Assembly (NCBI GenBank): GCA_019084485.1 | Contig: JAHRFU010000058.1 | Location: 1 to 36,118, forward strand | Direction of reading: 5' to 3' | Source of the DNA: Desulforudis sp. | GTDB lineage: Bacteria; Bacillota; Desulfotomaculia; Desulfotomaculales; Desulforudaceae | Length of the DNA stretch: 36,118 nt | Part shown: one piece after another, positions 1 through 36,118 of the stretch | How positions within the stretch are numbered: position 1 is the first letter of the stretch | Layout of the letters: the number at the start of each line of letters is the position of its first letter | Translations under genes and position numbers: made by a program | The notes under the pieces: generated by a model | What the model saw: the letters and a program-made list of their open reading frames with translations, nothing else | What the model was told of the DNA's origin: nothing | Database searches by the model: none

Positions 1-97
1 GACGGACCTTACCATTCTCCCGTACACTTTCCACGAGTTGCAGGTAGGTTCGCTTGGAGCCGTCCTTGTTGGTAAAGGTCTTCTTTCGTGCATACAT
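1..97 (-). CDS. IS1634/IS4-type transposase, N-terminal fragment cut by the window edge
   Basis: The frame opens with ATG at 97 and runs off the left edge, so only about 32 residues are visible. They begin MYARKKTFTNKDG, followed by a stretch resembling TYLQLVESVRENGKVR. This is how many IS1634-group (IS4 superfamily) transposases begin: a basic start, then a short strand pair ending in a W/V-E-N-G-K pattern. I see no strong Shine-Dalgarno in front of it. The gene points away from the IS66 remnant to its right, and bases 98-194 would be the outer end of this element, but I could not define its terminal repeat. Family assignment is from memory of the N-terminus only; the catalytic DDE residues are outside the window. 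Confidence 0.6.
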   Translation of the reverse strand, partial: MYARKKTFTNKDGSKRTYLQLVESVRENGKVR

Positions 98-194
98 AGC
101 ACGATAATTATACCACCAACACCAAGCATATACAAGGTAATATCTAGGAGAACGTGGCACTACATTCTGAGCGATTTATAAAACGACCCCTTGA

Positions 195-1308
195 TTCTAC
201 TGGGTTTGCGCCGACGAAAGGGCTAAAACCGGGGGTTTGCTGTCAAACTTGAGTGTTACGGTGCTGCCGGGGAGTTTGGTTTCTCCCTCGGCCATGGCCT
301 ACATTATGACTCAGAAATATGTGGAGAGTATGCCGCTTTACCGTCAGGAACAACACTTTGCCCGTCTGGGAGTGGAACTCTCCCGCCAAACTCTGGCCAA
401 TTGGATGGTCCAGGGTGCGGATCGCTGGCTAAGTCTCCTATATGCACGGATGCACAAGCATCTATGGGCGCAAGATATCCTGCACGCCGACGAGACTACC
501 TTACAGGTGCTGCGTGAACCGGGTCGGTCGGCGAAAAACACTTCCTACCTCTGGCTTTACCGAACCGGGCGGGCGGGACCGTCAATAATCCTCTACGACT
601 ACCGCATAACCCGGGCCAGTGAACATCCCCGCCGGTATTTATCCGGCTTTAAAGGCTATCTGCATGTCGACGGCTATGCCGGCTACAACGAACTGCCGGA
701 TGTGACGCTGGTCGGGTGTTGGGCCCATGCTCGGCGCAAGTTTGATGAAGCGCTGAAAGCACTGCCGGCCGCCCAGCGCAATGCGGCGGTGGCCGCCAAA
801 GAGGGGTTGGAATTCTGCAACCGACTCTTTGCCATCGAACGCGATCTACGCGAGGCCACTCCCGGAGGAGCGTTATGCCCGTCGCCAAGAATTCAGTCGC
901 CCGGTGGTGGAGGCGTTTTCGGCGTGGCTGAAATATCAGAGCCCCCGCGTTCTGCCGAAAAGCGCCTTCGGCCAAGCTATCAAATATTGCCGCAATCAGT
1001 GGGACAAACTCACGGCCTTTCTACAAGAGGGACGGTTGGACCTGGACAACAACCGGAGTGAGCGCTCCATCAAACCATTTGTCATCGGCCGTAAAAACTG
1101 GTTATTCGCTAACACTTCCCGTGGTGCAGATGCCAGTGCAACCATCTACAGTATTGTTGAAACGGCCAAGGAAAACGGCCTCAACCCTTTCAACTACCTA
1201 CAGTATCTTTTTGAAAGGCTTCCCAACCTGGATACCCAGGATGAGAAGGCCTTAGATGAGTTGCTCCCCTGGTCTGCTACTCTGCCTCCGATCTGTCGGG
1301 GTGAATAG
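195..1308 (+). pseudogene. IS66 family transposase (TnpC), 5'-truncated and frameshifted
   Basis: This is the catalytic part of an IS66 transposase that once moved an insertion sequence. Recognisable blocks are LPGSLVSPSAMAYIMTQKY near 265-325, HADETTLQVLREPGR (first catalytic Asp) near 483-527, VDGYAGYN and CWAHARRKFDEA near 665-750, and a C-terminal DNNRSERSIKPFVIGRKNW block (last catalytic Glu) near 1045-1100. The family is usually about 500 residues; the N-terminal zinc-finger region is missing, because the frame meets a TGA at 192-194. The frame breaks at about 861-863: the first frame reads into nonsense after FAIERDLREAT, and the next frame resumes with PEERYARRQEF. One extra C in a CCC run explains this. 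A TTG at 237 could open the first half but is not a true start. Non-functional. Confidence 0.9.
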
Positions 1309-1330
1309 TACATAAGTAGTCTAAATCATT

Positions 1331-1354
1331 CCCCACCTGGTTTTAAAGGTGGGG
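1331..1354. terminator. Hairpin at the end of the IS66 remnant
   Basis: CCCCACCT and AGGTGGGG form an 8-base-pair perfect stem around an 8-base loop, 22 bases after the transposase stop. The downstream run is short, so it may be a weak terminator of the transposase gene or simply part of the IS end structure. Confidence 0.45.
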
Positions 1355-1370
1355 ACTATTTGACGCTTAC
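1351..1370 (+). mobile_element. Right terminal repeat of the IS66 element
   Basis: Read on the minus strand, the element ends GTAAGCGTCAAATAGTCCCC. IS66-family inverted repeats characteristically start GTAAGCG, and the position just after the transposase stop fits. No matching left repeat is present between 1 and 236, so the left end has been lost, presumably through the neighbouring insertion or a deletion. Confidence 0.7.
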
Positions 1371-1608
1371 CTTTCTGGTTCCCTTTTCTATATAACAAAA
1401 ACCAGTCCGTTGTCCCAGGTTTGGCCCGAAAGGTGTGCTTATGATTCTGAAAAGAGGAGATTTGGACCTGAAAACCTGTGGGAACAGGAATAGACTCTTC
1501 CTATGTTTGTAGAGTCGGTCCCAAAAAAAGAAAAGAGGCTTTCGCACCCTTCACACTCTGCAACTACTATATCCTTAGCTCTTCGTCCTGACCGGAAGCC
1601 GTAACTAA
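1371..1608. other. Intergenic stretch between the IS66 end and the hydrogenase terminator
   Basis: About 240 bases without a supportable gene. A 63-codon open frame on the minus strand (1356-1547) has no recognisable motifs and overlaps the IS66 repeat, so I do not call it. Two small hairpins can be drawn (CCTGT...ACAGG at 1475-1488 and GACTCT...AGAGTC at 1493-1516). It may be remnant mobile-element DNA. Confidence 0.5.
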
Positions 1609-1642
1609 AAAGGAGAGGCGGGGTTTCCCCCGCCTCTCCTTT
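1609..1642 (-). terminator. Terminator of the hydrogenase operon
   Basis: AGGAGAGGCGGGG (1611-1623) pairs perfectly with CCCCGCCTCTCCT (1628-1640) around a 4-base loop. On the minus strand it is followed by TTTTTAG. It lies 19 bases beyond the hydA stop and is a strong intrinsic terminator. Confidence 0.9.
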
Positions 1643-1647
1643 GGTTT

Positions 1648-1673
1648 CTATTCTCCGATTCTATTCTCCGATT
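1648..1673 (-). repeat. Tandem 13-base duplication across the hydA stop codon
   Basis: CTATTCTCCGATT occurs twice head to tail (1648-1660 and 1661-1673). The stop codon of hydA lies in the second copy (plus coordinates 1661-1663), so the duplication added a second, untranslated copy of the last four codons. Confidence 0.85.
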
Positions 1674-3406
1674 TCCGGGTGGTTCGACCGGCCCGTGTAC
1701 TTCGTATGCAACAGGTGATGCGACTTCTCGCTCAGCGGTTCGCCCAGGAACTGCTCATACAACTCCTTAACGGCCGGATTTTCGTGCGATTTGCGGTATT
1801 CCATGGCACTGTCCACTTTGTAGATGCCGTCGATGCGCAGCTGCCGCATTTCGCTATTGGTACCGATCGGCTGACCGCCGCCGCCGATGCACCCGCCGGG
1901 ACAGCACATCACTTCTATGAAGTGGTAGTCTTTCAGTTCTCCGGCCTTAAGCCTGTCCATCAGAGCCCGCGCATGTTTCAGTCCGTGGGCTACGAGCACC
2001 TTCACCGGAAGCCCCTTAAGATCGATCGTGGCTTCCTTAATGCCCTCCAGACCCCGCACCTGAACCAGGTCGATGTTCCCCAAAGTCTCTCCGGTAACCA
2101 CTTCATAAACGGTACGCAGGGCGGCCTCCATCACGCCGCCGGTGGCACCGAAGATGGCAGCAGCTCCGGTCGACAGACCAAGCGGATCGTCGTATTCCTC
2201 ATCGGGCAGGTTCGCCAGATCGATGCAGGCCTCCTTGAGCATCCGGCCCAATTCCCGGGAGGTCAGCACGATGTCCACATCGCGGTAGCCGCTGTCCTCC
2301 ATCTCCGGTCGCAGCGCCTCGTACTTCTTGGCCGTACAGGGCATTATCGAGACCACCACGATGTCTTTCGGATCAATCCCGGCCTTCTGAGCGTAAAAGG
2401 TCTTGGCCAAACTACCGAACATCTGCTGCGGTGACTTGGCGCTTGACAGGTGATCCAATAGTTCGGGATAGAAGTGCTCGATGAATTTAATCCAGCCGGG
2501 GCTGCAGGACGTAATCTGCGGCAGCACCCCGCCGTTCTTAACCCGGTGCAGCAATTCGTTCCCTTCTTCGATAATGGTCAGGTCGGCCGTAAAGTCGGTG
2601 TCAAACACCCGGTCAAAACCGAGCCGTCTGAGAGCCGCCACCATCCTGCCGGTTACCGGGGTGCCCGGGGGCAGACCGAACGCCTCACCCATCGTCACCC
2701 GTGTCGCCGGAGCGGTCTGTACGACCACGTGTTTGCTCGGGTCGGCCAGGGCCGCCCAGGCCCGGTCGGTATCGTCCTTTTCGTAAATGGCACCCACCGG
2801 ACAAACCAGGGAACACTGCCCGCAGTTTACGCACACCGACTTGTCGAGGGGCAGGTTATACGGCGGTGCAATCACGGTATTGAATCCGCGCAGTTGGGGT
2901 CCGATCGCGTGTACCGTCTGAACGCTATTGCACACGCTGACACAACGGCGGCAGTAAATGCACTTTTTCGGCTCCCGGATAATGGACGGGCTGGACTCGT
3001 CCTTCTCATACATGGTCTTTGATACCCTCTGGAAGCGGATGTCCCTTACGCCCAATGATTCGGCCATGGTCTGCAGTTCACACCGACCGTGCCGCATACA
3101 GGTCAGACACTCCATCGGATGGTCGGAGAGAATCAGTTCCATGATCATCCGCCGCGCCTGACGGAGCCCGGGTGTGTGTGTCCAGATGACCATTCCCTCA
3201 GCGGCCGGCAGGGTGCAGGAGGCCATATAGGAGCGAGCGCCCTGTACCTTTACAATGCAGAGGCGGCAGGCACCGATCACATTGATCTCTTTCAGGTAGC
3301 ATAGAGTCGGAATCTTGATGCCGATCTGGCGCGCCGCTTCCAGAACGGACGTTCCCTGTTCGACTTCAACCGTGTTGTTATCTATCGTCAGTTTCACCTT
3401 TGCCAC
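1661..3406 (-). CDS. hydA: [FeFe] hydrogenase catalytic subunit (HydA/HndD type)
   Basis: Catalytic subunit of a soluble NAD(P)H/ferredoxin-coupled hydrogenase (2 H+ + 2 e- to H2). The 581 residues hold, in order: a plant-type [2Fe-2S] domain (C36, C47, C50, C64), a His-Cys [4Fe-4S] site (H96, C100, C103, C109), a two-cluster ferredoxin (C149/152/155/159 and C192/195/198/202), and the H-cluster domain with MPCTAKKYE (C357) and MCCPGGCIGGGG (C502, C506). The first H-cluster motif reads TSCSPGW (299-305), where the family consensus is TSCCPxW, so the position of the second Cys is Ser302. The start is GTG at 3406, with AGGAGG eight bases upstream. Last gene of the hydC-hydB-hydA operon. It lacks the extra C-terminal [2Fe-2S] domain I recall from the longer Thermotoga HydA. 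Electron bifurcation is inferred from the subunit set. Confidence 0.95.
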   Translation of the reverse strand: MAKVKLTIDNNTVEVEQGTSVLEAARQIGIKIPTLCYLKEINVIGACRLCIVKVQGARSYMASCTLPAAEGMVIWTHTPGLRQARRMIMELILSDHPMECLTCMRHGRCELQTMAESLGVRDIRFQRVSKTMYEKDESSPSIIREPKKCIYCRRCVSVCNSVQTVHAIGPQLRGFNTVIAPPYNLPLDKSVCVNCGQCSLVCPVGAIYEKDDTDRAWAALADPSKHVVVQTAPATRVTMGEAFGLPPGTPVTGRMVAALRRLGFDRVFDTDFTADLTIIEEGNELLHRVKNGGVLPQITSCSPGWIKFIEHFYPELLDHLSSAKSPQQMFGSLAKTFYAQKAGIDPKDIVVVSIMPCTAKKYEALRPEMEDSGYRDVDIVLTSRELGRMLKEACIDLANLPDEEYDDPLGLSTGAAAIFGATGGVMEAALRTVYEVVTGETLGNIDLVQVRGLEGIKEATIDLKGLPVKVLVAHGLKHARALMDRLKAGELKDYHFIEVMCCPGGCIGGGGQPIGTNSEMRQLRIDGIYKVDSAMEYRKSHENPAVKELYEQFLGEPLSEKSHHLLHTKYTGRSNHPEIGE

Positions 3407-3424
3407 AGTTCTCGCCTCCTCCCC

Positions 3425-5143
3425 TTACTTACGCACACGGCTTGGCGCTACACGCATCGGACAAACCCCTGTGGGGCATTTCTGCTCCTTGACGTGTGTG
3501 TCGTACTCGTCGCGATAGTTTGAAGTTGTGCTCAACACCGGATTCGGAGCAGTCTGGCCCAAACCGCAGAGCGCGGAATTCTTAACCACATTGGCCAGCT
3601 CAATCAGCAGTTCCAAGTCTTCGGGAGTACCCCTTCCCTGTGTCATTTTGGTTAAGATCTCCGACATCCGACGGGTGCCGATGCGACAGGGAGTGCACTT
3701 GCCGCAGGACTCTTCCTGGACAAAATCCATGAAGAACCGGGCCAGATCCACCATACAGCTGTCCTCGTCCAGCACGATCATCCCGCCTGAACCCATGATC
3801 GACCCCAGCTCCGCCAGTGACTCGTAGCTAATCGGCACATCCACGAACTTGGCCGGAATCGCGCCACCGGACGGCCCGCCGGTCTGTACGGCCTTAAGCG
3901 CCTTGCCGTTGGGCACTCCGCCACCGATATCATAGATCACCTGACGCAGCGTGGTTCCCAGGGGAACCTCCACCAAACCAGTGTTGTTTACCTTACCGGC
4001 TAGGGCAAAGACTTTGGTACCTTTGCTCTTCTCGGTTCCAATAGATGCGTAATACTCTCCGCCGCGATGGATGATCAAAGGTACGTTGGCCCACGTCTCC
4101 ACGTTATTAATCGTCGTCGGCTTACCGAACAGTCCCTCCTGCGCCGGGAACGGCGGCCTCGGGCGCGGTTCCCCGCGGCGTCCCATAATAGACTCCAGTA
4201 AGGCGGTTTCCTCACCGCAGACAAAAGCACCGGCACCGACGCGTACCTCGACATCAAAGTCAAAACCCATACCCAATATGTTTTTGCCCAGGAGTCCGTT
4301 CGCCCGGGCCAGTTCAATCGCGTAGGTAAAGTTCTTGATCGCCAGGGGATACTCGGCCCGGATGTAGGCGTAACCCTGCGAGGCACCGACGGCATACGCT
4401 CCGATAACCATCCCTTCAAGCACAGAGTGCGGGTCGCCTTCCAGCACGCTCCGGTCCATAAAGGCACCCGGATCGCCCTCGTCACCGTTGCACACCACGT
4501 ATTTCGGGGTGCCTGGAGCCTTCCGTACAAACCCCCATTTGAGTCCGGTCGGGAAGCCCGCTCCGCCCCGTCCACGCAAACCCGATATGGTAATCTCGTC
4601 AATCACCTTCTCGGGAGAGTCCGCCTCCAACACCGCAGCCAGAGCCGCGTACCCGTCCCGGGCGATGTACTCTTCAAGTGACAGCGGGTCAATAAACCCG
4701 CAGTTGCGCAGCACCAGACGCTTCTGATTGCGGAAATAGTCGATGTCTTGCCAGCGGTCCTGAAGCTTGCCGGTTTCCGGGCTGCGATACATCAACCCTT
4801 CAATGTGACGACCTTGCTCCAGGTGTTCCCGGACAATGTACACCGCATCGTCAGCCTTTACGCGCTGGTAAAAAGTGCCATCGGGATAGATCGTCACGAT
4901 CGGACCCATGTTGCACGGTCCGAGGCAGCCGGTGACGATCACCCGCACCTTTTCTTCCAGACCGCGGTTTTTAATCTCATCAATCAGCGTGTCCCTAACG
5001 GATTTGCATCCGGACGACACACAACCCGTTCCTCCACATACCAGGACGTGGTATTCATACCCGTCCTTCGACTTCTCTCCGTCGCGTACCAGCAGCTTCT
5101 CGCGGGCAGCGGTACGTAATACAGTCAGTTGTTCAATATTCAT
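3425..5143 (-). CDS. hydB: NADH-binding flavoprotein subunit of the hydrogenase (NuoF-like, HydB/HndC)
   Basis: Binds FMN and NAD(H) and passes electrons to HydA. The 572 residues start with a thioredoxin-like [2Fe-2S] domain (CGGTGCVSSGC near 37-47, then CLGPC near 73-77). The NuoF core follows, with the FMN-binding GRGGAGFPTGLKW, the NAD-site VCGEETALLES, and an N3-type [4Fe-4S] motif ESCGKCTPCR with a later CGLGQ cysteine. The protein stops soon after a CPTGVCP motif and does not carry the C-terminal two-cluster ferredoxin domain found in Thermotoga HydB. I chose ATG at 5143 (MNIEQLTVL) rather than the upstream ATG at 5224, because the upstream one lies inside hydC. The gene begins 16 bases after the hydC stop. 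Confidence 0.93.
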   Translation of the reverse strand: MNIEQLTVLRTAAREKLLVRDGEKSKDGYEYHVLVCGGTGCVSSGCKSVRDTLIDEIKNRGLEEKVRVIVTGCLGPCNMGPIVTIYPDGTFYQRVKADDAVYIVREHLEQGRHIEGLMYRSPETGKLQDRWQDIDYFRNQKRLVLRNCGFIDPLSLEEYIARDGYAALAAVLEADSPEKVIDEITISGLRGRGGAGFPTGLKWGFVRKAPGTPKYVVCNGDEGDPGAFMDRSVLEGDPHSVLEGMVIGAYAVGASQGYAYIRAEYPLAIKNFTYAIELARANGLLGKNILGMGFDFDVEVRVGAGAFVCGEETALLESIMGRRGEPRPRPPFPAQEGLFGKPTTINNVETWANVPLIIHRGGEYYASIGTEKSKGTKVFALAGKVNNTGLVEVPLGTTLRQVIYDIGGGVPNGKALKAVQTGGPSGGAIPAKFVDVPISYESLAELGSIMGSGGMIVLDEDSCMVDLARFFMDFVQEESCGKCTPCRIGTRRMSEILTKMTQGRGTPEDLELLIELANVVKNSALCGLGQTAPNPVLSTTSNYRDEYDTHVKEQKCPTGVCPMRVAPSRVRK

Positions 5144-5159
5144 CTCTTCACTTCCCGCC

Positions 5160-5639
5160 TTACTCGTATTTCTCCAGTATTTCGGGAACCTTTTCCGGAT
5201 CCACGCCGGCATAAACGTCCTCATCGATGGTAATCACCGGTGCTAATGCGCAACAGCCGATGCAGCGCACCACGTCCAGCGAGTACTTTCGATCCCCGGT
5301 GGTATCCCCGGCCCGGATGTTTAGTTCCTTCTCCAGGCTGTCCAGCACCTGTCCCGCACCCTTAACGTAGCACGCCGTTCCGTTACACAGTGTGATGCCA
5401 TGGCGGCCCCGTGGGCGGAAGGTAAAGAAAGCGTAAAAGGATGCTGTCCCATAGACCTCGGTAAGTGACAGATCCAGCCGTTCCGCAGTTGTTGCCATCA
5501 AATCTTTAGGCAAAAAACCGGTGGTCTGCTGGATTTTGGAGAGTACCTGGATCAGCCCGCTGGGCTGCCCGCGATAGCCCTCGATGAAGCCGGCAAGGAC
5601 TTCACGATCGTAATGTTGGTGGTCCTGACAACACGACAT
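5160..5639 (-). CDS. hydC: [2Fe-2S] subunit of the hydrogenase (NuoE-like, HydC/HndA)
   Basis: NuoE-like electron-transfer subunit of 159 residues. It has an N-terminal helical segment (YDREVLAGFIEGYRG) and a thioredoxin-fold domain with four [2Fe-2S] cysteines in two pairs: CNGTAC and, further on, CIGCCALAP. The ATG at 5639 (MSCCQDHQHYD) follows an AAGGGGG Shine-Dalgarno; an in-frame ATG further up at 5744 would add 35 residues unlike the family. It is first in the operon, so the promoter must lie in the roughly 200-base gap up to hemL. With hydB and hydA it makes a HydABC-type trimer that probably couples NADH and reduced ferredoxin to H2 evolution or uptake. No separate HndB-like gene is present; the fused N-terminal domain of HydB covers that role. 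Confidence 0.93.
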   Translation of the reverse strand: MSCCQDHQHYDREVLAGFIEGYRGQPSGLIQVLSKIQQTTGFLPKDLMATTAERLDLSLTEVYGTASFYAFFTFRPRGRHGITLCNGTACYVKGAGQVLDSLEKELNIRAGDTTGDRKYSLDVVRCIGCCALAPVITIDEDVYAGVDPEKVPEILEKYE

Positions 5640-5764
5640 TGTTATTCCCGTCCCCCTTTTCTCTTTCCTCTCTCTAATATGAAAACTCCCCTTAAGGAGA
5701 CTATTAGACAAAAATCCCGACCTTCCTGCTGGACTATTCATCAATTTTCTGAAATTTTTGCGAA

Positions 5765-5780
5765 TGATAACACTATCACA
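5765..5780. promoter_or_regulatory. Palindromic operator-like site upstream of the hydrogenase operon
   Basis: TGATAACACTATCACA contains the palindrome TGATA-N4-TATCA. On the minus strand it reads TGTGA-N6-TATCA, which is close to the CRP/FNR-family layout and weakly like a Rex site. It lies about 125 bases upstream of the hydC start, in a gap with no other use. The identity of any regulator is unknown. Confidence 0.3.
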
Positions 5781-5785
5781 AACAT

Positions 5786-5808
5786 AAGCGCCCTTAAAAA
5801 GGACACTT
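5786..5808 (-). terminator. Hairpin after hemL, possible weak terminator
   Basis: AAGCGCCCTT pairs with AAGGACACTT (two G-U pairs) around an AAA loop, forming a 10-base-pair stem about 37 bases beyond the hemL stop. The minus-strand tail TATGTTTGTG is only moderately T-rich, so it may be a leaky end of the heme operon. Confidence 0.4.
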
Positions 5809-5844
5809 ATCCAATCATTTCTGTCTTTCCGTGCGGGAGTTGAG

Positions 5845-7131
<1,287 letters not shown>

Positions 7132-7153
7132 AGACTATCGCCTCCTCTACGGA

Positions 7154-7627
7154 TCAATCCTCCACAAAATACAACATGCTCGCCCGCTTCAACTCGCGGG
7201 TACTGAACAGCATTAAATAGTCGTCAATCTCAATCTCTTTGCTGATGGAGCGGATTACTTCCAGGCACTCCGCCTGAGTATGCTTATGGACCATCGCGTA
7301 CAGGTTGTAGGGCCATCCGGGTAGCGGTTCCCGCTGATAGCAATGGGTAACCTCACGGTAGGAAGCGACCCGCGTCCCGATCTCCTCCACCCGATCCTCT
7401 GGAGCCCGCCAAACCACTAGGGCATTGGCCTTATACCCAACCCGGGTATGCCGCAGCGCAGCCCCGAACCGGCGCATCAGACCTCTTTGGAGGAGGCTGT
7501 CCACGGTTTGCAGAACCTCTTCCTCCGTCACTCCCGTCCGATCCGCGATCTCCGCAAACGGTCGCTCAGAGAGCGGCAGGTCGTTTTGAATCTCCCTGAT
7601 GATCCTTTTCTCACTCGCGGTTAGCAT
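7154..7627 (-). CDS. ahbB: Siroheme decarboxylase subunit AhbB
   Basis: With AhbA this removes the C12 and C18 acetate carboxyls of siroheme to give 12,18-didecarboxysiroheme in the alternative heme pathway. The 157-residue protein has an Lrp/AsnC-like layout: an N-terminal winged helix (MLTASEKRIIREIQNDLPLSE to about residue 60) and a ferredoxin-like RAM domain (YKANALVVWRAPEDR onward), ending in FSTRELKRASMLYF. The family was long annotated as a transcription regulator, but position between ahbA and hemL and the sequence fit the decarboxylase. I chose ATG at 7627, preceded by GAGGTGG, which overlaps the ahbA end by 17 bases; an upstream in-frame ATG at 7648 adds seven unlikely residues. Confidence 0.93.
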   Translation of the reverse strand: MLTASEKRIIREIQNDLPLSERPFAEIADRTGVTEEEVLQTVDSLLQRGLMRRFGAALRHTRVGYKANALVVWRAPEDRVEEIGTRVASYREVTHCYQREPLPGWPYNLYAMVHKHTQAECLEVIRSISKEIEIDDYLMLFSTRELKRASMLYFVED

Positions 7628-8090
7628 GGCCCACCTCGGAAACGTCAAATTTAACGGATATCTTAAACAGCCGCTTAGCCGGCAGGCTCATCAGATCTCC
7701 GATTCCGGTCCGGTTTTTGATCTCCTCAATGATCCGGTTACGCTGTTCGGGGGTCGGGGCCAGTACCGTAAACCACATATTGTACTCGTAGTCCCGGATG
7801 TAGTTGTGGGTCACTTGATAGTACCCGTTGATAATGCCCGCGACTTCCTCAATCCTCGCCTCCGGAACGCGCATGGCGCAGAGCGTGCCCGCATAGCCCA
7901 TTTTACGCGAATCAAAAAAGCCGCCCATTCTCCTGATAATGTGGGATTTTTTCAGCCGTTCGATCCGGCTGATCACCTCCGCCTCGGTGAGGCCGAGTTC
8001 CGCTCCGATATCGGCGTAGGGCCTGGACGACACCGGGATCTGTTTCTGAATCAGGTTTAGGAGCTGTCGGTCAATACTATCCAGTTGCAT
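7611..8090 (-). CDS. ahbA: Siroheme decarboxylase subunit AhbA
   Basis: Partner of AhbB in siroheme decarboxylation. The protein has 159 residues with the same Lrp-like architecture: a winged helix starting MQLDSIDRQLLNLIQK, a second helix pair with GAELGLTEAEVISRIERLKK, then a ferredoxin-like domain with YAGTLCAMRVPEARIEEVAG and NYIRDYEYNMWFTV, ending FKISVKFDV. The start is ATG at 8090 with GGAAAGG upstream, overlapping the end of ahbD by 14 bases. The long frame upstream to 8336 is antisense-like readthrough in ahbD. Overlaps on both sides imply translational coupling, as expected for subunits of one enzyme. Confidence 0.93.
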   Translation of the reverse strand: MQLDSIDRQLLNLIQKQIPVSSRPYADIGAELGLTEAEVISRIERLKKSHIIRRMGGFFDSRKMGYAGTLCAMRVPEARIEEVAGIINGYYQVTHNYIRDYEYNMWFTVLAPTPEQRNRIIEEIKNRTGIGDLMSLPAKRLFKISVKFDVSEVGHANRE

Positions 8091-9084
8091 TTGCTGCCTT
8101 TCCACCCCGGTGGTACAGACACCAGGGCTCCTCCGCCATATAGTCGCCGTGGTAATACTCGGCCCTTGCCCGGCAACCGCCGCAGCGGTCGCCGTAGTCG
8201 CAGCTGCCGCAACGCCCGCTGTAGGCCCGGGTGCGCAACCGCTTAAACACCTCGGCGTTTCTCCAGAGTTCACTGAACGGGGTTTCGCGGACATTGCCGA
8301 TCTTGGCCTGCATGTAAGCACAAGGCTGAACCTCACCGACCGGATTGATCAGGCAGTAGGACAGTCCGGCCAGACAGCCCCGCTTGAACCGGGTCTCAAC
8401 CCCCACCTGATCCGCTACACGCATAAACTGCGGTGCACAGGTCGGCTTTAACTCAATTGCCACCTGCTTCTGTTTATTGAGGATGCGTCGAAGCAGCTTC
8501 TCATATTCCACCTCACGCAGTGTAGTATTTTCAATATCCTTCCCACGCCCGGTGGGCACTAGGAAGAAAACGTGATGCGCCATCGCTCCCAGCCCCACCG
8601 CCAGATCTGTCAAGGCCTCCGTTTCCTCATAGTTCCAGTCCATCACCGTGGTGTGTATCTGGAACGGGAGCCCCACAGCCTGACAGTTCTTCATCCCGTC
8701 CACCGCAGCCTGCCAGGAACCGGGCATAGCCCGGAAACGGTCGTGTGCTTCGGGGTCGACACTGTCAATGCTGATCCCGATCGCCCGGGCTCCGGCCTCC
8801 ACCAGCTTCCGCCCAACCTCGGGCGTAATCAGAGTACCATTCGACCCGAGTACGGGCCTTAGGCCCTTCTCCGAGGCATAGGCGATCAGTTCATAGATAT
8901 CTGGACGCATCAGGGGTTCACCGCCGGAGAAGATCATTATCTTAAATCCGGCCTTGGCGATCTCGTCGATCAGGGCCTTTCCCTCACGCGTATCCAGCTC
9001 ATCCTTGGCCCGCGCCCCGGCATCGCGGTAACAGTGGGCACACGCCAGGTTGCAAGCATTGGTGGTGTTCCACGATACTAGCAA
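8077..9084 (-). CDS. ahbD: Radical SAM heme synthase AhbD (NirJ2-like)
   Basis: Oxidatively decarboxylates the two propionates at C2 and C4 of Fe-coproporphyrin III to vinyl groups, giving heme b. The 335 residues start MLVSWNTTNACNLACAHCY, so the radical SAM cysteines are C11, C15 and C18. FSGGEPLMRPD provides the SAM-binding GGE motif. The C-terminal part is a SPASM/twitch-like region rich in cysteine (CLAGLSYC, CAYM, CGSCDYGDRCGGC, CLYH) for auxiliary [4Fe-4S] clusters. The start is TTG at 9084 behind GAGGGAGGGC. It sits between hemB and ahbA. Sequence alone separates AhbD from AhbC mainly by length and N-terminus; the shorter, direct-start form here matches the NirJ2/AhbD type. Confidence 0.88.
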   Translation of the reverse strand: MLVSWNTTNACNLACAHCYRDAGARAKDELDTREGKALIDEIAKAGFKIMIFSGGEPLMRPDIYELIAYASEKGLRPVLGSNGTLITPEVGRKLVEAGARAIGISIDSVDPEAHDRFRAMPGSWQAAVDGMKNCQAVGLPFQIHTTVMDWNYEETEALTDLAVGLGAMAHHVFFLVPTGRGKDIENTTLREVEYEKLLRRILNKQKQVAIELKPTCAPQFMRVADQVGVETRFKRGCLAGLSYCLINPVGEVQPCAYMQAKIGNVRETPFSELWRNAEVFKRLRTRAYSGRCGSCDYGDRCGGCRARAEYYHGDYMAEEPWCLYHRGGKAANATG

Positions 9085-9086
9085 GA

Positions 9087-10076
9087 TTAGCCCTCCCTCA
9101 TCCAGCGCGCTACGTCCTTAGCAAAATAGGTCAAAATGATATCGGCTCCGGCCCGCCGCATACTGGTCAGCATCTCCAGAACCAGACTGCGTTCGTCCAC
9201 CCAGCCCTTTTGGGCCGCGGCACGGACCATCGCATACTCCCCGCTGACGTTATAAGCCGCAACCGGCATCCGAAATTCATCCTTGACCTTCCGGATGATA
9301 TCCAGGTAAGACAGGGCCGGTTTCACCATCACGATGTCCGCCCCTTCCTCGATGTCCTCAGCCACCTCGCGTAAGGCTTCCGTGCTGTTCGCCGGATCCA
9401 TCTGATAAGACCGGCGGTCTCCGAACTGCGGTGCGGAATCGGCGGCTTCACGGAAGGGTCCGTAGAAGGCCGAAGCATACTTGGCAGCGTAGGACATGAT
9501 CGAAACATCTTCCAGTCCCTCGCGATCCAACAGTTCCCGGATCGCTCTAACCCGCCCGTCCATCATATCTGAGGGTGCTACCATATCCGCTCCGGCCCGG
9601 GCGTGCGATAGACCGGTTCGGGCCAGAAGGTTAAGCGACGGGTCATTCAGGATGTTTCCAGTTGTCGGACAGACCACCCCACAGTGCCCGTGGCTGGTAT
9701 AGCCGCACAGACAGACATCAGTGGCCACGAGCAACTCCTTGTGTGCGGCCTTGATCTGCCGCACGGCAGACTGTACGATTCCGTCCTCGGCATAGGCGGC
9801 GCTGGCCTTTTCGTCCTTGTGGGCCGGGTCGGGCACTCCGAACACGATAATCCCAGGGATACCGAGCGACACCACCTCATCGATCTCGGCCCCCAGTGTA
9901 TCCACGGAATAGCGGTACACTCCGGACATCGACTCGACCGGTTGACGGATACCCATACCCCCGGTCACAAAAACCGGGTACATCAAATTATCCGTGCTAA
10001 GGCGCGTCTCGAGCACCATCCGCCGGATGGCGGCGCTGTTCCTTAACCGGCGCAGTCTGGTTTGCGGAAAGCCCAT
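9087..10076 (-). CDS. hemB: Delta-aminolevulinic acid dehydratase (porphobilinogen synthase)
   Basis: Condenses two 5-aminolevulinate molecules to porphobilinogen. The 329 residues match the family. The zinc site is [12 protein letters not shown] (C122, C124, C132), so it is a zinc-dependent form. The active-site lysines are K199 ([13 protein letters not shown]) and the Schiff-base K252 ([12 protein letters not shown]). The start is ATG at 10076 with GAGGGTG upstream. It lies 18 bases after ahbC and 2 bases before ahbD in the same operon. Confidence 0.97.
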
Positions 10077-10094
10077 CTGTTCACACCCTCTTAC

Positions 10095-11243
10095 CTATAT
10101 CCCAATCTCCTCGTCCGTCAGATAACAGGCCGGATCCGGTGCCCAGAAGTCACCGCTCACCGCCTCCGCTCGCGGGCGGAAGTTACCGTTACAGATCGAG
10201 AGCCACCGGCAGGCCGCACAGCGCCCATGCAGCAGCGGTTTGCGTTCCTTTAACCCGGCCATAATCGGATGAGAGTCGTCTTCCCAAATGTCACCGAACT
10301 TGCGTTCCCGGACGTTGCCCAAAGTGTGGTTCATAGTAAACTGATCCGGGTGGACATCGCCGTGCCAGTCCACACACCCAATGGCAATGCCGCTGCGATT
10401 ACCGCCCGCGTTCTGCAGCCACTGCCAGACCTCTTCAGCCTTCACCGGTGCGCTGTCCTTCAGTTTCAGGAAGGAATAGACGACGTCGGCGTGGTTGTCC
10501 ACGGTCAGAATCTCTTTATTTAGACCCCGCCGGCATAAGTCGGCAGTGCGTTCATAAATCCGATCCACCACAGCGCGCTTCTCCACAGAATTCAGATCCT
10601 GTTCGATCAGCTGACTGCCCCGCCCTGAATAGACCAGGTGGTAGAAGCAGACCCGGTCAATGCTCTCAGACTCTACGAGGTCGAAAATCTGATCCACCTC
10701 GCGGTAGTTGTCTCTGGTAATCGTAAAGCGCAGGCCGACCCGCTGCCCCACAGCCACGCAGTGGCGTACGCCCTCGATAGCGGCATCAAAAGCGCCGTCG
10801 TAGCCGCGCATCCGGTCGTTGGTGTCCCGCATCCCATCGATGCTGATACCGGCATAGCCGACCCCGGTTTCCTTTAGACGCCAGGCCACCTCACGCGTGA
10901 TCAGGGTGCCGTTTGTCGATACAGTGGGGCGAATCCCCTTTTCCCGCGCCAGGTTCGCCAGTTCAAAGAAGTCAGGGCGCATCAGGGGCTCGCCGCCCGA
11001 GAACAGGATCACCGGTACCCGGTAGGCAGCCAGGTCATCGATTAATTGTTTGGCTTCCGTAGTAGAAAGCTCACCCTCACCTGGTTTCAGACGAGCGCTG
11101 GCATAGCAATGCTTACACCTAAGGTTGCAGGCACGGGTGGAATTCCAAACCACCACGGGACGCACGGGCCCCTCACGGCGCCGATAACGCAGGTGATCTC
11201 CGGTTTCGTTCTGTCCTGAAATAATTTTTGAAATACTAAGCAC
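10095..11243 (-). CDS. ahbC: Radical SAM protein AhbC (NirJ1-like, didecarboxysiroheme deacetylase)
   Basis: Removes the acetate side chains of 12,18-didecarboxysiroheme to give Fe-coproporphyrin III. The 382 residues have the radical SAM motif C39-x3-C43-x2-C46 in TRACNLRCKHCYASARL, the GGE motif in FSGGEPLMRPDFF, and a cysteine-bearing C-terminal SPASM-like region (CVDWHGDVHPDQ, CAACRWLSIC, a final CYLTDEE). The roughly 30-residue leader before the first strand is typical of NirJ1/AhbC, whereas AhbD starts at the barrel. The start is GTG at 11243, overlapping the cobA-hemD stop by one base. It is placed just after uroporphyrinogen III methylation in gene order. Confidence 0.87.
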   Translation of the reverse strand: MLSISKIISGQNETGDHLRYRRREGPVRPVVVWNSTRACNLRCKHCYASARLKPGEGELSTTEAKQLIDDLAAYRVPVILFSGGEPLMRPDFFELANLAREKGIRPTVSTNGTLITREVAWRLKETGVGYAGISIDGMRDTNDRMRGYDGAFDAAIEGVRHCVAVGQRVGLRFTITRDNYREVDQIFDLVESESIDRVCFYHLVYSGRGSQLIEQDLNSVEKRAVVDRIYERTADLCRRGLNKEILTVDNHADVVYSFLKLKDSAPVKAEEVWQWLQNAGGNRSGIAIGCVDWHGDVHPDQFTMNHTLGNVRERKFGDIWEDDSHPIMAGLKERKPLLHGRCAACRWLSICNGNFRPRAEAVSGDFWAPDPACYLTDEEIGI

Positions 11244-12772
11244 TAACTACCACTCCCGCCAAAATAACCTCTAATTGCTGCGACCAATCCATCTATCGTA
11301 TGCTCATCCGCCACAGCATCGACCTTCAGGCCATACTCTACCGCAGTGTCTGCGGTGACCGGTCCGATGCAGGCCACGGCCACCCCTTTGAGTAGACCGT
11401 CAATACGGTCGGCACCAAGGGTACTCACAAAATTACGGACGGTCGATGAACTGGTGAAGGTCACCATATCCATCCGCCCCGTTTCGAACATCTCCCGAAC
11501 CGCCTCGACGTCGCCAGTCCCGGGCACCGTGCGGTAAGTGGTCACATCATCGACGCGGGCACCCATCCGCTCCAGGGCTTCCGCCAGCATTTTGGGTGCA
11601 ATGTCAGCGCGGGGCAAGAGAATGCGGTCACCCGGCTCAATGATCGCCTGCATCCCGCGCGCTATCTCCGCCGCCTGGAACTCCACCGGTACATACTCAA
11701 CCAACAGCCCGCGTTCTTCCAGTGCCGCTTTCGTCACCGGCCCGATGGCGCAGATGCGCACCCCGGCCAGCCCCCTGACATCCCGGCCCAGAGCACGCAG
11801 TCGGGCAAAGAAATAGCGCACCCCGTTTACACTCGTAAAGACCACCCAGTTGTATGCGCCGATTTCCTGAATAGCCCTGTCCAGGGGAGTCCAGTCAAGC
11901 GGCTCTTCAATCGCGATGGTCGGGAACTCAAGAGCCTCCCCGCCCAGTCGGGCGATGGTGTTGGACAGCACACTGGCCTGTTCCCTCGAACGTGTAACCA
12001 GAATCCGCCGGCCGAAAAGGGGTCTTCGCTCGATCCATTTCAGCCGGTCGCGCAGCTTACAGACCTCCCCGACCACAATCACCGCCGGGTTCTTCAGACC
12101 CGCTGCCTGCACCTTCTCCACAATATCGTCAAGCATACCCACCACTGTGACCTGTTCCGGCCAGGTACCCCAACGGATCACCGAAGACGGGGTGTCTCCC
12201 GGGCGTCCATGGCGCTTGAGCCGCTCTACAATTTTGGGCAGATTGGCCATTCCCATCAGGAAGACCAGGGTTCCGGCTCCGGTGCTCAGTTTGTCCCAGG
12301 CAATGGTGCTCTCGTCTTTCGTCGGATCCTCATTACCGGTTATGATGGCCACAGAAGTCGTAAAGTCACGGTGCGTCAGCGGAATTCCGGCATAGGCCGG
12401 AGCCGCGATCGCAGACGTAACCCCGGGTACGATCTCGAAATCTAAGTCGTTCTCGGCCAGGGCCTCAGCTTCCTCGCCCCCACGTCCGAAAATGAAGGGG
12501 TCACCGCCCTTAACCCGGGCGACGGTCTTGCCCTCCCTGACCCTGGCCACCAGAACCTCGTTGATCTGATCCTGGGTGAGCGTGTGGCCGTCCGGCGACT
12601 TACCGGCGTAAATCAGCTCGGTATTGGGTCCGGTATGACTGAGCAGGCGCAGGTTCACCAGGCGGTCGAAGATCACAACATCCGCTTCCGCGATACACTG
12701 TTGCCCGCGAATGGTCAAAAGCCCGGGATCGCCCGGACCGGCACCGACCAGATAGGCGATTCCTCTAGACAC
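11243..12772 (-). CDS. cobA-hemD: Fused uroporphyrinogen-III C-methyltransferase / uroporphyrinogen-III synthase
   Basis: Two enzymes in one chain. Residues 1 to about 250 are the SAM-dependent methyltransferase (YLVGAGPGDPGLLTIRG at the start, GGDPFIFGRGGEEAEAL near 105-121), which makes precorrin-2 from uroporphyrinogen III. From about 255 to 509 is uroporphyrinogen-III synthase (GRRILVTRSREQASVL, VVFTSVNGVRYFF, later MVTFTSSSTVRNF), which closes hydroxymethylbilane. The fusion is well known in Firmicutes and places synthesis and first use of uroporphyrinogen III in one protein, fitting a pathway routed through siroheme. The start is GTG at 12772 with GAGGGAGG upstream, overlapping the hemC end by eight bases. 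Confidence 0.96.
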   Translation of the reverse strand: MSRGIAYLVGAGPGDPGLLTIRGQQCIAEADVVIFDRLVNLRLLSHTGPNTELIYAGKSPDGHTLTQDQINEVLVARVREGKTVARVKGGDPFIFGRGGEEAEALAENDLDFEIVPGVTSAIAAPAYAGIPLTHRDFTTSVAIITGNEDPTKDESTIAWDKLSTGAGTLVFLMGMANLPKIVERLKRHGRPGDTPSSVIRWGTWPEQVTVVGMLDDIVEKVQAAGLKNPAVIVVGEVCKLRDRLKWIERRPLFGRRILVTRSREQASVLSNTIARLGGEALEFPTIAIEEPLDWTPLDRAIQEIGAYNWVVFTSVNGVRYFFARLRALGRDVRGLAGVRICAIGPVTKAALEERGLLVEYVPVEFQAAEIARGMQAIIEPGDRILLPRADIAPKMLAEALERMGARVDDVTTYRTVPGTGDVEAVREMFETGRMDMVTFTSSSTVRNFVSTLGADRIDGLLKGVAVACIGPVTADTAVEYGLKVDAVADEHTIDGLVAAIRGYFGGSGS

Positions 12773-13706
12773 CGGCTCCGCCTCCCTCTCGCAGTTTCTG
12801 CAGTATCTCCTTCGCTCCCAGGCTCAGCAGCTTTTCAGCCAGCCGCCTGCCCAGCTGATCCGGCATATCCAGCGGCAAGGCATCGATCGCCCGTGCAATC
12901 TTCTTTCCATCCAGCGAAGCCACCAGGCCCTCCAGCACCAAGTCTCCATCCCATACCCGGGCGAAGGCGCCGATCGGAATCTGGCAGCCCCCCTCCAGGC
13001 ACCTTAACATCGAACGCTCAGCGAGCACGGCCGCCCGTGTGTCGGCGTGGTCGATCAGCTTCAGCTTCTCCAGCATATCGGTGTCGTCTTCCCGGACTTC
13101 CACACCCAAGGCACCCTGTCCCACCGCCGGCAGACAAACCGCAAAGGATAGGCGCTGCGTGACTCGCTCCGCCAGGCCCAGTCGGGCAACACCGGCCCAG
13201 GCCAGAATGATGGCATCTACTTTACCCTCTTCTAGCTTGCGCAGCCTGGTTTGCACATTCCCGCGGATGGACACGATCTCCAAGTCCGAGCGAAAGGCAT
13301 TAATCTGAGCCGTACGCCGCAGACTGCTCGTGCCGATCCGGGCCCCCGGCTCAAACTCTTCCAATTGCTTACCGTGCCGTGAGATCAAGACATCTCCCGC
13401 GTCCTCCCGCTTCAGGATGGCTCCGATGGCCAACCCCTCCGGCAGTTTCGTCGGCAGATCTTTCATACTGTGTACGGCGATGTCGATCTGACGGTCGAGC
13501 AACGCCTTTTCAATTTCCTTGGTGAAGAGACCCTTGTCACCAATCTTGGCCAGGGCCACATTCAGAATGTTGTCACCGGTGGTTTGAATCTTCTCCACCC
13601 GGAAGGACAGCTCCGGAAAAAGCTTTTTCAGGCGTGCCGCAACCTGTCTGGTCTGCTCCAGAGCCAGTGCGCTTCCCCGTGAACCGATGGTTATAATTCT
13701 TCCCAT
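12765..13706 (-). CDS. hemC: Hydroxymethylbilane synthase (porphobilinogen deaminase)
   Basis: Polymerises four porphobilinogens to hydroxymethylbilane. The 313 residues are normal for the family. Visible features are IGSRGSALALEQT at the start, the catalytic Asp in HSMKDLPT (D83), the arginine-rich substrate site GTSSLRRTAQ and RGNVQTRLRKL, and the dipyrromethane-cofactor Cys at C241 in CLEGGCQIPIGA. It sits 14 bases after hemA in the heme operon. Confidence 0.97.
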   Translation of the reverse strand: MGRIITIGSRGSALALEQTRQVAARLKKLFPELSFRVEKIQTTGDNILNVALAKIGDKGLFTKEIEKALLDRQIDIAVHSMKDLPTKLPEGLAIGAILKREDAGDVLISRHGKQLEEFEPGARIGTSSLRRTAQINAFRSDLEIVSIRGNVQTRLRKLEEGKVDAIILAWAGVARLGLAERVTQRLSFAVCLPAVGQGALGVEVREDDTDMLEKLKLIDHADTRAAVLAERSMLRCLEGGCQIPIGAFARVWDGDLVLEGLVASLDGKKIARAIDALPLDMPDQLGRRLAEKLLSLGAKEILQKLREGGGAGV

Positions 13707-13720
13707 TCTACAAACCCGTC

Positions 13721-15040
13721 CTAGCGTCCCGACTTACGTCTATAGACCGCCGGGCGTTTTTCACTCTTCTTATTATCCCCAGTATCCAGGTCAAACAGCT
13801 TCTGCAGTGCCTCGGCAAAATGATAGCCTTCCGGGGTCTGGGCGTAATCCTTGAGACGGGTAATCGGCTCGTGCAGGAGCTGATTTACGATGGAGTTGGC
13901 TAGAGAACCGATCACCTTGATTTCCCGCTCCGACAGTTCACCGAGGCGGTTAATCGCCCGCTGCAACTCCCTCTCCTTGATCTCATCGCCCCGCTTCTTT
14001 AAGGCAGCCACAGTGGGCACCACGAACTTGGTACCGAGAGCACAGGTGAACTCATCAAGTCGTTGCTTAATAATCTCTTCCGCGAGCGCCGCCGCTCGTT
14101 TCCGTACGGCTAGATTGGAATCCACCACGCTCTGCAGACTGTCAATGTCATAGAGGGCTACGCCCTCCAGGTGCCCCACTGCCGGGTCGATGTCCCGGGG
14201 CACGGCGATGTCAATCATAAACATGTTCGAATGACCACGATCAACTAATACCGACACCATTTGCTCCGCCCTAATCACGTAGTGAGAGGCGGCTGTGCAA
14301 CTGATCACGATATCGGCATCCAGCATCGACTCGTACAGCAAGTCAAAGCGTACTGCCCGTCCACCGAACTGCTGGGCCAACTCCACCGCTCGGTCATAGG
14401 AGCGGTTTGAAACAATCACACCGGATACTCCATTGGCCAGCAGGTGCTTGACCGTCAATTCACTCATCTTGCCCGCGCCCACAATTAGCACTGAGCGTCC
14501 TTCCAAGCTGCCCAGCGTCTGACGCGCCAGTTCAACGGCGGCATAGCTGATGGAAACCGGGTTTTTATCGATCCCCGTCTCATGGCGCACCCGCTTGCCC
14601 AGTGCCAGGGCGTGCTGGAACACCACATTCATCAGCGAACTCACCGTATCGACTTCCAGTCCCGCCAGATAGGCCTGTTTCACCTGCCCCAGTATCTGGG
14701 TTTCCCCCAGGACCATGGAGTCAAGCCCTGAGGCCACCCGGAACAGGTGACCTAAAGCGTCTTCCGAGGTTAGGAGATAGGTGTAGGGCCGCATTTCTAC
14801 GGCTGAGTAGCCGCAGTACCCGGAGAGAAACTGCCAGAGGCTGTCCACGCCACGCTCCTCCTGGAGCACGGCATAGATCTCGGTACGGTTGCATGTGGAT
14901 ACTATCACGCAGCTCTCCACGCCTTCATAGGCGTGCAGTGTGCTGATCGTTTCTCTTAACGAATGGTCGGGAAAAGAGAGCTTTTCCCTAACTTCAAGCG
15001 GGGCCGTGCGGTGATTCAAACCCAGTACCGCGAACAACAC
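13721..15040 (-). CDS. hemA: Glutamyl-tRNA reductase
   Basis: Reduces glutamyl-tRNA(Glu) to glutamate-1-semialdehyde using NADPH. The N-terminus LGLNHRTAPLEVREKLSF and the catalytic cysteine C50 in VSTCNRTEIYAV are diagnostic. The NADPH domain shows LIVGAGKMSELTVKHL, and the C-terminus is the helical dimerisation domain. I chose the GTG at 15040 (MLFAVLGLNH, 439 residues) with AGGAG ten bases upstream. The open frame extends 50 codons further, but that stretch is sirC in another frame. It overlaps the 3' end of sirC by 47 bases, an unusually long overlap, suggesting translational coupling. Confidence 0.95.
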   Translation of the reverse strand: MLFAVLGLNHRTAPLEVREKLSFPDHSLRETISTLHAYEGVESCVIVSTCNRTEIYAVLQEERGVDSLWQFLSGYCGYSAVEMRPYTYLLTSEDALGHLFRVASGLDSMVLGETQILGQVKQAYLAGLEVDTVSSLMNVVFQHALALGKRVRHETGIDKNPVSISYAAVELARQTLGSLEGRSVLIVGAGKMSELTVKHLLANGVSGVIVSNRSYDRAVELAQQFGGRAVRFDLLYESMLDADIVISCTAASHYVIRAEQMVSVLVDRGHSNMFMIDIAVPRDIDPAVGHLEGVALYDIDSLQSVVDSNLAVRKRAAALAEEIIKQRLDEFTCALGTKFVVPTVAALKKRGDEIKERELQRAINRLGELSEREIKVIGSLANSIVNQLLHEPITRLKDYAQTPEGYHFAEALQKLFDLDTGDNKKSEKRPAVYRRKSGR

Positions 15041-15656
15041 GGGCAACCAGCTCCTCCAGCATTGCGCTGTCTCCCTGCTCAAGTGCATCCAGGATCTGGG
15101 GTGTGGAAAGCGCTTCGAGCAGGGCTTCTTTTTCTGTAGCGTCTTGGACACTCCGAACAATATTATGGCGCATTTCACCGATAAGTTCAAGGTAGCGCCC
15201 GTAGACCGGTCCGTAATGACTCTCTAGTTGCTGCCTGATCTTGCGGGCCAACATCGGGCTTTTCCCCCCGGTGGAGATGGAGATCACCAAGTCCCCCCGC
15301 CGCACCACTGCGGGCACATAGAACGTACAGTGCTCCGGATCATCAACAGAGTTAATCAGTATTTGGCGCGCAGCGCAATCCGCGGCCACCTCCTGGTTAA
15401 CAGTAGAATCGTTGGTGGCGCTGATTACCAGGAATGCCCCATCGACGTCTCCGGAACGGTACGGCCGCAGATCCACCTCGATTCGGTTCTGCTCCTGCAT
15501 TTCCTGAAGCTCCCCGGCTAAGACCGGGCTGATCACCCGTACCCGCGCACCTGCATCCAGAAGCGAGCAGACTTTGCGATACGCCACTGATCCCCCGCCC
15601 ACTACAACACTTAACTGACCGTCCAGTATTAAGGCCACCGGGTAAATTCTCTGCAT
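14994..15656 (-). CDS. sirC: Precorrin-2 dehydrogenase (SirC/Met8-type, CysG N-terminal domain)
   Basis: NAD-dependent oxidation of precorrin-2 to sirohydrochlorin. The 220 residues begin with MQRIYPVALILDGQLSVVVGGG, a Rossmann NAD site. The conserved Asp lies in NSVDDPEHCTFYVPA (104-105), and STGGKSPMLARKIRQQLE begins the dimerisation/helical part. In the Met8 family the same fold can also insert iron; whether this protein does so cannot be told from sequence. No separate sirohydrochlorin ferrochelatase (SirB, CbiK or CbiX type) is in the window. The start is ATG at 15656, behind GAGGTGAGG. It is first in the heme operon, 113 bases after the polyprenyl synthase. Confidence 0.92.
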   Translation of the reverse strand: MQRIYPVALILDGQLSVVVGGGSVAYRKVCSLLDAGARVRVISPVLAGELQEMQEQNRIEVDLRPYRSGDVDGAFLVISATNDSTVNQEVAADCAARQILINSVDDPEHCTFYVPAVVRRGDLVISISTGGKSPMLARKIRQQLESHYGPVYGRYLELIGEMRHNIVRSVQDATEKEALLEALSTPQILDALEQGDSAMLEELVARVVRGTGFESPHGPA

Positions 15657-15673
15657 TACCTCACCTCTACTCT

Positions 15674-15747
15674 AAAAGGGGGCAGCCGCCCATTCCTCTA
15701 ACGACCGGAACCACTAATGATGAAAGTTGTTGTGTGGTGCTGTGCGC
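15674..15747 (-). repeat. Two-block intergenic repeat upstream of sirC (copy 1)
   Basis: Block A at 15674-15696 (AAAAGGGGGCAGCCGCCC then ATTCC) and block B at 15724-15747 (AAGTTGTTGTGTGGTGCTGT then GCGC) recur at 24128-24150 and 24171-24194 with two and one mismatches. The middle is divergent but shares AACGACC. Both copies have the same orientation and lie just upstream of a minus-strand gene start. Confidence 0.8.
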
Positions 15748-15769
15748 TTTCCAGGTGTTGGTGCTACTG

Positions 15770-16729
15770 CTAGTAAGCTCGTATCTGGATGAACTCTGCG
15801 ATCTGCCGCAGACTTTCGCGAGCCGGAACATCCGGTAGACGCTTTAGTTGTTGAATTGATTTTTCCAAATAGGCTCCGGCGATATGCCGACCGTAGTCGA
15901 TGCCGCCCAGTTCGCGGGTCAACTCAATCGCTTCTTCGACCTCAGTCTCAGTTTTTGACCGGTTTTCAACGATCTCACGTAAGCGCTCCGCAGCGGAACC
16001 TCCACGGTTTAAAGCGTAGATTACCGGAATCGTTACTATTCCCTGACGCAGATCTCCCCCGACCCGTTTCCCCAGACGCGACTCATCAGCCACCATATCC
16101 AGGATGTCATCCGTCACCTGAAAGGCTATGCCTAAATAGTGTCCGAAACGGCCCAGTGGATGGTGTATCGCATCCGGAGCCCCGGCTGCAACCGCTCCGA
16201 GCTTGCAACTGGATTCAATCAAACAGGCGGTCTTACATTGGATGCGATGCAGATAGTTGCGCAGGTTGGCCTGATAAATACCGTGCATTTGGATGATTTC
16301 GCCCTCGCACATCTTTACGCAGGTGCCGGAAAGGACACGGGAGATTAACGGACGATCATACCCGGAAACCTGGATCAGGGCCTTGGCAAGTACGTAGTCG
16401 CCGGTGTGGGTCGAGACTTCGTTCCCCCAGAGGGCTCTGACCGTGGGCTTCCCACGCCTGGCATCGGCCTCGTCGACCACATCGTCGTGCACCAGAGTGG
16501 CCATGTGAATCAGTTCCAAGGCCGCCGCCAGTGGCCAAACCCCACTGACGTCGTCCGTGTATACCTTAGCGGATAATAGCGCAAAGGCCGGTCGTAAACG
16601 CTTGCCGCCGGCCCTCAAGAGATGGGTTGCCGTCTGGTTCAGGAGGTCATCTTCACCGATCAGCACCCTACCCAGTTCGATCTCTACCGCTTCCAGGTCC
16701 GCACTGATCAATTTAAAAAATGGCAGCAT
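15770..16729 (-). CDS. Trans-polyprenyl diphosphate synthase (heptaprenyl-type, component II)
   Basis: Prenyl chain elongating enzyme; in this setting it most likely makes the menaquinone side chain. The 319 residues carry LLRAGGKRLRPAF near 37-49, the first aspartate-rich motif HDDVVDEAD (D82, D83, D86), GDYVLAKAL at 110-118, and the second motif QVTDDILDM (D207, D208, D211). The residues before the first aspartate motif are small (ATLV), as in long-chain synthases. A separate small regulatory subunit (HepS) is not seen next to it, so product length and partner are uncertain. The start is ATG at 16729 with GGAAAGG upstream. It is followed by the heme operon. Confidence 0.9.
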   Translation of the reverse strand: MLPFFKLISADLEAVEIELGRVLIGEDDLLNQTATHLLRAGGKRLRPAFALLSAKVYTDDVSGVWPLAAALELIHMATLVHDDVVDEADARRGKPTVRALWGNEVSTHTGDYVLAKALIQVSGYDRPLISRVLSGTCVKMCEGEIIQMHGIYQANLRNYLHRIQCKTACLIESSCKLGAVAAGAPDAIHHPLGRFGHYLGIAFQVTDDILDMVADESRLGKRVGGDLRQGIVTIPVIYALNRGGSAAERLREIVENRSKTETEVEEAIELTRELGGIDYGRHIAGAYLEKSIQQLKRLPDVPARESLRQIAEFIQIRAY

Positions 16730-16869
16730 TCACCGATTGCCTTTCCGCCCAAATAGTGACAAACACAAGTCCGTTACTTCGCTGGACTGCCCGAATTCTC
16801 CTGCCCAAACCGGGAAATCCAACCAATGTCGACACTGAGGAATGCCGAAACCACTCACTGGCCTGCCCT

Positions 16870-17472
16870 TCACTTGGTAGATTCGTAAAAGAATCCGTCT
16901 TCCTCCTCATAAGGAATGGCGTCAATGTCTTGAACCTCGCCGCGATCCTCGTCTTCAACCTCTTCTATTTCCGTCGATAGACCGTGCTGCGCCAGATCCT
17001 GCCAAACGTCTTCCCGGTCGTAGACGACACTGCTGTCGTCATTCGCATGGCGATAGGGCCTTGGAAGCACTTCTTCTTCCAGCGGACGACGGCTCCCGGT
17101 TTTATCCCTGATTTCCTCACCCGCCTTGCAGGCCATGCACATTGTGGTATAGGGGATGGCGTCGAGTCGCTTGATGTCTATGGCATCGCCGCAGTGGTCG
17201 CATAGGCCGTACCGCCCCTGTTCAACCTTGTCCAAGGCGTCGTCAATCGCTCCCAGCACCAGACGGGCGTCCCCCCACAGGGCCAGATCCTTACTCCGCT
17301 CAAAGGTTTCACTGGCCACGTCGGCGGGATGGTTATCATACATGGACAGTTCGGACATTGAGTCTTCCTGGGCGACGTTCAATGTCGATCCGACGCTCTC
17401 CTTTCTTTCTTCCACCACCTGTTTCAGATCTATCAGGCGATGCGCGAAGTATTCCAGCTGCTTGGCTTCCAC
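16870..17472 (-). CDS. TraR/DksA zinc-finger protein of the YteA type
   Basis: A 200-residue protein with an N-terminal coiled-coil-like helix pair (LIDLKQVVEERKES, then ALWGDARLVLGAIDDALDKVEQGRYG) and a DksA-type C4 zinc finger with C91, C94, C112 and C115 in CDHCGDAIDIKRLDAIPYTTMCMAC-like arrangement. The C-terminus is long and acidic. Firmicute homologues (YteA) are annotated as sporulation-associated; the true target, possibly RNA polymerase, is unproven. The start is GTG at 17472, behind GGAAGG. It lies 33 bases after the DUF5665 gene. Confidence 0.85.
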   Translation of the reverse strand: MEAKQLEYFAHRLIDLKQVVEERKESVGSTLNVAQEDSMSELSMYDNHPADVASETFERSKDLALWGDARLVLGAIDDALDKVEQGRYGLCDHCGDAIDIKRLDAIPYTTMCMACKAGEEIRDKTGSRRPLEEEVLPRPYRHANDDSSVVYDREDVWQDLAQHGLSTEIEEVEDEDRGEVQDIDAIPYEEEDGFFYESTK

Positions 17473-17505
17473 GTGGTACCTTCCACCTTCCTGTTGTGTA
17501 GTCGA

Positions 17506-17814
17506 TTAGGGTCCCAGGTTCAACTGGACCAGCCGCACAATGGTGGCAATGAATTGGCTGATCCCGGGCAGGTTAAGCAACACAATGCGCTGTAGGACCA
17601 ACAGTAGGAGCGCCCCCAGGATTGTGAAGCCGATAGCCATACCGAGCCCCCTAGCGATGCCAGCGAGGAAATTGATGTACATCAGCCGATAGGGACGTTT
17701 AAGCAGATATACGTACTCCGCCAGCTTCATTTTCTCCATGGCAATGGCCAGTTCTTCAACCTTTTCCTTGAGGCTCTCTAATACTGCCGTCTGTCTGGGC
17801 CTTGATCTAAGCAT
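17506..17814 (-). CDS. Small membrane protein, DUF5665-like
   Basis: 102 residues: a charged N-terminal helix (LESLKEKVEELAIAMEKMKLAEYVYLL), then one long hydrophobic stretch with GLGMAIGFTILGALLLLVL near 57-75 and a second, amphipathic-hydrophobic segment to the end. The YVYLLKRPYRLMYINFLAGIARG motif is typical of the family named DUF5665. No enzymatic motif is seen. ATG at 17814 follows GGGAGGG. It is probably co-transcribed with the YteA-like gene. Confidence 0.75.
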   Translation of the reverse strand: MLRSRPRQTAVLESLKEKVEELAIAMEKMKLAEYVYLLKRPYRLMYINFLAGIARGLGMAIGFTILGALLLLVLQRIVLLNLPGISQFIATIVRLVQLNLGP

Positions 17815-17904
17815 CCAGACCCTCCCGTTCTAACCTGATAACATTATTTACCGTCAGGGCCTTATTAATGTCCTGTAAGGAGATGTGAAACCGGTACAGA
17901 AACA

Positions 17905-17929
17905 AAAAAACGGGGTACTCCCCGTTTTT
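17905..17929 (-). terminator. Terminator after the UPF0210 gene
   Basis: AAAAACGGGG-TACT-CCCCGTTTTT is a perfect stem flanked by A and T runs, so it can work in both directions. On the minus strand it ends the UPF0210 gene, 28 bases beyond its stop. Confidence 0.9.
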
Positions 17930-17956
17930 CATAGAAACCTTCTTATTTAATCGAGA

Positions 17957-19315
17957 CTAATTGGTAAGACTCTGAATCGGTGCCGGGATCCGTCCTCCCC
18001 GCCGCACAAACTCCGCAGATGAGAAGCGGCTGATCGACATCACCGGCGACCGCCCCAACAGACCGCCGAACTCCACGTAATCCCCTACCTTTTTACCGGG
18101 AACCGGAATCACCCGGACGGCAGTCGTCTTCCGATTAATGACCCCGATCGCGATCCCATCCGCGATTAAGGCCGATAACGTTTCCGCAGAGGTATCCCCC
18201 GGTACCACAATCATGTCCATTCCCACCGAGCACACCGCAGTCATCGCTTCCAGCTTCTCTAGATTAAGCGCGCCACATTCCACCGCCCGAATCATGCCGC
18301 TGTCCTCGCTAACCGGAATAAAGGCACCGGACAAGCCACCAACGTAGGATGATGCCATCGCCCCACCCTTCTTCACAGCGTCGTTCAGCAAGGCCAGAGC
18401 GGCAGTAGTTCCCGGCGCACCACACCGTTCAATCCCCATCGCCTCAATAATCTCCGCCACGCTATCCCCGACCGCCGGGGTGGGTGCCAGGGACAGGTCC
18501 ACGATTCCAAACGGAACGCCCAGCCGCTCAGCCGCCCGGCGTCCGATCAACTCACCCATCCTGGTGATCTTGAAAGACATCTTCTTTATCAGTTCGGCCA
18601 GAGCACCCAGATCGGCGTCCGGCAGCTTCGCGACAGCGTTCTTCACCACTCCCGGACCGCTAACCCCGACATTGATCACACATTCCGGCTCACCGATTCC
18701 GTGGAAGGCTCCGGCCATGAAGGGATTGTCCTCGGGGGCGTTAGCAAACACGACCAGCTTGGCACAACCGATGGCATCACGGTCGGCGGTACGCAGGGCC
18801 GTCTCCTTAATGATTTTCCCCATCAGGGCCACCGCGTCCATATTAATGCCTGCCGCTGTGGTCGCCACGTTGACCGAGCTGCATACCCGCTCAGTTTCGG
18901 CGAGTACGATCGGGATGGTATCGATCAGTCGGCGGTCCCCTGAGGTAAACCCTTTATGGACCAGCGCGGAGTACCCACCGATAAAGTTTACCCCAACCTC
19001 GGCTGCCGCCCGATCCAGGGTACGGGCGAGGTAAATGCAGTCCTCCCGGCTACGACCATCGACCAACAAGGCCACCGGAGTCACCGCAATCCGCTTGTTC
19101 ACGATCGGAATGCCGAACTCCCGCTCCAGCTGCTCCCCGACCTCCACCAGCCGACCGGCTAATCCGGTGATCTTCCGGTACACCCGATCACAGAGTTCAT
19201 CACTGTCCCGGTCGTTACAGTCCCGCAGACTGATCCCCATAGTGATCGTACGGATATCCAGATTCTCCTCCTGAATCATATTAATCGTCTCTAGGATCTC
19301 CTCAACACTGAGCAT
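17957..19315 (-). CDS. UPF0210 (PFL/DUF711 family) protein
   Basis: A 452-residue member of the UPF0210 family, distantly related in fold to pyruvate-formate-lyase/glycyl-radical proteins. Recognised by the start [50 protein letters not shown] and the C-terminal [19 protein letters not shown]. No catalytic activity is established for it. It follows the ACT-domain gene, its usual partner in many Firmicutes and archaea, which suggests amino-acid-responsive control. ATG at 19315 has AGGAGGG eight bases upstream. Confidence 0.93.
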
Positions 19316-19341
19316 TGTTCACCCTCCTGGTGTCGGCAACA

Positions 19342-19357
19342 TAGTGCCAGGCACCTA
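19342..19357. repeat. Short palindromic element TAGTGCCAGGCACCTA
   Basis: GTGCC-A-GGCAC is a perfect short palindrome in the ACT/UPF0210 spacer. It resembles the compact REP-type cores common in bacterial intergenic DNA. Confidence 0.45.
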
Positions 19358-19379
19358 TACTATTGAGCATTGTAACCCA

Positions 19380-19421
19380 ACTGTTAAGAAAGTGTCCTGG
19401 CCCCTTTCTTTTCTTAACAGT
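19380..19421. repeat. Long inverted repeat just after the ACT-domain gene
   Basis: ACTGTTAAGAAA (from 19380) pairs exactly with TTTCTTAACAGT (ending 19421), giving a 12-base-pair stem and a loop containing TGTCCTGGCCCC. It starts one base beyond the ACT gene stop. The minus-strand tail is not T-rich, so it is more likely an mRNA-processing or REP-like hairpin than a terminator. Confidence 0.65.
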
Positions 19422-19422
19422 G

Positions 19423-19707
19423 CTAGATCCGGTGCATGTAGAGGAAGGCGTCCTCGTGCTGAGCACCGATGCGAACGCCGCCCAGTTCAGCGCCCTTGGC
19501 GTCCAGTCGTTCCTTTAACGTGATCAGGTCGACTGAGGCACCGGTCATATCCGCAATAATGATCATCGCCAGGAACTCCTGTAGAACCGTCTGGCTGATG
19601 TCCAGGATGTTGACCCCGTTCTCGGCCAGTACCCCGGTAACGCTGGCAATCAGACCTACGCGATCCTCGCCCAGAACGCTGACGATAATCCGGTTCGAAC
19701 TTAACAT
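19423..19707 (-). CDS. ACT domain protein, UPF0237 family
   Basis: A 94-residue stand-alone ACT domain: IIVSVLGEDRVGLIASVTGVLAE, then NILDISQTVL, then AMIIIADMT. ACT domains bind amino acids or other small ligands as dimers. UPF0237 proteins are found next to UPF0210 genes, as here. The ligand is unknown. ATG at 19707 with GAGGTGGG at good spacing. Confidence 0.93.
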   Translation of the reverse strand: MLSSNRIIVSVLGEDRVGLIASVTGVLAENGVNILDISQTVLQEFLAMIIIADMTGASVDLITLKERLDAKGAELGGVRIGAQHEDAFLYMHRI

Positions 19708-19745
19708 AATGTACCCACCTCAGCCAGTTATAGTCGGAAACATAA

Positions 19746-19785
19746 ATGATGCCCGTCCCCGCCCAGGGCGGTGGACGGGCATCAT
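19746..19785 (-). terminator. Terminator of the secDF operon
   Basis: ATGATGCCCGTCC (19746-19758) pairs perfectly with GGACGGGCATCAT (19773-19785), with a further GCCC/GGGC pairing inside. The minus-strand tail is TTATGTTT. It lies between the secF stop and the ACT gene. Confidence 0.85.
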
Positions 19786-19801
19786 ATCTGAACTCTAGCG
19801 T

Positions 19802-20701
19802 TTAAACCTGGGCATCCGCCGTACGGCGTCTGCGGGTGCCTCCGCCGGGGAAACGACGCTTCAGATCAATCCAGACGGAGCTGGCAAAGAACACGGACGA
19901 ATAGGTACCGCTGGTCACACCGATGATCATTGCCAGAATGAAGGTCTTCAGGGTGGCACCGCCCAAGAAGTACAGGGCCAGCAGCATAAACATCACGGTC
20001 AGCGTGGTGTTAATGGAACGGGCCAACGTCTGCCAGAGACTGGTGTTGACCACGTCCTCCAGTTTGTCACCCTTCTTGGCGTCCTTGAGGTTCTCACGCA
20101 CCCGGTCGAAAATGATGATCGTGGCGTTGATCGAGTAACCCAGGATGGTCAGGATGGCCGCTACAAAGGCGCTGTTGATCTCGATGTATAAGAGCGAGAA
20201 GATTCCCAGAGTTAACAAGGCGTCGTGCAACAGGGCGGCAATCGCGGCCAGCCCCTGCTTGAACTCAAACCGCCAGGAAATGTAGGCCACCATCAGCAAT
20301 GAGGCCGCAATCACTGCCAGCACCGCCTTCTGGGCAAGTTCCCGCCCAATGGTTGGACCTACCTTCTCATTCCGGAGGACCTCCTCGATTCCGTACTTCT
20401 CGTCCAGATGCTTGACCAGGGCTTCAATCTCCTCTTCAGAGAGCAAACCCGTACGGATAATGATCTGATCCTCGTCAGCCTGCTGAATGACACTTCTTCC
20501 AAGATTGATCTCCGTCAGCGACGAACGCACGTCCGGCACGCTGACGACCTGCTCGAACCCCAGTTCCACCAGGTTGCCGCCGGTGAAGTCGATGCCCAGA
20601 TTCAGGCCGCGTACCCCGAGGGAGATGATGCCGGGAATCAGGATGATCAGCGAAAAGATGTACCAGTATCTTCGTAGTCGGATAAAGTGAAACACCGTCA
20701 A
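19802..20701 (-). CDS. secF: Protein translocase subunit SecF
   Basis: Membrane partner of SecD that uses the proton or sodium gradient to help Sec-dependent export. The 299 residues have an N-terminal membrane helix (YIFSLIILIPGIISLGV), the conserved GIDFTGGNLVEL, a small periplasmic part, and five C-terminal helices, with the LLHDALLTLGIFSLL and GYSINATIIIFDRVRENL signatures. The start is TTG at 20701, four bases after AAGGAGG; a GTG two codons in (20695) has better spacing and could be the real start. It lies nine bases after secD. Confidence 0.95.
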   Translation of the reverse strand: MTVFHFIRLRRYWYIFSLIILIPGIISLGVRGLNLGIDFTGGNLVELGFEQVVSVPDVRSSLTEINLGRSVIQQADEDQIIIRTGLLSEEEIEALVKHLDEKYGIEEVLRNEKVGPTIGRELAQKAVLAVIAASLLMVAYISWRFEFKQGLAAIAALLHDALLTLGIFSLLYIEINSAFVAAILTILGYSINATIIIFDRVRENLKDAKKGDKLEDVVNTSLWQTLARSINTTLTVMFMLLALYFLGGATLKTFILAMIIGVTSGTYSSVFFASSVWIDLKRRFPGGGTRRRRTADAQV

Positions 20702-20710
20702 TCTCCCTCC

Positions 20711-21946
20711 TTATGCTCCGTATAGTTTGGGGTTTCTGGCCAACCCGGAAGCAACGGTCTGATGCAAAAGCCACCTCGTCATCGTCAGCGCGGTGAACAT
20801 ACTGACCACGATACCGATTCCCAGGGTGAGTGCAAAACCCTTGATCATTGTCGGTGCAAAAATGTACAGAACGATAGCCGCCAGGATCGTGGTCACGTTG
20901 GCATCGACAATGGCCGCAAAGGCCCGCCGGAAACCGGCGTCGATCGCCGAACGCAACGTTCGGCCCGTTCGTAATTCCTCTTTTATGCGCTCAAAAATGA
21001 CAATGTTGGCATCGATGGCGATACCCATCGACAGCAGGAAGCCGGCGATGCCCGGCAGGGTCATGGTCACCTTGATCGCGGCAAAGATTAAGAACACCAG
21101 GATCGCGTAGGTAATCAGTGAAAAGGAGGCCACTAGGCCCGGAACGCGGTAGTAGGCCAACATAAAGACCAGGATCGCCCCCAGACCGATCGCCCCAGCT
21201 GTCTTGGACCGCTCCAGGGAATCAGCACCCAAGGTCGGTCCCACGGTGCGCTTCTCCATAATATCCAGCTTCACCGGCAGAGCACCCGACCGCAGGAGAA
21301 CCGCAATCCGGTTGGCTTCTTCAAGGCTGGCATAGCCGGTGATCCGGCCCCTACCCTCAGTAATCGGCGTCGTGATGGTCGGATTCTGAAGAATGTTTCC
21401 GTCCAGCACGATTGCCAAGGGACGACCGACGTTCGCCGTGGTCACCTCAGCAAATCGCTGAGAGCCATCCCGATCCAGTTCAAAGTTCACTTCAGCCTGA
21501 CTGGTGCCGGGAACCAATGCTTCCTGCGCATCCTTCAGGTTGGCACCGGTCAGCACCGTCTGCCCGTCCTGAGTCTTAAACTCGAGATAGGCCGGCATAA
21601 TCAGCGTTCGCACAACCTCATCAGGGTCATCTACTCCGGCGATCTCCACAATAATGCGGTCCGCACCTTGCTGCTGGATGATCGGTTCGGTTACACCGAA
21701 CTGGTTGACACGGTTTTCCAGGATCGCAATCGACCTTCTGACGGCATCCGGCGTGACCTTATCTTCTTCGGTGGGTATGGCCTGGAGCACCACGTGTACA
21801 CCACCCTGCAGGTCAAGCCCGAGGTTGATATCCTTGGAAAACGGTAACCAGGGCACGCCCGTAAACGGAGACCAGGCGGTCAAGAGACCCACGAAGCCGA
21901 CCACCAAAAGGACGGCGGTCATCTTGATCAGGTTGTCCCATCTCAC
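20711..21946 (-). CDS. secD: Protein translocase subunit SecD
   Basis: SecDF export motor subunit, 411 residues: a first membrane helix (MTAVLLVVGFVGLLTAW), LGLDLQGGVHVVL, a P1-type extracytoplasmic domain (VRRSIAILENRVNQFGVTEP and following), and five C-terminal helices with GFLLSMGIAIDANIVIFERIKEE. The start is GTG at 21946, behind GGGGAG. The gene order yajC, HD protein, secD, secF is the common Firmicute arrangement. Confidence 0.96.
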   Translation of the reverse strand: MRWDNLIKMTAVLLVVGFVGLLTAWSPFTGVPWLPFSKDINLGLDLQGGVHVVLQAIPTEEDKVTPDAVRRSIAILENRVNQFGVTEPIIQQQGADRIIVEIAGVDDPDEVVRTLIMPAYLEFKTQDGQTVLTGANLKDAQEALVPGTSQAEVNFELDRDGSQRFAEVTTANVGRPLAIVLDGNILQNPTITTPITEGRGRITGYASLEEANRIAVLLRSGALPVKLDIMEKRTVGPTLGADSLERSKTAGAIGLGAILVFMLAYYRVPGLVASFSLITYAILVFLIFAAIKVTMTLPGIAGFLLSMGIAIDANIVIFERIKEELRTGRTLRSAIDAGFRRAFAAIVDANVTTILAAIVLYIFAPTMIKGFALTLGIGIVVSMFTALTMTRWLLHQTVASGLARNPKLYGA

Positions 21947-21962
21947 TGTTTAACTACTCCCC

Positions 21963-22622
21963 TTACAACAATTTAGCCCCATTAATGACTAATTCAAAAT
22001 TAGACTTCAGAAACACTGCCGCACGCCGGCAAAGTGCCATTCGTAACAGGAAGATCTCAAAGTATTCCATCACCGGACAAATTTCGGTATCAATAGTTAG
22101 TTCCAGAGTGATAGACCGCCGATCCTCATTGACCCACAAAAAAGAGTGCTCCGCTGCGTAGTTTACCCGGTCGTGGATGTCGAATGTTGCCAGATCCGGG
22201 TTCCGTACACGTGAACGGTGCACATCGGATTTGTCGGCCATAATCAGGGCCGCAGCCACAGTGTTCACCGGCTGGCCGTACTCTTCCTCGTGATTGGCGA
22301 TGGCCGAAATCACCGTGGCGATTTCGTCCGGAGGCATGCCCATCTCGTGCAGTGCCGTGAAGGCGATAATCGCCCCGGAATTGCCGTGGTTCGCCCGGCT
22401 GACCACGTTCCCCACATCATGGAGATAGCCAGCAATGGCCGCCAGTTCCGCATCCCGTTTGGGATAACCCAATCGTTCCAGGATGTTGCGCGCGATACTC
22501 GACACCAGGTTGACGTGGCGGTAACTGTGTTCGGTGTAACCCATGGCACCGAGAAACTTGTTGCCGTTGCGGATGAAGCTGTCCAGGACCGGGTTTGCCT
22601 TGACGTCAGCCAGTGTGATCAA
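21963..22622 (-). CDS. HD-domain phosphohydrolase of unknown substrate
   Basis: 219 residues with a full HD metal site: H in EHSYRHVNLV, the HD pair in GYLHDVGNVVSRANHG, further His in ANHEEEYG, and D in IMADKSDVHRSR. The C-terminal 80 residues (FLWVNEDRRSITLELTIDTEI...) look like a small alpha/beta domain. HD proteins hydrolyse phosphoesters such as nucleotides or cyclic dinucleotides, but nothing here fixes the substrate. The start is TTG at 22622 after a G-rich Shine-Dalgarno. It lies between yajC and secD and is evidently co-transcribed with them. Confidence 0.85.
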   Translation of the reverse strand: MITLADVKANPVLDSFIRNGNKFLGAMGYTEHSYRHVNLVSSIARNILERLGYPKRDAELAAIAGYLHDVGNVVSRANHGNSGAIIAFTALHEMGMPPDEIATVISAIANHEEEYGQPVNTVAAALIMADKSDVHRSRVRNPDLATFDIHDRVNYAAEHSFLWVNEDRRSITLELTIDTEICPVMEYFEIFLLRMALCRRAAVFLKSNFELVINGAKLL

Positions 22623-22643
22623 GCCCGCGCCCCCCTACACCAC

Positions 22644-22904
22644 CTAGCCTTCAATCTGGGCGATTGAAGCGCGCAGTACCTTAATCTTAGTGTTCTCAGC
22701 GATCTTCAGCATCACGGTGTCCTCGTCAAGCTTGACGATGGTTCCATAGATCCCACCGGCCGTGACCACCGTATCGTGCAACTTAAGGTTCTTAATCAAC
22801 TCCATATGCTTTTTCTGTCTAATCTGTTGCGGTCTAATCAACAGAAAATACAGAAGGGCAAACAAACCAACAATGTAAAGAATTGAGATTACTTCCGGAC
22901 TCAA
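22644..22904 (-). CDS. yajC: Preprotein translocase subunit YajC
   Basis: 86 residues: one N-terminal membrane helix (VISILYIVGLFALLYFLLI), the RPQQIRQKKHMELI signature, then a small domain LHDTVVTAGGIYGTIVKLDEDTVMLKIAENTKIKVLRASI. It associates with SecDF. The start is TTG at 22904, behind AAAGGGGG. It lies 87 bases after tgt and 21 bases before the HD gene. Confidence 0.95.
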   Translation of the reverse strand: MSPEVISILYIVGLFALLYFLLIRPQQIRQKKHMELIKNLKLHDTVVTAGGIYGTIVKLDEDTVMLKIAENTKIKVLRASIAQIEG

Positions 22905-22991
22905 GTTATTCTACCCCCTTTCATAATTTTAGGTAGGTATTCTTTTTCAACGGGCATTATCCTCTAAACCATGTGTAGTTTTACTACAAAT

Positions 22992-24125
<1,134 letters not shown>

Positions 24126-24127
24126 TT

Positions 24128-24194
24128 AAAAGGGGACAGTCGCCCATTCCGGTCCAACGACCCTATTTGAAAATTGTTGTGTGGTGCTGTGCGC
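24128..24194 (-). repeat. Two-block intergenic repeat upstream of tgt (copy 2)
   Basis: Same two blocks as upstream of sirC: 24128-24150 (AAAAGGGGACAGTCGCCC then ATTCC) and 24171-24194 (AAATTGTTGTGTGGTGCTGT then GCGC). It ends 15 bases upstream of the tgt start codon. The last part of block A (AATGGGCGACTGTCC, in reverse sense) also occurs in the queA/spoIID gap near 25588. Confidence 0.8.
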
Positions 24195-24248
24195 GCTGAG
24201 GGATTGCCTCCACAAACACGTACGTGACAGAGGAATCTGCTCAGGGGC

Positions 24249-24370
24249 GGGAAACGGGGACAGGCATCTTTTTCTCTACCGAGATTCCTTAAACAATCCC
24301 TTTATGGAACATTGCATTAAGAGGAACTGTGAGTCCTTATCCGTGAAAAAGCAGCCTGTCCCCGATTCCC
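24249..24370. repeat. 122-base REP/MITE-like element with 26-base inverted ends
   Basis: The left end at 24249-24274 (GGGAAACGGGGACAGGCATC then TTTTTC) and the right end at 24345-24370, read in reverse, match at 23 of 26 positions. About 70 bases lie between them, with no reading frame. The element fills most of the 260-base gap between queA and tgt. The core GGGGACAGGCNNCTTTTTC is repeated at 31317-31335. Confidence 0.8.
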
Positions 24371-24373
24371 ACT

Positions 24374-25399
24374 CTAGATGATTAGCATTGCGTCGCCGAA
24401 GCTGAAGAACCGGTAGCGCTGGTGCACGGCATCCCGGTAGGCGGCGAGCAGCTGCTCGCGGCCTACCAGCGCGCTCACCAGCATCAGCAGCGTGGATCGC
24501 GGTAGGTGAAAGTTGGTCACCAGCCCGTCGATCACTTTAAACTCATATCCCGGGTAAATGAAGATATCGGTCGTATTCGCACCTGGACGGACGGTACCGT
24601 CCTCCTCCGCAGCGGCCTCCAGGCAACGGGTTACCGTGGTTCCCACTGCGATCACCCGGCCCCCGGCACTCTTCGTATTAGCGATAGCCTGACTCGTTTT
24701 CTCGGGAACCGAGTACCATTCCGAGTGCATCCGGTGCTCATCCACGTTCTCCACCTTCACTGGCCGGAAGGTGTCCAGTCCAATATGCAAGACTACGGGC
24801 ACCACCGCAACTCCGATCTTCTTCACCTTGTCCAGAAGCTCAGGAGTGAAATGGAGTCCCGCCGTGGGGGCGGCTGCGGAACCGGACTGTTTCGCATAGA
24901 CTGTCTGGTATCTGTCCCGTTCTTCAGCGGGGAGGTCACGCTTGATGTACGGGGGTAAAGGCACGTGTCCGATCCGCTCGATGATCTCATCAAACCCACC
25001 CACGTATTTAAACTCAATGACTCGGCCCCCGGCATCTGTGCGGGACAGGACTTGTCCCTGCAGTTCCGGCCCGAAATCAATAAGGGTACCCTCATTAAGG
25101 CGTCGCCCGGGACGCACCAGCGCCTCCCAGCGGTCTTCGCCAGCCGGCTGCAGGAGCAGGACTTCCACCCGCCCGCCCGTCGTCTTGTGGCCAAGCAGCC
25201 GGACAGGCAAGACCCGGGTCTCATTAACCGCCAACAAGTCACCCGGTCGCAAATAATCTACAATATCCCGGAAGTGCCGGTGCGCCAATCCCGTCTCGTT
25301 CCGCCTAATGACGAGCAGGCGGGATTCATCCCGAAAAGGAAGCGGTTCCTGGGCGATTAATGCTTTTGGTAATTCGTAGTCAAAGTCCGCCACCCGCAA
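24374..25399 (-). CDS. queA: S-adenosylmethionine:tRNA ribosyltransferase-isomerase
   Basis: Transfers and isomerises the ribose of SAM onto preQ1-tRNA to make epoxyqueuosine. The core begins VADFDYELPKALIAQEPLPF, followed by DLLAVNETRVLPVRLLG, the SAAPTAGLHFTPELL signature, and LPRSTLLMLVSALVGRE near the end. I chose TTG at 25399 (MRVADFDYELP, 341 residues, the usual family length), preceded by GAGG. An ATG at 25432 and a longer open frame to 25615 exist, but they add sequence unlike the family. It lies between the SpoIID-like gene and tgt, separated from tgt by the repeat-filled gap. Confidence 0.94.
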   Translation of the reverse strand: MRVADFDYELPKALIAQEPLPFRDESRLLVIRRNETGLAHRHFRDIVDYLRPGDLLAVNETRVLPVRLLGHKTTGGRVEVLLLQPAGEDRWEALVRPGRRLNEGTLIDFGPELQGQVLSRTDAGGRVIEFKYVGGFDEIIERIGHVPLPPYIKRDLPAEERDRYQTVYAKQSGSAAAPTAGLHFTPELLDKVKKIGVAVVPVVLHIGLDTFRPVKVENVDEHRMHSEWYSVPEKTSQAIANTKSAGGRVIAVGTTVTRCLEAAAEEDGTVRPGANTTDIFIYPGYEFKVIDGLVTNFHLPRSTLLMLVSALVGREQLLAAYRDAVHQRYRFFSFGDAMLII

Positions 25400-25656
25400 T
25401 GTGCATCCGTCCTCGCTTCCACATCGAACCATTCTTAATTCTATCCAAAACCCGAACACAAGAAAACCCGGTTGCCCGGAGTTATTACCGTAAGACTTGG
25501 TACTGAACGCACCAGAAAGGTTGGAGCCGTTACATACTGAGGGGCTTGCCGGGACAAACAGTCGGAAGACTTGCCGATCCACGACCCTTAATGGGCGACT
25601 GTCCTGTCTATGCAACGGCTACCTGTTGCCCCTACGAGACGGTCGCTCCCCTTCAA
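25400..25656. other. Intergenic region between the SpoIID-like gene and queA
   Basis: 257 bases without a supportable gene. It contains AATGGGCGACTGTCC near 25588-25602, a fragment of the sirC/tgt repeat in the opposite orientation. I see no clear promoter or terminator. An in-frame extension of queA covers most of it but shows no family similarity. Confidence 0.5.
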
Positions 25657-27072
25657 CTAATTACGCCCGTAGTTCCCTTCCAGGGTAACGCCTTTGTAGT
25701 AGTGATGCAAGATATCCCGGTAGCACCAGCCCTGCTTGGCCATGCCGTAGGCACCCCACTGGGCCATCCCCAGGCCGTGTCCCCATCCGTTTCCGTGGAA
25801 GGTGACCTGCTGCAACCGTCCCGCTGGGTCGGTTTCCTTCTGCATGGTGAAGAGTGAACTCCGGAGCCCTAGGGCTCTCCGCACCTGATCGGCGTTCTCA
25901 ATAACCATCCGCTGCGATTCGCCCTGCAATCCCGTCCCTTCTACAAGCAGCCGCTTAACTCGGTGTCCGGACGAGGTCATTGCCATCACATCCAGGTCGG
26001 CAACGGTAGAAAAGGAATAGTTTAGGCGAGCAAGCTGATCTTTCAACTGGTCGGCGGAGTAGGTTACCTGCCAGTTATAGTAAAGGTTGTTTACGTCATA
26101 GGGATCGATCACGGGGCGCAGATAGGGCACCGGGTAGCGCCAGACCTCTTCAGCGAACTCCGTATAGCCTCCGCTACTGGCGTGGAAATAGGCCTCGATC
26201 GGTTTACCGCCATACGCCAGTATCTCGCCACGGGTTGCTTCCACAGCCCGGGTGGTGGCCGCACGTTCCTGGTCGTATCCGTGATAAACCTGTGACCAAT
26301 CGGTGGGACACACGTCGTAAAACTCACGGTTACGCATGTTGTACAGGGCAAAACTGCGCGCCGCGACCGCCTGGGCTTTGTAGGTTTCCTCCGGCCAGCC
26401 GTAGAGCACCTCGCTGGGTACCACACTGTAAAGATAATGTTCCATCGGCAGGGTGTTTACGGCCAGCAGGCCGCCACCGTTAGAGATGATCCGCAACTCA
26501 CCCCGGTAGCGCTTAAATGTGCCGTTTACCTCCAGAGAGAAGACGCCGTCTCCTGCTTGAGCAACGGTCACGCTGGAGGTTCCGCGTTTGTCGGCGACCG
26601 CCAACTGACGGGAATCGGTCGGGAGAACGGACACTTGCCCGCCCGCGCTGATTACGGAGACACCTTCACGGATGGTCCGTTCGGAAACTGTATTCCCGGC
26701 CCCCATCAGGGAAAGCGCCCCTGTGGCTTCCTGCAGCAACAACGGTCCCCGAAACGCACCCAGGACATCAGTGCCGCGCACCACCTGGACTTGTGACCCC
26801 TGTCGGCTGATCGTCCAGACCTCACCCGCCCGGGGGCTGGCAATGGCCGCTCCGGTGTACTCGTTGAGCAGTTCGTAATCTCCAAGGGTTTTGAAGGTTA
26901 CCGACGCGGCATTTTCGACAAGCATGACCCGGATACGGGGTTCCGAAGACGGTTGCGCCATCGCATCTCCGGAATGCATAAGCATAGTCACGAATAACGG
27001 AATCGCCACTAATAGACTGATAACCGTCCTCCATCGGGAGCGAAAGAATAAAGCCAAGGTACTCCCCCTCAT
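25657..27072 (-). CDS. SpoIID/LytB-domain protein (peptidoglycan lytic enzyme-like)
   Basis: Probably a secreted or membrane-anchored murein lytic transglycosylase of the SpoIID family. It has 471 residues: a basic start, then a hydrophobic signal stretch (ISLLVAIPLFVTMLM) with a plausible cut near AMA-QP (about residue 39). A beta-rich region reaches about 190, and then comes the SpoIID domain: PMEHYLYSVVPSEV (E in VPSE is the catalytic-type acid), YKAQAVAARSFAL, YFHASSGGYTEFAEEVW, and finally GNGWGHGLGMAQWGAYGMA. It could be sporulation SpoIID itself or one of the paralogues; the position next to queA suggests the housekeeping paralogue. The start is ATG at 27072; a TTG immediately upstream is the alternative. 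Confidence 0.9.
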   Translation of the reverse strand: MRGSTLALFFRSRWRTVISLLVAIPLFVTMLMHSGDAMAQPSSEPRIRVMLVENAASVTFKTLGDYELLNEYTGAAIASPRAGEVWTISRQGSQVQVVRGTDVLGAFRGPLLLQEATGALSLMGAGNTVSERTIREGVSVISAGGQVSVLPTDSRQLAVADKRGTSSVTVAQAGDGVFSLEVNGTFKRYRGELRIISNGGGLLAVNTLPMEHYLYSVVPSEVLYGWPEETYKAQAVAARSFALYNMRNREFYDVCPTDWSQVYHGYDQERAATTRAVEATRGEILAYGGKPIEAYFHASSGGYTEFAEEVWRYPVPYLRPVIDPYDVNNLYYNWQVTYSADQLKDQLARLNYSFSTVADLDVMAMTSSGHRVKRLLVEGTGLQGESQRMVIENADQVRRALGLRSSLFTMQKETDPAGRLQQVTFHGNGWGHGLGMAQWGAYGMAKQGWCYRDILHHYYKGVTLEGNYGRN

Positions 27073-27143
27073 CAAGACCCTTGCTGTTGGCTGTCTTCAT
27101 CCAATACCGTCAGAATCTACCAGGGATTGTATTCGACAAAAAA

Positions 27144-27162
27144 GGACGGGCTCCTGCCGTCC
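27144..27162 (-). terminator. Terminator after the aldehyde oxidoreductase gene
   Basis: GGACGG and CCGTCC pair around a 7-base loop; the minus-strand tail is TTTTTTG. It lies 38 bases beyond the aor stop and ends the queH-DUF2905-ferredoxin-aor unit. Confidence 0.85.
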
Positions 27163-27199
27163 GTTAGAATAAAATCCATTATACGGGATTAGAGTTAAA

Positions 27200-28939
27200 T
27201 TAGTACTCTCCAATTTCCCGGAGATAGCGTTGGTGAAGATCCCTCAGCACTTCTTCTTTGAGCTGACCCTGAAAAGTCGGTGTCTCCAGATACCGTTTGG
27301 GAAACTGCACCTGTGTGGGCTTGAACCCGAGCCGCTTCTTAGTTTCCAGCTTCAGATTGAAGATCCGGTCTCCCAGTTCCTTGAGCCGCTCCTCACTCAC
27401 CTCAATACCCACCGACTGTAGCGCCATCTCCGTGGTCGGCTCGTCATAGATGTTCCGGGCGAAGAGGCACAGACACAGGCTGTTCAGCACCTGCCGCCAC
27501 TTTTCCTCAGAGACTAAACGCCGCATCATCCCATCCGGATCCGCAAGGATACCATGCTCCTGATCGAGAGCGTAGCCGGCGTTGCAGAGGTGAGAGTGCC
27601 GTCCGCCCACAGTCTGGCCCAAGACAAACCCGTATCCCGTATGGTAACCCGCCATTTCGTGCCCTCCGAGCAGGCAGGCGAAGTCGCTTCCTCCGAACCT
27701 CTCCACCGCTACCGAAAGACCCTTGGCCAATGTCGCGTACAGTTCATTGGGCTGCTCCACAAGCCGGTCCAGCGCCTCCAGGTATGGTTCAACCGCACCA
27801 AAAGCCAGGTGGGCACCGACCTGTTCCTCAGTGATCAGCCCCTTCTCCAGGGCTTCGGTCATCCATCCCAGGATTACACCGCTGGAAATGGCGTCCAGAC
27901 CCAGCAATTCCACCTTCTCAATCAACGAGAAAATGCCTTCCCTCGTGCCGATCCCCAGGAATGTGCCAAGGGCGAAGATCAATTCGTGGTCATAGGCCAG
28001 GGTGACCGTCTCATATTCATAGTCCTCTGCAAACTCACGCCGAAAAAGGCCGACGTGAATACACCCGACGGGACAGCCGGTACAGGCCAGTTTCCGAACC
28101 AGGTTCTCCCGGGCAAAGGCCTCCCCGCTGACCGCTTCAGCCTTTTCAAAACGGTTGCTCTGCAGGTTGCGCGTCGGCAAAGCCCCCAGTTCGTTCAGGG
28201 GGACTACATTCGCGGGAGTGCCCAAACCGTGATACTTGTCCATAATCTCCGTCTTGACCGCCCGGTTGTAGATTTCTTCGTATGCCTTACGGTAGGCCTT
28301 CGGATCGGTTATCGGATAGCTTCCTGCTCCGCTAACCACCAGGGCCTTGAGGTTCTTGGCCCCCATCACCGCACCAAGACCCATGCGACCGAAGTGCCGA
28401 TAGGTATCCACATTCACCCCGGCAAAGCAGACTCTTCGCTCCCCGGACGGCCCGATGCGGATCGTGCTGCGGTGCCCCCGTCCGGGTTCGGCCTCGCGGA
28501 GGATACGCCCCGTCTCTTCTGTGGAAAGCCCTCTCAGCCTGCGGGCGTCCTTAAACTCGACTCCTTCAGGGGTAATGACTGCATAGGCCAACCGACCGGC
28601 CGCTCCGGTAACCACCACGGCATCGTATCCGGCAAAACGCAGGGCATAGGCCAGGCGCATTCCGGCATAGCTTTCCCCCCAGTGCCCGGTAAGCGGCGAG
28701 CGGAAAACAGCCACCGTTTTGGTAACTAAGGGAAAGATCGTAGTCAGGGGACCGATTGCAAAGATGATCGGCTGCCCGGGATCAAACGGGTCAGCTCCAG
28801 ACTGCACCAGTTCGGAAAACAACTTGGTGGCAATCCCGATCCCTCCGAGCCAGTCAAACAGGTCACCCCGTTCTTCTACGCGGAAAGCCTTGTCCGTAAG
28901 GTCTATGTACAATATCCGTATCCGATTTTCGTTCAGCAT
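27200..28939 (-). CDS. Tungsten-type aldehyde:ferredoxin oxidoreductase (AOR family)
   Basis: Oxidises an aldehyde to the carboxylic acid (or the reverse) with ferredoxin, using a bis-pterin tungsten or molybdenum centre. 579 residues: an N-terminal beta domain (ILYIDLTDKAFRVEE, GGIGIATKLF), the pterin-binding GHWGESYAGMRLAYALRFAGYDAVVVTG region, FGRMGLGAVMGAKNLKALVV, the [4Fe-4S] motif LACTGCPVGC, and a later LCLCLFARN cysteine. The substrate is not predictable. The ATG at 28939 has GGAGG seven bases upstream and overlaps the ferredoxin stop (TAATG), so the pair is translationally coupled. The longer open frame to 29020 lies inside the ferredoxin gene. A plus-strand frame of 391 codons opposite it is a shadow. 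Confidence 0.94.
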   Translation of the reverse strand: MLNENRIRILYIDLTDKAFRVEERGDLFDWLGGIGIATKLFSELVQSGADPFDPGQPIIFAIGPLTTIFPLVTKTVAVFRSPLTGHWGESYAGMRLAYALRFAGYDAVVVTGAAGRLAYAVITPEGVEFKDARRLRGLSTEETGRILREAEPGRGHRSTIRIGPSGERRVCFAGVNVDTYRHFGRMGLGAVMGAKNLKALVVSGAGSYPITDPKAYRKAYEEIYNRAVKTEIMDKYHGLGTPANVVPLNELGALPTRNLQSNRFEKAEAVSGEAFARENLVRKLACTGCPVGCIHVGLFRREFAEDYEYETVTLAYDHELIFALGTFLGIGTREGIFSLIEKVELLGLDAISSGVILGWMTEALEKGLITEEQVGAHLAFGAVEPYLEALDRLVEQPNELYATLAKGLSVAVERFGGSDFACLLGGHEMAGYHTGYGFVLGQTVGGRHSHLCNAGYALDQEHGILADPDGMMRRLVSEEKWRQVLNSLCLCLFARNIYDEPTTEMALQSVGIEVSEERLKELGDRIFNLKLETKKRLGFKPTQVQFPKRYLETPTFQGQLKEEVLRDLHQRYLREIGEY

Positions 28940-29358
28940 TACCGTGCCTCCACCGGTCTTTCGGCCATCTCCAACACCCCGTGCGGGCAAAACCGGGCGC
29001 AACTGCCGCACTGGATACACACGATCGGCTTACCGTCCGCTTCATCGAACTCAATCACGTCGGCAATACAGGCGGCCACACAAACCTGACAACCGGTACA
29101 CTTCTCCGTCTTAAACCGAACACCACCGCCCTTCCTGCCGACCAAGGCTTCTTCCGGGCAGGCCTCCGCGCAGGAGGGCTCCAGGCAGCCGATGCAAATG
29201 TTGGCCGCGAGTTTGCTCTGCAGTCCACCCCTGGTGCGGATCTGGATGGCGCTTTTAGCCGCCGAAAAGCGGCCGAAGACGACCCGAGAGCAGGCGAGCA
29301 TGCACGAATAGCAGGCAATGCAGCGGTTCATATGCTTAACGGTCAGGACCTTGGCCAT
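28939..29358 (-). CDS. Four-cluster ferredoxin, partner of the aldehyde oxidoreductase
   Basis: 139 residues with four cysteine groups: CIACYSCMLAC, CIGCLEPSCAEACPEEA, CTGCQVCVAACIADV and CIQCGSCARFCPHGV. This is the layout of DMSO-reductase-B/HycB-like electron-transfer proteins. Its stop overlaps the aor start, so it very likely carries electrons to or from that enzyme. ATG at 29358 with GGAGTG upstream. No signal peptide; cytoplasmic. Confidence 0.93.
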   Translation of the reverse strand: MAKVLTVKHMNRCIACYSCMLACSRVVFGRFSAAKSAIQIRTRGGLQSKLAANICIGCLEPSCAEACPEEALVGRKGGGVRFKTEKCTGCQVCVAACIADVIEFDEADGKPIVCIQCGSCARFCPHGVLEMAERPVEAR

Positions 29359-29385
29359 AAACTATTCACTCCGTCCCAGGTGCGA

Positions 29386-29610
29386 TTAGCGACGAAACAC
29401 GACGTTTAAGATGAGGGTCAAGAGCAGGCTCAGGACGAGCATGGTTACAATCGGAAAATAGAAGGTGAAGTTGCCTCTCTGGACCAGGATATCGCCGGGC
29501 AGGCGCCCCACGCCGGGGATCTTACCCGCCAAGAGCATTATTCCGCCAAGCACCACTAATGCGGCCCCGAGAATCAGGATGATTCTGCCCAAGCCTGTGA
29601 ACAACTCCAC
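29386..29610 (-). CDS. DUF2905 small membrane protein
   Basis: 74 residues with two hydrophobic helices (IILILGAALVVLGGIMLLAG and FPIVTMLVLSLLLTLILNVVF) joined by the signature KIPGVGRLPGDILVQRGNFTFYFP. This matches DUF2905. Function unknown. I chose GTG at 29610 with AGGAGGG eight bases upstream. The gene start lies inside the 3' end of queH, an 89-base overlap. Family members are often found beside ruvB and queA, as here. Confidence 0.88.
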   Translation of the reverse strand: MELFTGLGRIILILGAALVVLGGIMLLAGKIPGVGRLPGDILVQRGNFTFYFPIVTMLVLSLLLTLILNVVFRR

Positions 29611-30160
29611 TAGGGGTTCCCTCCTTAATGGCCCTCCGGTAGAATCGCTCCTTCTCGCTGAAAACACAGCCGCAGTATTGCTGCCGGTACATCTCCAACT
29701 CACGGGAGCGCCGGGTGGCCTCCCCATATCCTTCCCGGAAGTCCCGATACAGAAACGGAACATCATATTCCCTGGCGGCAGCCTCCCCGACCTCCCGGAT
29801 CAACTCATGCTTCTGGTAAGGGCTCACCAAGAGGGTAGTGGAAAAGGCATCAAATTTCCCCTTCCGGGCCATTCGGGCGGCCTCCCTTTGGCGCAACAAA
29901 TAGCAGAAACGACAACGCTCCCCTTCGCGGTAAACAACGTTGCGGAAGTAGTCATCCAATGGATAATCCGAAGCGAAGATCACCTTCCAGTTCTGCGTCT
30001 GGGCATAGAACGCCAGGGCCTCTTCCCGCCTGCGGTACTCAGAGTATGGATGGATATTGGGATTATTGAAGTAACCGTAGACCGTGTGCCCCTCGTCGCG
30101 CAGGGCATCGAGCGGGTAAATGGAACACGGTGCGCAACAGGTGTGCAGTAACAGCTTGAT
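29522..30160 (-). CDS. queH: Epoxyqueuosine reductase QueH, apparent ATC start
   Basis: Reduces epoxyqueuosine to queuosine in tRNA. QueH (formerly DUF208) is the iron-sulfur enzyme that replaces QueG in many anaerobes. The frame is unbroken for 212 codons: IKLLLHTCCAPCSIYPLDAL (C8, C9, C12), FNNPNIHPYSEY, RCRFCYLLRQREAA (C83, C86), FSTTLLVSPYQ and YCGCVFSEKERF. The first codon of the family-conserved MKLLLHTCC is ATC (30158-30160), with GGGAGG eight bases upstream. No ATG, GTG or TTG exists between the in-frame stop upstream and codon 60, so a call using standard starts would lose the first cysteine cluster. The last 35 or so residues (AIKEGTPSG...) overlap the DUF2905 gene and do not look conserved. 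A good promoter lies at 30215-30243. Confidence 0.88.
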   Translation of the reverse strand: MKLLLHTCCAPCSIYPLDALRDEGHTVYGYFNNPNIHPYSEYRRREEALAFYAQTQNWKVIFASDYPLDDYFRNVVYREGERCRFCYLLRQREAARMARKGKFDAFSTTLLVSPYQKHELIREVGEAAAREYDVPFLYRDFREGYGEATRRSRELEMYRQQYCGCVFSEKERFYRRAIKEGTPSGVVHRLGQNHPDSRGRISGAWRNNALGG

Positions 30161-30214
30161 CCTAAACGCCTCCCGAAAAATACCAAGGGTTTACTACCTC
30201 AGACTGTCACACCT

Positions 30215-30243
30215 ATTTTAGCACTTGATCGACCAGGACTCAA
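30215..30243 (-). promoter_or_regulatory. Sigma-A-type promoter for queH and following genes
   Basis: On the minus strand: TTGAGT, 17 bases, TAAAAT (4/6 and 5/6 matches to consensus). It lies about 55 bases upstream of the queH ATC codon and just beyond the ruvB stop. It would start a queH-DUF2905-ferredoxin-aor transcript. Confidence 0.65.
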
Positions 30244-30259
30244 GCGCGTAGGGATATCT

Positions 30260-31276
30260 TTACCAAAGGCTGGTCTGGTCTGTGGCGGGTGCTGGCTTAC
30301 CCAGGTGCTGGTAGGCCAGCGGAGTGGCTACCCGCCCGCGCGGGGTTCGGGCCAGCAGCCCGACTTGTAACAGGTAGGGTTCGCACACGTCCTCCAGCGT
30401 CACCGCTTCCTCACTGGTCGCGGCCGCCAGAGTGTCCAGACCCACGGGACCGCCGCCGAACAAATCGATCAGGGTCAGGAGCAGTCGGCGATCCGTCACG
30501 TCCAGACCCAGCCTGTCGACACCAAGGAAATCCAGCGCCTCGCGGGCTACCTGAGCGGTGATCCGCCCGTCAGCCCGTACCTCCGCGTAGTCGCGCACCC
30601 TCTTCAGGATTCGATTTGCCACTCTGGGCGTGCCGCGAGAACGTCGGGCGATCTCCACCGCGCCATCGGCTTCAATCTGGACACCTAGGATACCGGCACC
30701 CCGCTTAATGATGTCCTGGAGTTCGCTGACGCCGTAGAACTCTAGCCGCAGTATGACCCCGAACCGGTCACGCAACGGAGATGTCAGCAGACCGGCTCTG
30801 GTGGTGGCTCCGATCAGAGTGAAGTTAGTCAGGTTCAGACGCAGTGAACGCGCTCCCGGTCCCTTCCCAATCACGATATCGAGTGCGAAGTCTTCCATCG
30901 CCGGGTACAAGATTTCCTCCACCGTTCGGGAAAGCCGGTGCACTTCATCAATAAACAGGACGTCCCCCTGGGTGAGGTTGGTCAGTATCGCGGCCAGATC
31001 ACCAGGTCGCTCAATCGCCGGGCCCGAGGTAATCCGAATGCTGCCGTCCATCTCCCGCGCTACAATCTGAGCCAGAGTGGTCTTGCCCAAACCGGGGGGG
31101 CCAAATAGCAGGACGTGATCCAACACCTCTCCCCGATTCCGGGCCGCCTGAATGAAGAGCGCCAGCGTCTCCTTGACCCGATCCTGCCCAATAAACTCAT
31201 CCAGCCGCTTAGGCCGAAGCCCAGCCTCATCCGCATCATCACTGAAATACTGCGGCGCCACAATTCTATCTTCCAT
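30260..31276 (-). CDS. ruvB: Holliday junction branch migration ATPase RuvB
   Basis: Motor of the RuvAB complex. 338 residues: the N-terminal [17 protein letters not shown], Walker A GPPGLGKT (59-66), Walker B LFIDEVH (D110, E111), sensor 1 IGATTRAG, the [10 protein letters not shown] region, and a C-terminal winged helix ([36 protein letters not shown]). ATG at 31276 with AAGGAG. It is separated from ruvA by a 126-base gap containing repeats, so it may not be tightly coupled to ruvCA. Confidence 0.98.
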
Positions 31277-31297
31277 CCACTACTCCTTATCCACAAT

Positions 31298-31393
31298 GGG
31301 GGACATATCCACATAGGGGGACAGGCTACTTTTTCTCGCTCTCTCGATTATGGAAGTTGCTTCGCTACCGTTGAAGGGGGACAGTCCCCTTTT
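31298..31393. repeat. Cluster of GGGGACAG-type repeats between ruvA and ruvB
   Basis: Three motifs in one 126-base gap: GGGGGACA at 31298-31305, GGGGGACAGGCTACTTTTTC at 31316-31335, and GGGGGACAGTCCCCTTTT at 31376-31393, the last being itself a small palindrome. The second matches the ends of the 24249-24370 element. Confidence 0.75.
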
Positions 31394-31402
31394 GCTTTCC
31401 TA

Positions 31403-31987
31403 CTACTTCCCTAGGTTCCTTAGTGCGGCCCGCACCAACTCTGCGGTGTCATCCTGTGCTTGGGGGCCCGCCAGGCGGATGGCCTCAACCGCTTCGCGCT
31501 CGTTGCACCCGAGGGCCACCAGTGCGGCTAGGGCCTCACCGGATGCGGAGGTCACAGTCCCCAACTCCGTTTCCACCAGGTGCTGCTTCTGAATACGATC
31601 CTTTAGTTCCACGATCACCCGCTGCGCGATCTTTTTCCCGATACCGGGCACCGTACTGAGCAGGGCGGCATCCTCTTGTAGGATCGCCGACCACAGTCGC
31701 CCGGTACCCAACTGGCTGATTGCCGCCAGGGCCGTCTTCGGCCCGATCCCGCCGACCGCCAGCAGTTGGAGAAAGGCCACCCGGTCCGTCTCCTCCCGAA
31801 AGCCGAAGAGTTCCATTCCGTCCTCACGGACAGCTAGGTGCGTATAGAGTCTCACCTTCTGCCCCGGTGAGGGTAAATGGGACAGAACGTTGGTAGGAAC
31901 CTGGACATGCAGGCCTATCCCTCCGACTTCAACGATTACAGCATCCTTGAAGACATCCGCCAGTGTTCCATTGACGTGAGCGATCAA
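31403..31987 (-). CDS. ruvA: Holliday junction binding protein RuvA
   Basis: Tetrameric junction-binding partner of RuvB. 194 residues: an OB-fold N-terminus (MIAHVNGTLADVFKDAVIVEVGGIGLHVQVP), the two helix-hairpin-helix motifs (FLQLLAVGGIGPKTALAAIS and LLSTVPGIGKKIAQRVIVELKD), and the C-terminal RuvB-binding three-helix domain (ALAALVALGCNEREAVEAIR). The start is TTG at 31987, overlapping the ruvC stop by four bases (TTGA). Confidence 0.97.
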   Translation of the reverse strand: MIAHVNGTLADVFKDAVIVEVGGIGLHVQVPTNVLSHLPSPGQKVRLYTHLAVREDGMELFGFREETDRVAFLQLLAVGGIGPKTALAAISQLGTGRLWSAILQEDAALLSTVPGIGKKIAQRVIVELKDRIQKQHLVETELGTVTSASGEALAALVALGCNEREAVEAIRLAGPQAQDDTAELVRAALRNLGK

Positions 31988-32469
31988 ATCGGGCTTACTC
32001 CTCTCCGGTTATGACAGTGACAAAGAGCTACCGCCAGGGCATCGGCAACATCGTCCGGCTTAGGCACCTCAGTCAGTCCAAGAATAGCCCGAACCATAAA
32101 CTGAACCTGCTTCTTGGAGGCCCGGCCCTGTCCGGTCGTGGCCTGCTTCACCTGCAGCGGGGTGTACTCGAAAACTGTAGCACCGACCTCGGCCGCCGCC
32201 AGGAGGGCTACACCCCGGGCCTGACCCACTACGAGAGCGGTGGACACATTGCGGTTGAAAAACAGCTGCTCCACAGCTGCTTCCTGTACTTGGTAAGTCC
32301 GAAATACGTCAGTCAACTGATGAAAAAGGAGCCGTAGCCTCTCCGTGTGCGGGGTACCGGCCGGGGTAAAGATGCAGTCATAAGCCAGTGCCCGGTAGCT
32401 GTTGCCACTGAGGGCCAATACTCCGTAGCCGGTCCGCGCAATACCGGGATCAATACCGACGACATGCAT
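31984..32469 (-). CDS. ruvC: Holliday junction resolvase RuvC
   Basis: Endonuclease that cuts Holliday junctions. 161 residues with the four metal-binding acids D7 (VGIDPGIARTGYG), E67 (AAVEQLFFNRN), D140 and D143 (KPDDVADALAVALCH). ATG at 32469 follows GGGGGAGG. It is translationally coupled to ruvA downstream. Confidence 0.98.
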   Translation of the reverse strand: MHVVGIDPGIARTGYGVLALSGNSYRALAYDCIFTPAGTPHTERLRLLFHQLTDVFRTYQVQEAAVEQLFFNRNVSTALVVGQARGVALLAAAEVGATVFEYTPLQVKQATTGQGRASKKQVQFMVRAILGLTEVPKPDDVADALAVALCHCHNRRGVSPI

Positions 32470-32510
32470 TTATTTGCCTCCCCCTAACCTATTTTTCGAC
32501 GGGAGGCAAA

Positions 32511-33101
32511 TCATTCCTTCAGTTCATCCAGATTTTCCAGAGCTGCATGCAGGGCATCCTCATTCGGGAACTCCAACTCCGTGCGCAACTCGGCCTGGAT
32601 TTCTGCGGACTGAGACTCGAACTCCATAGCCTGTTCCAACCTCTGAAGATAGGCATGTCCAAGGTTTTTCACCCTGATCTGTTCAATCCAAAGTACCTTT
32701 TCGTTATGTCCTAACGGGCCTTCGAATACGGCAACCAGCCCATCATGGATCCCAAGATGACGATATGCGGCATGTTTGGGACACAACTCGTCGCTGTTCC
32801 GCGTCAGCACCAGACCGGAGGCAACATCATAAGATACCGCCCAGCCCTCCTCCGCACGATAGCGCTCGCCAATGGTCTGCAGGTCTAAACCCTCCAATTC
32901 GGAAGGCACCGGACCCATATAGATTGTTTCGAACACTCCGCAGGGATAGGCCACCCGCTCGACCATACCCGTTCCGGCCGCCACCTCCGAGTACAGCTTA
33001 AATGGGAGCGTACCGTTAGAAACGCTGTACGCACCGGCTGCTAAAAGTACGACCGATAGTGCAACTAGAACGCCAGCAAGGCGAATTTTGCGTATCCGCA
33101 T
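32511..33101 (-). CDS. BofC-like protein (bypass-of-forespore C, C-terminal domain)
   Basis: 196 residues: a membrane or signal helix at about 9-26 (AGVLVALSVVLLAAGAYS), then a BofC C-terminal domain (GLVLTRNSDELCPKHAAYRHLGIHDGLVAVFEGP). In Bacillus, BofC acts in the forespore to control SpoIVB signalling to sigma-K processing. The first half lacks the Bacillus N-terminal domain, and the last 50 residues are an acidic helix. It may be a divergent member with another role. ATG at 33101 has AAGGAGGTGG, an almost perfect Shine-Dalgarno. It lies 41 bases upstream of ruvC. Confidence 0.75.
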   Translation of the reverse strand: MRIRKIRLAGVLVALSVVLLAAGAYSVSNGTLPFKLYSEVAAGTGMVERVAYPCGVFETIYMGPVPSELEGLDLQTIGERYRAEEGWAVSYDVASGLVLTRNSDELCPKHAAYRHLGIHDGLVAVFEGPLGHNEKVLWIEQIRVKNLGHAYLQRLEQAMEFESQSAEIQAELRTELEFPNEDALHAALENLDELKE

Positions 33102-33225
33102 GTCTCACCACCTCCTTGTTGTTCTATTTATTTCCATCTAAAGGGTGGTGAAATACCTTGTGGGGGATGCATCCGCTCCCCAAAACGGTTAAAATGTTCT
33201 CAATACACGTAGGACACGGGCAGGT

Positions 33226-33239
33226 AGTCCCCTTTTTGC
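33226..33239 (+). repeat. AGTCCCCTTTTTGC repeat fragment in the bofC/GTPase gap
   Basis: The same core occurs as AGTCCCCTTTTGC at 31384-31396, and GGACACGGGCAGGTAGTCC just before it forms a small inverted repeat. It lies in the 170-base divergent gap, close to the GTPase start. Confidence 0.5.
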
Positions 33240-33271
33240 ACTGACCGGGTTCCTGCTTGTGAGGTGACTTT

Positions 33272-34216
33272 ATGCCGGCAAACCTAACCCCCCAGTACTA
33301 CGAGGCGGAAGAAGCCTTCAAGACGGCGACCAACGTTGAGGACAAGATCGTGGCGCTGCAAGAAATGATGGCCGTGATCCCGAAACACAAGGGGACGGAG
33401 AAACTCCAGGCCGACTTGAAACGTCGCCTTTCAAAGTTGCGTGACGAACAGGAACAAAAGAGGAAGAGTAAGACCAGCAGTGTGGATCCGTTCTTCATAG
33501 AGCGGCAGGGTGCTGGCCAGGTTGTACTCTTCGGTTTCCCCAATGCTGGCAAGTCCGCTCTGATCAGCTCACTGACGCGGGCCAAAGCCAAAGTCGGCGA
33601 TTACCCTTTCACCACCGCCATCCCACTGGCGGGGATGATGCCGTTCGAGGAAGCATTCGTCCAATTGGTCGACACTCCCCCGCTCACTGCGGACGGTATT
33701 GTGCCAGGCATGATGCAAACCCTGAGGAGCGCCGACAGGTACCTGGTAGTCATCGACGCCGCTTCCGGGGAATGCCTGGATCAGGTGGAGGCGTGTCTCG
33801 ATTTTCTCACCGCGAAGAAGCTGACCAAGCCATACCTCCTGATCGCTAATAAGCTTGACCACCCTGAGGCCCCGGCCAATGTATCCGTCATCAGAGAACT
33901 CAGGCCGAAGCTGGATCTGCACCAGATCTCCGCCGAAAGGGGCCACGGCCTCGAGGAATTGCGCCGCACTATTTTCCTAAGCCTGGGGGTAATCAGGGTC
34001 TTCGGCAAGACACCCGGCAAGCCAGCGGAACTGACCGCCCCATTCTATCTCAAATCAGGGGGGACCGTGCTGGATCTGGCCCATCAGATTCACCGGGAGT
34101 TCAGAGACCGCCTGAAGCTTGCCCGGATCTGGGGATCAGGCAAATTCGAGGGTCAGACCGTCCCAAGAGACTATGTCCTGGCTGATAAGGATATTGTCGA
34201 ACTGCACCTTAACTAG
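33272..34216 (+). CDS. TGS-domain GTPase of the Obg/DRG superfamily
   Basis: 314 residues. A helical N-terminus (about 1-70, basic and coiled-coil-like) precedes the G domain: G1 GFPNAGKS (88-95), switch region YPFTTAIPLAGMM, G3 DTPP (134-137), G4 NKLD (193-196), G5 SAERG (220-224). A C-terminal TGS domain (about 245-314) follows, with GGTVLDLAHQIHREF and VLADKDIVELHLN. This is the DRG/OBG-like layout of a GTPase likely to work on ribosomes or RNA; the exact role is unknown. It is the only intact plus-strand gene in the window and stands between yebC and bofC. ATG at 33272 with GAGGTG five bases upstream. Confidence 0.9.
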   Translation: MPANLTPQYYEAEEAFKTATNVEDKIVALQEMMAVIPKHKGTEKLQADLKRRLSKLRDEQEQKRKSKTSSVDPFFIERQGAGQVVLFGFPNAGKSALISSLTRAKAKVGDYPFTTAIPLAGMMPFEEAFVQLVDTPPLTADGIVPGMMQTLRSADRYLVVIDAASGECLDQVEACLDFLTAKKLTKPYLLIANKLDHPEAPANVSVIRELRPKLDLHQISAERGHGLEELRRTIFLSLGVIRVFGKTPGKPAELTAPFYLKSGGTVLDLAHQIHREFRDRLKLARIWGSGKFEGQTVPRDYVLADKDIVELHLN

Positions 34217-34240
34217 GGTTCCCGAGCATTCCACGCAAAA

Positions 34241-34266
34241 ACTGCTGACGGCATGTCGTCAGCAGT
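34241..34266 (-). terminator. Terminator between the GTPase gene and yebC
   Basis: ACTGCTGACG pairs perfectly with CGTCAGCAGT around a 6-base loop. The minus-strand tail TTTTTGCG makes it a terminator for yebC; read on the plus strand there is no T run, but the stem could still protect the GTPase mRNA end. A second small hairpin, GTGCTCC-TC-GGAGCAC, lies at 34282-34297. Confidence 0.85.
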
Positions 34267-34306
34267 CCGTATCCTAAGTGAGTGCTCCTCGGAGCACATT
34301 ACGCTT

Positions 34307-35038
34307 CTATTCCCCGGAATCAAGGTTAGTGTAAACCTCTTGAACGTCGTCGTGCTCCTCAAGCATTTCCACCAGTTCTGTTAACCTCTCTGCATCCTCG
34401 TCACCGACGCTGATCAGGGTCTGCGGAACCATTGTAATCTCCGCTTCCGCCACTTCAATGCCCTGATTGGACAGGCTTTCCCGAACCGAATTCAGTTCTT
34501 CCGGGGCTGTGGTCAACTCGAAAGCCTCTTCGGTCGTTACCATGTCGTCCGCACCGGCATCAAGGACAAGCAACGTCATTTCGTCCTCGGAAACCTCTGC
34601 GGCAACACGATCCACGATTATTACCCCTTGAGGCTGAAACTGCCAGGCGACGCAGCCGGCCTCACCCAGGTTCCCCCCATACTTTGAAAACAGATGCCGC
34701 ACGTCGGCAGAGGTTCGGTTACGATTATCCGTTAGGCCTCGTACCAGTACCGCCACCCCACCCGGTCCGTATCCCTCGTAAAACAACTCTTCATAGGCGT
34801 TCCCGTCCAGGTTCCCGGCGCCCTTCTGGATAGCGCGGGCGATGTTCTCATTAGGCATGTTCGCTTCCTTGGCGCGCTGAACAGCCGCTTTTAACCGGGC
34901 GTTACCATCAGGGTCGCCCCCGCCTTCCCGTGCCGCTACAATGATCTCGCGGCCCAGCTTTGTGAAGAGTTTCCCACGCTGCGCGTCCGTCTTAGCCTTT
35001 TTTCGTTTAATCTGAGCCCATTTTGAGTGTCCGGCCAT
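34307..35038 (-). CDS. yebC: YebC/PmpR family protein
   Basis: 243 residues with the diagnostic start MAGHSKWAQIKRKKAKTDAQRGKLF, then AVQRAKEANMPNENIARAIQKG, YEGYGPGGVAVLV, LTDNRNRTSADVRHLFSKYGGNLGE and the acidic C-terminal part. The family was annotated as transcriptional regulator; recent work links members to relief of ribosome stalling. It often neighbours ruvC in bacteria, as here apart from the intervening GTPase and bofC. ATG at 35038 with GAGGTGG upstream. Confidence 0.96.
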   Translation of the reverse strand: MAGHSKWAQIKRKKAKTDAQRGKLFTKLGREIIVAAREGGGDPDGNARLKAAVQRAKEANMPNENIARAIQKGAGNLDGNAYEELFYEGYGPGGVAVLVRGLTDNRNRTSADVRHLFSKYGGNLGEAGCVAWQFQPQGVIIVDRVAAEVSEDEMTLLVLDAGADDMVTTEEAFELTTAPEELNSVRESLSNQGIEVAEAEITMVPQTLISVGDEDAERLTELVEMLEEHDDVQEVYTNLDSGE

Positions 35039-35057
35039 CTTGCCACCTCTACAGTAA

Positions 35058-35084
35058 AATCCCGCCTGCTATACCGGCGGGATT
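35058..35084 (-). terminator. Terminator overlapping the 3' end of nadE
   Basis: AATCCCGCC (35058-35066) pairs with GGCGGGATT (35076-35084); the minus-strand tail is TTTTAC. The upstream arm of the stem encodes the last codons of nadE (LIPPV-stop at 35069). Confidence 0.75.
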
Positions 35085-35794
35085 AAGGGCATTTCACGCT
35101 TATGTTGGTGTTTCCTAATCAACTCTTCGATAATGCGCCTGACCCTTTGGTGACCCTTGCCGTTGCTCAGGTACTCATCCAGCTCCTCATAGGTTACCCC
35201 CATCTCCGTCTCATCACAGTGGCCGTACCACAATCCAGCAGAGGGAGCCTTGTCAATAATCCCCTGAGGCACCTTTAGATAGCTGGCCAGTTCACGCACA
35301 TCTTTCTTAAGGAGGTTAGATAAAGGGGACAGATCGGCACCACCGTCTCCATACTTGGTGTAGTAGCCGACGATTATTTCAGTTCTGTTTAGGGTGCCCA
35401 CAACCAATGATTCTCGGCTGGCAGCAAAATAGTAGAGAGTGCTCATCCTGAGGCGGGGTTTGATGTTAGCCACCTTTAGGTCGCAACTGCGTGGGTCATA
35501 GTCAACGCTACCGGTTATCTCACGTAACATCGCCAGGAACGGCTCGTCTAACGACACCGTAACCGTGGGGATGTTCTGGGACTCCGCCAGCAACGTAGCG
35601 TCTGCTGCGTCCTGAGGATTGCTGAAACAGGGCATAATCACCCCAAGAGTGTTACCAGGGAAGGCCCTGACCGAAAGCGCCGCCGCAACCGAAGAGTCGA
35701 TCCCGCCGCTCAGACCAATGACCAGACCTTTGGCACCCGCCCCAATAGTCTTCTCCTCCAGCCATTTCGTTAACGCAGCTGTAACCTGCTGCAT
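35069..35794 (-). CDS. nadE: NH3-dependent NAD+ synthetase
   Basis: Amidates nicotinic acid adenine dinucleotide to NAD+ with ammonia and ATP. 241 residues with no glutaminase domain: the P-loop SGGIDSS (29-35), IMPCFSNPQDAADA, NIKPRLRMSTLYYFA, GTLNRTEIIVGYYTKYGDGGADLSPL and the KAPSAGLW block. ATG at 35794, with GGGAGG upstream. It has its own promoter region and terminator, so it is a single-gene unit between yebC and the rRNA operon. Confidence 0.96.
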   Translation of the reverse strand: MQQVTAALTKWLEEKTIGAGAKGLVIGLSGGIDSSVAAALSVRAFPGNTLGVIMPCFSNPQDAADATLLAESQNIPTVTVSLDEPFLAMLREITGSVDYDPRSCDLKVANIKPRLRMSTLYYFAASRESLVVGTLNRTEIIVGYYTKYGDGGADLSPLSNLLKKDVRELASYLKVPQGIIDKAPSAGLWYGHCDETEMGVTYEELDEYLSNGKGHQRVRRIIEELIRKHQHKREMPLIPPV

Positions 35795-35835
35795 CCTATC
35801 TGACGACCTCCCAGATGCGCACTATTCACATTTTC

Positions 35836-35864
35836 ATACTAACACAATAGTGCTACTTCGTAAA
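35836..35864 (-). promoter_or_regulatory. Possible sigma-A promoter of nadE
   Basis: On the minus strand: TTTACG, 17 bases, TAGTAT (each 4/6 to consensus), about 40 bases upstream of the nadE ATG. Confidence 0.35.
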
Positions 35865-35867
35865 TAT

Positions 35868-35889
35868 TTGTACAATTGTTATACAATTG
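35868..35889. promoter_or_regulatory. Repeat upstream of the nadE promoter, possible operator
   Basis: TACAATTG occurs twice, at 35871-35878 and 35882-35889, with starts 11 bases apart (one helix turn), inside the inverted repeat TTGTACAATTGTTATACAA. It sits just upstream of the proposed nadE -35 box. The regulator is unknown. Confidence 0.3.
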
Positions 35890-35953
35890 AGGTCACCATT
35901 TGGGGTCGGGGCTTTAATTCTTTTAAATTCTCTTGGTGAACCGTGACACACAG

Positions 35954-35990
35954 CAAAGACCCCTGGTTCATCTGAACCCAGGGGTCTTTG
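35954..35990 (-). terminator. Terminator of the rRNA operon
   Basis: CAAAGACCCCTGG (35954-35966) pairs with CCAGGGGTCTTTG (35978-35990), and GGTTCA/TGAACC extend the stem inward with a single bulge. It lies 10 bases beyond the 5S end. The minus-strand tail TGTGTGT is only modestly T-rich, but the stem is very strong. Confidence 0.85.
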
Positions 35991-36000
35991 TTAAAATTAT

Positions 36001-36110
36001 TCCGGCGGCGACCTACTCTCCCGGGAAAACCCAGTACCATCGGCGCTGGAGGGCTTAACTGCCGTGTTCGGGATGGGAACGGGTGTACCCCCTCCGCTAT
36101 AACCACCGGA
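36001..36110 (-). rRNA. rrf: 5S ribosomal RNA
   Basis: Read on the minus strand, from 36110: TCCGGTGGTTATAGCGGAGG, later the conserved CCCGTTCCCATCCCGAACAC and GTTAAGCCCTCCAGCGCC, and the end GGGAGAGTAGGTCGCCGCCGG. The first and last stretches (CCGGTGG and CCGCCGG) pair as helix I. The remaining 8 bases to the window edge would be the spacer to a 23S gene outside the window. Confidence 0.97.
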
Positions 36111-36118
36111 AACTTTGA

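Follow-up and report, generated by a model that had tools for sequence, protein, structure and literature searches.

Desulforudis is a bacterium of the deep subsurface. In the genome studied here its queH gene, which encodes an epoxyqueuosine reductase of 212 aa (minus strand, 29522..30160, counted from ATC), is most likely translated from an ATC codon. As read from the 36,118-nucleotide stretch of DNA analysed here (the window), the gene is intact and maintained by selection, AUC at 30160-30158 is its only plausible initiation codon, and the supply of protein would be low and possibly sensitive to initiation factor 3 (IF3), a reading to which a probability of about 0.8 is given. An ATC start had been proposed in a first-pass annotation of the same DNA, and the comparisons below support and strengthen the proposal. 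This type of start has precedents in a few other bacterial genes, to which queH adds a further case.

Apart from its start, Desulforudis QueH is an ordinary member of its protein family. The translation covers all model positions 1-175 of the Pfam QueH profile (PF02677; 208 bits, cut-off 23.5) and matches the Thermotoga maritima QueH in the PDB (7lc5) with an E value of 2e-27. The cysteine motifs HTCCAPC, CRFC and YCGC are present and align with those of PDB entries 7lc5 and 9dco, so that the N-terminal HTCCAPC motif is conserved, as first described; re-reading of the codons together with the full Pfam match likewise bears out an intact frame with ATC at the position of the family's initiating methionine. 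Like the characterized proteins of the family (PF02677; T. maritima 7lc5), QueH here has the full domain, CC and CxxC-type motifs, and queA and tgt nearby; it differs from them in starting at ATC rather than ATG, GTG or TTG and in a C-terminal tail that has drifted. The enzyme is predicted to reduce epoxyqueuosine to queuosine in tRNA, as the last enzyme of the queuosine (tRNA modification) pathway. QueA and Tgt give clear matches, both within the window (profile-match extents 24380..25390 and 23016..24071, respectively, both on the minus strand), while a profile search for QueG returned only weak partial matches far below the cut-off. QueH is thus likely to be the sole epoxyqueuosine reductase, some expression of it is expected, and the cell probably needs it.

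On the minus strand, the codons leading into the gene read TAG TAA ACC CTT GGT ATT TTT CGG GAG GCG TTT AGG ATC AAG CTG TTA CTG CAC ACC TGT TGC GCA CCG TGT. TAG TAA (30196-30191; the TAA at 30191..30193) marks the upstream limit of the queH frame, the proposed initiation codon ATC lies at 30158..30160, and a GGGAGG Shine-Dalgarno (SD) sequence (30169..30174) precedes it by 8 nt. A sigma-A-type promoter, TTGAGT-17-TAAAAT, is found at 30215..30243 (30243-30238 and 30220-30215). The TAA, ATC, SD and promoter, all of them named in the first-pass annotation, were confirmed, and re-reading of the frame showed, as also stated there, neither ATG nor GTG nor TTG from the TAA (30193-30191) to codon 60, where the GTG at 29983 is the earliest standard start. 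An interval of 59 codons without a standard start is not rare in itself, since 445 of 2374 internal 59-codon stretches in long open reading frames of the same genome also lack one. The weight of the case lies elsewhere: no standard start is found between the in-frame stop and the cysteine motif, and this is repeated in a second species.

That species is represented by genome G001, a separate assembly that matches the public record QZIR01000023 (isolate SURF_60) without a difference over 900 nt. Its queH (locus L003) is 82% identical to that of the window at the DNA level and about 90% at the protein level, and it too is without ATG, GTG or TTG between the upstream in-frame stop and the cysteine motif. 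Both genes share ATC AAG CT, CGGGAGGCG, the 8-nt spacing and the promoter (TTGACA-17-TACAAT in G001), ATC being conserved in loci L002 and L003, whereas the six nucleotides directly before ATC differ (TTTAGG in the window, GCACCG in G001). An error of base calling or assembly that hides a true ATG could be imagined in a draft genome of 137 contigs such as the one that yielded the window, but the same ATC recurs in a separate assembly of another species, in coding DNA that is 18% different and behind different bases. This explanation, for which a C at 30158 (ATG) had been named as the telling observation, has become very unlikely, hardly deserving credence, and is refuted unless both assemblies share an identical error.

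The substitutions between the two species show where coding begins. After ATC, 18 first, 9 second and 62 third codon positions differ from L003 (168 sites of each kind), while the differences over the 45 nt before ATC show no phase (8, 8 and 6, with 15 sites each). Codon-phased conservation therefore sets in at ATC. For the window and G001, queH has a dN of about 0.05 and a dS of 1.0-1.3, i.e. a dN/dS of about 0.04-0.05, and the low dN relative to dS together with the phased substitutions indicates protein-level selection in both lineages. A recent loss of the start codon in a decaying gene fits poorly with these values, with the unbroken frame and with the cysteine motifs, all intact in both species; moreover, ATC is older than a split with a dS of about 1. 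What speaks for decay is confined to the 3′ end, which has drifted, with a net change of 2 nt in length that carries the frame about 30 codons beyond that of the relative, and decay is accordingly regarded as highly improbable. The extra codons (29522-29610, minus strand) lie beyond the position of the G001 stop and give the C-terminal tail; in G001 the stop is part of TAGTG and overlaps the start of the DUF2905 gene. Three readings of ATC had been offered at the outset; base-call error and recent start mutation are contradicted by an assembly about 18% divergent with the same ATC, SD and spacing, leaving low-level or regulated initiation as the favoured one. On the simplest reading of the two sequences, ATC would have been present already in the common ancestor of both species. 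Its exact sharing by two species only is weak evidence that selection keeps ATC as such, because at a dS close to 1 about 30-40% of third bases would be expected to remain the same by chance (our own estimate).

Among wider relatives, 112 queH loci with the cysteine motif were located, some genomes contributing more than one. Upstream of the motif, a standard start is missing only from the Desulforudis loci and L083, and outside the genus the standard starts are mostly at the position equivalent to ATC. In other genomes read in the order, ATG, and sometimes GTG or TTG, stands at or adjoining this position. The alignment with relatives suggested earlier thus shows ATC conserved in the second Desulforudis and ATG usual elsewhere in the order, at times replaced by GTG or TTG; the simplest history would be a change from ATG to ATC within Desulforudis. 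In sister genera of the family (L084-L087), the start lies further upstream (TTG, ATG, GTG and ATG) and the protein has an N-terminal extension, encoded directly behind ruvB. An upstream standard start in relatives, the other observation that had been set against the ATC start, therefore occurs only in sister genera and with a different N-terminus, not within the genus. In L083 (1467-1511; G004, a fragmented draft from a sister genus), queH has no ATG, GTG or TTG upstream of the cysteine motif, and a start at ATT after GGTGGTGA is possible there.

Other ways of reaching the conserved N-terminus have to be weighed against AUC. Initiation at a different non-standard codon (ATT at 30181, or CTG at codon 3 or 5) would shift the N-terminus by a few residues; ATT and CTG, too, can act as weak starts, and the codon-5 CTG is conserved. 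This is improbable, as L003 has neither ATT 30181 nor the codon-3 CTG (its codon 3 is CTT), and a start at the codon-5 CTG, 20 nt away from the SD, would cost residues 1-4, which the family keeps. More improbable still is the production of QueH by frameshifting from an upstream out-of-frame start. Such a start exists in the same relative frame in both species (TTG in the window, GTG in L003), with a run of T between it and queH, but neither species has a proper slippery heptamer or a conserved structure, a possible SD for the upstream start occurs only in the window, and the conserved SD points at ATC. No credible Rfam match to a riboswitch or known RNA was obtained in 29300-30400, even at a lax threshold, and RNA folding over the SD and ATC was no better than that of shuffled sequences in either species (z 0.1 to 1.4). 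A search for synonymous-site constraint near the start gave 6 third-base changes in 29 codons (codons 2-30) against 56 in 140 later ones, which is not significant (p 0.06).

The use of near-cognate starts elsewhere in the genus was surveyed by comparing 1.03 Mb of this genome (G000) with 1.20 Mb of G001, which is part of both genomes; 323 gene pairs remained after filters. A gene can be detected in this way only if its conserved part extends for 8 codons or more before the first standard codon is reached. Besides queH, infC was the only convincing conserved gene lacking a standard start. The first pass ranked queH highest, and a stricter pass dropped it in favour of a longer antisense open frame. 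Two genes in about 320 is a lower bound, given the 8-codon condition. A generally relaxed use of starts in this genome was rejected, infC being the sole convincing match among the 323 pairs. The other matches were discarded as frames broken in one genome, as a selenocysteine-type TGA (selD-like) or as non-coding leaders before an ordinary start, and a few more were too short for judgement. The selD-like gene (L219, G000 contig C44, minus strand near 4536-4540) has its in-frame TGA in LTAGGG*AAKIGP, comparable to selenocysteine-containing SelD proteins. The infC start is ATA in this genome (L088 409, G000 C78) and ATT in G001 (L089), each after AGGAGGTG, non-standard yet interchangeable within the genus. 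The parallel with infC drawn in the first-pass annotation is thus apt, and these starts suggest that near-cognate codons are probably used in Desulforudis.

Initiation on queH could be pictured as follows. On mRNA from queH's own promoter, GGGAGG would position the 30S subunit with AUC in the P site, where fMet-tRNA (anticodon CAU) would pair with A and U and be mismatched at the third-position C. Because of this mismatch, initiation would be weaker than at AUG, and weaker still when IF3, which destabilises mismatched initiation complexes, is plentiful. Near-cognate codons support initiation at a lower rate, and IF3 discriminates against them (PMC5472188, PMC13009471). In two Clostridium species, AUU, AUA, CUG and AUC reached 5-20% of the AUG level behind one leader, and a second leader brought six non-AUG codons, AUC among them, to 40-100%; in E. 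coli, AUC works at a few percent or less (PMC9680021). Given reduced rates and IF3 discrimination, a modest supply of QueH is to be expected, possibly IF3-sensitive, as might suit a catalytic enzyme wanted in small amounts only. The ATC is a real feature that probably limits expression, the actual use of AUC and its low yield both being predicted from sequence.

The queH start belongs with those of infC (AUU, AUA, ATC), pcnB (AUU), sigR (GTC), cvfC1 (AUU) and ccpN (AUA). Noncanonical starts are subject to repression by IF3, and the infC gene of Streptomyces has an ATC start (PMC5472188). Like infC (AUU in E. coli, ATC in Streptomyces, AUA in S. aureus), queH has a conserved near-cognate AUN start, accompanied by an apparently good SD. 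In contrast to infC, which encodes the discriminating factor itself and is autoregulated, queH would be a downstream target only. Streptomyces sigR (GTC, IF3-repressed) resembles queH as a gene other than infC whose non-standard start is conserved in the genus and replaced by a standard one in related genera, but its codon is GTC rather than ATC, the start is experimentally proven, the ribosome-binding site is extensive (AGGAGGTG) and an upstream ATG serves a long form (PMC5472188). S. aureus cvfC1 (AUU) and ccpN (AUA) and E. coli pcnB (AUU) share with queH a near-cognate start with expression expected at a fraction of that from AUG (PMC13009471 and references therein), and the cvfC1 and ccpN starts are conserved between species, as is the queH ATC (PMC13009471). 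Non-canonical starts in S. aureus are of an extended SD type (PMC13009471), with measured yields, whereas queH has an ordinary six-base SD (GGGAGG, six pairs, 8-nt spacing); the SD region of infC in this genome reads AGGAGGTG.

By its codon type, queH is possibly under IF3 control. A tentative and rather doubtful extension would join queH and infC in a small IF3-controlled set, so that a shortage of IF3 relative to ribosomes would raise both IF3 synthesis and AUC initiation on queH; if so, the queuosine level of tRNA would be tied to the supply of an initiation factor. Characterized conserved starts other than ATG, GTG and TTG are few, and regulators or translation factors account for several; a search of a limited set of open-access papers turned up no start of this type for queH or any other tRNA-modification gene. 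As a metabolic gene for tRNA modification, queH extends this list and offers a link between IF3 and queuosine that can be tested. Gene callers restricted to three start codons would truncate queH to 153 aa (GTG 29983), with loss of HTCCAPC, or miss the gene.

The locus reads, on the minus strand, ruvC, ruvA and ruvB (32469-30260), a 99-nt gap, queH and the DUF2905 gene, with queA and tgt further on. By NCBIfam and Pfam matches, ruvB (30260..31276) is the gene upstream of queH, with ruvA (31403-31987) and ruvC (31984-32469) beyond it. The DUF2905 gene (29386..29610; Pfam PF11146) overlaps the 3′ end of queH by 89 nt and has a GTG start, as read from the sequence. In the sister-genus loci L084-L087, queH follows ruvB after only a few bases, while in Desulforudis the 99-nt gap carries the gene's own conserved promoter. 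The antisense open frame of 228 codons (29465-30151, plus strand) spans nearly the whole of queH and is probably a by-product of codon usage.
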